DNA of 64,000 bases from positions 45,171 through 109,170 of IMG/VR virus record IMGVR_UViG_3300045241_000217; one strand, written 5' to 3'. Positions 1 through 64,000 of this stretch are shown piece by piece. The notes under the pieces are model-generated. The model saw only the letters and a program-made list of their open reading frames with translations, was not told where the DNA came from and made no database searches. Within the stretch, counting starts at the first letter, position 1. Each line of letters begins with the position of its first letter. The translations under genes and the position numbers were made by a program. Origin of the DNA: a virus.

Positions 1-1752
1 ACGGTCCGCTGGCGAGAGCACCGACGTCGGCGTCTGTCCCTCGCGCGTGCCGTCGGGGAGGCGAGCGCCGAACATCGCGTCAGCCGCCTCATCGGCTGCC
101 GATCGCATGGTGTCGATCGGATGCGCCAACGTGCTCAATGGCGTCGCGCCTCCGCCGCCCGCTCCACCGCCCGGGGGCGTGATGCCGAGGAACTGGAACA
201 CGCCGTTCATGAGCGTCCCGAGGTTCTCGACGAGGTAGGCCGCGACGCGTTCGATCTGCGGGAGCAGAGCGGCCACCTGGTCCATCTCGGTGTTCCGGAT
301 CGACTGGTAGCTGCTCGCGAGGCTCTGGCCCACGCCCGCGCTGCGGTTGCGGTACGCAGCCTCGGCCGAGCCCACTGACGCTGCGCCGCGTGCGCCACGC
401 CCGCGCCTGCTCAGGAAGTCGGAGCCCTCCTGCGTTCCCACGCCCCCGTGCAACTGCGACGCGTCGCCGCCCTCCAGCGCATCGATGTCGGTCTCGGTCA
501 GTTGCTGGCCGGTGAGTTCGGGCCCGAGCGATCGGATGAGCTGTCGGATGGACTCGCGGTTGCCGCCGCCCGCGGTGCGCAGTTGCCGCACGGCGTTCTC
601 CATCACCTGGTCGGGTGTCTCTTGCAGACGGCGCATCGCGTCCGAGTACGTGACGCCCCGCTGCCCGTAGCCAGCGGCTTGGAGCGCGACGATCGACGAG
701 ACGTTCCCGCTCGGCCGGAAGTGCCTGAGGTTCGACGTCGCGGAGCCCGCGAGGCTCATCGCGCGCTCGCCGCCGAGACCCATGCGCCCGAGCCCCTGCA
801 CGAGCTGCTCGATCGACTCCGCCGAGAGATCGGCGCCCTCCATGCGCGCGCTGTCGAGCGAGGAACTCAGGGCCTCCACGTACTCTGGGAGGCGAGCCTC
901 TCGCACGCCGGCCACCATGCCGGCGGTGATGGCATGCTGGATCAGCCGCGTCGGATTGTCGGCGTGTCCGCCGGACGTTGTCTGCGCGCGCAGGAGCCCC
1001 GCTCCGTTGATGCCCGCGCCGAACTGCGCTTCGAGCAGCGTCCCCTGCGTGCGCGGATCGAGCTCTTCACCCGTCATACCCGCACCCTGCGCGAAGGCAC
1101 CGTACTGCGTGGCAGCCTGCCCAGCGTCGAGCCCGTAGCGTCCGTACCGACCGCTCGTGCGACCACCGCTGCCCAACGCGCCGTACGCGGCCGCACGAGC
1201 CTGCTCCTGCGCGACGTACTGCTGATAGTGCTGCCCGGCCGCGCCCATCGCCCCGCCGAGCACGCCGCCTACGACGGGGATGGAGCTCACCGCCGACTGA
1301 TAGAACCCGCCCTGGCCTAGCTGGCTGAAGAGCCCGCCCGCCGTGCTGCCGAGCCGCGAGGCCATCGGGTTCCCGCCGCCACCGCCAGCGGGACCGCCGC
1401 CGCGGTTGCCGAGCAGCCGGGTCAGATCCCGGACGGCCGCAGCCATGTCATTGGCGCCCCCGAACGGTGGCCCGCCGCCTCCGCCACGCGGCCCACCCTG
1501 TGGCTGGTTGCTGGGCGGGAAGAACGAGCCTCCGAAGTGCCCGCCGCCTCCACCGCGCCCGCCCATCGTCTGCTCGAGCCGGCCCGCCGCCTTGGTCAGC
1601 GCCTCGATGTGGCGAGCGCTGCGTTCGAGCGAGCGCTCGAACGCCTGGAGCATCTTCTCGTCGAACGCGCGGTGCAAAGTCGCGTCGAGGCCCTTCAGCG
1701 CGCGGTCGTCCACGCTGTACTGAAGGGTCGTCTTGATCTTCTGATCCGTCAT
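1..1752 (-). CDS. Tail tape measure protein, N-terminal part (cut by left edge)
   Basis: Reading leftward from an ATG at 1752, the frame stays open for 584 codons to the window edge. The start is charged and helical (about residues 1-65), followed by a Gly/Pro-rich linker with runs of five glycines (about 65-130). Next come Gly/Ala-rich hydrophobic segments such as VGGVLGGAMGAAG (about 165-180) and a long helical part with another Gly-rich stretch near 545. This composition, and the position after sheath, tube and two tail-chaperone genes, is what a tape measure protein shows in contractile-tailed phages. It would set tail length and sit inside the tube. The C-terminus lies outside the window. 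Family assignment rests on order and composition, not on a catalytic motif. Confidence 0.8.
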   Translation of the reverse strand, partial: MTDQKIKTTLQYSVDDRALKGLDATLHRAFDEKMLQAFERSLERSARHIEALTKAAGRLEQTMGGRGGGGGHFGGSFFPPSNQPQGGPRGGGGGPPFGGANDMAAAVRDLTRLLGNRGGGPAGGGGGNPMASRLGSTAGGLFSQLGQGGFYQSAVSSIPVVGGVLGGAMGAAGQHYQQYVAQEQARAAAYGALGSGGRTSGRYGRYGLDAGQAATQYGAFAQGAGMTGEELDPRTQGTLLEAQFGAGINGAGLLRAQTTSGGHADNPTRLIQHAITAGMVAGVREARLPEYVEALSSSLDSARMEGADLSAESIEQLVQGLGRMGLGGERAMSLAGSATSNLRHFRPSGNVSSIVALQAAGYGQRGVTYSDAMRRLQETPDQVMENAVRQLRTAGGGNRESIRQLIRSLGPELTGQQLTETDIDALEGGDASQLHGGVGTQEGSDFLSRRGRGARGAASVGSAEAAYRNRSAGVGQSLASSYQSIRNTEMDQVAALLPQIERVAAYLVENLGTLMNGVFQFLGITPPGGGAGGGGATPLSTLAHPIDTMRSAADEAADAMFGARLPDGTREGQTPTSVLSPADR

Positions 1753-1776
1753 CGCGCTCAGAGCGTAGCGCGTTCC

Positions 1777-1804
1777 TTGCCCGCGCCGTTGCTCGTGCTA
1801 CCTG
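1777..1804 (+). promoter_or_regulatory. Candidate promoter for the 1938-2564 gene
   Basis: TTGCCC (1777-1782) and TACCTG (1799-1804) are separated by 16 bases and preceded by TG at the extended -10 position. They lie between the divergent tape-measure start and the structured leader that follows. This is a weak sigma70-like match in GC-rich DNA, so it is only a candidate. Confidence 0.25.
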
Positions 1805-1810
1805 TCGATC

Positions 1811-1902
1811 GTCTGTCCCGCCCCAAGGGGTTCTACACGGTGCTCCTACACCCGATCGATCCGATGCGCGCATGCCTACGACCCCAAGGTCGCGGGACAG
1901 AC
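1811..1902 (+). ncRNA. Structured 5' leader of the 1938 gene (long-range stem)
   Basis: An 11-bp perfect inverted repeat (1811-1821 with 1892-1902) encloses two smaller hairpins: CCCC-AA-GGGG (about 1821-1830) and GACC-CCAA-GGTC (1880-1891). A multibranched fold in the 5' leader, 35 bases before the start codon, is therefore possible. I do not recognise it as a known riboswitch class. The pairing is seen directly; a regulatory role is inference. Confidence 0.4.
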
Positions 1903-1937
1903 CTTGCTCGCGTCGGATCGATCAGTTGGAGGCGCCC

Positions 1938-2564
1938 ATGTTGCGCATCGAAGTCGAGATCGAAGGCCGTACCCCGCTGCTGATGAATCGCATGTCGCCC
2001 GAGGCCCTGGAGGGCCTGCGGACGAAAGCGAAGGCCCCGAAGTCCAAGACCCAAGCGTCGCAGACACCCCGCGAGCAAGCTGAGGCTCACGTCTACAAGC
2101 GCACGGACGGCGCGCCGTACTTGCCGGTAGAGAATCTGCTCTCGTGCCTGATCGCAGCGGGCGTGTTCATCCGACTCGACGGCAAGCGTCAGATGAGCAC
2201 AGGCAAGAGCACGACAGTGCCTGGACTGTTCGAGATCGAGGAATCGTGGCTCCCGCTCGTCACGCCATCGGAGAACGGTGCGCGCCCACCGCTCACGTGG
2301 GATCCCGACATTCGCCAGGGCCGCAATCCGAACGGCGGGGAGGCGGTGTGCATCGTGCGGCCGCGCTTCGATCGTTGGGCAGCCTCGCTCACGATCTGCA
2401 TCGACACCGAGCAGATCGACGAGGCGAAGATTCGCGATCTCTTCGACATCGCCGGCAAGCGCATCGGGCTCGGTGACTTCCGCCCGTCGCGCAAGGGTAT
2501 CTTCGGCAAGTTCAACGTGGCCCGCTGGGAACGCCTCGACGCGATCTCTCAAGCCGCGGAGTAG
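1938..2564 (+). CDS. Conserved phage protein of unknown function ('PLLMNR' family)
   Basis: Encodes 208 aa. The ATG at 1938 is chosen because GGAGG lies 5 bases upstream. The protein opens with beta-strand-like sequence and the motif EGRTPLLMNR, and later has DGAPYLPVENLLSCLIAAG and IGLGDFRPSRKGIFGKFNV. From memory this resembles a widespread phage family whose members begin with a G-x-(S/T)-P-L-L-M-(H/N) motif and end with GL.D+RP...GRF.V; the fold looks RAMP-like, but I know of no established function. It stands alone on the plus strand between tape measure and chaperone genes, so it is probably an independently expressed accessory gene. Confidence 0.75.
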   Translation: MLRIEVEIEGRTPLLMNRMSPEALEGLRTKAKAPKSKTQASQTPREQAEAHVYKRTDGAPYLPVENLLSCLIAAGVFIRLDGKRQMSTGKSTTVPGLFEIEESWLPLVTPSENGARPPLTWDPDIRQGRNPNGGEAVCIVRPRFDRWAASLTICIDTEQIDEAKIRDLFDIAGKRIGLGDFRPSRKGIFGKFNVARWERLDAISQAAE

Positions 2565-2700
2565 TTTACTCCCGGGCTGTGAATGGCTCGGCAGCGCAGC
2601 GTTCTGCTCTGTACCGCTTGCCTACGCTCGGCAGGGTTTCGTGTGGCCTGCGCCGCGGCGCTCCGCATGGTCTGGTGCGGCACTGCAACGCAACGCAAGG

Positions 2701-2768
2701 GCCCCGTGATGGGGATGGTTCGCTCCGAGCATTGGGCTCGTTGCCGGTTTCGAGGACCGGACGGGGCA
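2701..2768 (+). tRNA. tRNA-like fold, 68 bases, degenerate (pseudo-tRNA candidate)
   Basis: GCCCCGT (2701-2707) pairs perfectly with ACGGGGC (2761-2767) as a 7-bp acceptor-like stem. Inside is a 5-bp arm CCGGT/ACCGG with a 7-base loop TTCGAGG (2744-2760), like a T-arm but with G instead of a pyrimidine at the last loop position. A 3-bp D-like arm and a 4-bp anticodon-like arm (CGAG/CTCG, loop CATTGGG) fill the middle. The base before the putative TTG anticodon is A instead of the near-universal T33, and the molecule is about 5 bases short. It may be a decayed phage tRNA or a tRNA mimic; a functional tRNA is unlikely. Confidence 0.3.
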
Positions 2769-2924
2769 TCACGGAAGGAGTGTGGTGCGAGGTAGCGCGG
2801 TGTTCCGCAGCGCAGCGCCGGGTCGGGCGGGGTCGCGCACCGCTAGGTTCTGTAGCGCTCTGCGACGTGTCGCGGGGTAAGGCGACCCATCGCTCTGCTC
2901 TCCAAGGAGCCCTGGTGGCTGGTG

Positions 2925-2969
2925 GCTACGAGAGTCGGTCTCTCGGCGGGTTCGATGCCCGCTCGTAGC
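2925..2969 (+). ncRNA. Minimal acceptor/T-arm-like RNA fold
   Basis: GCTACGA (2925-2931) pairs with TCGTAGC (2963-2969). Between them lie a 14-base segment with a GAG/CTC mini-hairpin and a 5-bp arm GCGGG/CCCGC closed by the loop TTCGATG (2946-2962). This is the acceptor stem plus T-arm of a tRNA without D or anticodon arms. Pairing is perfect in both helices. Function is unknown; it may be a tRNA remnant or a mimic. Confidence 0.3.
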
Positions 2970-3071
2970 GTCTCGCGAGGTCGTGCTGGGCGAGGCGCGG
3001 CACTGGGCTGTGCGGTGACGTTCAGCGGTGCGCGGTACGGTGATGCAATCCAAGGGGCCCTGCGGCCAACA

Positions 3072-3608
3072 TCACCGATCGCCACGCGGGAGGGATCCGA
3101 GCAGAGCGCCGACGCGCTCTGCGCCAGGGCGAGGCGCTTCTTCCGGCTCGTCCTCGTCGGTCATCGCGAAACGAAGAGGCGGCTTGCTGGGATCGGTCTC
3201 GGAAAGCTCGAGGGCGTCCCACTCGGCGTCGCCCGTGAGGTGCGGTGCGTCGGCGAAGGCTCGCCCCTCCTCCGTGTTGTTCACGCGGAAGCGCCCACCC
3301 GACACCGGAGCCGGGAGCGTCTCTCCATCCATCGTCACCTGCGCCGGTGCCTCGCGAACATCTCGACGAGGCGTCTGCTGCGGTCGGTTCTTGGACCGCA
3401 CGCGCTCTAGGGCGTCGAGCCCGTAGACCTGCTCAAGCGCCTCCCTCATCGTCACCTGCGAGAGTCTCTCGTCGCTTGGAGGGAGGCGGAACCTTTCGGC
3501 CCACAGGAGCTTCACCACCTCCAGCGGGGGCATCGTCCGTTCCTCGAACGCCTTCGCCAGCATCTCCGGTGAGCGCGTCCCCGAAACGAAATCGAGCCTC
3601 GTGTTCAC
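3072..3608 (-). CDS. Tail assembly chaperone, second part (overlaps first in another frame)
   Basis: Encodes 178 aa from a GTG at 3608 with GGGAGG a few bases upstream. It overlaps the 3' end of the preceding gene (3433-3987) by 176 bases, in the +1 frame. In the overlap this frame has the GC-rich third positions typical of this genome, while the upstream frame does not. Overlapping chaperone genes before the tape measure gene are a hallmark of tailed phages, often joined by programmed frameshifting (lambda G/GT type). Here either independent initiation from the good ribosome-binding site or a +1/-2 shift could make it. The C-terminal third is acidic and Pro-rich. No enzyme motif is visible. 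Confidence 0.65.
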   Translation of the reverse strand: MNTRLDFVSGTRSPEMLAKAFEERTMPPLEVVKLLWAERFRLPPSDERLSQVTMREALEQVYGLDALERVRSKNRPQQTPRRDVREAPAQVTMDGETLPAPVSGGRFRVNNTEEGRAFADAPHLTGDAEWDALELSETDPSKPPLRFAMTDEDEPEEAPRPGAERVGALLGSLPRGDR

Positions 3609-3987
3609 GGCACCTCCCGAACAACGAGAAGTAGGGCGTCATGTCGTACGAATGTTCTCCGTCCGGCGCATACCAGTCGGGCCTCGGGAACTCCTTGGAG
3701 AAGCGAATGGCCACGCTGAGGTACGTGAGCGCCTCGACCTTCCGCCCGCCCAACTGATCGAACGAGGCGCCGTCGGGGAGGATGTTGGCGCGGAGTTGTG
3801 TGATGCGCGTCTCTTCCGCGATGCTCGGGACCTTGTAGTGGAAGCGGCCCACGTACTTGCGGCCGCGCTCTCCCACGACGTCGAGATCGATCATCTTGAT
3901 CGGCGACACGTCCTCGTCCGCGTCCGTCTTTTTCTTCTCGCCCCGCGCTTGGAGCTCGCGCTCCGCATCTTCGATGGTGCTCGCCAT
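3433..3987 (-). CDS. Tail assembly chaperone, first part
   Basis: Encodes 184 aa from ATG 3987. The N-terminal 120 residues are well formed (charged helix, then PIKMIDLDVVGERG and DWYAPDGEHSYDMTPYFSLF). After about residue 126 codon use degrades, where the 3072-3608 frame takes over. It follows the tube gene and precedes the tape measure gene, the standard place for tail chaperones, which bind the tape measure during tail assembly. The apparent C-terminal 58 residues may not be a real product end. Confidence 0.65.
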   Translation of the reverse strand: MASTIEDAERELQARGEKKKTDADEDVSPIKMIDLDVVGERGRKYVGRFHYKVPSIAEETRITQLRANILPDGASFDQLGGRKVEALTYLSVAIRFSKEFPRPDWYAPDGEHSYDMTPYFSLFGRCREHEARFRFGDALTGDAGEGVRGTDDAPAGGGEAPVGRKVPPPSKRRETLAGDDEGGA

Positions 3988-4096
3988 GCTCGTCTCCCTG
4001 TCAGCCCCGTGCCGACGTCAAGGCGTACCACGTACTGGCGCCGAGAGCCGAGCGCGCTAAACCATCGACGCGCGCACGAGCGTGCAGGAGGAACGA

Positions 4097-4414
4097 GTGA
4101 ACGATCTAGAGCGTGTCGCCCGCACGATCGCCGGGCTCTACAACAACGCGCGGGGCCCTGGCGTCTTCGGTCTCTTCGACACGAAGAAGATGTCGAGCGG
4201 TGAGGCGGTGTCGCTCGCGCGCAAGGCGATGGCCTCGTCGAACGGGATCTACTTCGACTATCACAACGCGCGCGTGATGAAGGTTCGGGTCCGCGCCGAC
4301 GGATCCGGGGAGGACGGCGATCTCTACGATCGCGACAACGGCCACGGGGCCTACCGTCGCGCGATCGAGCAAGGCCTCGCCGATGCGGCGTACGACTTCA
4401 CGGGCATCACGTGA
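4097..4414 (+). CDS. Small phage protein of unknown function (YDRDNGHGA motif)
   Basis: Encodes 105 aa. The GTG at 4097 is preferred over the in-frame GTG at 4082 because AGGAGG sits 6 bases before it. It contains ...NARVMKVRVRADG... and YDRDNGHGAYRRAIEQG, a pattern seen in small hypothetical proteins of other phages. It is the first of five plus-strand genes whose stops and starts overlap (GTGA/ATGA), so it is translated as part of an operon. No function is assigned. Confidence 0.7.
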   Translation: MNDLERVARTIAGLYNNARGPGVFGLFDTKKMSSGEAVSLARKAMASSNGIYFDYHNARVMKVRVRADGSGEDGDLYDRDNGHGAYRRAIEQGLADAAYDFTGIT

Positions 4415-4617
4415 GCACCTGGAACGAGCCGCTCGACGAGCCACCGGAGCCCGACGCGTGGTCGGCGCACTCCGAATCGCAGTCGAACGCGTACGCCGCG
4501 ACGCACCGCCGCACGCAGTGGGGGTGGCACGGCGGAGTGACGCAAGGATGGGGGCGGCGCGCGGCGCGAGCGGGAGGCTTCAAGCGCAAGGCGCGTCGCC
4601 GCTTGGTGTCGCGGTGA
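4411..4617 (+). CDS. Small hypothetical protein, Trp/Arg-rich
   Basis: Encodes 68 aa from a GTG that overlaps the preceding stop as GTGA. The N-terminal half is acidic (STWNEPLDEPPEPDAW); the C-terminal half is basic and Arg/Gly-rich with several tryptophans, which could suit nucleic-acid contact. No family is recognised. Support comes from translational coupling on both sides. Confidence 0.5.
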   Translation: MSTWNEPLDEPPEPDAWSAHSESQSNAYAATHRRTQWGWHGGVTQGWGRRAARAGGFKRKARRRLVSR

Positions 4618-4850
4618 GCCTCGTGCATTACGCCCCTGCCGTCTCGCACGGCCAACTCCGCGATGGTCGCCACGTCGTTGTGGCGGTCACCCGATGCCGT
4701 CTCGTGGACGCTGCCCACGAGCACTTCAACCGCGAGGAGCCCTCGCGCGCGACGTGCGCCGAGTGTCGGCACCACGACGGCTCGCTCGATCCGAACCTGT
4801 GGCGCGTGCACGTGACGATCGAGGGGATGCCCATGGGAGGTGGACGATGA
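4614..4850 (+). CDS. Small Cys/His-containing hypothetical protein
   Basis: Encodes 78 aa from a GTG overlapping the upstream stop. CRLVDAAHEHF followed by CAECRHHDG gives a Cys/His set (C..., CxxC, HH) that could bind one zinc, but spacing matches no family I know. The stop overlaps the next ATG (ATGA at 4847-4850). Confidence 0.5.
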   Translation: MSLVHYAPAVSHGQLRDGRHVVVAVTRCRLVDAAHEHFNREEPSRATCAECRHHDGSLDPNLWRVHVTIEGMPMGGGR

Positions 4851-5161
4851 AGGACGACGAGAAGAGCGGGCAGACCGCGATGGACTTCGACGGCGGAACG
4901 ATCGAGCCCGCGCTCGACGCACCACGCTTGGGCGCGCTGCTCACTGCGGTGCGGGACCTCATGCACGACGGGCGGTGGCGCACGTTCGCCGAGATCCAGT
5001 CCTCGATCGGGATGGGCAGCGAGGGTGGGATCAGCGCGCGGCTGCGCGACCTGCGCAAGGAGCGATTCGGGAGCCACACGGTCGAGCGCCGACGTCGGGG
5101 CGTGCCGAGCGACGGTCTCTTCGAGTACCGGCTCAAGCCGCTTCCCGAGACAGCGGGGTGA
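4847..5161 (+). CDS. Winged-helix-like DNA-binding protein
   Basis: Encodes 104 aa, start ATG 4847 overlapping the previous stop. After an acidic lead of about 25 residues comes a segment typical of small phage winged helices: RDLMHDGRWRTFAEIQ, then GISARLRDLRKERFG and a positively charged wing-like stretch. Similar proteins in other phages are annotated only as helix-turn-helix-like. It could regulate this small operon, but no operator is visible. Confidence 0.6.
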   Translation: MKDDEKSGQTAMDFDGGTIEPALDAPRLGALLTAVRDLMHDGRWRTFAEIQSSIGMGSEGGISARLRDLRKERFGSHTVERRRRGVPSDGLFEYRLKPLPETAG

Positions 5162-5487
5162 GCGGCGAGGCGCTCGCCATCGCTCGCCTCAAGGCGAGGT
5201 GCTCCTCGCTCAGCAAGGTCATCGCGGATCTCACCGCGAAGCTCTCGGTGGCCGAGCGAGCTCTCGCCGAGCGAGACGCACAGCCCGGACTGTCCGTGGA
5301 CCGCACCGAGTGGGCTCGTCTCGTCGAGGTGGACCGCATGGCCGAGGAGTACGTCGCGCAGGCCGACAAGCGATGCGAGGTGCTCCGGCGCATCGTACGC
5401 ACGCGGAACGAGGAGATCGCCTCGCTCAAGGAGCAGCTACGTGGGGCGGGTGTGGCCGTCGAGCAGGACGGCCCGCTCACCGACTGA
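5158..5487 (+). CDS. Coiled-coil hypothetical protein
   Basis: Encodes 109 aa from a GTG overlapping the preceding stop; last gene of the 4097-5487 operon. Nearly all residues fit heptad-rich helices (ARLKARCSSLSKVIADLTAKL and NEEIASLKEQLR segments). No transmembrane segment or catalytic motif is seen. The gene ends 3 bases before the convergent tube gene. Confidence 0.55.
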   Translation: MSGEALAIARLKARCSSLSKVIADLTAKLSVAERALAERDAQPGLSVDRTEWARLVEVDRMAEEYVAQADKRCEVLRRIVRTRNEEIASLKEQLRGAGVAVEQDGPLTD

Positions 5488-5490
5488 TCG

Positions 5491-5931
5491 CTAGCTGACT
5501 TCGCTCTCGTCCAGGATGGCGATGCAGTTGAACTCGAGGTCCGTGAGCACGATGCCGCGCGCACCGGTCTGGATCTGGTAGCTCACGCACTTCACCCGCT
5601 GGATGGTCGCGAGCAGAATCCCCGTCGTCGGGTCCTCCACCGTGCCCGTCATCTCACCGCGGGTGAGGATGTCGCGCAGACGCGGGAAGATGACGATGCC
5701 GTCCCGGTTCTTCACGCTGTTGCCGATGACGCGGCACATCTGCGCGCTGAAGCTCGCGTCGTAGTCGATCGGCACGTTCTCGGCTGCCTCGAACTGGTCG
5801 AGGGGCTTCACGGGCGCGTGCTCGATGCGCTCGCCGTAGTTGCAGTTCATGGCCAGCGCGACCTTCACGCCGTCGAGGGAGAGCCGCGTGCGGGCGCCGG
5901 ACTGGATCAGATTGCGGAAGGGGTTGGCCAT
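5491..5931 (-). CDS. Tail tube protein
   Basis: Encodes 146 aa, start ATG 5931, directly after the sheath and an inserted HNH gene. Length, beta-rich composition and position between sheath and tail chaperones fit the inner tube protein of contractile tails, which stacks as hexameric rings around the tape measure. Visible parts include MANPFRNLIQSGARTRLSLDG at the start and GIVLTDLEFNCIAILDE near the end, like the last strands of tube proteins. The call rests mainly on order and size. Confidence 0.8.
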   Translation of the reverse strand: MANPFRNLIQSGARTRLSLDGVKVALAMNCNYGERIEHAPVKPLDQFEAAENVPIDYDASFSAQMCRVIGNSVKNRDGIVIFPRLRDILTRGEMTGTVEDPTTGILLATIQRVKCVSYQIQTGARGIVLTDLEFNCIAILDESEVS

Positions 5932-5946
5932 GGCAGTTCTTCTCTC

Positions 5947-6540
5947 TCAGGCCGCAGCCTTGTCCTGGGCCTTGCGAACACGGGCGTACAGCGTGAAGTA
6001 GTTGATCCCCGTCGCGACCGACGCGTCCTTGATGGATGCGTACGTGACTCCTTCGAGTGTCACGGGGACCTTCGGTTTCCCGGAGCGGCGTTTCTCTGGC
6101 GACAGTGCAACACGCGGCTCCTGCCGAAGCACCCTGAGTCGGTGGTCGAGTGTGTTGTGATGGATGCCCGTCTCGGCAGACCAGTCCGCGATCGTCATTC
6201 GGCGACCGTCGTGCTCAACCCACACATTCCGCCGCGTGTTTCGTTTGTTCTGGGCCCTGGTGGCCCACCGAACGTTGCCAGGCTCGTAGCCCTTGCTGTT
6301 GTCGATGCGGTCGATCTCGTGAAGTGGACTTGGGCGCTTGCCCACCTCTGCGACGAAGGACGCTGGATCGACGAGCCATCCTTGGTGCACATCGATCCCG
6401 CGTCCGCCGTAATCCTTGAAGGAAGGATGGCTTGCCTGCCGGCAGCGATTGGTGATGTAGCGGAGCACGCGATACTCCACTGTCCGTGAGAGGCCGTGCC
6501 TCCGGATCGGTCGGCCAAGCGTGTCGAGTCGCTCGCTCAC
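5947..6540 (-). CDS. HNH/AP2-type homing endonuclease between sheath and tube
   Basis: Encodes 197 aa. Starts at a GTG (6540) overlapping the sheath stop as GTGA. RYITNRCRQ...KDYGGRGIDVHQGW, then DRIDNSKGYEPGNVRWATRAQNKRNTRRN is the signature of phage HNH proteins of the YGGRGI/RWAT family. The C-terminal part (residues about 120-197) holds two short helix-turn-helix-like repeats (TIADWSAETGIHHNTLDHRL and SIKDASVATGINYFTLYARV) for DNA recognition. Such free-standing endonucleases cut sites in related phages and spread by repair. It is translationally coupled to the sheath and lacks the leader RNA found at other HNH genes here. Confidence 0.85.
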   Translation of the reverse strand: MSERLDTLGRPIRRHGLSRTVEYRVLRYITNRCRQASHPSFKDYGGRGIDVHQGWLVDPASFVAEVGKRPSPLHEIDRIDNSKGYEPGNVRWATRAQNKRNTRRNVWVEHDGRRMTIADWSAETGIHHNTLDHRLRVLRQEPRVALSPEKRRSGKPKVPVTLEGVTYASIKDASVATGINYFTLYARVRKAQDKAAA

Positions 6541-8804
6541 GCCGCTGCCCGAGCAATGAACAAGTGGGCCGTCACCAAGATGAACGAAATAGGCGTCACG
6601 GGTGCCCACTCGACGCTGACCGGGAACGCGTCGCCGATCTGCTCGATGACCAGCGTCTCGGGGCGGTACGAGAACAGGATGCCGTCGAGCACGAGCTCCT
6701 CGAGCACACCGAGCGCGAGGCTCTTGAGCACGCCGACGCTGCCACGGATGCCCGCAGTGCCGACCTTGCGCTCCATGCGGCGCCGGAACTCGAAGATCGC
6801 CGTGTCGTCGGCGGCGTTCGCGCTCACCTCGCCGAACACCACGTTGTCGTCCTGCGTGTAGGTGGTGATCGAGCGGATCCAGCGGATGCCGATGCCGTCC
6901 ACCTTCTCGGCGATCATGAGACCCGCACGGATGAGCGAGTCCTGGTCGTTCTCGACGTCCCACGTACTGTCGTTGCGGATGTCGAGCACGTTGATGAGCT
7001 TGTGCGTCAGCGGCTCGCCCACCGGAGCGCCGGCCTGCTGACCCGCCGCGATCGCGTCGAACATGTAGGGCGGGTACCAGGTGGCCTCGCCCGTGAGGGG
7101 GTCGAAGCGCTGGCACTCCTGGGCCACGCCCGAGAGGTGGCGCGTGTTGAGCGCCTGGAGCTGCGTGCGAATGTTCGCCTGCGTCTCACCCGTGCCATCC
7201 ACCTTGCCGAACGCGACGTAGCCGTTGGCCTCGCTGCGGCCCTGGCCGGCGCGCCATACGAGGTGCGTGCGGAGGAGCGCCTCGATGGCGGGGTCGCGCG
7301 AGAGCACCACGATCTGCGTGACGCGGCGCTTCTTGAGCAGGTCGAGCGCGGCCTGCCACTGGTTGATCGTGACCACGCCCTCGATGCCGCCCGAGAGGTA
7401 CACGTCGCTCGCGGTGTTGGCCGGCACGAGCGAGGCGCCGGCGTGTCGCGCCGCGCGCACCATCGCCGAGCCGTTGTTGAGAGCCTCGATGAAGCGCTCG
7501 AGATCGTCGGAGAACGTGGCGGTCGTGAGGAGCGAGACGGCCGTCGAGTAGTCGAGGGTCGAGACGAGTTCGGTACCGGCATCCACCGCGAGCGCCGTGG
7601 CGGTGAAGCCCGCGAGCGCGTTGAGGCGATCGACGAGCCGCTGCACGGTCTTGAACGTGGCGGTGGCTGCGCTCACCGCGCGAGCCGCGACGGTGATGGT
7701 GCGCGCACCGGCGATGTCGCCCAGGCACAGCACGCTCAGCGTGCGGAAGTTGTCCGCGCTCACGACGGGCGTGGTGCCGGCCGTCATGTCGAAGCGGTCG
7801 CCGATGATCGCGCCGGTCGTGCTGAGTCCGAACACCGCGACGTCGTTGGCGGCGTTCACGTCGATCGACACGGCGATGGTCGTGTCGGCCACCGGCGAGT
7901 TCGTGAGGAGCACCACGCCGCGCGTGAGAACCGCGGGGGCGAGCGAGAAGAGCGTCGTGGGGATCACGCTGTCGGTGACCAGCACGGTGCCCACGGCCGC
8001 CGCGCTCATCACGGTGCCGAGCACCTTGCTGAAGGACTGCGTTCCCTGCACGGGCGTGACGCCGTTCAGCACCTTGGTCTCGCTCACGGGGGTCGTGCCC
8101 GAGAGCCCGTAGACCGTGACGCTCTGCGTGGTGTCGCCCGCGTTGCTCGAGACGTAGCGGAGCGCGCCGGGCGCCGGGATGTTGGCGGTGCGCTGAGCCA
8201 CCAGGCCGGTGGCGGTCTTCGTCGCGTCCACGATGAAGGCCGTGCTCGTCACGCGTGCGAGAGCCGTCGTGTAGCCGCCGGTGCTCGGGGTGTAGAGCGC
8301 GCTGAACGCGGGGAGCCCGCCCACATCGTCGAACGTCTCGACGACGTCCTCGAAGGTGATGGTGATGAGCTTGCCGCGGTCGGTGCCGGCAGCGACCGAC
8401 AGGTTGATCTGCGAGGTGAAGAGCCCGTAGTCCACGCTCGTGAGATCCACCGAGGGTGCCGCGAGCGCGTCGGCGAGCGTCGCGATGCTCTGCGTGGCCG
8501 GGTTCACCTTCACCGGCACGATCATCTGCGCGCCACCCGGCACGGCCTCGTCGAGAGACGGGTCGAACGCGAAGAGCGAAGCCGTGCGCAGGTCGCCCGA
8601 GCGGTACTGCTTCTGCGCCTTCTGCGGGTTCGAGAGATCGTAGGTCTTGTCCACCGTGAGGGGGACGCCGCCCTCGGCGGTGCCGACGAGCGCCACGATG
8701 CCGGTGCTGGAGATGCTCGTGCTCTGGAGCTGCGAGGCGTCGATGACCGAGTACGCACCGGGGACGACGATGTTGCGGCCGCCGAAGTACACGCTGGAGG
8801 GCAT
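6537..8804 (-). CDS. Tail sheath protein
   Basis: Encodes 755 aa, ATG 8804 with AAGGAA upstream. The N-terminus (VYFGGRNIVVPGAYSVID, then GIVALVGTAEGGVP) and the C-terminal part (GIGIRWIRSITTYTQDDNVVFGEVSANAADD, with FEFRRRMERKVGTAG) match contractile tail sheath proteins, whose N- and C-terminal arms interlock between subunits. At about 755 residues it is large, with an inserted beta-rich region in the middle (about residues 100-430), as in other big myovirus sheaths. It is followed by the tube gene, so the virion has a contractile tail. Confidence 0.93.
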   Translation of the reverse strand: MPSSVYFGGRNIVVPGAYSVIDASQLQSTSISSTGIVALVGTAEGGVPLTVDKTYDLSNPQKAQKQYRSGDLRTASLFAFDPSLDEAVPGGAQMIVPVKVNPATQSIATLADALAAPSVDLTSVDYGLFTSQINLSVAAGTDRGKLITITFEDVVETFDDVGGLPAFSALYTPSTGGYTTALARVTSTAFIVDATKTATGLVAQRTANIPAPGALRYVSSNAGDTTQSVTVYGLSGTTPVSETKVLNGVTPVQGTQSFSKVLGTVMSAAAVGTVLVTDSVIPTTLFSLAPAVLTRGVVLLTNSPVADTTIAVSIDVNAANDVAVFGLSTTGAIIGDRFDMTAGTTPVVSADNFRTLSVLCLGDIAGARTITVAARAVSAATATFKTVQRLVDRLNALAGFTATALAVDAGTELVSTLDYSTAVSLLTTATFSDDLERFIEALNNGSAMVRAARHAGASLVPANTASDVYLSGGIEGVVTINQWQAALDLLKKRRVTQIVVLSRDPAIEALLRTHLVWRAGQGRSEANGYVAFGKVDGTGETQANIRTQLQALNTRHLSGVAQECQRFDPLTGEATWYPPYMFDAIAAGQQAGAPVGEPLTHKLINVLDIRNDSTWDVENDQDSLIRAGLMIAEKVDGIGIRWIRSITTYTQDDNVVFGEVSANAADDTAIFEFRRRMERKVGTAGIRGSVGVLKSLALGVLEELVLDGILFSYRPETLVIEQIGDAFPVSVEWAPVTPISFILVTAHLFIARAAA

Positions 8805-8828
8805 CGCGATGGTTCCTTCTGGCCCCCA

Positions 8829-8866
8829 GAAACGAAAAAGGCGCCCCGGCTTTCGCCGAGAGCGCC
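8829..8866 (-). terminator. Rho-independent terminator-like hairpin in the sheath leader
   Basis: On the minus strand a GC-rich hairpin with GAAA loop (8866-8840; GGCGC...CGGC-GAAA-GCCG...GGCGCC) is followed by TTTTTCGTTTC. It lies only 24 bases before the sheath start, so it may end transcripts arriving from upstream or act as an attenuator in the sheath leader. Confidence 0.65.
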
Positions 8867-8904
8867 TCAGTGCCCACGATCGTGAGCGGGCCTACGTGAC
8901 CAGA

Positions 8905-8933
8905 CTTTGCGCCGTGCGGGGCGGTACGGTCAA
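8905..8933 (-). promoter_or_regulatory. Candidate minus-strand promoter upstream of sheath
   Basis: TTGACC (reverse of 8928-8933) is followed after 17-18 bases by GCAAAGT. An almost parallel arrangement (TTGACG, 17-18 bases, GCAACAT) lies before the prohead protease at 29890-29895, and both are followed by GGTCAC(G)TAGGCCC and a terminator-like hairpin. The repetition supports a shared late promoter/leader. The -10 element is poor, so this is a candidate. Confidence 0.35.
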
Positions 8934-8944
8934 GCCACGCGCTC

Positions 8945-9043
8945 GCGTGCTACGAATAGGTCGGCCCGCGACGCTATCAACGTCAGCGGGCCGCGCCCCA
9001 TAGCCTCCTCGAAAGGCTCCGAGACATGTCGAAAGTAGCACGC
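8945..9043 (+). ncRNA. HNH-leader RNA, copy 1
   Basis: Outer helix P1: 8945-8953 pairs perfectly (9 bp) with 9035-9043, the latter inside codons 4-6 of the HNH gene. The 5' junction reads GAATAGGTCGG. P2: 8963-8973 with 8981-8992 (11 bp, one bulged A). P3: AGCCT (9002-9006) with AGGCT (9014-9018), loop CCTCGAA; the P3 3' side carries the AAAGG ribosome-binding site 9 bases before ATG 9026. Two other copies (30154, 35638) keep the same layout. The structure is consistent with translational control of the endonuclease; no known RNA class is recognised. Confidence 0.7.
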
Positions 9044-9562
9044 CGAATCGCGGCGACACACCTTGCCGATCGTCTGTGGGCAAAGGTCGATCGCGACGGT
9101 CCGCTTCACCCTCGGCTCGGCACGCGGTGCTGGCTATGGCGTGGTGGGATTACGCGTGGTCACGGCGGGCGTGGGTATGGACAGGTGCGCGTCCCCAACG
9201 AGGGGTCTACTGGACCATCGCGGATGCTCGCCCATCGGCTCGCTTGGATCTTGACGAACGGCGACCCGCCCACCGACAAGCCCAACGTCCTGCATCGCTG
9301 CGACAACCGCGCGTGCTGCAATCCGGACCACCTTTTCGTGGGAACGCAGAAGCAAAATATTCACGACGCCGTTGGCAAGAGCAGACACCCGCACGGAGCG
9401 ACGCACGGCATGGTGCGACTGACGGAGGAACTGGTGCGCGCGGTCTTTTCGGCGATCGGAACGGACACGGAGATCGGACTTCGCTTCGGAATCTCCAGGA
9501 CACACGCAAGCCAGATCCGACTGGGCAAGAGGTGGCGTCACCTCGGATTGGTGTCGGCCTAA
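9026..9562 (+). CDS. HNH endonuclease with C-terminal HTH, RNA-leader type
   Basis: Encodes 178 aa. N-terminal module LADRLWAKVDRDGP...CWLWRGG, then AHRLAWIL, and the HNH core with zinc-binding pattern HRCDNRACCNPDHLFVGT (about residues 90-110). The C-terminus (TDTEIGLRFGISRTHASQIRLGKRW) is a helix-turn-helix for target recognition. The start codon lies inside the structured RNA 8945-9043. The stop overlaps the convergent gene ending at 9559 by 4 bases. It is probably an active homing-type nuclease inserted beside the sheath promoter. Confidence 0.9.
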   Translation: MSKVARRIAATHLADRLWAKVDRDGPLHPRLGTRCWLWRGGITRGHGGRGYGQVRVPNEGSTGPSRMLAHRLAWILTNGDPPTDKPNVLHRCDNRACCNPDHLFVGTQKQNIHDAVGKSRHPHGATHGMVRLTEELVRAVFSAIGTDTEIGLRFGISRTHASQIRLGKRWRHLGLVSA

Positions 9563-9864
9563 GCGTCGAGGCTGCGCGCGATCCGGCGGAGCACGCGTGC
9601 GGCGACCCTGCGCGTCGCCATGAGCGCCAGGCGAGGGAGGCTTGCGTCGGCCGCTTCACGCACCGCGTCTCGCCGCTCCTCCTTGCGAAGCCACGCGGTC
9701 TGGTTCGCCACCGGGCAGTGCGAGAGGTGCAGGCCGATGCCGCCGCACTCCTCGCAGAAGCTGATGGGCGTCGGGTCGTGCGAGACGGGCGGAGGCGGCG
9801 GGATGATCCCCAGGGGATCCCCGTCGAGCATGTCGAACTCGGAGTCCGTCGGCTCCCCGTTCAT
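9559..9864 (-). CDS. Small Cys-rich protein in the tail block
   Basis: Encodes 101 aa. The ATG at 9864 overlaps the upstream stop (ATGA), which decides the start against the longer frame. FCEECGGIGLHLSHC gives a CxxC...H..HxxC zinc-site candidate at about residues 37-51, after an acidic and Pro-rich lead. The second half is Arg/Ala-rich helix. It sits just before the sheath in transcription order. Function unknown. Confidence 0.6.
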   Translation of the reverse strand: MNGEPTDSEFDMLDGDPLGIIPPPPPVSHDPTPISFCEECGGIGLHLSHCPVANQTAWLRKEERRDAVREAADASLPRLALMATRRVAARVLRRIARSLDA

Positions 9865-10196
9865 CGCTCGACGAGCATGAAGGCCGCGAGCTCGGCCTTC
9901 CATCCCGCGGCGGTGAGCTTGCGCGTCACGCCCTTGAGCTTCTCGCAGTGCACGAACGCCGCGACCGTGGCCTCCTTGCGGTGGGCGAACGCGCGCTCGA
10001 CCGTGATCTCCGGCTCGGTGCTGGGGTGCTCGGTGACCGGCGGTGCGTCGTCCGCTTCGGGCGGAGCGGGGAGCGTGGGCGCCAGGCTCGGGCTCGCAGG
10101 CTCGTCGAGCACCGGCGTGCCGATGGTCTCCGGCTCGGTCGTGTCGGAATCAGTCGTCATCGTCGTTGGTCGCTTGGTCGCCATGCACCCGAGCAT
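9861..10196 (-). CDS. Small acidic/Pro-rich protein upstream of sheath
   Basis: At most 111 aa. Start codons at 10196, 10184 and 10160 are possible, and all overlap the end of the preceding gene. The N-terminal 60 residues are Thr/Pro/Glu-rich and probably disordered; the last 50 (ITVERAFAHRKEATVAAFVHCEKLKG...KAELAAFMLVER) look like a small helical domain. No family recognised. Confidence 0.5.
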   Translation of the reverse strand: MLGCMATKRPTTMTTDSDTTEPETIGTPVLDEPASPSLAPTLPAPPEADDAPPVTEHPSTEPEITVERAFAHRKEATVAAFVHCEKLKGVTRKLTAAGWKAELAAFMLVER

Positions 10197-10980
10197 GAAC
10201 GCCTCCGCGGAGACCGTCCACCACCACGTCGTCGGAGTAGATGCCGCCCAGGACGAGACGATCGGCCGACCGGTACGTCTGGAGGATCGGCACCGTCTGC
10301 ATGACCTTGCCGCGCACGGTGAGTTGCCGAACGAACGCGAGATCCGGTAGCTGATACTCCGACGGGTTCAGCTCCGCTCCCGAGAACGCGATGTCAGAGA
10401 TCCCGGAGCGCTCGAGATAGCCGCGGGCGCCCACGAGGCAGAGCTTCGCGAAGTGGTAGAGGTACAGGCACTGGTCAGGGTTCTCGGCGAGCGTCATCAC
10501 GCTCCACGTGCAGTCCCAGATCCCGCCCTCGTAGATCGCATCCTCGCCGCCGGGCGGGCGCTCGCCGTGCTGCGTCTCGTGCACGTACCTGCCGATCGGG
10601 GTCTCGCCCTCGCCCTCCTCGGCGAGCGTGATCGAGAAGATGGGCCAACTGTTCGCCGTCCTCGGGTACCCCAGGACGACTTTCGGCTGCGTCTCCTGGA
10701 AGTCCTTCACCCACGAGTCGCGCTCGCTGGTGTCGGCGATCGATGGATCGAAGAAGTGCGAGAAGAAGCGAACGCACTCCGACACGTTCGCCTTCGCGCT
10801 GAGCCGATCGATCTCCGAGAGCAGCACGGCGCGGAGCAGTCGCTCGGGGAGCACGATGGCCGTCTTGAGCTCGGCGCTCTGCGGACCGTCCACGAAGCCC
10901 TCGAAGCGAGGATCGGTCGCGCCCTCAGTGCCGCCCAGGTTGCGCTGGAGACGTCTCTTGCGCGAGGGCACGGTCGTCAT
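10150..10980 (-). CDS. Tail terminator/neck-type virion protein
   Basis: Encodes 276 aa from ATG 10980, which overlaps the upstream stop as ATGA. It reads as a compact alpha/beta protein: SECVRFFSHFFDPSIADTSE, VVLGYPRTANSWPIFSITL, QCLYLYHFAKLCLVGARGYLE and FSGAELNPSEY. This layout resembles the tail-completion or terminator proteins encoded between the neck and sheath genes of myoviruses, which cap the tail tube. The role is inferred from position and general resemblance; no diagnostic motif is seen. Confidence 0.55.
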   Translation of the reverse strand: MTTVPSRKRRLQRNLGGTEGATDPRFEGFVDGPQSAELKTAIVLPERLLRAVLLSEIDRLSAKANVSECVRFFSHFFDPSIADTSERDSWVKDFQETQPKVVLGYPRTANSWPIFSITLAEEGEGETPIGRYVHETQHGERPPGGEDAIYEGGIWDCTWSVMTLAENPDQCLYLYHFAKLCLVGARGYLERSGISDIAFSGAELNPSEYQLPDLAFVRQLTVRGKVMQTVPILQTYRSADRLVLGGIYSDDVVVDGLRGGVHARVHGDQATNDDDD

Positions 10981-11486
10981 CGGTAGTCGCCTCGCGAACG
11001 GAGGATCGTGTCGCGAGCGAGGCATGAGGCGCACGTGCGGTCCTTCGGGGTCGCGCACGAGCACGGAGCCATGGCTCTGTTCTTCACACCCTTGAAGTTC
11101 ATCGTCGCCAGCACGTCATCCGCCGCAGCGAACGCGAGTGCCTGACACGCGCCGCAGATCGGGAAGCACGAGCCGCCGCATTCCGCGAGAGCCGTCTCAC
11201 GGTCGCGCATCTGCTGCGGCGAGAGCAGCTCGGTGCGCGGTGGTCGCGGGTTCTCCATGTCGTGCTTGAGCAGACGCAGCCCGCGCTCGAACGTCTCGGG
11301 CGTGAGCGGCGGACTCGACGCGTAGCGGTGGCCGTCGGTGTGGAGCGTGGTCTCGATCCCGCTGAGGGTGGCGTCCACGCTCTTGCACACGGCCTCGATC
11401 TGCCGGTCGCGCTCGTGCGGCGTGTTGCTCCCCACCAGCAAGAGAGCCCGGCCCGTCTTGGTAACGCGCACGCCCTTGGTCTTCAT
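10977..11486 (-). CDS. Cys-rich protein in the neck/tail operon
   Basis: Encodes 169 aa, ATG 11486 overlapping the upstream stop, and its own stop overlapping the next start. The N-terminal half has a helical pattern (TPHERDRQIEAVCKSVDATLSGIE). The C-terminal part has nine cysteines (CGGSCFPICGACQ, CSCATPKDRTCASC), enough for two metal sites. No family recognised; coupling to virion genes suggests a structural or assembly role. Confidence 0.6.
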   Translation of the reverse strand: MKTKGVRVTKTGRALLLVGSNTPHERDRQIEAVCKSVDATLSGIETTLHTDGHRYASSPPLTPETFERGLRLLKHDMENPRPPRTELLSPQQMRDRETALAECGGSCFPICGACQALAFAAADDVLATMNFKGVKNRAMAPCSCATPKDRTCASCLARDTILRSRGDYR

Positions 11487-12271
11487 CGCGATCCTCCCTG
11501 CGACATCTGGATGAGCTCCATCGCGATCTTCTCCATCCGCTTCTGCGTCTCTTGCGCGAGGTGTCTCGCTTGGATCCCGGGGTGCTGCCACGCTCGAGCG
11601 TCGGAGCGTAGCGAGATCCGGCGGAACGTGTGATAGCCGCTCGTCTTGAGCCCGCGCGCGGTCGGCTGCGCCTTGCGGATCATGCCCTCGTAGATGGAGG
11701 CGGTGTGCCAGTCCTTCACCTTCGTGTTGAGGATCGCCTTGGCCTCGGCGCCCATCTTCATCCCCGGGTGCAGACGCTGCCCCCACACGGTCGTCCCCAG
11801 CCCCGAGCCAGCCACAGCCGCCCCTGGACGCGTCACGGTGGGAGCCAGGCGCTTGGCGACGTTGGCGATGGCCGTGGGCATGGCGGGGCCCACGTTGCGC
11901 CCTCCGGTGCCGGGGGTGCCGTGCCGGAAGGGGACCGTCACGTACGGGCCGTTCTTGCCGTACTTCACGGCGTTCCCGGTGAGCATCCAGAGGCGCATGT
12001 CGCCGCCCGCCCAGCCCTGCTCGACCATGTTCGGGACACGGCCCTGGAGCGTGATGCTCACCACGCCGTCGCCCGACTCGGGAGGCTGGAGGCCCGCGAC
12101 GTAGTCTCGCGAGCTGCTCTTGAGCTTCTCGAGCGCGAGCGAGCGCCAGGTCGCGAAGGCGGCCGCCCCCACCCCGCGGAGCACGCGCTGGCGGTCGGCG
12201 CTCTGCGGGAGCGCGGCGAGGAGCCCGGCTCGCAGCGGGGTGAGGTTCACGCTGATGAGCTTCGCTCCCAC
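11483..12271 (-). CDS. Neck/tail-completion virion protein (HK97 gp10-like layout)
   Basis: Encodes 262 aa from GTG 12271. The C-terminal region reads YHTFRRISLRSDARAWQHPG followed by IQARHLAQETQKRM, which resembles phage minor virion proteins whose C-terminus ends in '..W.HPG..AR' helices. Between connector and sheath genes it is probably a head-closure, neck or tail-completion component. The start lies 5-15 bases after a CTAGGC motif that recurs in several late leaders here. Confidence 0.6.
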   Translation of the reverse strand: MGAKLISVNLTPLRAGLLAALPQSADRQRVLRGVGAAAFATWRSLALEKLKSSSRDYVAGLQPPESGDGVVSITLQGRVPNMVEQGWAGGDMRLWMLTGNAVKYGKNGPYVTVPFRHGTPGTGGRNVGPAMPTAIANVAKRLAPTVTRPGAAVAGSGLGTTVWGQRLHPGMKMGAEAKAILNTKVKDWHTASIYEGMIRKAQPTARGLKTSGYHTFRRISLRSDARAWQHPGIQARHLAQETQKRMEKIAMELIQMSQGGSR

Positions 12272-12343
12272 CGAGAGAGCCTAGCGCATCGGCGCCCCGC
12301 GCTTCATGTTGCGCTCGTTGGCCAGAGCCAGCAGGAAGATGAG

Positions 12344-13468
12344 ATGACGATGCTGGTGTTGCCTGAGCAGCTACGCGACCTGCCGCTGATCCTGAGCGTG
12401 AGCGGCGGGAAGGACTCGACCGCGATGATGCTCGCGGTGCGCGAGGCCGGTCTCCCGTTCCGAGCGGTGTTCGCTGACACCGGGTGGGAGGCGCCAGAGA
12501 CGTACGCGTACCTGGATGTGCTGCGAGCGCACATCGGACCGATCGATGTTGTTCGAGCGCTCCCACCCGTGGCTCTCGAACTGTGCATGGAGGTGACACA
12601 GTTCAGCGACGGTTCGTTGGTGCACTACGTTCCGCACGTCGAGACGCCGATCGTTCCAGTGTGCTTCGCCGATCTGTTCCACTGCTCTTCTGCGATGGCT
12701 GAACGCATCGCAGTGTATGCGCGGTTCGCCTCGCGGACGCAGCGCTGGTGCACCCGCGAACTGAAGTTGGAACCGCTTCACGCGTACCACCGCTCGCAGT
12801 CAGGCCTTCCACCGTGCGCATTGCCTCGACCCAAGAAGCGCGATCCCGAAGCGGACGACGAGGATGCCGAGGAAATCGAGCCTGAGATCGACGCGACGCT
12901 CGATCACGCGGTGCACACGGTATCCGTGACCGGAGTCCGCCGCGACGAGAGCGAGAAGCGCAAGGACGCGAAGGAGATCGAGGACGACGTTGCGTGGGGC
13001 GGATGGGCATGGCGTCCGCTGGTTGCGTGGGCCGTCGCCGACATCATCGGGCTGCACCATCGCCACGACGTGCCGGTCAACGTGCTCTACCAGCGCGGCC
13101 ATGATCGAGTCGGATGCTACCCGTGCATCAACGCGACGAAGTCCGATCTGACCCTCGTCGCACGCCACGCACCTTGGCGCATCGAGCAACTGCGAGCGTT
13201 GGAAGCGCGAGCGACCGAGCTGCGACTCAAGCGCAATGCGGAGTGGGTCCCCACCGCCAAGAGGCCGCTGCGCTACAAGAACCCCAAGGCCACGTTCTTC
13301 CAAGGTCGCGATGCTGGTCTGACGGGTGTTGCGCCGGGGATCGACGAGGTGGTGTCGTGGGCACGAACCTCTCGCGGCGGGCGACAGTTGCCGCTGCTCG
13401 TCGAGCCGCCCGACGGAGGTTGTTTCCGGTGGGGCTTCTGCGATCCACCGAGCAAGGAGACGCCGTGA
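12344..13468 (+). CDS. Phosphoadenosine phosphosulfate reductase-like PP-loop enzyme
   Basis: Encodes 374 aa, ATG 12344 with AGGA upstream. The N-terminal PP-loop motif SGGKDS (about residues 20-25) binds ATP or an adenylyl substrate. RWCTRELKLEPL, then VTGVRRDES, and the late block VGCYPCI match the PAPS reductase (CysH/DUF-type) family found in many phages. An acidic insertion (about 170-190) separates the halves. Phage homologues are usually of unproven substrate; sulfate reduction, nucleic-acid thiolation or other sulfur transfer are options. No dnd genes are nearby. It is divergent from the neck gene and coupled to a small membrane peptide. Confidence 0.8.
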   Translation: MTMLVLPEQLRDLPLILSVSGGKDSTAMMLAVREAGLPFRAVFADTGWEAPETYAYLDVLRAHIGPIDVVRALPPVALELCMEVTQFSDGSLVHYVPHVETPIVPVCFADLFHCSSAMAERIAVYARFASRTQRWCTRELKLEPLHAYHRSQSGLPPCALPRPKKRDPEADDEDAEEIEPEIDATLDHAVHTVSVTGVRRDESEKRKDAKEIEDDVAWGGWAWRPLVAWAVADIIGLHHRHDVPVNVLYQRGHDRVGCYPCINATKSDLTLVARHAPWRIEQLRALEARATELRLKRNAEWVPTAKRPLRYKNPKATFFQGRDAGLTGVAPGIDEVVSWARTSRGGRQLPLLVEPPDGGCFRWGFCDPPSKETP

Positions 13469-13575
13469 CGCCCGAGAACGCCATCGGTTACGCGCTTGCC
13501 GCTCTCCTCGCGGCGTGTGCTCTGTGCGTGGCCCTCGGTGCCACCGCCGAGTTCCTCGAACGCATCGCGCAGTAG
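13465..13575 (+). CDS. Single-pass membrane peptide
   Basis: Encodes 36 aa from a GTG overlapping the PAPS-reductase-like stop (GTGA). About 20 residues in the middle (IGYALAALLAACALCVALGA) form a plausible membrane helix, followed by a short charged tail. It ends 2 bases before the convergent gene at 13577. Small size makes it tentative. Confidence 0.45.
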   Translation: MTPENAIGYALAALLAACALCVALGATAEFLERIAQ

Positions 13576-13576
13576 C

Positions 13577-14515
13577 TCACCTCTCGGGGAGCTTGGCCGC
13601 CACGCCCAGCGGCACCGGTACGAGCGGGTCGAACGTCGGCGTCATGTTCGTGCCCTCATCGGTGAGCCACATGAGCTTCGCCTTGCTCGACACGGGCAGC
13701 GAGATCGATCGCGACTTGATCCCCGCCGGCGTCTTGCGTCCGCTCATGTCGTCGCGCGTGACGTGCGTCCAGGAGGTCACGAGGTACACGGGATGGAAGT
13801 CGTAGTGGACGCTGAGCGAGCTCCCCTCGGGCACGAACGCGTCGCCGGTGGCCGTCCACTCGATCCAGCCCTCGGGACTGATGGCGAAGTGCGTGCCCTC
13901 CTCAAGCACCTCGACGGTGTCCTTGCCGGGGCAGACGAAGAGCATCTTGGCGACGTGCACGATCCGGAAGCGCGCGCTGTCCACGAGGCGCGCGGCGGGG
14001 AGCGTCTGCCGCCGGCCACGTCGGTTTCCCTTCTTGAGCGTCTCGGTGAAGGGGATCACCGGGTCGATCAGTTCGAGCGAGTCGAGGAAGCCCATGCGGA
14101 ACTGCGGCTCGACGGTGACCTGCACCTCGCCGCTCTGCCACAGGCTCATTCGCTCGTAGAGCGTCGTGCGCTTGTCGAACTGCATCATCGTCGCCGAGAT
14201 CACATGCGGGTCTACGTAGATGAGGCCGCTGCCACCGCAGTAGGAGCACCCGAGCTTGCTCTGCTCGGTCTCGTCGGTCTGGCGTGGGCAGATCATCGCC
14301 TTGCGCCAGATCACGTTCTTGCCGTGCTGGCGCACGAGCTTGATGAACTCCTCCTCGTGGAAGCTCGCGCGCGTCTTGGTGATCGGGAACTGGTCGCCCT
14401 CGGTCGTGAGCTTGCTGCCCACGGTCGGAGGCACCTCGTTCTGCACCTTGCGCGCGACGTCGAGAGTCGGAGTGGGCGCCTTGATCTTCTTGCGGTCGCC
14501 GGGCGGGATGGCCAT
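13577..14515 (-). CDS. Head-tail connector/neck virion protein with zinc motif
   Basis: Encodes 312 aa, ATG 14515. CPRQTDETEQSKLGCSYCGG (about residues 75-94), with Cys at three positions plus the one in MICP, could bind zinc. The rest is beta-rich (SGEVQVTVEPQFRMGF, DPVIPFTETLK, GSSLSVHYDFHPVYLV). Location between connector and neck genes suggests a neck or adaptor component; exact family not recognised. Confidence 0.6.
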   Translation of the reverse strand: MAIPPGDRKKIKAPTPTLDVARKVQNEVPPTVGSKLTTEGDQFPITKTRASFHEEEFIKLVRQHGKNVIWRKAMICPRQTDETEQSKLGCSYCGGSGLIYVDPHVISATMMQFDKRTTLYERMSLWQSGEVQVTVEPQFRMGFLDSLELIDPVIPFTETLKKGNRRGRRQTLPAARLVDSARFRIVHVAKMLFVCPGKDTVEVLEEGTHFAISPEGWIEWTATGDAFVPEGSSLSVHYDFHPVYLVTSWTHVTRDDMSGRKTPAGIKSRSISLPVSSKAKLMWLTDEGTNMTPTFDPLVPVPLGVAAKLPER

Positions 14516-14524
14516 GCGGCGAGT

Positions 14525-15052
14525 CTACGCCGAGAGGGCCGCGGCCGGCTCCTCGCGCCATGTGATGCCGCGCGTGATCTGCGAGACGGTCGGCTGAGAG
14601 ATCTCGAACTCGTCGGCGAGCTCCATCTGGGTGGCCCCGTCAGCGTACCGAGCGCGAAGTGTGCGCACGCGTTCCCAGGTCATCACGGCGAGGTGCTGGC
14701 GCTCGCCGGTCGCGGTGCGACGGGACGCGATGCAGTGCTCCATGTTCTGCTTCTGCGTGCCGGCGACGAGATGGCGCGGGTTGCAGCACGGCCGGTTGTT
14801 GCACGTGTGCATCACCAGTTTTCGCGCGGGGACGCGGCCCTTGAAGATCCGGTACGCCGCCACGTGCGCGCCTACGTTCCGCAGTTCTCCGCCAGACCCA
14901 TCATCCCAAGCGAAACTACCGTAGCCGCGCTTGCCACCGTTCAGCGGCTCGACATAGCCACGGAACGGCCAGCACGCCGATGCGCCGCCTGAGCGATCGA
15001 GCTTCTCGACGAAGCGAGCGCGGTTCGTTCGTCTGTCTCGGCGTGCGGGCAT
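14525..15052 (-). CDS. HNH endonuclease with C-terminal HTH
   Basis: Encodes 175 aa. The core VMHTCNNRPCCNPRHLVAGT (about residues 92-111) is the HNH/zinc pattern, and MELADEFEISQPTVSQITRG near the C-terminus is a helix-turn-helix. It lies between two virion genes on their strand. The start region does not fold into the P1/P2/P3 leader seen at 9026, 30235 and 35713. Confidence 0.9.
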   Translation of the reverse strand: MPARRDRRTNRARFVEKLDRSGGASACWPFRGYVEPLNGGKRGYGSFAWDDGSGGELRNVGAHVAAYRIFKGRVPARKLVMHTCNNRPCCNPRHLVAGTQKQNMEHCIASRRTATGERQHLAVMTWERVRTLRARYADGATQMELADEFEISQPTVSQITRGITWREEPAAALSA

Positions 15053-15079
15053 TTGCGGATACTACAACACGTCCCCCGT

Positions 15080-16186
15080 TCACGCTGCCGTCCCACGGAC
15101 CCCTTTGAAGTACGCGCGCAGCGACTTGATCTTCGCGTGGATCTGATCGCGGTAATCTTTGATTCTCGCGCCGTACCCCGTAAACTCAGGACTGCTCGTC
15201 GTATTTACGGATTGGCTGATCCCGTCGAGGCTCAGGCTCAGGCTCGCGATGCCGGCGCCGCCGAGCATGTCGCCAAAGATGTTGAGCGGGCCCATCGAGG
15301 CGCCCATGCCTATCACCTCGATGATGTCGCGCGGACATTGGCCGCGCCCGAAGCCCGCCGTGTACGTCACGTGGAAGAGTTGCGGCAGCGACTCCATCCC
15401 GTAGCCGAGCGCGGGGAGGAAGCTACCGCCGGCGCCGACGACGAAGTTGCTGATCGTTCCGGCCGTCGCGACGATCTGGAGGTGTCCGTGGGTCTTGTCG
15501 AGCCGGAACCACTCAGTCGGGAACGTCACAACGGTCTGGCCGCTCGGGTACTGGATCGTGAAGTCGTCCACCGAGATCACGGGGTAGTTGTCGAGTTGGA
15601 GGAAGCAGAACTCGTTGTAGTCGTCGCGGTGGTAGTCGTGGTCCTCGCTGAACTGCGTCGGCAGGATCGCGATGTCCAGATCGGTCTCGAGCCCGCGGAT
15701 GGCCGCGAGGATGTAGTGCTGGAAGGTCGAGTCCTTCATCCGCTGGTTCTGATCGTTGGTGAGGTCCACGCCGAAGAAGTAGCGGTCGATCAAGTCCTCT
15801 ACCGAGAGCAGCCCCCGCAGCGCCAGGCCGGCACCGACGATGGGCTCGCTCGGCTCGCTGAGCGGGTCCTCGTCGAACTTGGGGTCCGTGTTCATGTAGC
15901 GGGTGCGGTAGAGGAAGGCCGCGTCGCCCCGTCGGTCGATCATCCGGTACGTCTGCTTGTCCGCGGAGAGTGCTGGGCGCTGGTCGGGCGAGGTGATCTC
16001 GTGCCAGGTGAGCCCGACGTCGTCCGAGCGCTCGAGCACGGCGCGGTTGAAGCCCGCCCCGATGACGTCGGCGATGCCGGTGTCCGTGATGTCCACCGTG
16101 ATCACGGTGCCGATGCGGCCGCTCTCGATGGCTGGGCTGGTCGCGTTCTCGACGGGGAGGATGAGCTGGTGCCGGTCGTTCGCCAT
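15080..16186 (-). CDS. Head-tail connector-type virion protein
   Basis: Encodes 368 aa, ATG 16186. It begins with a beta-sandwich-like domain (TVITVDITDTGIADVIGAGF, then VGLTWHEI) and continues with helical and strand segments ending in ILAAIRGLETDLDIAIL, SMGPLNIFGDMLGGAGIASL and SLDGISQSVNTTSS. The SM-PLNI-GD-GGAGI block is shared by large-phage virion proteins near neck genes. Its position fits a connector or neck protein. Confidence 0.55.
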   Translation of the reverse strand: MANDRHQLILPVENATSPAIESGRIGTVITVDITDTGIADVIGAGFNRAVLERSDDVGLTWHEITSPDQRPALSADKQTYRMIDRRGDAAFLYRTRYMNTDPKFDEDPLSEPSEPIVGAGLALRGLLSVEDLIDRYFFGVDLTNDQNQRMKDSTFQHYILAAIRGLETDLDIAILPTQFSEDHDYHRDDYNEFCFLQLDNYPVISVDDFTIQYPSGQTVVTFPTEWFRLDKTHGHLQIVATAGTISNFVVGAGGSFLPALGYGMESLPQLFHVTYTAGFGRGQCPRDIIEVIGMGASMGPLNIFGDMLGGAGIASLSLSLDGISQSVNTTSSPEFTGYGARIKDYRDQIHAKIKSLRAYFKGVRGTAA

Positions 16187-16251
16187 GCCCGAGAGTAGCG
16201 CGACCGGGGGCGCGTGATATCCCTGGTGGGCGACACGAGTCGCAGGAACGG
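16187..16251. promoter_or_regulatory. Divergent intergenic region, likely two promoters
   Basis: Only 65 bases separate the divergent starts at 16186 (minus) and 16252 (plus). GATATC at 16218-16223 is the only AT-rich core and could serve as -10 for either direction. AGGA lies before the plus start. No operator palindrome beyond GATATC is evident. Confidence 0.3.
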
Positions 16252-16443
16252 ATGGGTTCGATGGACGACTGGTTCGACAAGATCGGAGAAGCCGAGGATC
16301 GCGGCAACGACTGGACGGTCAGGTGCCGTGTCGCGTTCGGCGTGAGCAGCGTCGCTCGTTCCGCCGGCAGGTGGGTCACCGGCAAGGGTCGCTCGTTCGG
16401 CGAGGCTCTCGCCAACGCGCACGCAGAAGCGAGGTCGCGGTGA
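16252..16443 (+). CDS. Small hypothetical protein
   Basis: Encodes 63 aa; ATG 16252 with AGGA 7 bases upstream (a second ATG at 16261 is possible). SMDDWFDKIGEAEDRG then basic C-terminal sequence KGRSFGEALANAHAEARSR. First gene of a three-gene plus-strand island. No family recognised. Confidence 0.5.
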   Translation: MGSMDDWFDKIGEAEDRGNDWTVRCRVAFGVSSVARSAGRWVTGKGRSFGEALANAHAEARSR

Positions 16444-16784
16444 GCGACACCGTTCACGCGGGCAAGACCTACCGGCGCCTCATGGCGCGCGTCACCGAGG
16501 AGGCTCGGGTCCGGATGGAGGACCACGGGCTGATCCTCGTGACGCTCGGGTTCCAGCACGAGACGGGCTCGCAAGAGATCGCGCCGTGCTTCTCGCCGAA
16601 GCGGCAGAACGAGCTCGCGGCCGCGATGCACGTATTCCTCCGGCTCCGCGCGTTCCCGAAGGGGTGGACGGGCTACGTGCTCCAAGAGGACGGTCTGATC
16701 CGCGGGCTCGAAGCGCTGGAGCTCGACGGCAGCAAGATCGTGATGCTCCACGACATGATCCTGGAGTGCGAGGCGTTGCCGTGA
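16440..16784 (+). CDS. Hypothetical protein in small plus-strand operon
   Basis: Encodes 114 aa from a GTG overlapping the preceding stop. Well-formed alpha/beta sequence (VRMEDHGLILVTLGFQHE, RQNELAAAMHVFLRLRAF, GWTGYVLQEDG). It ends with an overlap to another GTG start at 16781. No family recognised. Confidence 0.55.
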   Translation: MSDTVHAGKTYRRLMARVTEEARVRMEDHGLILVTLGFQHETGSQEIAPCFSPKRQNELAAAMHVFLRLRAFPKGWTGYVLQEDGLIRGLEALELDGSKIVMLHDMILECEALP

Positions 16785-16964
16785 CGCACCGAGGCCTGCA
16801 CCACGCACCACCACCCCCCGCGTTCGAGGCTGCGATGAACTCGGCGCGAGAGTCCGACGCCACCGCAAAGGAGCACCGGATGCTCGCCGAGCGCGCGACG
16901 TTCGCCGCATCCATCCGCTCAACGGGCGGCGAGTGCCAGTGCGACGAGTACGGGATCTTCCGGC

Positions 16965-17126
16965 TCACGCTCCGCGACGGGCGCGTCTTCCGCCGCATCG
17001 GCATGCACGGGTGGGGTGGGATCTTTCGCCGACCACGACCGCGCGAACCGATGCGTCGGTCTCGGTCAGCGTGGCCGGGCGAAGGTGCGATCCACTCTTG
17101 GGATCGATCGCGATCATCCGGAGCAT
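16965..17126 (-). pseudogene. Minus-strand small gene truncated at the same junction
   Basis: At most 53 aa. The ATG at 17126 overlaps the upstream stop (TGATG). Codon use is good from 17126 to about 17035 (MLRMIAIDPKSGSHLRPATL...), then breaks down where the opposing plus gene is coding. The remaining codons are probably read-through. Confidence 0.35.
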
Positions 17127-17305
17127 CACGACGACACCGCCACAAGGCTCGCGTAGACGAAGACGCCTTCCACGCGCACGAGTTTGGCGGTGCCCTTGCG
17201 GATGAGAGCGCGGACGGCGCGCTTCTGTTCGGGCTCGCCGAAGTTCGCCGCGATCCCCTGATCCGCTGCGCACCGAAGAACCGCCAACACCTGCTTCGTC
17301 ATCAT
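17126..17305 (-). CDS. Small helix-turn-helix-like protein
   Basis: Encodes 59 aa (MMTKQVLAVLRC...), with GAGAGG upstream of the double ATG at 17305. FGEPEQKRAVRALIRKGTAK followed by LVRVEGVFVYASL looks like a short winged helix: helix, then two strands. Coupled to the truncated gene below. No exact family. Confidence 0.5.
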   Translation of the reverse strand: MMTKQVLAVLRCAADQGIAANFGEPEQKRAVRALIRKGTAKLVRVEGVFVYASLVAVSS

Positions 17306-17622
17306 CGCCTCTCGTCTCCTGCCCGCTCAGTGCGGACGAGACGATGCTTTGCAGCGTGCATGCCACCCCAGGATCTTGCGGAGATCTGCGAGAGCACGCG
17401 ACCGATGCTCGACGGTGGTTCACGCGCCAACGCGTCGCGCTGATGCCGCGTTCAGGACGACGTGTCGCAGTGGTCCGAGGTGTAGAGAGAGCGAGCGAAG
17501 CACCTTTCGGGTCGGGCAACCGTTTCCGGCTTCTACGTCCATCAGGACCTAGCCCGCTCCATCGCACGCTCTCTGCACCCCTCGGACGAGGTGTTCGGCC
17601 GTGAGGAGGAGAGCCTAGCCGA
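17306..17622 (-). other. 317-base gene-free stretch with a long imperfect stem
   Basis: No credible coding on either strand. An imperfect inverted repeat, 17475-17493 with 17567-17585, pairs at 16 of 19 positions across a loop of about 73 bases, and CCTCG/CGAGG forms a further hairpin near 17579. On the minus strand this is the leader of the 17305 gene, downstream of the nuclease gene stop at 17623. It may be a leader RNA or terminator region. Confidence 0.35.
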
Positions 17623-18198
17623 TCACGCGACGTCGGACACGGGGATGAGCGGTAGCTGCGCCTTGCTCACGAGCTTGGCCGCGCGCCGCTCGCGCTTCTC
17701 CTGCTCTTCGCGCCGGAGGCGCTCACTGAACGATTCCCAGATCCCCAGTGTGGGATCGAAGAACGAACCGCACTCGTGGCGCCGGCACGCACTCTGGAGC
17801 ATGAGGCGCTCGCATCGCATCGCGTGCACGTCGAGCTCGCGCTCGGGCGCGACCCTCACCACCGCCACGATGTCTCGCGGGTGCGCCTCGAGGAACCCGC
17901 ACCACTCCGGGATGTCCCGGATGCCGAGCAGGCCAGCGGGCGCGAGGTAGTAGCGCTGCTCGCCCATGCCGCTGCTCGGGCTGGCCATCCACGGCTTCTT
18001 GCGGTCGGCTCGGAAGTCGGCCCGCGAGACCTTGGCCTCGATGACGGTCGAGCGCCCCTCGCGCCAGCCGATGACGTCCGGCTGCTCGCCCGCGTTCGTC
18101 ACCATCTCGGCGAAGACGAGCCCGCACGGTCCGCCCTGCTCGTACCGGCGCCTGCGGAGCCACCGCACGCCGAGCTGCACGAGGAGCGCGTGGTTCAC
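17623..18198 (-). CDS. PD-(D/E)XK family nuclease
   Basis: Encodes 191 aa from GTG 18198, which overlaps the HNH stop as GTGA; this decides against the longer frame from 18222. Residues 30-55 read MVTNAGEQPDVIGWREGRST followed by VIEAKVSRADFRAD: E, PD and E-x-K are the catalytic set of PD-(D/E)XK nucleases. KKPW shortly after is typical of related phage proteins. The remaining half carries a Cys cluster (CERLMLQSACRRHEC). It could be a repair, recombination or defence-related nuclease; the substrate is unknown. Confidence 0.7.
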   Translation of the reverse strand: MNHALLVQLGVRWLRRRRYEQGGPCGLVFAEMVTNAGEQPDVIGWREGRSTVIEAKVSRADFRADRKKPWMASPSSGMGEQRYYLAPAGLLGIRDIPEWCGFLEAHPRDIVAVVRVAPERELDVHAMRCERLMLQSACRRHECGSFFDPTLGIWESFSERLRREEQEKRERRAAKLVSKAQLPLIPVSDVA

Positions 18199-18647
18199 GG
18201 ATGAAGATCTCCGCGGGACCACGGGTTGTCCTCCGTCGAGAACTGCTTGCGACCACGGCCCTTCTTGATCATGTCTCGCGAGTTGTCAGCAGCCGTTCCC
18301 GCGAACAGGTGATCCGGGTTGCAGCACGGCGGGTTGTCGCACTTGTGCAGGACGAAGGGCTTGTCCGCTGGGACGCGGCCATGGACGAGGATCCACGCGA
18401 GACGATGCGCCTGCTGCAAGCGTCGGCCGTCCCAGGCGCGACCGTACTCGTGTCCAACGCGTGGGTCGCGATCGCCGGTCCACAGCCAGCACGGCGTTCC
18501 CAGCGTCGAATGGTTCGGCCCGCCCTTGTCGACCTTCGACCAGAAACGCTCCGCCGTCGTGAGTCTCGACGTCCGGCCGACGCACGGATGACATCTAACT
18601 CCCCAGCACGGGGTAGCGCACGAAACGCACGGTGACAGCTTCGCCAT
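18195..18647 (-). CDS. HNH endonuclease without C-terminal HTH
   Basis: Encodes 150 aa, ATG 18647 right after the lysin stop (TAGATG). The N-terminus adds a Cys-rich stretch (CVSCATPCWGVRCHPC) before the common module TAERFWSKVDKGG...CWLWTGD, AHRLAWIL and HKCDNPPCCNPDHLFAGT. Unlike its relatives in this window, it ends soon after the core, so it lacks the helix-turn-helix and is either a short variant or truncated. Its stop overlaps the nuclease start. Confidence 0.85.
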   Translation of the reverse strand: MAKLSPCVSCATPCWGVRCHPCVGRTSRLTTAERFWSKVDKGGPNHSTLGTPCWLWTGDRDPRVGHEYGRAWDGRRLQQAHRLAWILVHGRVPADKPFVLHKCDNPPCCNPDHLFAGTAADNSRDMIKKGRGRKQFSTEDNPWSRGDLHP

Positions 18648-19433
18648 CTACGCGACCTGATGCGTTCGGAGTCGTTCCGCGAAATCGGCCAGAACCGGCT
18701 CCATCGCGGGCGTGAGAAAGTTGTTCGCCCAGCCGATCATCGCGTGCACGGGCTCCCCCTCGTTGATGAACTCGGCCAGGTGCGCGGTGAGCTCCCCGGT
18801 CGTCTTGCTGCGGAACCCGCCCGCGCCGTCCTTCGCATACAGCCCGAAGTTCGGGACCTCCACCGCGTGCGATCCGGTGAGCGCGATCTCGCGACCGAAC
18901 ACGCCGATGGACTCGTCGATCGTTTCGTCGTCCGTGTAGGTCTGACCTCCGACGAAGTCCACGCCGACCTTGAGGAACGCGCGGAGAGGAAACCACGCCG
19001 GAACACCGCCGAAGGTGCTGAGCCCCACGCTCTTCGCTCCGTGCGCGCGCAGGCCGCTCACGATGATGCGCGCCGAGTCGTTCGGGCCGTCCATGTCGTG
19101 CGGATCCCGCTTGGGGTTCATCCCGAGCTCGGGGTCGAGCAGGTGGAGCGCGTCGTCTCCCGCGCACTCGACCATGGCCTGCACGAAGAGCTTCTCGTTC
19201 CCGAGCCACGGGTAGCCCCAGAAGTAGGGGACAATGCCCACGTCGCGCATGGCCTTCGCGAGCTCGCGGCAGCGCGCTGGGCTGTTCAGGTAGCGCTGGG
19301 CGACCGGCGAGTCCTGCCAGACGGCGCCGATCGCGGCCCACGAGAGACCGATGCGCTTGAAGCGCTGCGCGAGCGCGGCTGCGGGATCGTTGTTGTGCCG
19401 CACGTAGAGCGCGGTTCCCTTGGGGACGCTCAT
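18648..19433 (-). CDS. Probable TIM-barrel glycosidase-like protein (lysin candidate)
   Basis: Encodes 261 aa, ATG 19433 overlapping the upstream stop. The beta/alpha pattern includes GIVPYFWGYPWLG, DALHLLDPELGMNPK, AKSVGLSTFGGVP and VDFVGGQTYTDDE. It looks like a TIM barrel of the kind seen in glycoside-hydrolase-like phage proteins. Position next to small membrane proteins suggests an endolysin or virion-associated hydrolase, but catalytic residues cannot be assigned with confidence. Confidence 0.5.
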   Translation of the reverse strand: MSVPKGTALYVRHNNDPAAALAQRFKRIGLSWAAIGAVWQDSPVAQRYLNSPARCRELAKAMRDVGIVPYFWGYPWLGNEKLFVQAMVECAGDDALHLLDPELGMNPKRDPHDMDGPNDSARIIVSGLRAHGAKSVGLSTFGGVPAWFPLRAFLKVGVDFVGGQTYTDDETIDESIGVFGREIALTGSHAVEVPNFGLYAKDGAGGFRSKTTGELTAHLAEFINEGEPVHAMIGWANNFLTPAMEPVLADFAERLRTHQVA

Positions 19434-19657
19434 GCTGCACCTCGCGCTTCCGGGCTCCGCGTGGTCTCGTGGAGCATCGCGTTGTGCCGACGTGTCTGCT
19501 CGCACTTGGCTTCCACGAAGCCGCAGTCGCAGGTGCTGCGTCCTTCCGACCAGAGATGCTTGCAGTGACCTGCATGCCCGCGGTGGAGGGTCGTTTCGAG
19601 CTGCTCATCGGTCGCTTGGCGCGCAGCCTCGACCCTCGCGTGTCGGTCCATGCGCAC
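19430..19657 (-). CDS. Small zinc-ribbon-like protein
   Basis: Encodes 75 aa; its stop overlaps the start of the lysin candidate. HRGHAGHCKHLWSEG followed by RSTCDCGFVEAKC offers His and Cys ligands for one zinc. Function unknown; reality supported by ATGA coupling. Confidence 0.5.
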   Translation of the reverse strand: MRMDRHARVEAARQATDEQLETTLHRGHAGHCKHLWSEGRSTCDCGFVEAKCEQTRRHNAMLHETTRSPEARGAA

Positions 19658-19681
19658 GAATGTAGCCCAGACCGCCGGTTT

Positions 19682-19870
19682 TCACCAAAGACGGGGGTTG
19701 AGCGCGTGGCCCTCTCCGAGGAACCCACCGGCCAACCACAGCACCACGACCACGATGACCACGACGTAGATCACCTTCTTGATCGTCGGATCGATGGCCG
19801 GGAACTGCGAGAGCGCCCAGAGCAGCACGCCCACCACGACGAGCACGAGCAGCAGCGCAAAGAGTGTCAT
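19682..19870 (-). CDS. Small two-helix membrane protein (holin-like)
   Basis: Encodes 62 aa: two hydrophobic helices (LFALLLVLVVVGVLLWAL and VIYVVVIVVVVLWLAGGFLG) separated by PAIDPTIKK. This composition matches a family of tiny bacterial and phage membrane proteins (Thivi_2564-like). Next to the lysin candidate and spanin-like genes, a holin role is possible but unproven. Confidence 0.6.
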   Translation of the reverse strand: MTLFALLLVLVVVGVLLWALSQFPAIDPTIKKVIYVVVIVVVVLWLAGGFLGEGHALNPRLW

Positions 19871-19941
19871 GCGCTCCGAGGGAGCAACGACCGCGCCTCA
19901 CGAATCACGACGCTTCCGCGTCTCGGTGGGACACCCGCGTC

Positions 19942-20321
19942 TCAGGGGTGTGGCGCGCGCGGCGGATCTTCGTCGGTCCGAGGCAGGAGCGCCGAGTCGA
20001 GGTACCCGCCGCGAAGGTTTCTCGCGAGGCGCTCGGCTCGGCCCTCTGGCAGGTGGACTGCGATGTACGGATGGGCGGTGAGCCCGTCGCGCTCCACCAG
20101 CGACGAGACGTAGCGGCGACCCTCGGGGCGCTCTCGATATCCGCCTCGGGCTGGTACGCACCAGCGCAGACCTGGATCGGAAGGTCGCTCGCGGCGAAGC
20201 CCGGCGTCTCGGCCATGAGCCCCGGCTCGGTGTGCGTGGTCACCCCGTAGATGATCAGCGCGATCACGAGGACGGTGAAGCCGATGATGATGCCGAGGAA
20301 GATCTTGCCGGAGGTGCTCAT
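19942..20321 (-). pseudogene. Membrane-anchored protein with a frameshift near 20127
   Basis: From ATG 20321 the frame encodes an N-terminal membrane helix (FLGIIIGFTVLVIALIIYGV) and continues sensibly to AYQPEADIES. Codon quality then moves to the -1 frame (EGRRYVSSLVERDGLTAHPY, then LPEGRAERLARNLRGGYLD), which stops at 19942. The original frame runs on to 19905 with low-quality sequence. The switch lies at a GCCCCG run. A one-base deletion, sequencing error or a real -1 shift would all explain it. The rebuilt protein is about 126 aa. Confidence 0.55.
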
Positions 20322-20336
20322 CCGCCGATGGTGGGC

Positions 20337-20894
20337 CTACCGGAGCGCTCCGGCAATGAGGCCCACGACGGCCCCGCCGAGGACGGCGCCCACGATGGTC
20401 CAGAGCAGTGGGCTCTCCCAGAACCCTCGGTCATTCGCGTGCGCCTGCGACGTCGCGAGCGCGGCACCAAGCTCGGTGGCTCGAGCACGCCAGAGCTCGT
20501 CGCGCAGCGAGACCCGCTCCTCGCACGCAGTGGTACGCGCGTGCTCCTGGTCGAGGCGGAGCGAGAGCGTCTGCGCGTCCATCGCGATGGTGGCGCCGAG
20601 TCGGTAGGCCAGGCGCTCGATGGTCTGCCGCCATGCCACGAGATCGTCGTCGAGGATGAGCATGCCGGCGTGCGGAGCTCGGTCGCCCGCGTCGAGCGCG
20701 AGGATCTCGCCCGTGACGGGTAGCTGCACGTCGGGGACGGTGAGCGGCGCTGGCGCGGTCGCAGGCGTGTCCTGCGCGTGAGCCAGCGAAGCGTGCTCGC
20801 ACTCGGTGGCCAGGAACGAGAGCAGCACGCACCCCGCCACGAGCACGTAGAACCACGGATCGGTGAACGGATCGTTCGCGCGGCCGCGCTTCAT
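20337..20894 (-). CDS. Membrane protein with N- and C-terminal helices (spanin-like candidate)
   Basis: Encodes 185 aa; ATG 20894 overlaps the upstream stop. An N-terminal membrane helix (FYVLVAGCVLLSFLAT), a long charged helical middle (RLGATIAMDAQTLSLRLDQE...) and a C-terminal helix (LWTIVGAVLGGAVVGLIAGA). A lysis or virion-membrane role is possible; no family recognised. Confidence 0.55.
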   Translation of the reverse strand: MKRGRANDPFTDPWFYVLVAGCVLLSFLATECEHASLAHAQDTPATAPAPLTVPDVQLPVTGEILALDAGDRAPHAGMLILDDDLVAWRQTIERLAYRLGATIAMDAQTLSLRLDQEHARTTACEERVSLRDELWRARATELGAALATSQAHANDRGFWESPLLWTIVGAVLGGAVVGLIAGALR

Positions 20895-21256
20895 CGGATC
20901 CCCGCGTCGGTCTTGAGGACCTCGTTGAACGATGAGAGCCATGCGGCCACCGCTCGACGTCCGCCGCGACGAGCCTCGTCGTACTCCGCCTGCTGCTGCT
21001 CGTTGAACTGGTCGATCGAACGCTGGTTGCGCTCCTCGAGCTCGCGGATGGCCTGCTCGTCGGCCTGCACCGCCCCGTCGAGCTGGCCGGCAATGACGGC
21101 CTCCCCGGGCCCGGCATCAATCTCCACGCTGGGCACGACGATCGGCGCACGCGAGGAGCACGAGCGGATCGCGAGGCCCCCGAGCACGGCGCCGAGGATG
21201 ACGGCCACGACGACGGCGATGACGATGAGCTTGGTGGTGTCCAGCGGTGTCTTCAC
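20891..21256 (-). CDS. Single-pass membrane protein with coiled coil (Rz-like candidate)
   Basis: Encodes 121 aa. Membrane helix KLIVIAVVVAVILGAVLGGLA near the N-terminus, then a periplasm-side coiled coil rich in Gln/Glu (DEQAIRELEERNQRSIDQFN). The topology fits an inner-membrane spanin, but no partner lipoprotein with a clear lipobox was identified. Both ends are coupled to neighbours by ATGA overlaps. Confidence 0.5.
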   Translation of the reverse strand: MKTPLDTTKLIVIAVVVAVILGAVLGGLAIRSCSSRAPIVVPSVEIDAGPGEAVIAGQLDGAVQADEQAIRELEERNQRSIDQFNEQQQAEYDEARRGGRRAVAAWLSSFNEVLKTDAGIR

Positions 21257-21756
21257 GGCTTCGTCTCCGGCTCGATCTCGTCGGCGAGAGAGGTCTCCCG
21301 GCTCGGGTCCGGATCGGTGGGCCGCTGCTCGCGAGAGGCTCCGCCTCGGAACGGTCCTCGTGGGGTCGTGTCCGGATCACGCTCCTCGACCGGCGGTGAC
21401 ACGTGCGGCACGCGTGTGACGCGCACGGTCGCCGTGGCTGTCGTGGTGCCAGTGCTCGGGCTCTTCGAGTCCGGCTCCTTGTTCGCGACCATCGGCCGCA
21501 TGAATGGCGCGATGAACCCGTGGATCGCCATCCCGAGCATCGGAAGCCCGACACCGAGGATCGTGCTCCACGGCAGGCTGAAGAACTTGTCCTGCGTGTG
21601 CTCCGGCACGAGCGTCAGGAACCCGATCGGCAGAGCAGCCGAGCAGACCAGGAACGTGGCGAACAAGAACACCTGCGGCCAGTGCAGCCGCTCGATCCAT
21701 CCGGCCACCGCGCGCGCCTGCTCCGCCTGAGCGGCCTGCTTCTCTTCGTCGGTCAC
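21253..21756 (-). CDS. Multi-pass membrane protein
   Basis: Encodes 167 aa: amphipathic N-terminus, two membrane helices (VFLFATFLVCSAALPIGFLT and ILGVGLPMLGMAIHGFIA), then a long polar Pro/Thr/Arg-rich tail. A holin is possible given the neighbours. No family recognised. Confidence 0.5.
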   Translation of the reverse strand: MTDEEKQAAQAEQARAVAGWIERLHWPQVFLFATFLVCSAALPIGFLTLVPEHTQDKFFSLPWSTILGVGLPMLGMAIHGFIAPFMRPMVANKEPDSKSPSTGTTTATATVRVTRVPHVSPPVEERDPDTTPRGPFRGGASREQRPTDPDPSRETSLADEIEPETKP

Positions 21757-21806
21757 AAGAGCCCTCCCGGAGAAGGCTCAAGGATGCCACGGACGGGCGT
21801 GGCGGG

Positions 21807-22373
21807 TCAGCCGGGCTTCTTGATCGTCGGATCGGTGGTGCGCCGGTCGAGCTCGGAGACCTTGATGCGCAGCGCGCGCACCTGCTCCGCAGCCGCGGCT
21901 GCGTCCTGCGCGGCGAGGGTTGCCTTTCGCTCGGCCTCCGCGTGCTTGCCCTGCGATTCCCGGTCGCGCTCCTCGCACGCCTTCAGCGAAGCCGCGGTCT
22001 CCGCCTGAACGGTTTCCACGACCGTTACGCGCTCCACCGCCTCACTCGCCATGGCGGTGGCCTTCTGGACCTCTTCCATGCACTCGCCGTGAGCCGCTCG
22101 AGCTGCGTCCTCCCCGCGCGTACGGGTGTCGAGCGTGGTCTGCAACGTCGTGATGAGCTTGCCCATCCCGTCCAGAAGCATCGCTTTCTCGGCGACGGCG
22201 GCTGCGACAGCATCCGTCTTGGCCTTGGCCTCGGCGTCCGAGTCCACCTTCGCGCGCTCAGTCCCGGCCTTCCGGAACTCGACGATGCGCCCCAGGACGA
22301 CGCCGATCCCACCGCCACCGAGGAGAGTGCCCACGGCGGTGGTACCCAGCACGACCCAGTCCGTCATGATCAC
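21807..22373 (-). CDS. Membrane-anchored coiled-coil protein
   Basis: Encodes 186-188 aa (ATG 22373 or 22367). An N-terminal Gly-rich hydrophobic helix (VVLGTTAVGTLLGGGGIGVV) is followed by about 140 residues of Ala/Glu/Lys-rich coiled coil. This layout recurs in phage lysis or virion-membrane genes. Confidence 0.5.
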   Translation of the reverse strand: MIMTDWVVLGTTAVGTLLGGGGIGVVLGRIVEFRKAGTERAKVDSDAEAKAKTDAVAAAVAEKAMLLDGMGKLITTLQTTLDTRTRGEDAARAAHGECMEEVQKATAMASEAVERVTVVETVQAETAASLKACEERDRESQGKHAEAERKATLAAQDAAAAAEQVRALRIKVSELDRRTTDPTIKKPG

Positions 22374-22420
22374 GAATCCTTCTCACGCGAGGGTGGGGCG
22401 CGCGTGTCGCAGCGTGACGA

Positions 22421-22843
22421 TCAGGACGCAGCCGGATCGGCGGCGGGATCGGGCGTGGGGTCGCTGCCGACGCGGCGGTAGCTCTGCTCTCCGTTGAGCA
22501 CCGCCTCGCCCGGCTTCGCCAGTTCGGCGAGCTTCTCCAAGGCGGCCTTCACCTCGTCCTCGCGACGCTTCTTGCCCACCGCGGAGAGCTTGAGCGTGAA
22601 CTCGCCCGTCTCCATGTTCTGGTGGATCACGTCCCACGCGCCGCGGTCGGTGATCTCCACGGCGATGCGCTCGTTGATCGCCTGAATCACCTGGTTGGAC
22701 GCCTGCACGTTCTGCTGCGCGAGCGTCACGCCCTGCTGCGCGGCGATGAACTCGGCGTTCGCCTTGCCGGCGCGAAGCTCGGCCACCTCCATCTTGTGGC
22801 GGAGCTCCTCGGGGACCACGATCGTCTTCGTCTCTTCGCTCAT
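22421..22843 (-). CDS. Helical hypothetical protein after the fibre gene
   Basis: Encodes 140 aa, ATG 22843. VPEELRHKMEVAELRAGKAN and the Gln/Asn-rich helix FIAAQQGVTLAQQNVQASNQ suggest an elongated coiled coil. The C-terminus is Asp/Pro/Ala-rich. Possibly a fibre chaperone or attachment accessory; unproven. Confidence 0.5.
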   Translation of the reverse strand: MSEETKTIVVPEELRHKMEVAELRAGKANAEFIAAQQGVTLAQQNVQASNQVIQAINERIAVEITDRGAWDVIHQNMETGEFTLKLSAVGKKRREDEVKAALEKLAELAKPGEAVLNGEQSYRRVGSDPTPDPAADPAAS

Positions 22844-22887
22844 CTTCCGGGCCTTCCTGATTGCGAGTCTGCGGGGGGAACTGCGGG

Positions 22888-23220
22888 TCACTTCTTGACG
22901 GGCGCGGCTTCTTCGGCCTGCGCCGCCTCGGCCACAACGGCGACCTCGGCCGCCTTCGCGTCGGCGTTCGCCTTCTCGCTCGCCGCCACCGCACGAGCGC
23001 GCACGAGCGCCAGCGTGGCCTCGCGCTCGACCGGAGCGAGTGTCGCCACGTCCTTGCCCGCGATGGCGTCGGCCGCTGCCTTCTCATCGAGCTTGTCGAG
23101 GAGCCGGAAACACGCGTCCGCGCGATCGAGCGCCGCGAGGCACTCGTCGAGCGTGTCGCCTGCCGGGATGGTGTCGCGTGCGGCGGAGCGGAGAGCTTGG
23201 GACTGTTCGAGCAGGGTCAT
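22888..23220 (-). CDS. Helical Ala-rich hypothetical protein
   Basis: Encodes 110 aa, ATG 23220, 3 bases after the large fibre/decoration gene. TLLEQSQALRSAARDTIPAG and LAALDRADACFRLLDKLDE form helices; the C-terminus is Ala/Glu/Lys low complexity. It may be an assembly partner of the fibre protein. Confidence 0.5.
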   Translation of the reverse strand: MTLLEQSQALRSAARDTIPAGDTLDECLAALDRADACFRLLDKLDEKAAADAIAGKDVATLAPVEREATLALVRARAVAASEKANADAKAAEVAVVAEAAQAEEAAPVKK

Positions 23221-23223
23221 TGG

Positions 23224-25485
23224 TCACACCTCGCGCCAGAAGGCGCTCGTGGGGTCGTAGATCAGATTCATCACACCGTTGGTCGCGATCACCGTGGCCG
23301 CGCCAGTCTTGGTCTGGATGCGGTTCGCCGCTGCGCTGCCCGCGTCCTGGTTCTGCACCGTGAGCGTGCCCGCGCCGTTCCCGAGGTTGATGATCGTGAG
23401 ACGGCGCGCGAGAGAAGTAGTCGGGGCGAGGATTCCGCGAAGCGAGGTCGCTGTCGCGTCTGGCGTCGCGCGCGCGAAACTGTAATGTGCGAAGCCTGCA
23501 TAGTCGTCCACGTTGCCGTTTGCGAGCGCAGCGGGAGAAACGACGGCGGTGCCAAAACCGCCCTTATTGGTGACGGCAAATACTTGCGTGGTACCAGCCG
23601 CGCCGGCCTTGCAGTTGATCAAAAGCTGTACGCCGGAACCAAGCCCCGTCTCGGTCGTAGCCAGATCGAGAAGCGTGAACGCGGCAGTGGCGGTCTGATT
23701 GACGGTCGCGGCGATGCTCGTGTGGATCTGTGCAGTGGCCCCGCCAGTGAAGCTGTTGTTATTGATCAGGCTCAGGCTTGGGGTAGCCGACTGCGAGATC
23801 TGTCCGAATAGCGTCAGGCCAAGCGTGTTGGTCAAGTTCCCGATCTGAGGACCAGGCCCAAATCGCACGCCAAGAGTTCCGTTGTGCGATGTGGCGATCG
23901 TCCCTGTCGCCGACTTGTAGATTCCAGTCGTCGGCTGATCGATGAATGCGAACGCATTTACGACTGTGCCGCCCTGCGCGAGCACCGTGCCTGCACTCGT
24001 AATCGCTGCGACGCTTGTGCCAGTCGTCTGAAAATCGACGAAGAGACCTCCACCCGACCCGAAGACAGGAGCGCCGGTCTGGCCTGTGGTGAGCGCCTGG
24101 TTGATGATCAGCGAGGTGAACGATGCGGTCGAGGTCTGGTTGACCGGCGACACGATGAGAACTGAGCGCTGATTAACTCCCGTCGAAGCCGTGAACGCTG
24201 CTCCGTTCGTGATGAAGAACGGACCACCCGCGTTGGCTGCATACGCTCCACTGATCGAGAACTGCCCGTTCGCTACCAGGCTTTCGATTCGCGTGTTGGT
24301 TTGGTTGAACCCGAGCGAAGGGCCAGTCGCGTTCAGTGTGAAGATGTCGACACCGCCTTGCGCCATGCGCATGACGCCCGCAGCCTGACGATACCAACCG
24401 AGCCCGGTCTCAGCGGCGAAGGAGTGACCTGGAACGGTGATCGTTCCGGTGCTGAGCACCGCGCCTGCGCTCGTGATCGCCGCTACCTGCGTAGTGCCCG
24501 CTGCGCCCGCAAGCCCATTGAAAAGTAGCTGCGCTCCCGAGCCAGCGGCCGTAACTACCTGCGAGACCTGAAGGCTGGTGAACGCCGCGGTGCCAGTCTG
24601 ATTGAGCGTGTGCGAGATCGTGACGCCGACCTGCGAGACACCCGCTCCACCCGTGCGCGTCGAGTCGGTGATCGCGAGGTTCGCGCCCGTGCCCGAGGTC
24701 TGCACAGCGAGCGCGAGACCGAGCACGCCGCCAGTCGCGATGTTGTACTGGTCTGCACCAGGCGAGTACGAACCTGTGTTGAGGTCGCCGACGAACGTGG
24801 ACGACGGCGTGCCGACCGCACCGAGCGGAGCCACGTACGGGAGCGTGCTCGTGATCGCTGCGGTGTCGATCGTCAGCCGGTCCGTGCTGTTCGTCGAGAG
24901 CGCGATGGTGTGCGCGACTCCCGTCGCGTGCAGGCCTGCGTTCGCGAGCGGTGAGAATGCGGGGAGCGCTGCGGTGCCGGCGGGCGCGAGGAGCGCACCG
25001 ACCACCGAGAGGACCACGAGCGAGTCCTTGATGAGCTTGCCGGTGATGCCGGAGAACACCGCGAGCGCGTTGTCGGTGGACGACGCGGGCCCCACGACGT
25101 TGCCGCTGCCGAACGTGGTCCACGTGATCGCCGTGACGCCGATCGTCGGGTTGATCGCCGTCTGTCGCCACGTAGTGCCGGCGCTGGTGCCAGCCTCGAT
25201 CGAGATCGTGGCGTTGTTGAGCTCGGCGCTGACGTCGGCGTCGGGCGCGCGAGTCGCGGGGGCCGCTGCGCCGTTGTAGACGTAGATCCCGTTCTCGGCC
25301 GGAGCCGTCTGACCACCGGCCACGAAGCGCTGGCCCACGACCATCGCCACGCCGTCGAGGTTCGCCCCCGGTGCTGCGAGGTTGATGTTCGTGGCGGTGA
25401 AGACGCGGGCGTCGGCCTTCCAGTTCAGCGAGTCGAGCAAGTCGGACGCGCCGCCCGCGACGAGGAACCTACTCGGGAGCGGCAT
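23224..25485 (-). CDS. Large repetitive fibre/decoration virion protein
   Basis: Encodes 753 aa, ATG 25485. Beta-rich repeats with recurring NQT-(G/A)-T-A-(A/S)-FTSL and 'AGTTQVAAITSAGAVL' units (about residues 290-650) and motifs such as ETGLGWYRQ, TTGIYKS and TGSYSPGA. Similar 'G.Y....' repeats occur in phage fibre and spike proteins. The stretch 23500-24450 uses more A/T at third positions than its neighbours, a sign of exchange in a host-contact gene. The extreme C-terminus (GTLTVQNQDAGSAAANRIQT) looks like a closing beta domain. Confidence 0.7.
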   Translation of the reverse strand: MPLPSRFLVAGGASDLLDSLNWKADARVFTATNINLAAPGANLDGVAMVVGQRFVAGGQTAPAENGIYVYNGAAAPATRAPDADVSAELNNATISIEAGTSAGTTWRQTAINPTIGVTAITWTTFGSGNVVGPASSTDNALAVFSGITGKLIKDSLVVLSVVGALLAPAGTAALPAFSPLANAGLHATGVAHTIALSTNSTDRLTIDTAAITSTLPYVAPLGAVGTPSSTFVGDLNTGSYSPGADQYNIATGGVLGLALAVQTSGTGANLAITDSTRTGGAGVSQVGVTISHTLNQTGTAAFTSLQVSQVVTAAGSGAQLLFNGLAGAAGTTQVAAITSAGAVLSTGTITVPGHSFAAETGLGWYRQAAGVMRMAQGGVDIFTLNATGPSLGFNQTNTRIESLVANGQFSISGAYAANAGGPFFITNGAAFTASTGVNQRSVLIVSPVNQTSTASFTSLIINQALTTGQTGAPVFGSGGGLFVDFQTTGTSVAAITSAGTVLAQGGTVVNAFAFIDQPTTGIYKSATGTIATSHNGTLGVRFGPGPQIGNLTNTLGLTLFGQISQSATPSLSLINNNSFTGGATAQIHTSIAATVNQTATAAFTLLDLATTETGLGSGVQLLINCKAGAAGTTQVFAVTNKGGFGTAVVSPAALANGNVDDYAGFAHYSFARATPDATATSLRGILAPTTSLARRLTIINLGNGAGTLTVQNQDAGSAAANRIQTKTGAATVIATNGVMNLIYDPTSAFWREV

Positions 25486-25488
25486 GAC

Positions 25489-25842
25489 TCACACCTTCGC
25501 CTGCCGCGAGAGCGGCGTGAGGATGAGGCGCACGGTGGCCGCCTCGGAGATCCCCGAGATCTGGTCGTTGAAGCCCGGTCGCACGTTCAGTTCGAGCGCG
25601 ACCACCCCGCCAGCGCCCATGGGCGTGCAGGGGACGTCGGCCACGGCTGCGACGGGCGCTGCCTGCGAGAACGGCGCGGTGCGCACCCAGACGCGGTTCG
25701 TGAGGTCTCCCACGAGCTGCGCGAGCCAGCGCCCGGGCGGGAGCTTGTCGCTGGAGGCCGTCACGGGCGTGAGCGTGACCTTCCGGCTGAGACCGAGGTC
25801 CCCACCGAAGAAGTCCAGAGAGTCATCGGGGCGTGCACCCAT
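25489..25842 (-). CDS. Small beta-rich virion-type protein
   Basis: Encodes 117 aa from 25842, ending 3 bases before the fibre gene start. Alternating strands (SRKVTLTPVTASSDKLPPGR, WLAQLVGDLTNRVWVRT, GGVVALELNVRPGFND) suggest a decoration or fibre-base protein. No family recognised. Confidence 0.5.
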   Translation of the reverse strand: MGARPDDSLDFFGGDLGLSRKVTLTPVTASSDKLPPGRWLAQLVGDLTNRVWVRTAPFSQAAPVAAVADVPCTPMGAGGVVALELNVRPGFNDQISGISEAATVRLILTPLSRQAKV

Positions 25843-25918
25843 CGCTACCTCCTGCGTGTCTCACTCGGGAGCCGAGGGGGCCACGCGGTCGCGATGGGAA
25901 CACCCTCGGCGGGTTCGT

Positions 25919-26521
25919 CTACTCGGTCTTGGGCGGGTCGGTGGCCGGCGGAGCGTCCGCGGGGGCCAGGAGCGCCTTGTGGAGCGCGTCCTTCATCTCG
26001 CGGAGCAGCATGCCCTCCGCGAGGGTCGTGACCTTGTGGAGCTCCGCGAAGGCCAGCGCGTCCTTCTTGGTCATGAGCTCGTCGATCTCCACACCGAGAC
26101 CGCCCTCGCCAGCGGTCGGAGCGCTGGGGGCAGGCGCCTTCGCCTCGAGCGTGGTTGCCGTCTCGTCGAGCAGGTCGGCGTCAGCCGTCCGACCCTCCTC
26201 GCGAGCCTTGGTGGCGTAGTTGCGAGCGTAGCGCGCGGCGTACGCGGGATCGGCGTGCGCCAGCATCTCGCCGACCATCTTGCGGGTCGCCGCCGACGTC
26301 CCTGGGGCCACGACGGGCTCCGGGACCACGGGGGCGACCGCACCGATGGCGAGAGGCTCGCGCCATCCCGGAGTCGCGAGGAACCACTGTCCATCGCGAT
26401 CCGGGACGTCGGCGCAGCCCTGGGCGTCCAGCACCACGCTCTCGAGCTTCCCCGTCTCGGGGTCGCGCTTGAACGGGAGTGCGAGCGTCATGCCCGCGTA
26501 GCCTGGGTGCTGGACGCGCAT
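25919..26521 (-). CDS. Hypothetical protein following the major capsid gene
   Basis: Encodes 200 aa. The N-terminus (YAGMTLALPFKRDPETGKLE) is a small beta domain; the middle is Ala/Thr-rich; helices follow (AYAARYARNYATKAREEG). It begins 3 bases after the capsid gene, so head decoration or completion is plausible. Confidence 0.5.
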   Translation of the reverse strand: MRVQHPGYAGMTLALPFKRDPETGKLESVVLDAQGCADVPDRDGQWFLATPGWREPLAIGAVAPVVPEPVVAPGTSAATRKMVGEMLAHADPAYAARYARNYATKAREEGRTADADLLDETATTLEAKAPAPSAPTAGEGGLGVEIDELMTKKDALAFAELHKVTTLAEGMLLREMKDALHKALLAPADAPPATDPPKTE

Positions 26522-26523
26522 GG

Positions 26524-27948
26524 TCAGCTACCGAACGTCAGGCTGGCCGGCGCGCGACCGATGTTCTTCACGATGACGTTCTTCGTCGGCGTGTACATCT
26601 TGATCGCCCCGTAGATGACCTGCGCCCAGCGGATGCTGGTGTCGATCGCCGCGAGCGGGATGCGCGTCATCGGAAGCAACTGGCTCCACGAGAACGAGCG
26701 CGTGTTCTGCATGAGCACGAAGCCCTGGGACGTGCCCGGGATGTCCGCGTTCAGGTCCGTGAAGACCTGCGTGGCGCCCGTGCGCGGGATCTTCGTCATC
26801 AGCTTGCACGTCGTCGCGTCGCCGCCGGCCGTCGAACGATAGATCTCGTAGTAGGTGGTGTTCTGGCCACCGTCCGCGATCGTCATCGTGATGCCGTCGC
26901 CAGCCGCCGCCATCGCGACACCCGCCGTGGTGATCGGCGTGCTGCGACCGTTCTTGTTGCCCGCCACGATCTTGTAGATGTAGGTGGCGATGTCCGCCGC
27001 GACCCACAGCGAGCCGGCCGTCGCGCCCGCGTCGGCGGGAGCCACGGTGTTCGTGGGCGGCAGCGGCCGCTTGTCCGCGCGACCGAGGCCCGCCGCGACG
27101 GGAGCGCCACCCGGCGTGAGGAACACGTGGTCGTGCAGGTTGATCTTGCCGTGCTGGCCCTGGAACGCCGTGATGGTCGTGCCGAGGATGCCCGGCGCCG
27201 GCGCGTACGCGAAGCGCTGGCGGTCGTACACCTGCTTGGCGAGGTCCGCGTACGGTCCGGTCCCGAAGTACGCATCGGTGGCCTGGCCGAAGTTGTCGCG
27301 GATCTGGAGCAGCATGTCGTTGAGGTTCTCCTCCGTGAGGATGCCTCCACGAAGGTCCACGACGTTGTTCGGAGCGCCCGCGAGGATGAGTGCGAAGAGG
27401 CCGTCGAACTGCGCGGGGATCAGCGACTTGTCGCCGAAGAAGATGGCGCGCTCGAGCTGACGCAGGAGGTCCATCGTCTTCGCCATCGTCTCGAGCGCGA
27501 TGACGTTGCCGTGCGCTGCGCGAATGGTGTTCGCGACGTGCGTCACGCGGCCGGTCACGCCCAGATACTTGATCTGGACGCTCACGCGCTCGTACGTGGT
27601 GTCCTGCGAGTCGGGCAGGTCACCCTCGTCGAAGAAGCCCTGGTCGTACTGACGCGAGCCGCCCTCGTCGTACGACAGGATACGGTTGAATTCCTCCACC
27701 GTATTCGACGCCGGCACCTTGGGGATGCTCTTGAACATCTTGATCTCATCCATCTCGTACGTGAGATTTTTGAGAGTCGCCTCCAACGACTGGACGCGGA
27801 GCGGGAACCCCTGCCCGGGCGAGGTGCCGGGGTTGGTGGTGTCGTTGCCCGCGAAGAGGGCCTTCTGGAGGTCAGCCGTCTGACCGGGATCGACGAGGCC
27901 GCCGTCCTGCGAGCCGTAGTCCTGACTGGAAACGTGTGCGCCGAGCAT
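26524..27948 (-). CDS. Major capsid protein
   Basis: Encodes 474 aa, ATG 27948. Between a scaffold-like gene and small head genes and downstream of the prohead protease. LEATLKNLTYEMDEIKMFKS (about residues 50-70) and the QVIYGAIKMYTPTKNVIVKNIG C-terminus resemble large-phage capsid proteins of HK97 fold. An insertion around residues 275-390 reads like an Ig/FN3-type domain (SLWVAADIATYIYKIVAGNK, TYYEIYRS). HK97 fold is inferred from order, length and the HK97-type protease. Confidence 0.85.
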   Translation of the reverse strand: MLGAHVSSQDYGSQDGGLVDPGQTADLQKALFAGNDTTNPGTSPGQGFPLRVQSLEATLKNLTYEMDEIKMFKSIPKVPASNTVEEFNRILSYDEGGSRQYDQGFFDEGDLPDSQDTTYERVSVQIKYLGVTGRVTHVANTIRAAHGNVIALETMAKTMDLLRQLERAIFFGDKSLIPAQFDGLFALILAGAPNNVVDLRGGILTEENLNDMLLQIRDNFGQATDAYFGTGPYADLAKQVYDRQRFAYAPAPGILGTTITAFQGQHGKINLHDHVFLTPGGAPVAAGLGRADKRPLPPTNTVAPADAGATAGSLWVAADIATYIYKIVAGNKNGRSTPITTAGVAMAAAGDGITMTIADGGQNTTYYEIYRSTAGGDATTCKLMTKIPRTGATQVFTDLNADIPGTSQGFVLMQNTRSFSWSQLLPMTRIPLAAIDTSIRWAQVIYGAIKMYTPTKNVIVKNIGRAPASLTFGS

Positions 27949-27992
27949 GGGGATTCTCCTTCTTGTCTTTCAGGGGTTCCGGTCAGCCCGGG

Positions 27993-29006
27993 TCAGCGAT
28001 AGTTGAGCGCGGTCTCGCGCTCGGCGGGGTTGGCCGCGAGGAAGCCGAGCACGTGAGCCACGTGCGACTTGGTGAGCTGGCCGCCGCCCTCGACGAACGA
28101 GGAGATCTCGCTCGCGCTCTGGCCACCGATCTGGCCCCACCGCGTGTCGCTCTTCTCGAGCCCGCAGTAGGACAGCACGCGGACGGCCTGCGCCGCCGAG
28201 AGCTTCGGCTCGCCGCTGCCGTCGCCGCTCTTCGCGAGCGGGTTGCCCGCGCCGCGACCGAGGTTCTGCTGGCCCTTGGCCGGGAGCGGCGTGCGCTCGA
28301 CGATGCCGAGGCGACGGCCGAGCTCCTGGTTCACGGCAACGACGCTCTTGACGAGCTTGCCGACCTCCATGAGCGCCTTGGCCATCGAGATCTGGACCTG
28401 CGCGTCGCGCGCAGCCTTCTCGTTCATCGACTTGCTGAGCTGCGAGCGCGTGGCCCGACCGCTCTTCGCGAGCCCGTCGATCTGCTCGCTCACGCTGGCG
28501 ACGAGCTCTTCGAGGAACGGTGCGACGTTCATCGCCTTCGCGAGCGTCTCGTTGCCGCGGAACGCGTCGAGGCTCTTGTCCACCTTGCCGCCGCCCTCGC
28601 CGCCCGTCGCGCGCACGCGCGGGTTCGGCTGGATGCCGCCCTCGGTGGACGCGGGCTTGCCGAACTTGCCGAACGGCTGACCGGCCGGCTGTCCGCCGCC
28701 CGCGTCGTCATCGTCGTCATCGTCGTCGCCCTCCATCTTCGCCATGAAGGCGGCGATGGCGTCGGCGGGAACGCCCGAGGCGATCATCGAGTCGCGCATC
28801 TTCCCGATCATCATCGAGTCGAGCACGCCCGCGTCACCTTCACCGGCGAGGCTGCCCTCGACGTGCCCGCGCTCGTCGGTGTGGCCCGTCGTGTCCACGC
28901 CCTCGAGCGCCTTCACGATGTCGGCACCCTCCGAGATCTTGAGGAGCTCGGCGAGCGAACTGTCGATGCCCTCGAGCGTGGTCGTCTCTTCCTGCTGCGT
29001 ACCCAT
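27993..29006 (-). CDS. Probable capsid scaffold / head assembly protein
   Basis: Encodes 337 aa, ATG 29006. Acidic N-terminal half with an eight-Asp run (about residue 90), a 'QPAGQPFGK' peptide (about 103-111) also found in the 928-aa protein, then a coiled-coil C-terminal half (ELVASVSEQIDGLAKSGRAT, KALMEVGKLVKSVVAVNQEL). Position between protease and capsid genes is the classic place for a scaffold, which would be removed by the protease. Confidence 0.65.
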   Translation of the reverse strand: MGTQQEETTTLEGIDSSLAELLKISEGADIVKALEGVDTTGHTDERGHVEGSLAGEGDAGVLDSMMIGKMRDSMIASGVPADAIAAFMAKMEGDDDDDDDDAGGGQPAGQPFGKFGKPASTEGGIQPNPRVRATGGEGGGKVDKSLDAFRGNETLAKAMNVAPFLEELVASVSEQIDGLAKSGRATRSQLSKSMNEKAARDAQVQISMAKALMEVGKLVKSVVAVNQELGRRLGIVERTPLPAKGQQNLGRGAGNPLAKSGDGSGEPKLSAAQAVRVLSYCGLEKSDTRWGQIGGQSASEISSFVEGGGQLTKSHVAHVLGFLAANPAERETALNYR

Positions 29007-29023
29007 GGCGGCTCCTCTTCGGT

Positions 29024-29770
29024 TCACGCGGCTCGCGCCGGGTGGTGCTTGACTGCGTACCCGGCGATCCGGGCGACGATGCTCTTGGAGAGGTGTGGCG
29101 CGCGCTTCGCGATCAACGCGGCGGCCTCGCTCTTCGTGATCGGCTTCTTGCGCTTCTTGACCAGCGGCTCGGGGCGCGAGGCGTTCACGCCCTCCAGCCC
29201 GACCGTGCTCAGCACCGCGGCGTTGCCGGGCGCGGTGGTCGTGGGCGAGTCGTTGCCGACCGCGAGGCTCTTCGCGAGCATCGTCAGCGACGTGTGATCG
29301 TTCACGGGACAGCGCGTGACGGCGACCTCGCGTACGACGGCCTTGCTGATTTTTCGGTGGTCGTTCGCGTCGCGCTCGACGACCGTGCCCTCGACCGAGT
29401 ATCCGAGCGTCCGCGGAGCACCGGAGCGCTTGAGCGCCTGGGCGAGGGACCAGATCTCGTCGGCGGGCGGGTGGCCCTTGAGCAGGAACCCCTCGACGTA
29501 CCAGCCCTTGCTCCCGTCGGGACGCGAGCGGAGCTCGCACGTCTCTGGGTAGCCGACCGCCTTGCCGGTCTCCTTCAGGTGGTTGTCGTTGAAGAAGCCG
29601 CCCTTGAGGAACGGCTGGAAGTCCATGCCCTCCTGGATCAAGCGCTCGTGCTGCTTGTCGAGGTGGTCGGTGGAGACGAAGCCTCCGATGCGACGCTCAC
29701 GGCCAGGGGCTGCGTCCGCCTTCTCGAAGACGTCCGCGTCCCACTGAATCTTGAAGAGGCGCTCGTTCAC
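29024..29770 (-). CDS. Prohead protease, HK97-type serine protease
   Basis: Encodes 248 aa from GTG 29770. FFNDNHLKETGKAVG supplies the catalytic His (about residue 62) and TLGYSVEGTVV the Ser (about residue 121), in the order and spacing of HK97-like prohead proteases (Ser-His fold). Residues 185-248 form a charged, Lys-rich tail that may be self-processed. It sits upstream of scaffold and capsid genes and would mature the head. A terminator-like hairpin precedes its start. Confidence 0.85.
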   Translation of the reverse strand: MNERLFKIQWDADVFEKADAAPGRERRIGGFVSTDHLDKQHERLIQEGMDFQPFLKGGFFNDNHLKETGKAVGYPETCELRSRPDGSKGWYVEGFLLKGHPPADEIWSLAQALKRSGAPRTLGYSVEGTVVERDANDHRKISKAVVREVAVTRCPVNDHTSLTMLAKSLAVGNDSPTTTAPGNAAVLSTVGLEGVNASRPEPLVKKRKKPITKSEAAALIAKRAPHLSKSIVARIAGYAVKHHPARAA

Positions 29771-29787
29771 GTTCGTTCATCGAGACC

Positions 29788-29830
29788 CACAAACGAAAGC
29801 GGCGACTCCAGCTTTCGCCAGAATCGCCGC
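29788..29830 (-). terminator. Terminator-like hairpin in the protease leader
   Basis: On the minus strand GCGGCGA (29830-29824) pairs with TCGCCGC (29805-29799), with an inner GGCGAAAGCT segment, followed by TTTCGTTTGTG. It lies 18 bases before the start codon and mirrors the hairpin before the sheath gene (8829-8866). Confidence 0.55.
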
Positions 29831-29866
29831 TCGTGTCGCTCTGCGCGACGGGGCCTAGTGACCGGA

Positions 29867-29895
29867 TGTTGCGCTGCGATCCGGTGATTCGTCAA
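29867..29895 (-). promoter_or_regulatory. Candidate minus-strand promoter upstream of protease
   Basis: TTGACG (reverse of 29890-29895), 17-18 bases, then GCAACAT, then GGTCACTAGGCCC. The same series occurs before the sheath at 8905-8933. Downstream is a small hairpin and the 29788-29830 hairpin. Confidence 0.35.
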
Positions 29896-29902
29896 GCGTC
29901 GC

Positions 29903-30139
29903 TCAGGAACCGTCTTCCCGCTTCTCCGTCCGGCGACTCGGTTCGCCCTTCTGCAACGCTACTCCGCGCTCCTGCGTGAGCGGCAAGATGATGCCTCCAC
30001 CACACCGCGCGCAGACCATTTCCACATCGCCCTGACGATGTAGAACGAGCATCGACGTCTTCGCCTTGAGCTTCCCTTCGTCAGCACGGAAGACCACAGA
30101 TCCGCATCCGTGTGGGCAAGCGTTCTCCGGCGCGCTCAT
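29903..30139 (-). CDS. Small zinc-ribbon protein
   Basis: Encodes 78 aa. CPHGCG...CARCGG (Cys pairs about 33 residues apart) is a four-Cys zinc ribbon. Small ribbon proteins next to head genes include Com-like translational regulators, but this link is only by size and motif. Starts at 30139, just left of the HNH leader RNA. Confidence 0.55.
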   Translation of the reverse strand: MSAPENACPHGCGSVVFRADEGKLKAKTSMLVLHRQGDVEMVCARCGGGIILPLTQERGVALQKGEPSRRTEKREDGS

Positions 30140-30153
30140 CCGGCAACCGTCGC

Positions 30154-30251
30154 CGTGCTAGAAATAGGTCGGCTCGCGAACGCCTGAGAACGTCGCGAGC
30201 CGCGCCTCGAAACCTCCTCGAAAGGTTCCAAGACATGACAGCGATAGCACG
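30154..30251 (+). ncRNA. HNH-leader RNA, copy 2 (before a decayed HNH gene)
   Basis: P1: CGTGCTA (30154-30160) with TAGCACG (30245-30251). Junction GAAATAGGTCGG. P2: 9 bp, 30171-30179 with 30193-30201. P3: AACCT (30211-30215) with AGGTT (30223-30227), loop CCTCGAA identical to copy 1. P3 and P2 carry compensatory changes against copy 1 (G-C to A-T in P3). AAAGG in P3 is 9 bases before ATG 30235. The RNA is intact although the gene it controls has lost its catalytic core. Confidence 0.7.
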
Positions 30252-30654
30252 TGCGAAGACCGGCCCGAAGCCTCGTCCGCTCGCTGAGCGTTTCTGGGCG
30301 AAGGTGGATCGGCGTGGACCCGACGAGTGCTGGCTGTGGACCGGCGGCTTCACCGAGTTTGGCTACGGTCGTATCGGTGCCGGAGGCAACACGGGGGCGA
30401 TTCTCCGCGCGCATCGCGTTGCATGGATCCTGGTCTTCGCGGCGACCGGCTCTAGCGAAGACATCGCCGCACGCAACGGAACCTCGGCGGCACACGTGTG
30501 CAGCATCAAACGCGGAGAATCCTGGCAACACCTTGGACTGCTTCGCGAAGGCCCGCCGGGTCGCACTACCCGTAACCCACGCCGACGTTTTGATCGCGAA
30601 CATGCTCTTGCGCTTCGGAGCGCTGGTGGCAGTTGGGCTAGTGTCGGTCGTTAG
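30235..30654 (+). pseudogene. HNH gene with internal deletion of the catalytic core
   Basis: Encodes 139 aa. It keeps the shared N-terminal module (LAERFWAKVDRRGPDECWLW, then LRAHRVAWIL) and the C-terminal helix-turn-helix (SEDIAARNGTSAAHVCSIKRGESWQHL region, in pieces). The entire HNH segment (H.CDN..CCNP.HL.GT) between them is missing. The frame is preserved across the gap at about residue 63. The tail after residue 100 is low-complexity basic sequence. It is probably catalytically dead; it might act as a DNA-binding protein or be decaying. Confidence 0.75.
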
Positions 30655-30734
30655 TTGGGTGTGTCTGGGACGGCCATTCGCCTGGCGCTCGTGGATGCGG
30701 CGCGCCAACGGTCCCGTCGTCAATAGAACGGCGC

Positions 30735-31298
30735 TCATCCGAGCCTCTTGCTGCGCTTGGTGTGCTGCTCTTCGATGTGCGCCGCGTTGCGCGCGTGTGA
30801 CTCGGCGTACTCGACCGACGCGCCCTTGAGCACCGCGCTCGTGAGGTGCGCCACGTACGTCGCCGAGATCCTACCCGTGCGCGCGCGGATGCGGAGCGTG
30901 TCGAGAGCCTCTCGGAGCTCCTTCGTGCGTGTCTCGACGTCGTGCTTGCGAGCATCCCGCTTCGCGGCCGTCACGCGCGCGCGGAGCGCCTCGTGCTCCT
31001 TGCGCATGTTCTCGATCTCGCCGTGGAGCTGCTCGTACTGCTCTGTCGCCTGACGCAGGAACTCGGGCGCCTCGATCAAGACGCTCAGGGTCGCGTACGG
31101 ATCGAGCGAGGCTCCGCAGTCGTGGCACTCGAGCACCCGCGCACGCTCGTCGAGCAGCGAGTGCCGGTGCTCACATCGCGTCCGTGCTCGAGCGCGGCGC
31201 ACGGTCCGAAGATCGGTGACGTTCGTGATCCTCGTCGGCAGCGGCGCGACGCTGCGAGGATCGATGCGGTCGTTCGGGTCCAGCGGCTCGTCGCTCAC
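30735..31298 (-). CDS. Zinc-motif plus coiled-coil protein
   Basis: Encodes 187 aa from GTG 31298, overlapping the upstream stop as GTGA. A CEHRH...LECHDCG zinc-site candidate (about residues 42-62) is followed by a long coiled coil (EQYEQLHGEIENMRKEHEAL). Located between pyrophosphatase-like and ribbon genes in the head block. Function unknown. Confidence 0.55.
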   Translation of the reverse strand: MSDEPLDPNDRIDPRSVAPLPTRITNVTDLRTVRRARARTRCEHRHSLLDERARVLECHDCGASLDPYATLSVLIEAPEFLRQATEQYEQLHGEIENMRKEHEALRARVTAAKRDARKHDVETRTKELREALDTLRIRARTGRISATYVAHLTSAVLKGASVEYAESHARNAAHIEEQHTKRSKRLG

Positions 31299-31786
31299 GG
31301 GAGAGCCTTGCGGACCGGTCGGTCCTTCTTGCCCTTCGACTCGAGCCAGCGCTTGAAGCGCGCGACGCTCCACTCGACGATCGAGCCGAGGAGCTTCGGC
31401 CCATGCTCGTCGTAGTTCTGGAGGTACACCTCGCGCGCCTCGGCCTCTGTCAGCGCGCCCAAGATCACCTTGTGCTCATCGAAGCGGCGACCGTCTTTGC
31501 GTTGCCGCTGATTGATCACGAACACCTTGTCCGAGTCGAGGTGCGGTCCGACGAACACGTCCACCGAGTCACCGTCGGCTCCCTTGGTGCCGGGGAGGAA
31601 TCCGTACGGGTGCTTCATCGTCTGTTTGCCGCGATGCCCTGTCTTCGGGTCATGCCAGTGGCGATTCGATCCAGCCGGGTTCTCGATGTGCGCGTGGACG
31701 TCGTGGATCACGAACTTCTGCTTCACGGGCCCGTCGGCCTTCGCGAGCAACTCCTCGTGAGCCTCTTCGATGGACAGGATGCGCAC
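31295..31786 (-). CDS. Inorganic pyrophosphatase-like domain protein (phage InPase type)
   Basis: Encodes 163 aa. HPYGFLPGTKGADGDSVDVFVGP (about residues 59-81, shown here split as HPYGFLPGTKG and ADGDSVDVFVG) carries the acidic metal-binding cluster of the phage/polyvalent-protein InPase family; KVFVINQRQ and FDEHKVILG follow as expected. In related phages this domain is often fused to polyvalent proteins. Whether it hydrolyses pyrophosphate in the virion or early infection is not established. Coupled to the zinc/coiled-coil gene downstream. Confidence 0.75.
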   Translation of the reverse strand: MRILSIEEAHEELLAKADGPVKQKFVIHDVHAHIENPAGSNRHWHDPKTGHRGKQTMKHPYGFLPGTKGADGDSVDVFVGPHLDSDKVFVINQRQRKDGRRFDEHKVILGALTEAEAREVYLQNYDEHGPKLLGSIVEWSVARFKRWLESKGKKDRPVRKALP

Positions 31787-31789
31787 GCG

Positions 31790-31987
31790 CTACTTCTTCG
31801 TGGGCGGGGCGTCGTCGGCGGGCATGCTCGTCTGGAACAGGTCGGGCATCTTCGGCTCCGCCGTCTTCACCGCTGGCGGTGCGAACGCACATGCCACGAG
31901 CGCCGCGTTGTCGTTGGTCGAGCAGAAGCACTTGGTGCACTGCATCGCCCCGTAGTCCCATCGGTGGCTGGAATCGACCGTCCGCAT
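31790..31987 (-). CDS. Small Cys-rich hypothetical protein
   Basis: Encodes 65 aa from ATG 31987. QCTKCFCSTNDNAALVAC gives CxxCxC plus a distant Cys; the C-terminal half is Pro/Ala-rich. Ends 3 bases before the pyrophosphatase-like start. Confidence 0.45.
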   Translation of the reverse strand: MRTVDSSHRWDYGAMQCTKCFCSTNDNAALVACAFAPPAVKTAEPKMPDLFQTSMPADDAPPTKK

Positions 31988-31997
31988 GCCAAGGACT

Positions 31998-33698
31998 CTA
32001 CCCGTTATCGGGTGAGAGCGTGTCGGGGTCCGGCTGATCGAGGATCCCATCGTAGCCGCGGTGCACGAACGTGAACTGCCGGGGGAACGAGAGCATCAGG
32101 CGCGGCCGCTCGAACATGTACATGCGCGTGACCTCCGCTGCGTTCTCGATGGGTGCGCGGTCCGCGTAGTCCGAGCACCACCCCTCGCGCTTGGAGATCT
32201 CCCACAGCCGATCGTGCCAGGCCCGCACCTCGCTCGCTGAGCCGAGCTTGCGCATCAGGTAGACATTCGGCGCGTGGCCGAGCTCGTGGCGCAGCACGCG
32301 AGGCAGGCGCTCGATGGGCAGCGTCTGCGAGAGCCGGATCTCGTTGCCCGTCCAGTACGCGAAGTCGTGATCGTCGAGAGGGTTCTGCGCTCGCGGGTGG
32401 TCTGTCGTGATCAGCGTCACGCCCACGTCGCGGCGGAAGAGCGCGGGCGGTGCCTCCTTGCAGATCTGCGCGACCACGGAGTGCATGCGCGGGTCGGCGA
32501 TGCGGATGGTGAGCGAGTCGCCCGCGATCGCGTCGTGCGTCATGTGCGGGCGGACGTCCTCGGCCTTCTCGAGCAGGTCGAGCACGTACGGCATCACGTG
32601 CCCCGCGCTCTCGCTCTTCCCGATCAGCGACTCGGGCACCATGTGGCCCTCGGCGTTGAAGCCCCAGCCGTCGGGGACCTCCACGGTCGTGCAAAAACAC
32701 CAAGGATGCGTGGGCCCCAGAACCGGCTTCCACTGCGCCGCTCGTCGTCCGACGTTCGTACCGTTCGCGGCGAGTTCATGGAGCGTGAAGATTCGCGGCG
32801 GGCTTCCATGGCCAGCCGTTCGGTAGAACTCGACGCACCGCTCACACGCGCTCGGTTGCGTGAGACGTGCAACGCGGATGTCTTTCGGATTACGTCCCTC
32901 GCTGAGCGCGCGCGCCGTCCCCTCCTCCATCGCTGACTGCATCTCGGTCGCAGCCAGGCGATGCATGTCGCGCCCCCAGTCTTGCGTCTCGTGCGCGAGC
33001 GTGGAGGCGAGCTTGCGCCACTCGGCTTTCCGATCGATCGCCGACTCCAGTTCACGCTGCACGCTTCCGATGTACCGCTTGCGGGCCTCGGCATCCGCGT
33101 CGAGCACGCTTACCCCGATGTCGTGGGCCAGCCGCTCGCCGATCCCTCGGATGTACTGACCGGCTTGGGTGCGTGCGGCCTGCATCGCGTGCTCGTCCAC
33201 GCGCGTCGTCGGGAGCTTGTCCTCGTCCACGTAGCGCACGAAGCGCTCGAGGGATGCGTCATCGAGCACGGTCCGCTCGCGCGGATCCTCGCGCTGCATC
33301 TCCCCGCTGCGCTTGCCGAGCAGGTACGCGAGATCCACGACGCGCATGCTCTGCTTCGCGCCAAGAGGCACGAGGCCGGCGCGCTGGAGTCGCTTCAGAT
33401 CCGCGACGGGCACTGCGTCGTTGCCGAGAGCGGTCACCGCGAAGGCCAGGTGGTGCTCCCGCACGATCGTCTTGATGGCTTCGAGCTGCTCTGGCGTGAG
33501 GAGCGAGAACTTCCGTGGCCCGTCGTCCTCGGCCTTGGTGAGGCGGGTGCCCGGGACGATCTTGGTGCTCACGTAGCGGAGGAGATCCTCCCAGAGACGG
33601 GAGACCGATCGCTGGTAGGAGCGCTCGACGCGGGCGAGGAGCTCGCGCATCGCTCGCTGCGGGATGCGCTCTTCGGTCTCGTCGTGGGTACCGCTCAC
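31998..33698 (-). CDS. MuF-type minor head protein fused to a zincin metallopeptidase
   Basis: Encodes 566 aa, ATG 33698. The middle (about residues 230-340: RDMHRLAATEMQSAMEEGTA, PSACERCVEFYRTAGHG, PVLGPTHPWCFCTTVEVPDG) is the phage Mu gpF / SPP1 gp7 head-morphogenesis domain with its typical Cys pairs. A C-terminal domain (about 395-566) contains LRHELGHAPNVYL: HELGH at 471-475 is the zincin motif, with EVTRMY downstream. MuF proteins ride in the head and can carry C-terminal effectors, so the peptidase may be delivered with DNA. Confidence 0.85.
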   Translation of the reverse strand: MSGTHDETEERIPQRAMRELLARVERSYQRSVSRLWEDLLRYVSTKIVPGTRLTKAEDDGPRKFSLLTPEQLEAIKTIVREHHLAFAVTALGNDAVPVADLKRLQRAGLVPLGAKQSMRVVDLAYLLGKRSGEMQREDPRERTVLDDASLERFVRYVDEDKLPTTRVDEHAMQAARTQAGQYIRGIGERLAHDIGVSVLDADAEARKRYIGSVQRELESAIDRKAEWRKLASTLAHETQDWGRDMHRLAATEMQSAMEEGTARALSEGRNPKDIRVARLTQPSACERCVEFYRTAGHGSPPRIFTLHELAANGTNVGRRAAQWKPVLGPTHPWCFCTTVEVPDGWGFNAEGHMVPESLIGKSESAGHVMPYVLDLLEKAEDVRPHMTHDAIAGDSLTIRIADPRMHSVVAQICKEAPPALFRRDVGVTLITTDHPRAQNPLDDHDFAYWTGNEIRLSQTLPIERLPRVLRHELGHAPNVYLMRKLGSASEVRAWHDRLWEISKREGWCSDYADRAPIENAAEVTRMYMFERPRLMLSFPRQFTFVHRGYDGILDQPDPDTLSPDNG

Positions 33699-33775
33699 CG
33701 CCGGAGTGTGCGCGAAGGCCTCCGGCGTGTCATGTCTTCGACGCGGCGCGGAGCCGCAGGAACAGGAGCAAGGCG
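33699..33775. promoter_or_regulatory. Divergent region before queC with 7-bp inverted repeat
   Basis: 77 bases separate the divergent minor head and queC starts. GCCGGAG...CTCCGGC (within about 33700-33726) is a 7-bp inverted repeat with a 13-base spacer that could be an operator or weak hairpin. No clear -10/-35 pair is visible. Confidence 0.25.
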
Positions 33776-34426
33776 ATGACGGTGGTTCTCCTCTCGGGCG
33801 GCCAGGACTCGACGACGTGTCTCTTCTGGGCGAAGCGGCACCTCGGTGGCGCGAAGCCTCCGATCGCGCTCTTCGTGCACTACGGACAGCGCCACGCGCG
33901 CGAGTACGAGTCGGCGCGCGTGATCGCAGGACTTGCGGAGACGCCGTTCTACGAGGCGCGCGTGGAGTTCCCGACCGCGTCGAGCCTCACGCGCGACGAA
34001 CCGATCACGACGCGCGCGGACGGGCTGCCCTCGACGTTCGTCGCGGGCCGCAACGGTGTGCTCCTCTGGCTCGCTGGCGGGCTCGCGAAGGAACACGGGC
34101 ATGCGTCGATCGTCATCGGCTGCTCGAGCGTGGACTTCTCGGGCTACCCGGACTGCCGTCCGAAGTACCTCTATCACGAGCGTGACGCGCTTGAACGCGG
34201 GCTCGACACGCCGGACTTCCAAGTCCACGCGCCGCTCATCGATCGCAGCAAGGCGCAGACGGTGAAGATGGCGCGCGAGCTGGGCGAGACGTGTTGGACC
34301 GCGCTCGGCATGTCGTGGACCTGCTACCTCGGCGGAGAACGGCCGTGCGGTACGTGCCCGGCGTGCATGCTCCGCGCGAAGGGCTTCGCGGATGCCGGAG
34401 AGGAGGATCCGGCATGCACCCCGTGA
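33776..34426 (+). CDS. queC: 7-cyano-7-deazaguanine (preQ0) synthase QueC
   Basis: Encodes 216 aa, ATG 33776 with AGGAG upstream. The PP-loop LLSGGQDSTTCLFWA (SGGQDS, residues 7-12) and the four-Cys zinc site C183, C191, C194, C197 (CYLGG...PCGTCPAC) are diagnostic for QueC, which converts carboxydeazaguanine to preQ0 with ATP and ammonia. Phage QueC supplies preQ0 for deazaguanine incorporation into DNA. Overlaps queD by 13 bases. Confidence 0.95.
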   Translation: MTVVLLSGGQDSTTCLFWAKRHLGGAKPPIALFVHYGQRHAREYESARVIAGLAETPFYEARVEFPTASSLTRDEPITTRADGLPSTFVAGRNGVLLWLAGGLAKEHGHASIVIGCSSVDFSGYPDCRPKYLYHERDALERGLDTPDFQVHAPLIDRSKAQTVKMARELGETCWTALGMSWTCYLGGERPCGTCPACMLRAKGFADAGEEDPACTP

Positions 34427-34821
34427 CCGTCTCCATCGCTCGCGTCTACACCGCCGAGTGCTCGCACGTTCTGCCGAACGTCCCGAAGGGTCACAAGTGC
34501 GGCCGCGTGCACGGACACTCCTACGCGTTCGAGATCGAGTTGAGCGGCCGCGTGGACACCACGCTCGGGTGGCTCGTGGACTTCGCCCACCTAGACGAAG
34601 TCGCGAAAACGATGATCGTCAGCAAGCTAGACCATCACCACCTGAACGACGTGGAGGGCCTGGCGAATCCCACGAGCGAGGTGCTCGCGTTCTGGATCTG
34701 GAAGCGCCTCTCGGTTTACGGGTGGCCCACCGGCGTCTCACTCTCGCGTGTGACCGTCAGGGAGACGAAGCGCTCGTCGGCCACCATCCGAGGGGACGTA
34801 CCAGATCGCGACGGACGGTGA
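34414..34821 (+). CDS. queD: 6-carboxytetrahydropterin synthase QueD
   Basis: Encodes 135 aa, ATG 34414 with AGGAGG 6-7 bases upstream, inside the end of queC. H18, H33 and H35 (zinc ligands in CSHVLP and RVHGHSY) and the catalytic C29 (HKCG) are all present, as is LDHHHLND. QueD makes 6-carboxytetrahydropterin from dihydroneopterin triphosphate. queE and folE are not in the window, so the host or other phage genes must supply those steps. Confidence 0.95.
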   Translation: MHPVTVSIARVYTAECSHVLPNVPKGHKCGRVHGHSYAFEIELSGRVDTTLGWLVDFAHLDEVAKTMIVSKLDHHHLNDVEGLANPTSEVLAFWIWKRLSVYGWPTGVSLSRVTVRETKRSSATIRGDVPDRDGR

Positions 34822-35597
34822 CGTTCCGCTTCTACCTCGGCACGCACATGCCGAACTGGATGGCCGACGAGCGCTTCGCCGACGTGCCGCTCTTCGTCTC
34901 GCGTCGGCGTCTTGAGGAACGCAAGACGCTCCCGCGCGCGGTCGGCGACTGGGCACTCGACTCGGGGGGGTTCACCGAGCTCTCGCTGAACGGTGCGTGG
35001 CTGCTCTCGCCGAAGGCGTACGTGGCCTTCGTGCGGCGTGCTCGCGACGAGATCGGTCGTCTCTCGTGGGCCGCTCCGCAAGACTGGATGTGCGAGCCGG
35101 TGATCCTGGAGAAGACGGGGCGCACGGTCGAGCAGCACGTCGCGCTCACAGTGCAGAACCTGCTCGACCTGCGCGCGCTCGATCCGAGCCTGCCCATCGC
35201 ACCCGTCGTACAGGGCTGGACGTACGCGGACTACATGCGGTGCGTCGAGGCCTACGACCGCGCCGGCATCGATCTCTCGCGCGAGCCCGTCGTGGGCGTG
35301 GGGACCATGTGCAGACGCCAGGAGACGCACGAGGCGGAGCGCGTCCTACGCGCGTTGCGCCGCATGGACATCCGCCTACACGCGTTCGGCGCGAAGACCG
35401 TGGGCCTACAGCGCTACCACGACGCGCTCGCGTCCTCGGACTCGATGTCGTGGTCGTACCGAGCACGACGCGCCGACCCGTTGCTCGGGTGCAGCCATGC
35501 GTCGTGCTCGAACTGCCCGCTCTTCGCCCTACGCTGGCGCGAGAACGTGCTGCGACGGATGGAGCAGCCGCACCAGTTGGATCTCGTCGGGACCTAG
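34818..35597 (+). CDS. dpdA: DpdA-like deazaguanine DNA transglycosylase
   Basis: Encodes 259 aa from a GTG overlapping the queD stop (GTGA). FYLGTHMPNWM, PLFVSRRRL, WALDSGGFTELS, AAPQDWMCEP, VVQGWTYADY, GVGTMCRRQ and FGAKTVG form the tRNA-guanine transglycosylase-related TIM barrel typical of the phage DpdA family; D in DSGGF and D in APQDW are likely catalytic. It would exchange guanine in phage DNA for preQ0 or a derivative, giving resistance to restriction. A C-terminal Cys set (CSHASCSNC) may bind zinc. Confidence 0.9.
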   Translation: MTFRFYLGTHMPNWMADERFADVPLFVSRRRLEERKTLPRAVGDWALDSGGFTELSLNGAWLLSPKAYVAFVRRARDEIGRLSWAAPQDWMCEPVILEKTGRTVEQHVALTVQNLLDLRALDPSLPIAPVVQGWTYADYMRCVEAYDRAGIDLSREPVVGVGTMCRRQETHEAERVLRALRRMDIRLHAFGAKTVGLQRYHDALASSDSMSWSYRARRADPLLGCSHASCSNCPLFALRWRENVLRRMEQPHQLDLVGT

Positions 35598-35637
35598 CAG
35601 GTGGGCGGAGGCGTGGTCACCACGTCGCCCGCTACCG

Positions 35638-35729
35638 CGTGCTACGAATAGTTCGGCCCGCATCGTGTGATGGCGACGCGGACCGATGCCCAACCTGATC
35701 AGAGGTCGAGACATGGCGAAGCTAGCACG
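35638..35729 (+). ncRNA. HNH-leader RNA, copy 3
   Basis: P1: CGTGCTA (35638-35644) with TAGCACG (35723-35729), extendable by G-T and C-G. Junction GAATAGTTCGG. P2: GGCCCGC with GCGGACC (one C-A mismatch); an alternative GCATCG/CGATGC helix also exists here. P3: ACCT (35693-35696) with AGGT (35703-35706), loop GATCAG, holding the AGAGG ribosome-binding site before ATG 35713. Same layout as copies 1 and 2 with different sequence in P3. Confidence 0.6.
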
Positions 35730-36306
35730 TGCGATCGATGGTCGCGTCGCAGCCAACATGGCGCGCACGCGTCCGCTCGCTGAGCGGTTCAATGAGAAGG
35801 TGGATCGCGGCGGCGGTCCCGACGCCTGCTGGTTGTGGACTGCGCACCGGCACCAAGGCTACGGGGTGATCAAGGTTCTGGGACGACTGCGCAAGGCGCA
35901 CCACGTCGCGTGGGAACTGCACCACGATCAGCCTCTGCCGGCGCTGATGTATCCGCGCTCCAACACCGTCGTCAGGCACTCGTGCGACAACCCTCCGTGC
36001 TGCAATCCGGCGCACCTGCATCGGTCCACGCAAGTCGCGAACATCCGCGACATGAACCGCAAGGGTCGGCGCCGAGGAGGGCCTCAGCCACCGCGCAATC
36101 GCTTCGGAGAGGCGAACCCGTTCTGCCGAGTCTCCGACGCCAACGTCACACTCATCCGACACTCGGCGGAGTGCGCCCGCGTCCTTGCGGAGCGCTACGG
36201 TCTGAGCCGCAGTCACGTCTACAAGATCAAGTGGGGCCTCGCGCGAACCGGTCCACCTCAGCAAGAGGGTGGCGGGGTCGTCACGACATCCCCGCAGACC
36301 GCATAG
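35713..36306 (+). CDS. HNH endonuclease with C-terminal HTH, RNA-leader type
   Basis: Encodes 197 aa; ATG 35713 preferred (AGAGG 7 bases upstream; a GTG/ATG at 35686 would lie in the RNA). LAERFNEKVDRGG...CWLWTA, KAHHVAWEL and HSCDNPPCCNPAHLHRST give the HNH core; CARVLAERYGLSRSHVYKIK is the helix-turn-helix. The 3' end overlaps the convergent virion gene by 49 bases. It lies directly after the deazaguanine cassette. Confidence 0.9.
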   Translation: MAKLARAIDGRVAANMARTRPLAERFNEKVDRGGGPDACWLWTAHRHQGYGVIKVLGRLRKAHHVAWELHHDQPLPALMYPRSNTVVRHSCDNPPCCNPAHLHRSTQVANIRDMNRKGRRRGGPQPPRNRFGEANPFCRVSDANVTLIRHSAECARVLAERYGLSRSHVYKIKWGLARTGPPQQEGGGVVTTSPQTA

Positions 36307-37049
36307 ACGACCTCGATTGTGTTGTCCGGATCGAGGTTGTCGATCGTGAGCGCCGACGTCGCCATCGTGGCGAACACGAAGGCCCGCACGCTCGCCGCTT
36401 CATCGCTCGCGCTGGTGCTCGCCGGCAGGAGCGAGGTGAGCGGGGTCTGGCCCGGGGTGCTGTTCGTGCCAGACACGACGCCCACGCTCAGGCCGAGCGC
36501 GGTGAGCACCGAGCCGGTCGTGGTGTTGAGCACCTCCACGGACGACGTGCTGCCAGACGTCGGCGAGATCAGTCGGAGCTGGTTGCTCCCGTTGTTGCGC
36601 GCGATCGTCCACGGCACCGTCCCCTGAAGGATCGGGATGAGCACGCCCACGCTGTTGATGCGACCCGTGACCTGCACGAGGCTCTGATCGCCGATCAGGA
36701 ACGGCACCGTCACCACCGTGCCGTCGATCTTGAGATCCAGGTGCTCACCGCCAGCGAAGCCCGTCGGGTAGCTGCCGCCGACGCCGTCCTTGTGCGCCAC
36801 CGTCGCGGCCGCTCCGCCGGGGTTCAGCCGGAACGCGCCACTGGCCTTCACGTACACGAGGCGCGCTTGGGACACGGCGCCGAAGGGCAGGCTCACGCCG
36901 CTCGCGCCAGCGTCGATCGTGAGCGTGCCGCTCTCCGCGTGGTCGAGCGTGTCGAGCAACTGCGTGAAGTCCTCGTCGAACGTGAGGAGCGAGAGACTGT
37001 TGTCCCGCCCGAGCTGCAAGATGATCTCGACGTTGCTGCGGATGCCCAT
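36258..37049 (-). CDS. Beta-rich virion protein next to portal
   Basis: Encodes 263 aa, ATG 37049. Almost entirely beta-strand-like and Thr/Ser/Val-rich (SGTLTIDAGASGVSLPFG, VTGRINSVGVLIPILQG, SSVEVLNTTTGSVLTALG). It could be a decoration, portal-proximal or head-fibre protein. Its 3' end overlaps the HNH gene, suggesting that the HNH insertion or its tail reached the gene end. Confidence 0.5.
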   Translation of the reverse strand: MGIRSNVEIILQLGRDNSLSLLTFDEDFTQLLDTLDHAESGTLTIDAGASGVSLPFGAVSQARLVYVKASGAFRLNPGGAAATVAHKDGVGGSYPTGFAGGEHLDLKIDGTVVTVPFLIGDQSLVQVTGRINSVGVLIPILQGTVPWTIARNNGSNQLRLISPTSGSTSSVEVLNTTTGSVLTALGLSVGVVSGTNSTPGQTPLTSLLPASTSASDEAASVRAFVFATMATSALTIDNLDPDNTIEVVYAVCGDVVTTPPPSC

Positions 37050-37067
37050 GGTGTGTTCCCTCGCGGC

Positions 37068-39059
37068 TCAGGAGAGCCAGTGATCGATGCGGCCGAGACG
37101 GTGGTTCGTGAGGCTCTTGCCGAACGGCGGAGCGCCAGGCTTCTTGGGTGGCCCGCCGAAGGGCGTGGGCTTCTTCTTCGCGGCCGCGCCGGCGCCGAAG
37201 AAGTTCTTGGAGCCGGGTGGAGCTCCACCGGGTTCCGGCTGCTCACCGGCATCGGGCTGTTCTTCGTCGGTTGGCGGAGTGTTCTCGTCGTCGCCCTCGT
37301 CCTCGTCGCCGGACTCGCCCTCACCATCATCGTCACCCTGGCCGTGGCCGGCGCCGAAGAGATCGTCGTACGTGTTCTCGCCCTGTCCCTCGCCCGGGGG
37401 CTGGTTCGGATCACCAGGCGGTGCGCCGGGGGTGCCGGGCATCCCGCCCGCGGCCTGCTGCGCCGCTGCGTCGGCTGCCGCTTGCTGGGCCTGCGCCCAC
37501 TGGATCCAGTTCGAGTCGAGGATGACGTCGCCGAGCTTGCCCTCCAGCGGCGGGAGATCCTCCTCGGCGCGCGCCTCGTTCACGGTCATCGTGCTCTTCA
37601 CGCGAGCCTGACGGCCCTCGCGCTCTTCCTTCTCGCTCTCGGCGTCGTAGCCGCCCCACACGAACTCGAAGTCCGGGTTGAGCCCCTGGATGATGTGGCG
37701 GTTGAAGTAGTCCGCCGAGTGATCGAGGAGCGGGAGCAGGCCCTTGTCCTTGCTCTCCTTCACTTCCTCTTCGTTCGGTCGTGACTGCCCCATCGAGGAC
37801 GTCTGGCCGCTGTTGCCGAAGATGAAGTTGATCTCCGTCGGGTCCACGCCGTAGAGCGCGGTGGTCAGCTTGCACAGCCAGTCCATCCAGGCTCCGAACT
37901 CCATGTCCTTGTTGCCCATCTGCATGGGCACCCACTGGAGATCCTCGGAGTTGACGATCGGCGTCTTCCACGCGTTCGCGTTGCCGGCGACCATCGTGTA
38001 CCACATGCGGCGGAACGCTCGGAGCTGACGGTCTGGGATCGCGCCCTTGATGTTGATCAGGCCCTTGATGCTCGCGCCGTTGCGGAAGTAGTTCGAGTTG
38101 TGCTGGAAGCCCCACAGCCACGCGGTGACGAGCGAGACCATCTGCTCGAGCGGTGAGAGCCCGAAGCCGTTCACGCGAATGTCGCTGCGCGGGTTCATCA
38201 CGCCCCACGCGAGCTCGTCGCTGGAGAACTCGGCGATCACCGTCTGCTCGTAGACCTGGACGTACGCGATGCGCGAGCGAAGCTCCTCTGGATCCATGTG
38301 CTCGATGTCCGACACCGCCGGTCGGATCGTCTCGCTCGGCAGCATCACGAAGCGCGACGGCTTGCCGCCTCGATCGCGGATGAGCTCCACCGCGGCCTGG
38401 TCGTACGTGAGCGTGTCGCGCACGAACTTCTTGCACAGCGTGCGGAACGAGTCGCGATCGCGCGGGAACTCGCTGGGCAAGAGCGCGCCCGTCGTCTCCA
38501 AGTAGCGCTCGATGGCCTCGGCCTCGCGCTGCTCGACGGGGCTCATGCCCTTCTTCGACTTCTGACGATCCCGGTGCGCGATCTTGAAGCCACGGTCGAA
38601 CTTCGTCTTCTGCGGCGTGCAGAAGGACGCGACCTGGTTGATCCGCAGGTTGATGATCGCCCCCACCACGGGGTTCGTGATGCTCATCGTGCGCAGCGTG
38701 TCGTACGTCAGTGCCGAGGGGCGGTTGCGCCAGCCGCCCCAGTCCACCGCCGAGTAGGGGTCGTGGAACATTGCGCGCGGCTTGTCGGTCGTGGGCTCGA
38801 CGATCTGTAGCGGGGCTTGTCCGGCGAGCTGCATCCCCGTGCCTGGTTGCTGCTGACCCTGCTGCGGCGGAGGGAAGCCGCCGCGCTGCGGCTCGCGCAT
38901 GCCGCGCCGCTCGAGCAACGCGTTCATGTCCTGCTCGGACACGTCGTCGTCGGGCCCGGGACCGTCCTCGTCGTCGGCGGAGTCGTCCTCCTCGTCGTCG
39001 AGCCCCGGTGGCCGCCCGGCCTTGATCAGCCGGGCCCGTAGTTCTTCGCGCCAGCCCAT
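37068..39059 (-). CDS. Portal protein
   Basis: Encodes 663 aa, ATG 39059. The core (about residues 95-470: ITNPVVGAIINLRINQVASF, ERYLETTGALLPSEFPRDRD, DELAWGVMNPRSDIRVNGFG, SPLEQMVSLVTAWLWGFQHN, NYFRNGASIKGLINIKG, YGVDPTEINFIFGN) is typical of phage portals, including the 'SPL+..' helix and the GVDP motif. N-terminal 80 residues and C-terminal 150 are acidic, Pro/Gln/Gly-rich and probably disordered; the end PPFGKSLTNHRLGRIDHW may be an assembly or cleavage peptide. Confidence 0.93.
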   Translation of the reverse strand: MGWREELRARLIKAGRPPGLDDEEDDSADDEDGPGPDDDVSEQDMNALLERRGMREPQRGGFPPPQQGQQQPGTGMQLAGQAPLQIVEPTTDKPRAMFHDPYSAVDWGGWRNRPSALTYDTLRTMSITNPVVGAIINLRINQVASFCTPQKTKFDRGFKIAHRDRQKSKKGMSPVEQREAEAIERYLETTGALLPSEFPRDRDSFRTLCKKFVRDTLTYDQAAVELIRDRGGKPSRFVMLPSETIRPAVSDIEHMDPEELRSRIAYVQVYEQTVIAEFSSDELAWGVMNPRSDIRVNGFGLSPLEQMVSLVTAWLWGFQHNSNYFRNGASIKGLINIKGAIPDRQLRAFRRMWYTMVAGNANAWKTPIVNSEDLQWVPMQMGNKDMEFGAWMDWLCKLTTALYGVDPTEINFIFGNSGQTSSMGQSRPNEEEVKESKDKGLLPLLDHSADYFNRHIIQGLNPDFEFVWGGYDAESEKEEREGRQARVKSTMTVNEARAEEDLPPLEGKLGDVILDSNWIQWAQAQQAAADAAAQQAAGGMPGTPGAPPGDPNQPPGEGQGENTYDDLFGAGHGQGDDDGEGESGDEDEGDDENTPPTDEEQPDAGEQPEPGGAPPGSKNFFGAGAAAKKKPTPFGGPPKKPGAPPFGKSLTNHRLGRIDHWLS

Positions 39060-39065
39060 CGGGGA

Positions 39066-41852
39066 TCAGCCGGGAGCGTTGCAGGTGCAGGGCAGCATGC
39101 CGTGGTTGAGCATCTGCGCCTTGTGGATGTCGCGCCCGTCGTGGATGGGACACGATCCGATCGGCGCCCGGTCCGGCACTCCCGAGAGGCCCTCGCCCCA
39201 CTGCGCGTGCGCCGCGCGTCGGTGAGCGGCCGCGAGGAGCTCGTGCGGGTCCTGCGCGTCCTCGCTCTTCACCATGTCGCCCGCGGGCTGCTCGACGGGT
39301 CCGCGGACCGTGAGGCCCGGGACGGCGAAGATGTCGTGCGCGAGGAACGGCGTGGTTGGGTGCGAATAGGCGAAGCCCTCTCGCGCGAGCAGGCCAGCGC
39401 CCATCGCGCCCAGGCCGTCGTCGGTGAAGTCGCTGTCGGCGCGGGGCTTGTAGTACCCCTTCTCCACCAGGAGCTTCTCGACCGTCACGGTGGTGACCGA
39501 GAACTTCTTGCACGCGCGGAGCAGGTTCCCGTTGTAGGGGATCATCTCGACGAGCGCGTGCATCACACTCTGCGCCATCGTCTTCACCTGGTCGTGAGCG
39601 TCGAGCTTGCTGTGCTGGACCTCGGTGGACTCCGCCTCGTACGCCTGCTCGATGAAGCCGCAGAGGTAGTCGTAGAGGAGATCGTCGGGCACCGCGTGAG
39701 TCGAGCCCTCGGTGGGAAGCCGGTAGGCGTACAGACCCTTCTTGAGGGGGCGGCCGGCGGTGTCGGTGATCGTCTCGATGTGCATGCTCTTGTCGATGTC
39801 CACGTCTACTGCCTTCTGCCGATGTTTCGCGGCGTCTTCGCGGTGGGCCTTCGCGCTCGGGCCGTTGCCGATCTTCTCGTGGGCCTTCGCCGCGAACTCG
39901 TGCGTCTGCGCTGCGTAGCGATGACCGCCCGGGGTCTTCTTCGCGTTGGCCACGTCGTCGCCGGCGTACGCAGCCTCGCTCCAGTGCCCAGCGGACATCT
40001 CGTGATCGCCGTGCTTCGCGTGGAAGTTGGCCGCCGCCTTGTGGGCGGAGTGCTTCTCGTCGGGCGTGCTCGCCGCTTCGATCCGCGGACCGATCTCGCG
40101 GAACTCGGCGTTCTTCCGCGCGGTGACTTCCGCGGGATGGAGCGGAGCGGAGCCGCCCGGATACGAGGAGGCCTTGATGTTGGCGCTCGCGTGCGACTGC
40201 GCGTCGCGAGCGCCGTCGCCGGCCGCTTCAGCGTGCGCCGCGTGGAGAGCCTTGGCGGTGACCGGCTCACCGTCGGCGTGCATCTGGTCGGCGGTCGCAC
40301 GCACGGCCGCGATGTCCGCTGGATGCGTGAGGCCGAGTTTCTTCGCCGCGAGTGCGACCGCTTGCTCGTGACCGTCCCCAGTGACGGACCTCGACTCCAT
40401 CGAGTGTTCCGTTGCGCGGACCCCGTGCTGCTTCGCCTCCCCCTCGTGAAAGCGCTTCGCGTCCTCGGAGCGCGCAGCGGCCGCACGCTCGCTGTGCATG
40501 TTCGCCGCTCCACGGTGCGCATCCATCGCGAGCCGATGCTGGTTCGGATCGCGGCTCTCGTCGGCGCGCTTCGAGAACACCTCGGCGTGCTTGCTGGCCC
40601 CCATGGTGTTCGCGTAGCTGGGGGGCTTCGGCTTCTTGGCCTTGATCGCCGCCGTCTCTGCATTGAGACGCGCCGTGTGTGCCTTCGTTCGCTCCTTCGC
40701 GGAGCTCGCCTCGCGCGACTTGGCGCTCGGGTCGGATGCGGCGTCTTGCAGCGCGTCCTTGTGCATCGCGTGCACGTGCTCGTCGTTCCCCCACCCGGGG
40801 TTCTGGTGCATGTGGACACCGCCGCCGGCGTGCGCGTACGCCTTGCCGTGCTCGGTCTCCATCGTCCCCTGCTCGTTGCCACGGACGGCGACCGTGTGGT
40901 GCTCGCCGGTCTTCGGGTGCGCGTACACGTAGTCGAAGCCGTGCCCATTCGCCTTCTTGCTGAGGTACTTGTGACCCGCGCTCTTCGCGAACGGCTCGAG
41001 GCTCTTCACCAGCGCGTCGAGATCCGAGAGCGCGTCGTGGCTCTTCACGGCCTCGCTCGCTCGCGCCTCGACTGCTCGGGGCCGACTAGCGAGCGGAGCT
41101 CCCTGCGGCGCGGCGGGTGCCACGGGCTTGCTCACCGGCTTGGCTGCTCGCGGCCGCGCGACGGGGGCATCTTCACCGTCGTCGGCAGCGGGTGCGGAGA
41201 GGGACGCGATCGTGCGTTCCGCGTCCTCCATCATCGCCGCCATCGAGGCCTCGAAGTCGATCCAGCCACCGGCGCCGCCGCCGCGCTGGCTCATCTTCGC
41301 CGCCTGCCCTGGCTTGGGGGCCTCCACCTCGTGCGCGGTCTCGGTGATGGGCTTCACCGGCTCGGGCTCGTCGTCCGCGTTGGGGCGTCCGAAGTCCCCG
41401 CCGTAGAACGCTGCGAGCTGGTTCGCGAACGGCAGAGCGCGCGTCATCTTGCCGAAGGGCTGGCCCGCGGGCTGGGCGTTCGAGCGGCCCTGCGGCACGC
41501 TCGCGGCGTTGCTGCCCTCGAACGGGTCGTCTCCCTGGATCCCCGGCTCGTACGGGCGCCCGGTGCCGTCGCCGGTGCCATCGGGCTGGCGGTCGTCGTA
41601 CTTGCCGTGCATCGGCGTGGCTGCCGAGCGGCCGCCGAAGTGCGCGTCGGCGGGGTTGTCGCGGTCCGCCCACTCGGCCTTCGCGAGGAACTCGTCCTTC
41701 ACGATCGCGTGCCCGAAGTGCGCCTCGAAGTCGATGAACTTCCCGCTCTTGGGATCGCCGACGAAGTTCGAGGGCGAGAAGTTTCCGGGGGGCAGCGCCA
41801 CGCCGCGAGGGCCACGGGGCGTGATGATGTTGGGATCGCGGGGGGCGTTCAT
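39066..41852 (-). CDS. Large His-rich multidomain virion/polyvalent protein
   Basis: Encodes 928 aa, ATG 41852. A Pro/Gly linker region with QPAGQPFGKM (about residues 130-140) precedes a module GHKYLSKKANGHGFDYVYAH (about 285-310), analogous to the GGKYYRRVPTG..WRYYY modules in the other giant proteins. A long helical, His/Ala-rich segment (about 370-690) follows, and a C-terminal part ends in CPIHDGRD...PCTC. No enzyme motif is certain. Location after the portal suggests a head-packaged protein. Confidence 0.6.
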   Translation of the reverse strand: MNAPRDPNIITPRGPRGVALPPGNFSPSNFVGDPKSGKFIDFEAHFGHAIVKDEFLAKAEWADRDNPADAHFGGRSAATPMHGKYDDRQPDGTGDGTGRPYEPGIQGDDPFEGSNAASVPQGRSNAQPAGQPFGKMTRALPFANQLAAFYGGDFGRPNADDEPEPVKPITETAHEVEAPKPGQAAKMSQRGGGAGGWIDFEASMAAMMEDAERTIASLSAPAADDGEDAPVARPRAAKPVSKPVAPAAPQGAPLASRPRAVEARASEAVKSHDALSDLDALVKSLEPFAKSAGHKYLSKKANGHGFDYVYAHPKTGEHHTVAVRGNEQGTMETEHGKAYAHAGGGVHMHQNPGWGNDEHVHAMHKDALQDAASDPSAKSREASSAKERTKAHTARLNAETAAIKAKKPKPPSYANTMGASKHAEVFSKRADESRDPNQHRLAMDAHRGAANMHSERAAAARSEDAKRFHEGEAKQHGVRATEHSMESRSVTGDGHEQAVALAAKKLGLTHPADIAAVRATADQMHADGEPVTAKALHAAHAEAAGDGARDAQSHASANIKASSYPGGSAPLHPAEVTARKNAEFREIGPRIEAASTPDEKHSAHKAAANFHAKHGDHEMSAGHWSEAAYAGDDVANAKKTPGGHRYAAQTHEFAAKAHEKIGNGPSAKAHREDAAKHRQKAVDVDIDKSMHIETITDTAGRPLKKGLYAYRLPTEGSTHAVPDDLLYDYLCGFIEQAYEAESTEVQHSKLDAHDQVKTMAQSVMHALVEMIPYNGNLLRACKKFSVTTVTVEKLLVEKGYYKPRADSDFTDDGLGAMGAGLLAREGFAYSHPTTPFLAHDIFAVPGLTVRGPVEQPAGDMVKSEDAQDPHELLAAAHRRAAHAQWGEGLSGVPDRAPIGSCPIHDGRDIHKAQMLNHGMLPCTCNAPG

Positions 41853-41999
41853 GCGCTCGACCTCTTCGCGCCGACTGTAACGCGTCAGGGAGAAGAGCGC
41901 GACCGATGCGCTTGGGCTACCACTCCAGCGCGCGTCGCCGAAAGGCGAGACCGTGCCGCAACGCGCGGCGGCTTAGGCCCGATCACCGGGAGGGCCCGG

Positions 42000-42248
42000 T
42001 TAGGAGAGTACGGCCCAGAGCCCCGCGCACACCACGCTGACGGCGAGCGCGAAGGCCACGGCCACGAGGTGCACGTCGGCCGCCGTCCCGTGGCGATGCT
42101 CGCGGTTGTACCAGCGAACACGTGAGATCCACTCCTGCGTCGCCAGCCGTTGCCGAAGCTTCCGTCGCGTCCCTTTGCGCGTCCTGCCGAGGATGACTCG
42201 ACGCTGGTACGGGAGCAGGAAGATGATGCGCGACCGGCCCTCGATCAT
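42000..42248 (-). CDS. Small basic protein with C-terminal membrane helix
   Basis: Encodes 82 aa; the ATG overlaps the upstream giant gene's stop (TGATG at 42246-42250). Basic N-terminal half (RRVILGRTRKGTRRKLRQR) and a C-terminal helix HLVAVAFALAVSVVCAGLWAV. A tail-anchored membrane topology is likely. Confidence 0.55.
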   Translation of the reverse strand: MIEGRSRIIFLLPYQRRVILGRTRKGTRRKLRQRLATQEWISRVRWYNREHRHGTAADVHLVAVAFALAVSVVCAGLWAVLS

Positions 42249-45200
42249 CAGCCGAACATGCTCCGCTGCTGCGTGTCCTCTCCGCCCTTGAGCGCTGCGG
42301 TGATCGTCGCGCGCAGCACGTCGCCCGGGCTCTTGCTCTCGCCGAACATGCTCGACTGCCCCTCGGGGTTCTGGCCCGCACGCTTCACGTAGTCACGCCA
42401 CACTGCCGCCTGCTGCTGCGGGCCCGGCTTGCGGATGAGGAGCTCCAGGAGCGCCGTGGCGCTCTCGTTGCCGGCCACGGGGTGACGGTCCCCGAACAGG
42501 TCGTCGAAGTAGTTGAAGAGCCGCTTGAACTGCGCGTCGGGCATCTTCGGATCCATGGCTCCGATCGCTCCGCTCTCCACCCGGTTCTGGAGGCTGTTGT
42601 AGGCCGAGAGCGCCACCGCGAGATCGCTGCCCACGTCGTAGCCGGCGCCGTAGGCCTTGGCCTGCACCATGTACGGCACGCTGCTCGCGATGTTGCCGAC
42701 GAGCTTGGGGCCCGTGTTGCTCAGGATGTCCGCGTCTCCGACGAGGCGACCGACGAGGATGCGCTCGACGAGCACGCGCCCGTCCTCGTTCAGGAGCTTG
42801 GTGCCCTTCTTGAGGTACTGGCTGCTGTTCCGCTGATCGATGATGCCGTTGCGCATGAGCGCGTTCACGAAGCGCTCGCTCCGCGGACTGCCCAGGAAGT
42901 TGGCGAGCGTCTCGTCGCCCTGCATGTCGTTGCCGAGAGAGCCCAGCGTCTGATCGTCGAGCTTGCGGCCGAGCGCGACCTGCATCGTGCGTGGGTCCAT
43001 CGCCTGCGTGAACGACTCGTTGAGTTGACGCACGAGCAGCCGCTGCGCATCCGCCGAGCGGTCCTCGGGATCGATCTCGCGCACGAGCACCGGGCGCTCG
43101 AGGGCGCCGACGTCCTCGGGGCGGAAGCCGAACTCGTGCGCGTGCTCGGCCAGGTACGTCGCGAGCGCGCGACCCTTCTCCTCGTGCTTCTCGTACGCGA
43201 CCTGCATGGACATCGTGCGCGAGTTGCCGCCCAGCGCGATCACACCGTCGCCGTGCGACATGACGACCGGCGGTCCGTTCACCGCGTCGGGGTTGGTGTT
43301 CGCGACGAAGGCCGGGTTGAGCGCCTGCGCGTTGCGCACGACCTTGCCCTGTTCGGCCTGGTCTCGGTGGTACGCGCGTTCCTGGATGTTCTCCGGGTAG
43401 TCCTCGCGCTTGCGGAAGCTCTTGAGCGGATCGTGGCTCGCGATGATCTCGCCAGCCTCCATGAGCCGGTAGCGCGCGCGCACGGCCTTCGGCTGCCCGT
43501 TGTCGCCCGCGACGTACACGTGCGTCTCGCCGCCGATTCGCTTCGGCTCCGGGGACGGGATGACGCTCGCCACCTCGACCATCGCGTCCCGCGCTTGCTC
43601 GGCCACGCGATCGCGCAGGCCGGGAAACGCCGTGGTGAGCATGTTGAGCTGCTGGATGGCCGTGCTTGAGAGCGCGGTGGCCAGCGCCTCGGCCGAGAAC
43701 GACTCGTTGCCGCCGCCGCGAGCCTTCGCGAGGAGCGCCGAGAGTGCCGCGAGCTCGCGCTCCGCGTTGCGTGCGATGGTCGCGACGCGCGCCGAGAAGT
43801 CGTCTTCGGCGGAGCCCGAGCGCCGCATCTCGACGACGGTGCCGACGTGCGCGGCCGTGACGTGCTGCCCGCCCGCGACGTTCTCGGCTGCCGCCACGAT
43901 CTCGTGGAACGAGCGCTGGTCGGTGCGCTTCGTGAGCACGCTGCCCACGACGGCCGCGCGCGCCTCGGGCTCCCAGCCGCGCCGCTCAAGCGCGTGCGCG
44001 AGGATCTCCTTGGCGCGCCACGGGTTCACGCCGGCGCGGTTGAACGCCTTCTGGAGCTTCGCGTAGACGGCCGGCACTCGCTTCTGGAGTGCCTCGAAGC
44101 GCTCTTCGTCCGTGTCGCCCGGGAGATCGTGGAGCATCTCGATCGGCACGTGCTTGAGCACGGCGTTCACGCTCTGCTCGGCGCGCTTCTCCGCCCACGC
44201 GTGGAACTTCTCGCCGTACGTGCCGGCCAGCATCGAGGCCCACTCGTCGGGCTTCACGCTCTTGCGCTCTCCGTTGATCTCCATGTGGATCACGCCGTCG
44301 CTGCCGACGTCGAGCACGTGCACGGTGCGCTCGTGATCGAGCTTCACCTCTTCGCCGGACGTCGCGTCTCGCGCGATCGAGCTCTCTCGGTAGAAGTACC
44401 TCCACGGGCGCTTCGGGTTCCCGGTGGGCACGCGGCGGATGTACTTGTGGCCGCCGGCTGCCTTGTAGAGCGCCTCCATGCTCTTCTGGAGGCTGTCCTC
44501 GTCGAGCGGGATGTAGAAGAGCGACTTGCTGACGCTTGGGTCCTTGAACGCGAACCGCGTCGGCTCCTCCTCCTCTTCGTCGTCCTCCTCTTCGTCGTCG
44601 GATCCGTCGTCGGGCGTGCCCACCTCGTCGTCATCTTCGCCATCGGCGCCGTCGCCGAGCTCCTGGTCATCCATCTCGACCGGGCGAGCGGGGATGCCGC
44701 GCTCTCGCTGCGTGCGATCGGTGGCGCCGTCCACCTCGACCTGCGCTCGATCGTCGAGCAGTCGCGGGCGCGGTCGCAGCGTCTGCGGCGCGAGCAGGTC
44801 GTTGTCTCGGTCGGCCGATCGCGGCACACGCCCCGCGTCGGTCTGCGCGTTCACGGGCGAGCCGTCTTTCGATCCGCCGTGCGTCGCGGCCTCGCTGCCA
44901 GCCTTGTAGCGATCGAGCACCTGGTCGGCCGTAAGCATCGGCTCGCGATCACCAGGCGTCGCCTCCTCGCCCATGATCGAGGGTCGCAGCGTCGGCACGT
45001 AGTAGAGCGTCGGGTCCAGCGGGATGGCCACCGTGCCACCGAGGAACCCGAAGTTCCCGCTCGCGCGATCGGCGTCGGCCTTGCGTCGGTTCGCCAGCGC
45101 CTCGGCCTCGCGCTGCCGGTTCTCGTCGTCGGGTGGCTGGCGGAAGATCGACTGGTAGTCCGGCATGGGCGGCGTGCTCGTGACGGGTGCGGCTCCGCCC

Positions 45201-48200
45201 GTTGGGCCCGCTGCGCCCACGGGTCCGCTCGAGCCCTTCACGAGATCGCTGAGGAGGATCACCGGGATCGGTGAGGAGGCGAGCGCGCGCTCGAGCGCTG
45301 CCTGCATCGGCTTGCCCTTCTTCCGCTTCCCGGGCGCGACGGTGCCGGCCTGCCGCTGCTCGGGAGTGGCCTGCGGCGCAGGTGCCTGCGGTGGTCCGCC
45401 TTCGAGGTTGCCGCGCGCCACCTCTCGCGCGTGCCACAGGTCTCCATCGCGGCTCGCCTGCTGCTCGGTCGCGTCGCGCTTGGCCTTCGCGGTGTTGAGC
45501 TCGCGCTCGAAGTTCCCACGCTGCTGCACGTCCTGTTGCCTGCGCTGCGCCGCCTGGTCGAGCGCCGGCTCCTGCGCGTGCACGTCGGCGAGCGCCTGCT
45601 CGGTCTCGCTCTGCGGAGCTCCGGGGGAGGGTGCGGCGCCCGGTGCTTGGTCGGCCGCTCCGAGCTTCGCGAGCGCGGCCGCGTTCGCCTGCTTCACCGC
45701 TGCGGCCTTCGGATCGTGCCCGAATCGAGCGTTGAACGCGTCGGCGTTGCCGAGCCCGAGCGCGTCCACCTCGCCCTCGTTGTCCGCCTGCGGCGCTTGT
45801 CCGTTAGTGGCGGGCGGTGCTTGGAGATCGAGCGGGCCCGGAGCGTTGGGGTCGGTCGCCACGCTCGCGTCCTGCTGTCCCGGTGCGGTCGGCCCTGTGC
45901 TCGGTCCGGGTGCGGCGCCAGCCTGCATGGCCTGCGCGCGCTGCGCGGCTGCCGGGTCGGCCTGCCCACCGAGCGCTCCGCTGACCTGCCCGAGCGCGTC
46001 CTTCGCTCCCTGCACGGCCTGACCGTGCTCGGCGCCCGCCTCGGCCATCTTCCGCTTCTGCGTCTTCTCGTGCGCCTCGAGCAGCCCACCCATCTCTTCG
46101 CCGAGGATCGATTGCGGCGCAGCCGCCTGGTTGAACGCGCGACCGAAGGCCTTGAGACCCTCGTGGATCTTGTGATCGCCCGCGGGGCTCTGCTGTCCGG
46201 CCTGGCGGAGCTTCATCCCCGTGACGACCACGTTGAGCGCGGCTTCGAGTTGCGCCGCGAGCTCGGGGCTCTGCGCGCGGACGGCGTCCACGATCTTCTT
46301 GCCCGCTGCGCCGATGGCGTCGGCGTCGGGCAGCTCCTTGCCGCCCCCGCCTGCCTTCGGAGGCTGCCCGCCGGGGCCGGGCGGGTTCGCGGCGGGCGGC
46401 GGCTCCGCGCCGGGTGGCGTGATCGTGGGCGGGCCTGCCTGCGCGGGGGGCGGCGTCTGGCCAGGCTGCGCAACGGGCTTCGCGTCGGGGCCGTTGCCGT
46501 GCGCGTTCGTGCTCCCGTCGGCGTAGGTGTAGATGAACCCGCCCTTGCCGTCGGGCTTGCGGGTCTTCCACAGGTGCCCGGGCTTCTCGGCGCCCTTCTG
46601 GCCGAAGGCCTTCGCGAACTCGGTCCTGCCCGGCTCATGTCGCGCGACGCCGCTGCGACGGTCGGCCGCTCGCTTCTCGTGCTGCTCTTGCTTCTTGTCG
46701 TGCATCACCGCTGCGTGACGGAGGCCCACGTAGTGCTGGTGGTTCGCCGCGTTCTCGTGAGCCCGTGCAGCAGCGTCGTGGTCCTCGGGGGAGTCCGAGG
46801 CGAACGCGCGCGACGTCGCTTCGTACGCTGCGTCGCCAGCCTTGCGGGCTGCGCGGTGCTCCTTCGGGCTGCGCCACGGCTGCGTGTGGGCAGCGTCGGC
46901 GTACTTGCCGCCGTTGGGCCCGATGAACGGACCGGGCGCGGCCGCCTTGGTGAGCGAGAGCGGGATGACGAACGACATGGGCATGGCCTTCTCGATTCCT
47001 TCGCGCACCGCTGCGTCTCGCACCGCGGTCAGCTTTCGCACCTGAGACTCCAGTCGCGCGGCATCGTGCTTCAACCGAAGTTCGGCCGACGCTTCCGCTC
47101 GACCGTACCCGTGCTCCGCGAGCATCGCCTGCTTCCACTGGAAGGTGACGTCGCGCACCGCTTCTGGACGTCGTGACCCGCTGATCTCGCTGTCTGCCTG
47201 TTGCCACGCGCGACCCGGACCCATCGCGAGCCACTTCTGACCTCGCGCGATGTTCGCTCGCGCCCACAGTTCGTCGGGAGCAGTGATCTCCGTGATGGGC
47301 GGTGGCGTGAGTACGTCCACGATCTCGTACGCCCGCTCGCGCTTCGCTTCGAGCGCTGCCTGCTCTTGCCGCGTCGTCGCCAGTTCGTGCGTGGCCTTGC
47401 CGAGCGCCTTGGCTGCGCGCTCGAGCGTGCCGATGCGGCTCGCGGCCTCGGGGTCCTGCTTCTTCGCGCACCCGGTGCCCATGACGTGGTGAGAGCCGTC
47501 GGTGAGCTCGACGGTCGCGTGCACCTCGTGCTCCTTGCCGCACCGCTTGCAGACGCTCGACACGCCGCTGCCTGGGATCGGTCGGCTGTACTCCCGACCC
47601 ATCGTGCCCTCGACCAGTTCACGCTCACGTGTGTCCTTGATCTCGACGATGCGCCGGATCTTTAGGTGCGCGTTCTCTGCGCTCCACGCGCGCGTGTGCT
47701 GGGCATCCGCCCACTTCCCACCCTTCGGTCCGATGAAGGGTCCACCCGACTTGAGCAGCCCAGCGGGGATCACGAACGTCATCGAGCGCAGGAGCGATTG
47801 CTGCTCACCCGGCTTCCGGTACGAGAGCAGCGAGAGCTGACTCGCTCGCGGCTTCTGCTCGCCGCCAGATCCACCGGCACCCTTCGGCTGGTGCGAGTCG
47901 GGGACGGGCAGGCCCATCGCGCGCACCTTGCCCACGTCGAGCGCATGCTTGCCGTTCGCGTTGCACGTGCGGCAGACACCGCTCGTCACGTGCTCCTCGC
48001 CGCCGAACATGTGCGCCTGTCGGCGGATGATGTGCCCCAGGCCCTTGCACGACGGGCAGTTCGCGGGCGTGATCTTCCCGTGCTTGGCCGGGTCGTAGGC
48101 CACGGTGTGCTGCGCGTCCGCCCAGAGCCCTCCCTTGGGGCCGATGAACGGACCGGCGCCCATGCGGCCGACCATCTGCTCGACGAGATCATCGAGGCGC

Positions 48201-48580
48201 TGGCCGGTGTAGCCCTGGCGGGTGAGCGAGGAGCGCAGCGAGCGGCGACGGTTGGTCTCTTCGGCGCTCATTCGTCCGACGGCATCATCAGCGGCTTGCC
48301 CGCCCCACCCCTTCGCCTCAAGCGCATTGCTTGCGCGTCGCTTCTCGTCCGCGCTCATCCGCGCGTGCATGGGGACGTCGAGCATCCGGTTGAGCTCGAT
48401 GTAGTAGTTCGGGCGCTCGGCGAGGTGCCCGGCATCCATGCGCTGGCGCTCCGCATCGCTCATCTTGCCCACGTGCTCGGGGAGGCGAGCGCCCTTCGGT
48501 GTCGCGGCCGCGAACTCGCGCGCGACTTCCGGTTCCTTCGCGAACAAGTACCTGCGCTGAGCTTCGGAGCGGAAGGGCAT
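42248..48580 (-). CDS. Giant polyvalent protein with DdrB/ParB-like domain
   Basis: Encodes 2110 aa; ATG 48580 chosen (MPFRSEAQRRYLFAKEP). Order: an N-terminal helical part; three GPFIGP(K/N)GG-x-(W/Y)AD modules near residues 140, 278 and 548, two of them preceded by FVIP..LxK; a DnaJ-like CPSCKGLGH...CRTCNANG zinc site near 160-200; a Pro/Ala/Gln linker (about 650-1150); FYIPLDEDSLQKSM and HKYIRRVPTGNPKRPWRYFY (about 1355-1400); and a C-terminal domain with NPDAVNGPPVVMSHGDGVIA, LGGNSRTMSM, RPVLVREI and RQLNESFTQAMDP, matching DdrB-like ParB-superfamily domains. Such proteins are thought to enter the cell with DNA and protect it. Confidence 0.8.
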   Translation of the reverse strand: MPFRSEAQRRYLFAKEPEVAREFAAATPKGARLPEHVGKMSDAERQRMDAGHLAERPNYYIELNRMLDVPMHARMSADEKRRASNALEAKGWGGQAADDAVGRMSAEETNRRRSLRSSLTRQGYTGQRLDDLVEQMVGRMGAGPFIGPKGGLWADAQHTVAYDPAKHGKITPANCPSCKGLGHIIRRQAHMFGGEEHVTSGVCRTCNANGKHALDVGKVRAMGLPVPDSHQPKGAGGSGGEQKPRASQLSLLSYRKPGEQQSLLRSMTFVIPAGLLKSGGPFIGPKGGKWADAQHTRAWSAENAHLKIRRIVEIKDTRERELVEGTMGREYSRPIPGSGVSSVCKRCGKEHEVHATVELTDGSHHVMGTGCAKKQDPEAASRIGTLERAAKALGKATHELATTRQEQAALEAKRERAYEIVDVLTPPPITEITAPDELWARANIARGQKWLAMGPGRAWQQADSEISGSRRPEAVRDVTFQWKQAMLAEHGYGRAEASAELRLKHDAARLESQVRKLTAVRDAAVREGIEKAMPMSFVIPLSLTKAAAPGPFIGPNGGKYADAAHTQPWRSPKEHRAARKAGDAAYEATSRAFASDSPEDHDAAARAHENAANHQHYVGLRHAAVMHDKKQEQHEKRAADRRSGVARHEPGRTEFAKAFGQKGAEKPGHLWKTRKPDGKGGFIYTYADGSTNAHGNGPDAKPVAQPGQTPPPAQAGPPTITPPGAEPPPAANPPGPGGQPPKAGGGGKELPDADAIGAAGKKIVDAVRAQSPELAAQLEAALNVVVTGMKLRQAGQQSPAGDHKIHEGLKAFGRAFNQAAAPQSILGEEMGGLLEAHEKTQKRKMAEAGAEHGQAVQGAKDALGQVSGALGGQADPAAAQRAQAMQAGAAPGPSTGPTAPGQQDASVATDPNAPGPLDLQAPPATNGQAPQADNEGEVDALGLGNADAFNARFGHDPKAAAVKQANAAALAKLGAADQAPGAAPSPGAPQSETEQALADVHAQEPALDQAAQRRQQDVQQRGNFERELNTAKAKRDATEQQASRDGDLWHAREVARGNLEGGPPQAPAPQATPEQRQAGTVAPGKRKKGKPMQAALERALASSPIPVILLSDLVKGSSGPVGAAGPTGGAAPVTSTPPMPDYQSIFRQPPDDENRQREAEALANRRKADADRASGNFGFLGGTVAIPLDPTLYYVPTLRPSIMGEEATPGDREPMLTADQVLDRYKAGSEAATHGGSKDGSPVNAQTDAGRVPRSADRDNDLLAPQTLRPRPRLLDDRAQVEVDGATDRTQRERGIPARPVEMDDQELGDGADGEDDDEVGTPDDGSDDEEEDDEEEEEPTRFAFKDPSVSKSLFYIPLDEDSLQKSMEALYKAAGGHKYIRRVPTGNPKRPWRYFYRESSIARDATSGEEVKLDHERTVHVLDVGSDGVIHMEINGERKSVKPDEWASMLAGTYGEKFHAWAEKRAEQSVNAVLKHVPIEMLHDLPGDTDEERFEALQKRVPAVYAKLQKAFNRAGVNPWRAKEILAHALERRGWEPEARAAVVGSVLTKRTDQRSFHEIVAAAENVAGGQHVTAAHVGTVVEMRRSGSAEDDFSARVATIARNAERELAALSALLAKARGGGNESFSAEALATALSSTAIQQLNMLTTAFPGLRDRVAEQARDAMVEVASVIPSPEPKRIGGETHVYVAGDNGQPKAVRARYRLMEAGEIIASHDPLKSFRKREDYPENIQERAYHRDQAEQGKVVRNAQALNPAFVANTNPDAVNGPPVVMSHGDGVIALGGNSRTMSMQVAYEKHEEKGRALATYLAEHAHEFGFRPEDVGALERPVLVREIDPEDRSADAQRLLVRQLNESFTQAMDPRTMQVALGRKLDDQTLGSLGNDMQGDETLANFLGSPRSERFVNALMRNGIIDQRNSSQYLKKGTKLLNEDGRVLVERILVGRLVGDADILSNTGPKLVGNIASSVPYMVQAKAYGAGYDVGSDLAVALSAYNSLQNRVESGAIGAMDPKMPDAQFKRLFNYFDDLFGDRHPVAGNESATALLELLIRKPGPQQQAAVWRDYVKRAGQNPEGQSSMFGESKSPGDVLRATITAALKGGEDTQQRSMFG

Positions 48581-48612
48581 CGCCCGAGTGTGCCCCACGC
48601 TGGGCGAACGCG

Positions 48613-48915
48613 TCAGCCCTCCCTCTCGCCGCCACCGTCGCCGGTCAGCGTGGGAGGCCCCTGCGGACCGCTCGTCATGCTCTGCATCGCGTCGAGGGCT
48701 GCTTGCGCGTGGTCGCGTGCGCTGACCGCGTGCTGCGCGGCGAGCCCGATCGCGGGGAGCGTGCTCGACGAGATCTTCGCTGCTCGTCGGTACTCCCTCG
48801 CGTGCTCTCTCCACGCGGCGCGAGCTGCTCTCCACTCGTCGTGCGTGAGCGGTGGTAGCTCATGCTCGGCGAAGAACAGATCAAGCACGGTGGTCGCTGG
48901 TGTCGCGTGGCTCAC
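48613..48915 (-). CDS. Small helical hypothetical protein
   Basis: Encodes 100 aa from GTG 48915 overlapping the upstream stop. FFAEHELPPLTHDEWRAARA then an Ala-rich helix with HAREYRRAAKISSSTL; Gly-rich acidic end. Lies between the two giant genes. No family recognised. Confidence 0.5.
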   Translation of the reverse strand: MSHATPATTVLDLFFAEHELPPLTHDEWRAARAAWREHAREYRRAAKISSSTLPAIGLAAQHAVSARDHAQAALDAMQSMTSGPQGPPTLTGDGGGEREG

Positions 48916-49091
48916 GCGTTCACCACCTGCCACCACTGGCAGATCGCGGACGGCGGTCGGTCTTTCGGCGGTGGCTGCTTGCACCGCACGCACTGCCCCT
49001 TGAGCACGCGACCCAAGCACTCGATCGAGACGCAGGTGCGACCGACGTGGAAGCGAGGCGCTGGCGGGAGCGCGTGGGGTTGGTGGCTCAC
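48912..49091 (-). CDS. Small Cys-containing protein between the giant genes
   Basis: Encodes 59 aa from GTG 49091, which overlaps the stop of the 1310-aa gene (GTGA). CVSIECLGRVLKGQCVRCKQ has four Cys suited to a zinc knuckle. Both ends are translationally coupled, which supports it despite the short length. Confidence 0.5.
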   Translation of the reverse strand: MSHQPHALPPAPRFHVGRTCVSIECLGRVLKGQCVRCKQPPPKDRPPSAICQWWQVVNA

Positions 49092-52000
49092 GCGGGTACC
49101 TCGATCTCGAGTCGGTCTACCAGGTGGCGAAACTGAGGGGCGATGAGCGGGATGCCCATCATGCGGAGAGCCTTGTGGAGCATGGTGGAGGTGCGGAACG
49201 CATCGAAGATCGCATCGAAGTGCGGGGCGAGCGCGTCCACTTCGCTGTCCGTCGGCCAGAGGTGGAGCGCCGAGTGCGGGGCGTCGTCGGGTGCCCGTTT
49301 CCGCACCGCGACGAGGTACGTGTTCTCTCGCCCACGCTTCTCGAGCGTGCGTTGCACGTAGCGCTCGAAACAACGTGCGAACACCTCGTGGCCGCTGTGC
49401 CAGTAGGTGGCTTCCTTGTGATCCATCAGCCCGTGCTTCTGGAGCAGGTCGGTGGTCGAGCGTAGCCGCGTGCGGAACGCGTCCATCTCGCTCGACCCAC
49501 GCAGCGCCGCGAACGACTTGGTGACCGGATCGTCCTTCGGGTAGCTCGTGCTCGCGAAGCCGTGCGTGCCGCCTCCCTGCGCGACCTTGGCCACCACGTT
49601 GTCGAAGAAGTGGCCCCACTCGTGCGCGAGGCTGCCGGCGCCCTTCGCGCGCGTGAGATTGATCGCCAACTGCCCCGGCTCGTAATGAGCGAGAGCGCCT
49701 CCGCGACCGCGCGCGCCGATCGCGACTGCGAGCCGACCGTTGAACGACGCCATCGAAGCGGGCAGCCCGAGCACGTCGGTGAGATCGGCGAACGAGTCCA
49801 CGAGGCTCTTGAGGTGATGTTCGCGCTCATCGTCCGTGACGCTCTTGCCCCACTGCACGCCGCGCATCGCGTACTTGCCGCCGCTGCTCTTGTCGAGCTC
49901 GTCGAGCGCCTGCTTGGTGGTGCGGAAGTCTGACGCCGGCCCGCGACGCACCATCTTGTCGGTGTCGTAGACGGTCGAGAGATCGATCTTCTTTCCGCCC
50001 TTGCCCTCACCCTTGGTTCCGAAGGCGACGTTCATGCTCTTGCCCTCCACCAAGAGCTTCGCGTGATCGCCCATGCGAGTGACGCCCGCCTCGAGTGAGC
50101 CGTACTTGTCGCGGATGCGCTTGGCGAAATCGTTCGCCTGGCCCATCGCGCTCGTCTTGCTGTTGCGGACCAGCGTGTTGTGCACATCGATCAGAGCCTT
50201 GGTCGCCGCGCTGCGGTTGCCCCACCGCGTCATCGACTCTTGGTACGCGCTCTTGATGAGTCCGACGAGTTGCTTGTGATCGACGCCGTCCTCCGCGCCA
50301 CGCTGGACGATGTCCTTCGCCTTGTTCCAAGCCCAGTAGTAGCCCTCGCGCTGCTTGCGCTCGTGCTCTTCCTTCGTCGGCTGCGGGCCCTTGGATGGTT
50401 CGTATTCAAAACCGTGCGCCCCGTAGTGACCCCCACCCGACGCGAAGCGGTCGCCGTCGTAGTGGCTGCCTGGCGGGAGGAACGGGATCTCCGGCTTCGG
50501 CGGGAACTTGTTGAGAGCGAGGTAGCCCATGACGGCCGCCAACGCGGTCGCGGCGCTCGGGTTCTTCTGGAGTGTCTCGACGAGGTGCAGCGGCTCCTGA
50601 CGTTGGAGGAAGTCGCGGGTGAACATCTCTGGGGCGTCTTTCGACGAGAGCGCTTCATGGAGGCTCTTCCACACCGCTGCCGCGTGACGAGCGCTGCCCA
50701 TCACATCCTCGCCGCGCTGCTCGACACGAGACGCTCTGTCGTTGATGTAGGCGCCATTCTCCTCGGCGGCCTTTGTCTCCTTCGCAGCCTGCTCGCGTGG
50801 TGTCTCCGGTGGCCCGTGTTTCGCGGCATGCGCGTCGGCATGCGCGATGTACGACCTGAGCCCGGCGATGAGCTTGCTCAGGTGCGGAGCGTCTCCGTGC
50901 TTGGCGACCATCGCCCGCATGCGCTCGACGTCGCCGCTCTCCACGGCATCGTGAATCTCGTCCATCGCCGCCACCTTCGCGGTCGCTTCGGCGAGTGTGG
51001 TTGGCGTGGGCTTCGGTCGAACGGTTCGTTGCTGATCCTCCGGGACCTTGTCGGCATCGGTCCATCCGCCAGGAGGCGCTACGCCGATCGCCCGCTCCTC
51101 GGGCAGCGGTATCACGGGGACGATGGCTCGCGCGGCCTCCGCCGTCGCATCGGCGTGACCTCGGCGCCACTCGTTCTGCACAGCACCGACCGGGCCGCCG
51201 TACGGGCCTCCATCGAACTTGTCGAGCAGCGCCTTGGCGTGCTGAAGAGACGCGTGCCCAGGAACGCCCTCCGCGACCGCGCGCTTGCCGAGCTCGTAGC
51301 CAGCGGCGAGGTGTTCGGGCGAGGCCTCTGTGTGCCCCCGGTCTGCCTCGACCTTCGCAATCCGCCGCTCGAGCATCTGGCGCCGCTCCGACACGAGGAA
51401 GTCTCGGTACGTGTCCTTCGGCGCTGCGTCGAGTTGCGTCTGTGCGTCGCGCATCGCAGCCACGTCTCGACCGCGTGAGACGATCTCCGCATGTTGCGCG
51501 ATGGCCTCGACCACCTTCGTTCGTGCGTCCTTCGCTTCGCGTACGAGCGCCTCTTCGTCCCGTGCACGCTGCTCTTCGATCTCACGCGCAGCCTTCACCG
51601 TCGGATCCTTCACCTCCTGCGCGTGCCGTGACTCAGCGGGGTAGAAGCGGAACGAGCTCACCACAGCCGACGGGTACTGATTGCCGAACTGCGGCCCCGA
51701 GTAGTCGGTGTACGTGGTCTCGAGCTTCTTCTGCCACACGAACGACGTGTCGCCGCTCTCGCGGATCGCGTCGCGCAGAGCTTTGCCCGCGGCGTGCGCC
51801 TCGCCCCACGCCTTCTTCGTCCCACGCCCCACCTCGAACGTGATGGTGTAGCCGCCGCTGCCGTCGTTCATCTCCTTGCGCGTCATCGTCACGCCCTCTG
51901 GAGCCTTCCAATTCGCGATGATGTCGGTGGCGCTCGCGCTCGGCGCCGTCGCTTCGATCACCGGCTCGGGTGGCGTCTGCGGCTCGGGCGCTGCGGGGGT

Positions 52001-53020
52001 CGCCTCCGGCATGGGGATCGTGAAGTCCATCGCCGTCTGCTCGGGCTGCGAGTGCTTCTCGGCCAGGTCCTCGAATCGAGCAGCTCGTTCCTCGTGGTAG
52101 TCGCGCGTCTTCTCGTCGCGGGCCTTCGCCGCCTTCTCGTGGTGCTTGTCGGCCTCGCGCGCGTAGTGCTCGGCGCTCGCTCCGCTGACACGCCGCTCCT
52201 CGATCTCGGGGCCGTGCAGGTGCGCGCCGGCGCCGTGGTCCTTCTCGTACTCCGCTCGCGTGTAGTAGTAGCGCCACGGACGATCGGCCTTCCCGGTCGG
52301 GACGCGGCGGTAGTACTTCCCTCCGCGCGCGACGCCCTTGCTGAGCACGTCGAACGGGATCACGAACATCATCTCGCTGCCGTCCATGCTCTTCTCCGTC
52401 GTGTCGAGGTGGTAGCGGATGCCGCCGCGCAGCGGACCCGTCGCAGCCACCTGAGCAGCCTCGCGCGTCCACAGCGCCTGAGCTCGGCGCATCACCTGGT
52501 CTCGGGTGTCTTGCGGAACGTGGCGCATCCCGGTCCGCATCGCGCCCAGCAAGCGCGAGCGCGTCTGGAACGATGTGCGCTGCGGGCCCAGCCGCTGTGG
52601 TGTGCCGCCGCTCCCGTACTCCGTGACCAAGCCGCGCACGCGCTGCTCGTCGGCCTGGTCGAGCCCGAGCCCGCGCGTCACGTCCTCCACGCTGATGACG
52701 TGGGGCGTGGGGCTGATACGCGGGTCCTCGGGTTGCGTGCGCGCGTAGCGCTCGAGATCCGCGGGGAGGGTGAGCGTCTCGCCCATGCCTGACGCGGCCA
52801 TCGTGCGGAGCTTGTTGATCGGCGTCGCGTTGCCGCCGCGCTCGGTGCTCCCGCTCGTCGATCCGTCAGCCGGCATCAGCGAGGCCTTCACGATCGGAGC
52901 CCCCTCGGGGTGGTAGCGGCCGCCCGACGAGACGTTGCTCGGGTTGGCTCCGCCGAACTGGCCTCGCGCTGGAGGGAGCGATGCGTTGGCGATCTCGGCG
53001 ACCGTGGGCTTGCGGCTCAT
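49088..53020 (-). CDS. Giant polyvalent protein with LPD1-type metallopeptidase
   Basis: Encodes 1310 aa, ATG 53020 (MSRKPTVAEIANASLPP). Near residues 215-262: FVIPFDVLSKGVARGGKYYR then RVPTGKADRPWRYYY, the same hinge/module pair as in the 2110-aa protein. Long coiled-coil regions follow (about 270-830). The C-terminal domain (about 1060-1310) reads FNGRLAVAIGARGRGGALAH, YEPGQLAINLTRAKGAGS, LAHEWGHFFD and HEVFARCFERY: HEWGH (1133-1137) plus the later E (about 1212) give the zinc site of the LPD1 domain of polyvalent proteins. Probably delivered with the genome. Confidence 0.85.
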   Translation of the reverse strand: MSRKPTVAEIANASLPPARGQFGGANPSNVSSGGRYHPEGAPIVKASLMPADGSTSGSTERGGNATPINKLRTMAASGMGETLTLPADLERYARTQPEDPRISPTPHVISVEDVTRGLGLDQADEQRVRGLVTEYGSGGTPQRLGPQRTSFQTRSRLLGAMRTGMRHVPQDTRDQVMRRAQALWTREAAQVAATGPLRGGIRYHLDTTEKSMDGSEMMFVIPFDVLSKGVARGGKYYRRVPTGKADRPWRYYYTRAEYEKDHGAGAHLHGPEIEERRVSGASAEHYAREADKHHEKAAKARDEKTRDYHEERAARFEDLAEKHSQPEQTAMDFTIPMPEATPAAPEPQTPPEPVIEATAPSASATDIIANWKAPEGVTMTRKEMNDGSGGYTITFEVGRGTKKAWGEAHAAGKALRDAIRESGDTSFVWQKKLETTYTDYSGPQFGNQYPSAVVSSFRFYPAESRHAQEVKDPTVKAAREIEEQRARDEEALVREAKDARTKVVEAIAQHAEIVSRGRDVAAMRDAQTQLDAAPKDTYRDFLVSERRQMLERRIAKVEADRGHTEASPEHLAAGYELGKRAVAEGVPGHASLQHAKALLDKFDGGPYGGPVGAVQNEWRRGHADATAEAARAIVPVIPLPEERAIGVAPPGGWTDADKVPEDQQRTVRPKPTPTTLAEATAKVAAMDEIHDAVESGDVERMRAMVAKHGDAPHLSKLIAGLRSYIAHADAHAAKHGPPETPREQAAKETKAAEENGAYINDRASRVEQRGEDVMGSARHAAAVWKSLHEALSSKDAPEMFTRDFLQRQEPLHLVETLQKNPSAATALAAVMGYLALNKFPPKPEIPFLPPGSHYDGDRFASGGGHYGAHGFEYEPSKGPQPTKEEHERKQREGYYWAWNKAKDIVQRGAEDGVDHKQLVGLIKSAYQESMTRWGNRSAATKALIDVHNTLVRNSKTSAMGQANDFAKRIRDKYGSLEAGVTRMGDHAKLLVEGKSMNVAFGTKGEGKGGKKIDLSTVYDTDKMVRRGPASDFRTTKQALDELDKSSGGKYAMRGVQWGKSVTDDEREHHLKSLVDSFADLTDVLGLPASMASFNGRLAVAIGARGRGGALAHYEPGQLAINLTRAKGAGSLAHEWGHFFDNVVAKVAQGGGTHGFASTSYPKDDPVTKSFAALRGSSEMDAFRTRLRSTTDLLQKHGLMDHKEATYWHSGHEVFARCFERYVQRTLEKRGRENTYLVAVRKRAPDDAPHSALHLWPTDSEVDALAPHFDAIFDAFRTSTMLHKALRMMGIPLIAPQFRHLVDRLEIEVPA

Positions 53021-53032
53021 GCGCACGAAGGT

Positions 53033-53078
53033 ACGCGAAAGCAGAGGGGCGCCCAAGCCGAAGCCTGGACGCCCCTCT
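53033..53078 (-). terminator. Terminator-like hairpin before the 1310-aa gene
   Basis: On the minus strand AGAGGGGCG (53078-53070) pairs with CGCCCCTCT (53051-53043), with an inner GGC-TTCG-GCT hairpin, followed by GCTTTCGCG. It separates the 53137-53559 gene from the giant gene start at 53020. Confidence 0.6.
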
Positions 53079-53136
53079 CTCACCGCTGCGCAGTGCGCTA
53101 GCGCCTATGCTCCGGGGCGTTGGCCCCGCGGTGTCA

Positions 53137-53559
53137 TCAGATCGAGCCGTTGCTCACGCGGAAGCCGTAGCAGACCACGTAGACGGCCTCGCCGTCGGGC
53201 GCGAGCTGCGTCGGGATGCCGATCGTCCAGTTGTTCGCGGCCACGCGCGTCAGCGTCGGCGGGTTCGCGTTCGCCGCCGTCGCGAGGATGATGCTGATGT
53301 GCTGCGCCGTGACGCCGTCGCCGAAGTAGCTCTTGTTGTAGCGCGGCGTGGCTCCCAGCGCGTTCACGACCTCGACGATCGCGGGCTGGAACGGGCAGAG
53401 GAGCGCGGAGCCGCCCGCGCCGCCCGCGCCGGTGACGCGCTGCATGAAGCACTCCATCATGCGCTGGCAGAGACCACCGGAGATCTCCTGCTGGTCGGGG
53501 TAGGGGACCTCCTGGACGGGGGTCTTGATGCGGGCGTCGATCGCTTGCTCTCGGCTCAT
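53137..53559 (-). CDS. Small beta-rich virion-type protein
   Basis: Encodes 140 aa; ATG 53559 (GGAG 6 bases upstream) preferred to the longer frame. SREQAIDARIKTPVQEVPYP, GGLCQRMMECFMQRVTGAGG, TAQHISIILATAANANPPTL and EAVYVVCYGFRVSNG. Possibly a decoration protein; family not recognised. A hairpin leader (53652-53679) precedes it. Confidence 0.55.
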   Translation of the reverse strand: MSREQAIDARIKTPVQEVPYPDQQEISGGLCQRMMECFMQRVTGAGGAGGSALLCPFQPAIVEVVNALGATPRYNKSYFGDGVTAQHISIILATAANANPPTLTRVAANNWTIGIPTQLAPDGEAVYVVCYGFRVSNGSI

Positions 53560-53651
53560 GCTGGGCTCCTGGTTGGCCGGGCACGATGCCCGATGGACCC
53601 ACGGAGCGTGCATGCGTCCACCGACGAGCGCAAGCGGGACGGAACGACGAA

Positions 53652-53679
53652 GGGCGCGACCCCCTAGGAGATCGCGCCC
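53652..53679 (-). terminator. Hairpin with T-rich tail upstream of the 53137-53559 gene
   Basis: GGGCGCGA (minus, 53679-53672) pairs with TCGCGCCC (53659-53652), then TTCGTCGTTCC. Preceded by a 5-bp/7-base hairpin CTCGG-TTCGAGA-CCGAG and TAGGC, the same series of hairpin, TAGGC, terminator-like hairpin, gene that is seen at the sheath and protease. Confidence 0.45.
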
Positions 53680-53725
53680 CAGCCTCGCCTACTCGGTCTC
53701 GAACCGAGCGCGGTGCCGATGTTCG

Positions 53726-54046
53726 TCAGTGGTCCGGTCTAGGGCTTCTCGTGCCCTGACGCCGGTAGGTGTCGCGCTGCGCAGCCGGCTCGAGCACGGC
53801 GAGGGACAGCATGGATTGCCGATCCTCCGACGTGACGCGAGCGAGCGGGGCGAGCACGTAGCCGTCGCAGGGCAGGTAGACCCCGTGATCGACGCTGGGC
53901 GGTGTGCTCGGATTGGGCGCGACCCAGCACGAGGTGTCGGTGGCCAGCGAGCCTCCGTCGTGCCGCTCGAACGCGGTGGCAGCGAGCAACGAGAAGCACA
54001 GCAAGCCGACGATCAGGAACAGGGGCGGTCCGAGGATTCTTCGCAT
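53726..54046 (-). CDS. Small exported or membrane-anchored protein
   Basis: Encodes 106 aa from ATG 54046. N-terminal RR then a hydrophobic helix (LFLIVGLLCFSLLAATAF), with CFSLLAA not a convincing lipobox. The exported part has two Cys (TSCW, LPCDG) that could form a disulfide. Possibly lysis- or exclusion-related; unproven. Its start lies inside the end of the upstream gene. Confidence 0.5.
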   Translation of the reverse strand: MRRILGPPLFLIVGLLCFSLLAATAFERHDGGSLATDTSCWVAPNPSTPPSVDHGVYLPCDGYVLAPLARVTSEDRQSMLSLAVLEPAAQRDTYRRQGTRSPRPDH

Positions 54047-54381
54047 GTCGGGATCTCCTTCGAGAGACCAGACGGTAGCCCGGCGATGCGTCGTGGAGCA
54101 AGCGCACCACGCAGGTGAAGCCGTAGGTGCTCGGTGCAGAGGCGGGCTCCGAGAGCAGGAACGATCAACCTCGTCGCACGCGTGCCGCAGACCACGCACT
54201 CCTCTGGTGCGGCTGGGGGCCGCTTGGCTTTGGCGTGGGCCTTCACGCGCGCGGGTCTCACGCGTTCGGTACCGCGGTGTTCGAGCAGCGCAACGGCGAT
54301 CAGGCAGCGTTCGCTGGCCCTACGCCGCTCGGCTTCCACCGCGCGCAGCAGCGCGGCTCGCGAGCGCGGGTCGTAACTCAC
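54013..54381 (-). CDS. Zinc-finger-like protein downstream of terminase
   Basis: Encodes 122 aa from GTG 54381, overlapping the terminase stop (GTGA). Basic helical N-terminal half; then CVVCGTRATRLIVPALGARL followed by CTEHLRLHL, a treble-clef-like CxxC...CxxH. It might bind DNA near the packaging machinery; no family. Confidence 0.55.
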   Translation of the reverse strand: MSYDPRSRAALLRAVEAERRRASERCLIAVALLEHRGTERVRPARVKAHAKAKRPPAAPEECVVCGTRATRLIVPALGARLCTEHLRLHLRGALAPRRIAGLPSGLSKEIPTCEESSDRPCS

Positions 54382-55940
54382 AAGAGTCCTGTACCATCGT
54401 CATCGTCGATCTCCTCGACGCGCGTCGCACCATCGTCGTCCTCATCGTCGGTGCCGATCAGTTCGGCTTCCCAGTCGATGTCGCCGCCCTCGCCCGCCAT
54501 CTCCGCGTCGGCATCAGCGTCCTCGTCGCCGGATCCGAACGAGAAGCCACCCATCTTGCGAGCCTCGCTCGCAAACCACCAACCCATCACGGTGTCGTCG
54601 TGTTCGCCAGCGCCTTGGAGCTTGCCGTCGATGAACCCGAACGCCTGACACTCGGCCATCCAAATGTCGGTGAGGATGATGCTGAGTTGGTCGCCCCGCG
54701 GGATCACCACCTTCTCGTTCTCGAGCAGGATGCGAAGCGACGGGATGCCCTTGTCGAGCGCGTACTTGTTGCTCGCGCCGGTGAGGAACTCCTTCACGGG
54801 CACATCGGTCGTCCGCTTCATCTCGTCGGACCACACGCGCTGCGCCTGGTTCGACTCGATCAGGACGAGCTGGCAGTCGTAGTGCTTCGCCCAGCGCTCG
54901 ATCTCCGAGAGTTGCTTGTGGAACGGCATCCCCTTGTGGCGCCGGATGTCCACGAGGTGGTGGAAGCCGTGCGAGTCCACTCCGATCACGAACATCACGA
55001 AGAAGTCGGCCGCGACGCTCGCGCTCATGGCGATGTCCACGCCCATGTAGCAAGTCCACCCCGCTTCCTTGAGCACCGCGCGCGAGGGGCGAAGCTTCGC
55101 GAGCGCGTCGAAGCACGGCGGGAAGAGCGCGGCCGGGAAGATCGCGAGATCGTCCGAGATCGGCTGGAGCATAATCTCGCGCGAGAACGCGACGCTGCCG
55201 ATCTCCACCTTCTTCGCGAGGATGCTCTTGAGCGTGTGTCTCCACGGCCAGAGCGGACGGTCGTGGCCTCGAGCGTCCTTCACGATGCCGGGTGAGCGGC
55301 GCGCGGTGTAGGCCGGGTTCTTGGCGAGGTACGCCATGAGATCCGCCGCGTGCATCGGCGTGCCGACCGCGAACAACTGCCCGTCGGGCGGCAGCATGTT
55401 CGCGATCGCGCCGTTGAGGTACGCGATGCGCTTCGCTCGCACCGTCGGGGAGTAGAGGTCCTCCTCTGTCATCACGTCGTCGAGCACGATGTACTTCGGG
55501 TGACGGCCGCGGACGCGCTTGCCGTACCCCACGGCGCGGAAGCGCGAGCCGTTCGTGAGGCGCACGTCCTTTCGCGAGAGTCGCTCGCGCTTGTCCTTCT
55601 TCTTGCCGTCGTGGACGTGGCCGGGCACGAGGTGCGCGAGCTCCGGCGTGTTCACCAGCCCGGGGATCGAGTCCTTCCCGTAGATGATGATGTCGAGGAA
55701 CTCGCACGCTTCCTCGTGCGTCGCGCTGAACAGGTAGATCTCGTGACCTGGATCAGCCCACGCGCGGTGAATCGGATACGCGTAGCTCGCCATCCCGCTC
55801 TTGCCGTTGTCGCGCGCGGCGAGGACCGCGACACGACGCGAGGCGTTGAGCAGATCCGACCACTCCTCGTGATGAGGTCCCACGCGCAAGCGCAGGACCT
55901 CGGTCATGAAGAGCGAGAGGCAGACGCGGAGCGCCGCCAT
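54378..55940 (-). CDS. terL: Terminase large subunit
   Basis: Encodes 520 aa, ATG 55940. ATPase: deviant Walker A AARDNGKS (residues 41-48), Walker B YIVLDDV (150-156). Nuclease (RNase H fold): D302 in GVDIAMS, E362 in LIESNQAQ and D448/D449 in HDDTVMG. This is the packaging motor and headful/cos nuclease. The C-terminal 60 residues are extremely acidic (runs of Asp/Glu). A small terminase gene is not obvious; it may be among the small upstream genes. Confidence 0.95.
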   Translation of the reverse strand: MAALRVCLSLFMTEVLRLRVGPHHEEWSDLLNASRRVAVLAARDNGKSGMASYAYPIHRAWADPGHEIYLFSATHEEACEFLDIIIYGKDSIPGLVNTPELAHLVPGHVHDGKKKDKRERLSRKDVRLTNGSRFRAVGYGKRVRGRHPKYIVLDDVMTEEDLYSPTVRAKRIAYLNGAIANMLPPDGQLFAVGTPMHAADLMAYLAKNPAYTARRSPGIVKDARGHDRPLWPWRHTLKSILAKKVEIGSVAFSREIMLQPISDDLAIFPAALFPPCFDALAKLRPSRAVLKEAGWTCYMGVDIAMSASVAADFFVMFVIGVDSHGFHHLVDIRRHKGMPFHKQLSEIERWAKHYDCQLVLIESNQAQRVWSDEMKRTTDVPVKEFLTGASNKYALDKGIPSLRILLENEKVVIPRGDQLSIILTDIWMAECQAFGFIDGKLQGAGEHDDTVMGWWFASEARKMGGFSFGSGDEDADADAEMAGEGGDIDWEAELIGTDDEDDDGATRVEEIDDDDGTGLL

Positions 55941-56036
55941 GTGGCTGCGGGAAACGTTGCGCCCCGCGAGCGGCGTGTCGAGCGCGTTCGCTACCAGCGT
56001 CGCGCCTGAGTGCGCCTGCGCTCGCGGGGCGATGGG

Positions 56037-56438
56037 CTAGCTCGCGGAGTGACCGGTCTGGAACGTGAACTGACCGGCCTGACCGCCCTGCTTCACGCTC
56101 GCCTTGCGGCCCGCAGCGGTGATGAGCTGGTTCAGGCGCGTCACCATCGCGTTGATCGCCGCCTTGTTCGCATTCGCGAGGGTGGCGATGGTCGCGGTGT
56201 CCACCTGGTTGTAGGCGCCGCCGGGCGCCGTGGCTGCGGCTGCGACGACGAGCGGATCGGCGAGGGCCGCTCCCACGACGGTCGGAGCCGGCGGCCACAC
56301 GGCGAGATCGCACGTCCCGTCGGCGTTCACGCGCGTGATGAGGCCCGGCCACTGGCCTCCGCCCTGCGCGGTCGTCTCCGCGGCGGTCGGCGTGTAGAGA
56401 ACCTGGCGACCGCGATGGAAGCGAGCTCGATTCGGCAT
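56037..56438 (-). CDS. Small hypothetical virion-type protein
   Basis: Encodes 133 aa, ATG 56438. FHRGRQVLYTPTAAETTAQG, a beta-type head (LITRVNADGTCDLAVWPP), then helix (TATIATLANANKAAINAMVT) and a Gln/Gly/Ser end. Upstream of terminase; function unknown. Confidence 0.5.
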   Translation of the reverse strand: MPNRARFHRGRQVLYTPTAAETTAQGGGQWPGLITRVNADGTCDLAVWPPAPTVVGAALADPLVVAAAATAPGGAYNQVDTATIATLANANKAAINAMVTRLNQLITAAGRKASVKQGGQAGQFTFQTGHSAS

Positions 56439-56528
56439 GTTGCGACTCCTCTGGTGGATTCGGCGGCTCGTGGGGGCCGACGCGTTGGAGTCCCGACTCT
56501 ACACGCCTCGCTCTCTCGACGCCAAGAG

Positions 56529-56723
56529 CTACGGCCCGAGCAGGCGATCGAGCGTGCGCAGCATGTCCATCCCCTCGGGCGTCGTGAGCGGGGTGGCTGT
56601 CGCGTTCGGCTTGTCGCGCAGCGTGCGCACGAGCGTGACCTTGCCGTCGTTGTGCACGTCGATCGTGTACGTGCGCTTCGCCTGCGGGACCTTGATCGTC
56701 TTCTCGTCGCTTCGCTGGTTCAC
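56529..56723 (-). CDS. Small hypothetical protein
   Basis: Encodes 64 aa from GTG 56723, overlapping the upstream stop. TIKVPQAKRTYTIDVHNDGK then VTLVRTLRDKP: two or three strands then a helix. No family recognised. Confidence 0.5.
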   Translation of the reverse strand: MNQRSDEKTIKVPQAKRTYTIDVHNDGKVTLVRTLRDKPNATATPLTTPEGMDMLRTLDRLLGP

Positions 56724-56884
56724 GCTGCGGCCTTCGTCGGGATCGCGGTGGGCAAGAGGCAGACGCTCAGGCAGTGAGGACAGCGGACGACGAGGGGTGC
56801 GAGCGCGCGCAGGCGCTCCACGCGGAACTGCTCACGGCAGTACGCGCACGTCACTTCGTGCTTCTCGGTCGTCCGGGTGTCCAT
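56720..56884 (-). CDS. Small zinc-ribbon protein
   Basis: Encodes 54 aa, ATG 56884; its stop overlaps the next GTG. CAYCREQFRVERLRALAPL followed by VVRCPHC gives CxxC-20-CxxC, a zinc ribbon. Good codon use and coupling support a real gene below the usual length cut-off. Confidence 0.6.
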   Translation of the reverse strand: MDTRTTEKHEVTCAYCREQFRVERLRALAPLVVRCPHCLSVCLLPTAIPTKAAA

Positions 56885-56927
56885 GGTTGGTCACGCGAGA
56901 GCGTTGTAGCGCGCGATCGACGATTCG

Positions 56928-57389
56928 TCACTCGCTTCGCTGCGCGCGGATGGTGAGGGACAACCCGTCCTTCGCGTACTCCATCTCGATGCCCTGCGAT
57001 GCGTCCTGCATCACGGCGTTCAGTTGCGCGACGTCGATCGTGACCTCGCCTCCCTCGCGCTCCTTGATGAGCTTGAGCATCAGAGCCGCCATCAGCCGCT
57101 CCTGCGTGGCTGCGTTCAGCGGCGGGCTCGACCCGTCCGCCTCGGGCCCGTAGTGGCCGAGCCACACCGCCTGGGCTCCGAGCATCGTGCGCAGCGAGGT
57201 CTGGAGGAGCGCGACGCTGCCGTCCTTCATGCGACCGACGATGGTGACCGAGGCGCGGCCGCCGACCATGCCCCGCGGTAGGGCCGAGAGGTGTGTGACC
57301 TCGCCCTCGCGAACCTTCTTTTCGTGCTGGAGCCACGTGAAGGCGCCTTCGCCATCGGCGAGCACCGTGACCGGACGCTTCTCGCTCAT
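56928..57389 (-). CDS. Hypothetical alpha/beta protein
   Basis: Encodes 153 aa, ATG 57389 overlapping the upstream stop. TVLADGEGAFTWLQHEKKVR, RASVTIVGRMKDGSVALLQT and EVTIDVAQLNAVMQDASQGI suggest a small mixed fold. No family recognised. Confidence 0.5.
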   Translation of the reverse strand: MSEKRPVTVLADGEGAFTWLQHEKKVREGEVTHLSALPRGMVGGRASVTIVGRMKDGSVALLQTSLRTMLGAQAVWLGHYGPEADGSSPPLNAATQERLMAALMLKLIKEREGGEVTIDVAQLNAVMQDASQGIEMEYAKDGLSLTIRAQRSE

Positions 57390-57811
57390 CGCGGAGACTC
57401 CGGTGCGCTCGCCACGCCGTTCGTGAGACTCATCCGATCGTTCACGTGCTGCTCGTGCCGCTTCTGCGAGAGGTCCGACGCTGCTCGGTCTGCGTCGGTG
57501 AGTAGCAGGTTCACGAGCGCCACGTGCGCGCGCTCGGCCTGCACCTCAAGTTCGGTGGCCCGGTCGCGTGCGACGAGCGCATCGTGCCGCGTGTCCACCT
57601 GCCGAGCGCGCCACGCCTTGTTGTTGCGCTCGATGTCCTGTCGCAGGGAGAGCACCTCGCGGTCGCGCTCGGCCACGAGCCGTTGCAGTTCTCCGATGCG
57701 GATGATGTTGCGCTCTACCTGATCGATCAGGTTGCCGCGAGCCACGCTGTGTTCTCTGACGATGTCCTTCAACGCGGCTTCGTCCGCGTGGCGCCGCTTC
57801 CTCTTCGCCAT
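57386..57811 (-). CDS. Coiled-coil protein (small terminase candidate by position only)
   Basis: Encodes 141 aa, ATG 57811. Basic N-terminus (AKRKRRHADEAALKDIVREH), then a long coiled coil (ERNIIRIGELQRLVAERDRE, LSLRQDIERNNKAWRARQ). A small terminase would be expected upstream of terL and often has HTH plus coiled coil, but no HTH is clear here. Confidence 0.5.
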   Translation of the reverse strand: MAKRKRRHADEAALKDIVREHSVARGNLIDQVERNIIRIGELQRLVAERDREVLSLRQDIERNNKAWRARQVDTRHDALVARDRATELEVQAERAHVALVNLLLTDADRAASDLSQKRHEQHVNDRMSLTNGVASAPESPR

Positions 57812-57813
57812 GG

Positions 57814-58110
57814 CTACGTCCTCACCGGCCAGTGCCAGACCATCGTGTCCCCCGGCAGGGGCTCGGGGCGCCCCTCGTCGCACAGATCCTTGTGCGGGTA
57901 GCGTCCCCACTGGTCGCACACGAGCGCGAGGATGGTGAGGTCCTCCTCGCGCTCGACGCCCACGACCTTCACGGGCATGGCGCTCACCATCACGATGGTC
58001 TCGTTCGTGGCGGGGAGCATGAACGGCTGGCCGTCCTTGCGGGTGACGATCACGTCGCGGCAGATCGTGGGACGCGGGATCGCCGCGCGCATGTCGCTCC
58101 CCGTGCTCAC
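57814..58110 (-). CDS. Small hypothetical protein
   Basis: Encodes 98 aa from GTG 58110 overlapping the upstream stop (or from ATG 58092). TICRDVIVTRKDGQPFMLPA, ETIVMVSAMPVKVVGVER, LTILALVCDQWGRYPHK. Probably a compact beta domain. No family recognised. Confidence 0.5.
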   Translation of the reverse strand: MSTGSDMRAAIPRPTICRDVIVTRKDGQPFMLPATNETIVMVSAMPVKVVGVEREEDLTILALVCDQWGRYPHKDLCDEGRPEPLPGDTMVWHWPVRT

Positions 58111-58661
58111 GCCCTGGGCTCCCCGATCACCACCTCGCGCTCGTCCTGATCGCCGACCTTGATCCGCACGAGCGGCGTCGGGGCCAGGCGCGTGTCGGTC
58201 GCTTGGATGTTGCCGTCCACGCGCACGATGTTCGCCCGGAACGCGGCTCGAACGCTCTGGTCGGTGCGCACGAAGCCACCGGCCACGAGTAGCTCGCTCA
58301 GGAGCACGCCCTCCGGCTCGTTGGCGCGGATGCGCAGGCGTCCGTCGCTGGGCGGTGCGGCGGGGGCGACGTGGTCCTCGCTCGTGGTCCCGTCGAACAC
58401 GGTGAGCGCCGTCCCGCGCAACGCGTCGGGGTCGAGCTGCTGGAGCTCCGCGTACGCCGCGAGGAGCGCTCGCACCGCGGGCTGCGCTGCGGCGTGGAAC
58501 TGGTAGCGGGCGGCGATGCCGATGATGGTCGTGGTGTCGGCGCGGAGCACGCCCCGCATCTCCACCCCGATCATGGCAGCGATGGCTTGCTGCTCGGTGT
58601 TGTTCGGCTCGGCCTCGTCGATCGCGCCCTCGACCTTGGTGGGCTTCTTCGCTTCGCTCAT
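58107..58661 (-). CDS. Protein with C-terminal S4-like RNA-binding domain
   Basis: Encodes 184 aa, ATG 58661. The C-terminal 60 residues (about 120-180: GVLLSELLVAGGFVRTDQSV, AFRANIVRVDGNIQATDTRL, PLVRIKVGDQ) follow the S4 pattern L..LL...G......A.....+.VDG......+.....I..G. S4 domains bind structured RNA in ribosomal proteins and tRNA modification enzymes. The N-terminal part has small helices. An RNA-binding role is suggested by this pattern only. Confidence 0.5.
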   Translation of the reverse strand: MSEAKKPTKVEGAIDEAEPNNTEQQAIAAMIGVEMRGVLRADTTTIIGIAARYQFHAAAQPAVRALLAAYAELQQLDPDALRGTALTVFDGTTSEDHVAPAAPPSDGRLRIRANEPEGVLLSELLVAGGFVRTDQSVRAAFRANIVRVDGNIQATDTRLAPTPLVRIKVGDQDEREVVIGEPRA

Positions 58662-58710
58662 GTCCTCGTCTCTCTTCCTGCGCGCTCTCGCACGCGTTCA
58701 TCGTCGTCTA

Positions 58711-58986
58711 TCACGTCTTCGGCTTCGCGGCTTCGTGTGCTGCTCGACGTTCCTTCTGCCGCTCGATCGCGGCCTTCATGACGGGGAGCTTCCGCATGAG
58801 GCCCCCGAGAGCCTTGCTCGAGCGCATCGCGCGCACGTCGCCTCCGGCCAGGAGCTTGGTGAGCACCTCGCTCAGCGCGCCGATCTCCTCTTCGGAGAAC
58901 GAGGCGCTGGCTGCGACGCGGATGTTCTTGAGCTTCGTGCTCGCGGCACTCGCCACGAACGCGTCAGTGGAGCGTGCGCGCGGCAT
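58711..58986 (-). CDS. Small basic helical protein
   Basis: Encodes 91 aa. STKLKNIRVAASASFSEEEI, then GALSEVLTKLLAGGDVRAM and a Lys/Arg/Glu-rich end. Its start overlaps the previous gene by 23 bases. No family recognised. Confidence 0.5.
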   Translation of the reverse strand: MPRARSTDAFVASAASTKLKNIRVAASASFSEEEIGALSEVLTKLLAGGDVRAMRSSKALGGLMRKLPVMKAAIERQKERRAAHEAAKPKT

Positions 58987-59329
58987 CGGGCTTCGTCTCC
59001 ACGGTGGCGGTCCACCTGCCTGGCATGGCCTTGTCGATCATGTCGAAGAAGACCTGCGACTGGAACTCGCCGTCGCGGATCATCGGCTCGCCCGCGAAGG
59101 CCATGCACGCCTGCGCGAGACACTCGTGACACGAGTGCTCGATGAGGTACGCGGCAAAGACTTCGATCGTGATCAGCACCTCGGCGTTCATCACGAGCGC
59201 CATGAGGCCGCCCGCCTTTGCTCGCGCGACGATCGACTCGCTCACTGCCTTCACGCACCGCCCGTGCTCATCCTCAACGAGCCGCCTCAGCACCTCGGGC
59301 GGGATCGCTCCGTGTTCAGACTCGGGCAT
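58964..59329 (-). CDS. Hypothetical protein
   Basis: Encodes 121 aa, ATG 59329, overlapping the upstream gene by 14 bases. Mostly helical (PPEVLRRLVEDEHGRCVKAV, ITIEVFAAYLIEHSCHECLA); CHEC may contribute to a metal site. No family recognised. Confidence 0.5.
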   Translation of the reverse strand: MPESEHGAIPPEVLRRLVEDEHGRCVKAVSESIVARAKAGGLMALVMNAEVLITIEVFAAYLIEHSCHECLAQACMAFAGEPMIRDGEFQSQVFFDMIDKAMPGRWTATVETKPDAARTLH

Positions 59330-59558
59330 CGGCTGTCTCCTTCTGCTCGACGTACTCGTACACGGGCGCTGGGCCCTCTTTGCGGACCACGCGCGCCCAA
59401 CCCTCGGTGACGCCCTGAGCGAGCCAGCGGCAGACGCTCGTGGGCTTCGCGCCCAGTCCTCGAGCGAGTGTGGTGCCCGTCGTGCTGCGCTGACGTCGCA
59501 AGGCTGCTCGCACGCGCTGCGAGAGCGGGTCCTGGATCTGGATGCCGGCGCGGCTCAC
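59316..59558 (-). CDS. Small winged-helix-like protein
   Basis: Encodes 80 aa from GTG 59558 overlapping the upstream stop. LSQRVRAALRRQRSTTGTTL, ARGLGAKPTSVCRWLAQG, WARVVRKEGPAPVYEYVE: three helices and a wing, as in small phage DNA-binding proteins. Confidence 0.55.
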   Translation of the reverse strand: MSRAGIQIQDPLSQRVRAALRRQRSTTGTTLARGLGAKPTSVCRWLAQGVTEGWARVVRKEGPAPVYEYVEQKETADARV

Positions 59559-60289
59559 AGCGGTGGTCTCCCAGCGCCGTCGCGGAGGTGCATCGTGAAC
59601 GCGACCTGCGCGCGCGTGCGTGCCGCATCGAACTCGTAGAACTGGTGCGCCCACCCGATGAAGTCACTGCGACCCAAGCGCGCGAGCGCGTCCTGCGCCG
59701 CCTTGATCGGAGACTCGAACACGCGGACGAACGTGTCGTCGCCGACCGGGATGTCCGTCTGCTCGTACTCGTACTGGTGGCGAATCCACGGTCCACCGAA
59801 CATCCGCCATCCGTTGGCCGGTGCCGTGCGGCGCATCGTGGAGAAGTCGATCGGCTGGCGCTCGCACCACGCGTCGTACTCCGCGTCCCACGCAACGCAT
59901 GTCGTCAGGTACGCGCGCGTGATCTCGTCGAGGTCGTTGCGCTCAAGGACCCTTGCCGTCGGAGTGCCGTTCGCGTCCTCGTGGAGCTCGAACCACACAC
60001 GTACGCCTTCGCTCGGCTCCGGCCTCTTCGGCTCGGGGTCATCGCGATGCCCGCGACGCTTCTCGTACAGATCGAGGCACACGTCGTCGCAGACGACTGC
60101 GGCGTTGGGCGCGATGCGCGTCCCGCGGCATCCCAGATCGCAGAACGAGCAGGCCACGACCTTGATGCCGTCAGCGTCGTCTCCGAGCCGTCCGTACGCG
60201 CGTTTGCCGATCGTCAGTGGCCCGCCGTGCTTGAGCGCGCGGATGGCCATGTGGTCCTCGGCGGTGAGCATGTGGCCCTTGAAACTCAT
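59555..60289 (-). CDS. Zinc-site protein, unknown function
   Basis: Encodes 244 aa, ATG 60289 overlapping the GroES-like stop. CSFCDLGCRG (about residues 37-46) followed by VVCDDVCLDLYEKR gives two Cys pairs, treble-clef-like. The rest has many aromatic residues (GWRMFGGPWIRHQYEYEQTD). No family recognised. Confidence 0.55.
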   Translation of the reverse strand: MSFKGHMLTAEDHMAIRALKHGGPLTIGKRAYGRLGDDADGIKVVACSFCDLGCRGTRIAPNAAVVCDDVCLDLYEKRRGHRDDPEPKRPEPSEGVRVWFELHEDANGTPTARVLERNDLDEITRAYLTTCVAWDAEYDAWCERQPIDFSTMRRTAPANGWRMFGGPWIRHQYEYEQTDIPVGDDTFVRVFESPIKAAQDALARLGRSDFIGWAHQFYEFDAARTRAQVAFTMHLRDGAGRPPL

Positions 60290-60648
60290 CGGCCGATCCT
60301 CGTGCCATTCGTCACCGCAAGGCGGCAGTCGTCCTGGTGGAGGATCCCGCACTCGCCGGGCCCCGCGTACGGAGTGCCCTGCGCGTTCGCGAGCTGGCCA
60401 TCGGCGAGCACGAGACGCATCCGGCTCGGGTCGTACATCACGAGCTCGCCCTTCTCGATGTCCTGCACGTCGAGCCCGACGGCGAGCACGGTGCCCACGT
60501 TCGCTCGCCCGTTCGCGTTGTCGGGGATGAGGATCCCGCCGGCCGTGCGCTTCTCGCGCTCTGCGGGGAGCACCTGGATGAGTACGAGGTTGCGGGTGGG
60601 GCGCACGCGGCCTGCAACGGCTGCGTCGTGGAGCTTCTTCATCGTCAT
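60286..60648 (-). CDS. GroES-like co-chaperonin (phage Cpn10)
   Basis: Encodes 120 aa, ATG 60648 (with an earlier GTG-free context). VRPTRNLVLIQVLPAERE, GGILIPDN (residues 37-44) and VGTVLAVG with KGELVMYD match Cpn10 proteins; residues about 27-38 correspond to the GroEL-contacting mobile loop. Phage co-chaperonins such as T4 gp31 replace GroES to fold capsid protein, which fits a phage with a large capsid subunit. Coupled at both ends to neighbours. Confidence 0.85.
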   Translation of the reverse strand: MTMKKLHDAAVAGRVRPTRNLVLIQVLPAEREKRTAGGILIPDNANGRANVGTVLAVGLDVQDIEKGELVMYDPSRMRLVLADGQLANAQGTPYAGPGECGILHQDDCRLAVTNGTRIGR

Positions 60649-61052
60649 CGGCTTCTTCTCGTCTCGTGTGGTGGTTGATAGATGACTCTGCCGCCGCTTC
60701 CGATGTGACCTGGGTACGGCGCTTCGCCGCGCGACTCGACGGGGCGTAGCCGTTGCGAGTAGTCGGCTGGGATGAGGTGGCCGTGTGCAGCGAGCACGCG
60801 CACCTGCTCGTCGAACCGCATGCGCGACACCTCGCGTTTGGGGGCCTGCGTGCCTTCACCGTTCAGGCGGAGGCAGTACTTCTCTTCGATGATGTCGTGG
60901 ATGCGTCGAGCTTGCTGGATGCTGCGCTCACGGTTCCACGGCGCGACGATCCAGCAGTCCGGTTCATACGGTGACCATCCGCCGTGGAGCGTCCGGTCGA
61001 AGCGCTCCGTCCGCACGTGGTACTCGAGGAGCGCGAGGAAGAGCGGGGTCAC
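60645..61052 (-). CDS. Hypothetical protein
   Basis: Encodes 135 aa from GTG 61052 overlapping the upstream stop. FLALLEYHVRTERFDRTLHG, DCWIVAPWNRERSIQQARRI, HDIIEEKYCLRLNGEG. Helical; no family recognised. Its stop overlaps the GroES-like start. Confidence 0.5.
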   Translation of the reverse strand: MTPLFLALLEYHVRTERFDRTLHGGWSPYEPDCWIVAPWNRERSIQQARRIHDIIEEKYCLRLNGEGTQAPKREVSRMRFDEQVRVLAAHGHLIPADYSQRLRPVESRGEAPYPGHIGSGGRVIYQPPHETRRSR

Positions 61053-61357
61053 GATGGCGTGTGCGCGCTCTCCAGCGCGTCGCAGTTCGCACACAGCGTC
61101 CCGTCGATCCCTCCGCCGGTCGCGAACTCCGAGCACGGGAGCGTCGGCGCCTCGGTGGGGCGTAGCCACTCGGACATCGCCCAAAGGCAGCGCTTGCACA
61201 GATCGCGGCGGAGCGCGTCTGCGCATCCGACCCCTCTGCCTTCTTGGCCGATGCCCACCTCGCCCCATCCAACAGGGCGCGCTACCGAATCGCTGACCTC
61301 GCTGACTCGGCAGCGATCGCAGGTGTGCGTGTGGACGGTTTTGCTCGCAGTGCTCAC
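61049..61357 (-). CDS. Cys-rich zinc-binding candidate
   Basis: Encodes 102 aa. Three Cys groups: HTCDRCRV, LCKRCLWAM and TLCANCDAL. CxxC pairs spaced by about 35-40 residues suggest two zinc sites. Start ATG 61357 overlaps the upstream stop. Function unknown. Confidence 0.55.
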   Translation of the reverse strand: MSTASKTVHTHTCDRCRVSEVSDSVARPVGWGEVGIGQEGRGVGCADALRRDLCKRCLWAMSEWLRPTEAPTLPCSEFATGGGIDGTLCANCDALESAHTPS

Positions 61358-61737
61358 GGTGCGAAGCCCTCGGGATCGTCGGCGCCGATGACGGGTGCCG
61401 CGTGCTGTCCCGCGTTCTCGGGCAGAAGCGGGAGCGTGGTCTGTCGGTCCTCGCCCGTCAGCTCCACGAGACGGCGCTGCGCTTCGTCCAGATCATGGAG
61501 TGCTTGCAGGAGGTCTGGCCGCGCCTTCCTCGCGTCTCCCGTCGCCATGAACCGAGCTTCGCGGATCACCTCGTCGCGTCTGCGCTCGATCGCCTTGCGC
61601 TGGAGTCGCACGGCTTGCGTCTTCTGTTCTTCGTCCACTCGCTCTCCCGTTCCTGTCGGCTCCGATGCCGACCCGTCGAGTGATAGCCGCTGCGCTCGAT
61701 CGCGCAAGCGCGTCAGCCTCGGATGAGTCCCTGCCAT
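61354..61737 (-). CDS. Helical hypothetical protein
   Basis: Encodes 127 aa, ATG 61737 preferred. EEQKTQAVRLQRKAIERRRD and LLQALHDLDEAQRRLVEL form a coiled coil. Overlaps the upstream gene end by 25 bases. No family recognised. Confidence 0.5.
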   Translation of the reverse strand: MAGTHPRLTRLRDRAQRLSLDGSASEPTGTGERVDEEQKTQAVRLQRKAIERRRDEVIREARFMATGDARKARPDLLQALHDLDEAQRRLVELTGEDRQTTLPLLPENAGQHAAPVIGADDPEGFAP

Positions 61738-62462
61738 CGCGAGAGCGCCTTGCGAACGGTCACCACATCCACGACGTCTGACGAAGGCCATGCGTCGAGG
61801 GCCTCTCCCATCTCTCGGCACACCTGCACGATCCCCGATCGCTCGTCGTACCCGTCGGCTGGGGTGGGCGTCGTCCAGGTTGCAGCCGCGGTCTCGACGA
61901 CGGGCTTGGCCTCGATGGGTGCCTTGCGCTTCGGCTTGGCGATGAGTTTGGCGACGGCCTTGTCTGGTGAGCGCTTCGCCGCTCGAGCTTCACCGATCGT
62001 GGTTGCAAACTTCTTCGCAGGTACGGCCGCCTTGGCCCTCGACTTCTCTTCAGCTCGGCGCTCGTTCCGGGAGCGCTTTGCGCCTTCCGATATTTGGTCA
62101 CCGGTGACCGATTTCTTCGGGCGCCCAGCCGTGACGATACGTTCACCAGCCCGAAGCTCGCCTACGCGCCGGTCGGCGTGCTGCCACAACGCCTGGGCGT
62201 GGTGCTCCGCGTCCTTGCTGCCCTTCATCTCGCGCTCGTACACGGCGAGCATCTCGGCTGTGGTGCGCCACTTCTTCGCCTCGTCCACCTGCACGCATCC
62301 GGCGAGGATCTCCACGGCGCGATCGATCGAGAGTGTGGCGAGGGCTGCGAGAGGCGAAGGCGAGGCGAGCGTTGCCGTTGCGCTGTAGCCGCGCCCACGT
62401 GGCACGAAGGCTGTGGCGTGACGCTCGGCTGCGCTTCGTGGCCTTGGGACGATCTTGCTCAT
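61713..62462 (-). CDS. Lys/Arg-rich protein with helical N-terminal domain
   Basis: Encodes 249 aa from ATG 62462 (GGAGCGGAG upstream); ATG 62477 is an in-frame alternative. AVEILAGCVQVDEAKKWRTT, AEHHAQALWQHADRRVGEL and AGERIVTAGRPKKSVTGDQI form a helical, ParB/KorB-like looking start; the middle is basic low complexity (KPKRKAPIEAKP). Part of this resembles phage proteins that estimate 'RAQAIRLYA...ERRAGELL...GR' motifs. A DNA-binding role is possible. Confidence 0.5.
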   Translation of the reverse strand: MSKIVPRPRSAAERHATAFVPRGRGYSATATLASPSPLAALATLSIDRAVEILAGCVQVDEAKKWRTTAEMLAVYEREMKGSKDAEHHAQALWQHADRRVGELRAGERIVTAGRPKKSVTGDQISEGAKRSRNERRAEEKSRAKAAVPAKKFATTIGEARAAKRSPDKAVAKLIAKPKRKAPIEAKPVVETAAATWTTPTPADGYDERSGIVQVCREMGEALDAWPSSDVVDVVTVRKALSRWQGLIRG

Positions 62463-62478
62463 GATGCTCCGCTCCACC

Positions 62479-62538
62479 GAATCGATCCTCGCGCCGCTTG
62501 TCCCCGGACTTTCGTCTTAGGTGCGCGAGGATCGATTC
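62479..62538 (-). promoter_or_regulatory. 16-bp perfect inverted repeat in a gene leader
   Basis: 62479-62494 and 62523-62538 are perfect inverted repeats of 16 bp with a 28-base loop. The loop contains CTAAG and a GAC-GAAA-GTC mini-hairpin on the minus strand. It lies 17 bases before the 62462 start. No T-run follows, so it is not a simple terminator; a leader RNA or DNA operator is more likely. Confidence 0.6.
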
Positions 62539-62564
62539 CGAGAAGGGAACGGGAACAAGCGAGA

Positions 62565-63131
62565 TCAGCCTAGCACGCTCGCCTGCTGCTCAAGCGCGAG
62601 CCTCCATGACTCGATCGCCTGAGCGAGGCCGGCTCCGGTCCGCGCGCTCACGGGGAACGTCTGGGAGCACTCGAACCGCGCGCTTCGGTTCTCGCCCAAG
62701 CGGTACGTGAAGCCCAGCCGCAGGTACTGCCGACCGGGCGGGAGGCGCTCCGTGGCCTGCTCGCTCGTCGCACGCTCGAGCACGTCCCAGCCGATGAGGC
62801 GCCGCGCGCTGCCTCGGTGGTTGGCGTAGAAGCGGCGCACGAGCGCCAGCACGGCGGTGCGCACCTCGAGCGAGCTCCACGCGTCGGTCATCGCGCGCGC
62901 CCACGGTAGGCCGGCGATGTCCGGGGCGCCTGCGTAGTCAGCGGGTGCCGGGCCCAGGCCGTCGGGATGCAGCTCGCCGCCCTTGGCTCCGCCACGCTCC
63001 TTGCCGCCGAAGGGCATGCGGAGCGTCGAGGGCTCGCGCACCTGCACCGTCGCGCCCTGGTCGTCGGGGCCGGGGTTCGTGCTCAGGGGCCAGGTCTGAG
63101 CGGGGTCCACGTTGCGCGTGGGGTCGGTCAC
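62565..63131 (-). CDS. Hypothetical protein
   Basis: Encodes 188 aa from GTG 63131 overlapping the upstream stop. Disordered N-terminal 60 residues, then WSSLEVRTAVLALVRRFYAN, RRLIGWDVLERATSEQATER, GRQYLRLGFTYRLGENRSAR, ending in a helix. No family recognised. Confidence 0.5.
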   Translation of the reverse strand: MTDPTRNVDPAQTWPLSTNPGPDDQGATVQVREPSTLRMPFGGKERGGAKGGELHPDGLGPAPADYAGAPDIAGLPWARAMTDAWSSLEVRTAVLALVRRFYANHRGSARRLIGWDVLERATSEQATERLPPGRQYLRLGFTYRLGENRSARFECSQTFPVSARTGAGLAQAIESWRLALEQQASVLG

Positions 63132-63343
63132 GGTCGCACGTGCGCCTCGACCGCTCGGAACGCGGCCTCGGTCATGTAGTCCTCGCCCGTGACGCGACCG
63201 TAGCTCGCGAGCACCGACGGGCTCCCCATGGCGTCGCGCTCGATCTCGCCACGCGCAGTGAGCTTCACGCGCACGATCGCTCCGTTGGGCCACATGACGA
63301 GACCGGGAACGCTCGTGCTCTGGAGTCGCGGCTTCGTGCTCAC
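63128..63343 (-). CDS. Small hypothetical protein
   Basis: Encodes 71 aa, ATG 63343. VPGLVMWPNGAIVRVKLTAR then ASYGRVTGEDYMTEAAFRAV: short beta hairpin plus helix. Coupled to the next gene by GTGA. Confidence 0.5.
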   Translation of the reverse strand: MSTKPRLQSTSVPGLVMWPNGAIVRVKLTARGEIERDAMGSPSVLASYGRVTGEDYMTEAAFRAVEAHVRP

Positions 63344-63352
63344 GTTCGGAGT

Positions 63353-63958
63353 CTACGGCTTCGCCAGGTCGGCGGGCCACGCGTCTGTGAAGTCCTCGGT
63401 CCACACGAGCGTCGGGACCGGGCGCTGATCGGCGCTGAACGCGTTCCGCGGGATGGAGTCGTGCTTCCATGTACCCGACCACACCGGGATCCCGTCGAGC
63501 AACACGACGTCGGTCGGCATGCCCGATGCGCCCATCGTCTGGTGCTCGCGGGTGACGCGCGAGAACGAGCGTGCGACCCGTTCGAGAGCCACGTGCTTCG
63601 TGAGCGCGTAGAGCACGGCTTCGAGACGGTGGGTTGCCGTGTCGGAAGCGTGGGCCGCCGCGGCGTTGAACTGCTGCTCTAGGTCCGCCGCGGTCTCCGC
63701 GTTGAGCATGAGCGGCATCGGCTGGTGCACGCACTTGTTGCCAGCGAGCATCATCTCGTCGGATGCGAACGTCGCGATGGTGGGCGCGCCGCTGGGCTTG
63801 ACGCGGTACCAGCGCATCACCGCGCAGTCGTTCGCGTGGCGCTCGTCCTCGGGCCGGAACGCTTGGCGCGCGTTGCACGTGCACAGCGGTGGGTTCCCGT
63901 CCTTGCCGTCGCAGGGCACGTCTCGCGCTCCTCGGTGGTCTACCTCGGTGACCATCAT
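63353..63958 (-). CDS. Cys-containing hypothetical protein at right edge
   Basis: Encodes 201 aa if it starts at 63958 (ATG ATG). PCDGKDGNPPLCTCNARQAF and HANDCAVMRWY place several Cys/His at the N-terminus; the rest is mixed (AETAADLEQQFNAAAAHASD, MPTDVVLLDGIPVWSG). The frame could extend beyond the window, so the start is uncertain. No family recognised. Confidence 0.5.
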   Translation of the reverse strand: MMVTEVDHRGARDVPCDGKDGNPPLCTCNARQAFRPEDERHANDCAVMRWYRVKPSGAPTIATFASDEMMLAGNKCVHQPMPLMLNAETAADLEQQFNAAAAHASDTATHRLEAVLYALTKHVALERVARSFSRVTREHQTMGASGMPTDVVLLDGIPVWSGTWKHDSIPRNAFSADQRPVPTLVWTEDFTDAWPADLAKP

Positions 63959-64000
63959 CGGCCTGACCGATCGAGCGAGGAGCGGGTCGCTCGGATAGAG

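Follow-up and report, generated by a model that had tools for sequence, protein, structure and literature searches.

A putative self-regulated HNH homing-endonuclease cassette with a predicted cis-antisense RNA, and a coreless copy of it, in a phage genome

Three HNH genes of a viral record are preceded by one common leader. Judging from sequence, this leader probably belongs to a self-regulated HNH homing-endonuclease cassette in which a predicted cis-antisense RNA of about 75 nt would block translation of the nuclease, and the second of the three copies would be a decaying member. The viral record comprises 109,170 bases with a G+C content of 68 percent, and the window, which is the whole stretch of DNA analysed here, covers 64,000 nucleotides of it. 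Five HNH genes were found in the window. Three are on the plus strand with the common leader, beginning at 8946, 30154 and 35638, and the remaining two are on the minus strand without it. Copy 1 consists of a cassette with a full-length HNH+HTH ORF (8946-9562, ORF 9026-9562; motifs at 8946-8952 and 9036-9042), and copy 3 of a cassette with a full-length HNH ORF (35638-36306, probable start 35713; motifs at 35638-35644 and 35723-35729). The ORF of copy 2 is coreless and encodes 139 aa (P0002, 30235-30654, plus strand). Copies 1 (1e-11), 4 and 5 matched Pfam HNH_3 above the curated cut-off, copy 3 scored below it (17.2 vs 24.8), and no Pfam match was obtained for P0002.

Two other features of the window were recorded. 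A DpdA-like gene (PF23859, E 1.3e-83) at 34392-35597 on the plus strand lies immediately 5' of HNH copy 3 and suggests 7-deazaguanine DNA modification. A hairpin-like motif, AAACGAAA..GGCG..CC.GCTTTCGCC, is common to 29791-29819 and about 8829-8868, just 5' of the minus-strand head maturation protease and tail sheath genes, and is possibly a late-gene leader or terminator.

The first-pass annotation had described three perfect pairings (P1, P2 and P3) in the leader of copy 2. Direct reading confirmed all three, except that P2 has 10 bp and not 9. P1 pairs CGTGCTA (30154-30160) with TAGCACG (30245-30251) over 7 bp without mismatch, P2 pairs CGGCTCGCGA (30170-30179) with TCGCGAGCCG (30193-30202) on the sense strand, and P3 pairs AACCT (30211-30215) with AGGTT (30223-30227). 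Copy 1 has AGCCT/AGGCT at P3, so the compensatory change claimed there was upheld, and P2 differed between copies 2 and 1 by another compensatory change, C-G to U-A. With at most 3 mismatches, CGTGCTANNAATAGNTCGG occurred 4 times in 64 kb compared to 0.18 expected, and it was exact in the three leaders. The three RNA folds had z scores of -3.6, -4.8 and -1.2, each negative. The Shine-Dalgarno sequence of the HNH ORF, read as GAAAGG at 30220-30225 (plus strand), is included in P3 on the sense strand, where the fold is weak. Among the Rfam covariance models, HEARO included, none matched the window at the gathering score and none matched copy 2 at E<=1. Over an HNH leader elsewhere (L119:582-653, minus strand), a sub-threshold match to an R1162-like plasmid antisense RNA was seen (33 bits, E 0.024).

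The structured RNA had been assigned to the gene's own leader, but the antisense strand fits much better, as judged by fold energies, A-C versus G-U counts and covariation. In copy 2 the antisense strand forms two 14-bp hairpins with -41.4 kcal/mol, compared to -29.2 kcal/mol for the sense strand. The first, at 30170-30202, is P2, with 10 bp on the sense strand and 14 bp as P2' on the minus strand; the second, P3' (30204-30234, minus strand), is perfect in copy 2 with 14 bp including G-U, covers the Shine-Dalgarno sequence and contains the 5-bp P3. From fold energy, a cis-antisense RNA of about 75-80 nt is predicted at 30160-30238 on the minus strand, with approximate ends. In a first set of leaders the antisense fold was better in 22 of 23 (mean -33.4 vs -25.1), and sequence farther 5' of the same 23 leaders showed no strand bias in folding. 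Among 32 cassettes from a larger set, with hairpin thresholds and start codons chosen by the analyst, there were 28 with the better fold on the antisense strand and 3 slightly better on the sense strand (p 4.6e-6). HNH starts without a hairpin showed the opposite tendency, 25 being antisense-better vs 46.

Base-pair changes pointed to the same strand. In the largest group, 32 interior positions read as A-C on the sense strand and G-U on the antisense strand, compared to 8 sense G-U positions; outside that group the counts were 17 and 3. Comparing G-U with A-C counts can thus reveal that a structure first seen on the coding strand belongs to the opposite one. The fold energies are those of the window copies and the covariation is that of the group X leaders. 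For 15 aligned leaders, the antisense consensus fold reached -25.0 kcal/mol with 21 pairs, 11 of which had changes on both sides, compared to 10 pairs and -6.4 kcal/mol for the sense alignment. In the antisense alignment, 93 percent of cells paired, and only 28-45 percent once the partners were slid. Double-changed cells numbered 39 vs 14.1 after shuffling; because leaders within one group are related, these counts are not independent events and the shuffle counts are not probabilities.

An unlikely alternative is a sense leader of the T4 I-TevI/mobE type, in which the mRNA would mask its ribosome binding site with hairpins of its own and there would be no antisense RNA. T4 homing endonucleases are known to have such hairpins (PMC2988022), and P3 of the sense strand does likewise pair the Shine-Dalgarno region. 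However, almost every leader has its weaker fold on the sense strand, with breaks at the A-C positions, and a sense leader leaves unexplained why a reverse -10-like box stands at a fixed codon position.

That box leads to P1, which had been read as a stem. P1 was invariant across the window copies and never covaried, and the same layout in other phages carries different -10 sequences; P1 is therefore probably not a stem but, judging from these sequences, a pair of face-to-face promoter-like motifs. The left CGTGCTA (30154-30160, plus strand), exact in copies 1, 2 and 3, would be an extended -10-like element for the HNH gene. The right CGTGCTA (30245-30251, minus strand) would be the -10-like element of the antisense promoter. 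On the gene's strand, the latter motif is the 3' strand of P1 and falls within codons 4-6 (V/I/L-A-R). In ten long window ORFs, GTA, ATA, CTA and GCA account for 3.2, 0.6, 1.0 and 9 percent of the codons used for the respective amino acids, and the retention of rare codons in TAGCACG indicates that the nucleotides rather than the protein are conserved. A reverse TAnnnT was present at ORF nt 14-19 in 15 of 15 group leaders, at nt 11-16 in all 3 leaders of another phage, and at nt 7-12 in window copies 1 and 3; copy 2 was off consensus (TATCGC). Among distinct HNH starts, the reverse -10-like box was found in 32 of 52 with a hairpin vs 8 of 75 without (p 1.3e-9). In the window copies the sense -10 (TACGAA/TAGAAA) was weak, and no convincing -35 box was found on either side of the cassette.

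The inverted repeat CGTGCTA...TAGCACG could instead be recognised by the HNH protein, as an operator or an end, since the 7-mers are perfect and non-covarying on both sides in three copies and I-TevI represses its own promoter (PMC2988022). We consider this improbable, because other phages hold ordinary -10 hexamers at both positions and these differ between copies. Two further readings of the motif were rejected. CGTGCTA as a general phage promoter gave no enrichment beyond the leaders (11 GTGCTA vs 15 expected in 109 kb), and for a sense three-way junction including P1, other phages had no comparable P1 unless both -10 boxes happened to be alike.

Leaders of HNH paralogs in other, mostly uncultured, IMG/VR phages shared the layout but not the sequence. 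The common order is a -10-like box, a G+C-rich hairpin, the Shine-Dalgarno sequence, ATG, and a reverse -10-like box no later than codon 7. The antisense RNA of the group X leaders was turned into a covariance model (RNA family R1), which in 393 kb of sequence produced 16 hits at E<1e-9; every one of them lay antisense over the start of an HNH gene. On the same strand, matches were also obtained in four cassettes outside the model-building set (7e-6 to 2e-4) and, less strongly, in two more in G005 (0.003-0.004). The window leaders were not matched by R1 on the expected strand, the only hit being on the wrong strand at 8929-8997 (E 0.008). Membership of the window family therefore rests on shared layout and not on homology, and on these sequences it may be a distant or convergent case. 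A search for the leader DNA pattern in viral contigs gave only 3 matches, AT-rich and attributed to chance, and an overly strict gapped pattern search gave none. In bacterial genome contigs the reverse -10 was present in 5 of 11 starts with a hairpin vs 7 of 41 without (p 0.06), an association that is only suggestive. Clear cassettes were found in two bacterial MAG contigs (L287 and L292). In the former, a Deltaproteobacteria cassette, CGTGCTATAAT stands at the place of the left motif and equals the window motif with a standard -10. Among cultured phages, none of the 13 HNH genes examined had the cassette, and the annotated ones were mostly in same-strand operons.

The genomic neighbours of the cassettes bear on another reading, by which the reverse promoter and hairpins would be the 5' leader of a divergent neighbour gene and restore its transcription after insertion. 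Many cassettes do lie just 5' of the start of a divergent gene, and that of copy 2 adjoins a minus-strand gene of 78 aa starting at 30139. This reading is nevertheless distinctly unlikely, as the layout persists in copy 3, L110, L174 and L244, whose upstream genes have the same orientation as the HNH gene, the RNA moves with the HNH gene between sites, and a terminator-like T-run follows P2' in L240 and L244. One group of uncultured phages (G010, G015, G039, G008 and G032) carries several HNH cassettes each. Several of these lie beside the same genes in more than one phage, a pattern consistent with site-specific homing.

The coding region of copy 2 was compared with that of copy 1. By tblastn against the window, residues 13-76 of copy 1 aligned at 30280-30432 and residues 140-176 at 30433-30543, the two matches abutting. 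The junction thus lies at 30432|30433 on the plus strand, and copy 1 residues 77-139 (9254-9442), 63 residues, are absent in frame. The claim that copy 2 lacks the HNH segment in frame therefore held in the assembled record, with every catalytic residue gone, and the alignment to a full-length relative placed the ends of the deletion. In the AlphaFold model of copy 1 (pLDDT 84) the lost part comprises most of HTH helix 1 and the HNH beta-beta-alpha core with its H-C-D...C-N-P-H-L motif. At the copy 2 junction, the end of HTH helix 1 directly follows the helix AHRVAWIL. A Foldseek comparison gave I-PpoI as the best match, which was weak (E 0.04). The N-terminal module was aligned and HTH helices 2 and 3 remain at 30433-30543 on the plus strand (tblastn 2e-5 vs copy 1 residues 140-176), so that "part of the HTH" was a fair description. 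Beyond them, in the C-terminal tail at 30544-30729 on the plus strand, the frame weakly resembles a second HTH interrupted by TAG at 30652-30654. This candidate was rejected, since HTH_23 gave only E 0.05 and another search gave no match. A frameshifted HNH core, named by the first-pass annotation as evidence against its reading, was looked for across the 109-kb record, as was a detached one, and both were absent. In a synteny comparison, the nearest relative phage found (42 percent identity) had no comparable HNH gene.

Other coreless copies were rare and unlike each other: 3 clear cases, copy 2 included, were found among 173 N-module domain hits, and the junctions of the other two, L061 and L054, differ. 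These two HNH relatives without the catalytic core are from G038 and G031; one is an N-module with the HTH end only, and in the other the N-module is joined to another kind of domain, which resembles a winged helix. In G032, one of the best-scoring antisense RNA copies (L159:1834-1912, 79.6 bits) is intact over an HNH ORF split by stop codons or a frameshift. Together with copy 2, an intact RNA with a dead nuclease therefore occurs at least twice. The rarity and dissimilarity of coreless copies and the intact RNA over the broken ORF point to decay, the simplest account of copy 2. Of the two origins first proposed, the in-frame internal deletion stands and selection of a minimal element or regulator is needless. 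It is quite unlikely that copy 2 is a selected, nuclease-free DNA-binding regulator whose RNA is kept on purpose. The junction is in frame, HTH helices 2-3 are present and the RNA hairpins are perfect with a compensatory change; but HTH helix 1 is mostly gone, the coreless protein was modelled poorly (pLDDT 54), the other coreless copies are few and have junctions of their own, the reverse -10 has diverged and the TAG may be premature.

In the antisense cassette we propose, the 85-100 bp 5' of the gene would be a portable cassette that controls a free-standing HNH homing endonuclease of phages. The sense promoter would drive the nuclease mRNA, and a reverse promoter within the first 4-7 codons would produce a cis-antisense RNA of about 75 nt. 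This RNA would run back over the start codon and Shine-Dalgarno sequence, fold P3' and then P2', and end close to the sense promoter. By pairing with the mRNA it would prevent ribosomes from entering, possibly also trigger RNase III decay, and so keep the nuclease low; collisions of RNA polymerases between the facing promoters would add repression. In copy 2 an in-frame deletion would have removed the nuclease core, and the hairpins would still be intact either because this happened recently or because erosion has not yet reached them. Transcription, repression and mobility of the cassette are what we infer here. More tentatively, and with a little less than an even chance, the cassettes may represent an undescribed widespread class of phage homing-endonuclease units with their own intragenic-promoter cis-antisense RNA, in which, when the nuclease dies, the orphan RNA could act in trans on intact sister copies. 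The novelty of this class is provisional, the literature covered being open-access papers. If true, a transferable antisense-RNA cassette would be one general answer to the control of free-standing endonucleases, it would explain how several nuclease copies coexist in one phage without harm, and it would provide a sequence signature by which further cases could be found.

According to a review of T4, it is not obvious how most free-standing endonucleases are controlled at translation (PMC2988022). In the T4-type leaders of I-TevI, segB and Aeh1 mobE, structured start regions likewise limit the expression of phage homing endonucleases, but those leaders hide the ribosome binding site in a hairpin of the sense mRNA (PMC2988022), whereas the structure of the window cassette is best on the antisense strand, with a putative reverse promoter in the ORF. 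An antisense RNA from an intragenic reverse promoter also covers the ribosome binding site in SymE/SymR and type I toxin-antitoxin units, which may have a nuclease under their control, such as the DNase toxin of RalR/RalA (PMC3874152, PMC4147584). The cassette, likened to these units by its predicted layout, differs in that its protein is an HNH_3 homing-type endonuclease. IS10 RNA-OUT and IS200 art200 are also short structured antisense RNAs over the start of a mobile-element DNA enzyme (PMC5006887, PMC12594629), which is a transposase there and an HNH endonuclease here. By analogy with SymR, RNA-OUT and art200, an antisense block of the Shine-Dalgarno region would fit all the cassette evidence. 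Reverse promoters inside the nuclease gene reduce its expression in EcoRI and Eco29kI as well, but these are restriction-modification systems for which a small conserved two-hairpin RNA is not described (PMC3874152). The start-associated sequences (SAS/ESAS) of Cluster K mycobacteriophages likewise recur close to gene starts within a phage genome and contain inverted repeats, but they precede many unrelated gene families (PMC3203893), whereas the window cassette precedes only HNH genes.
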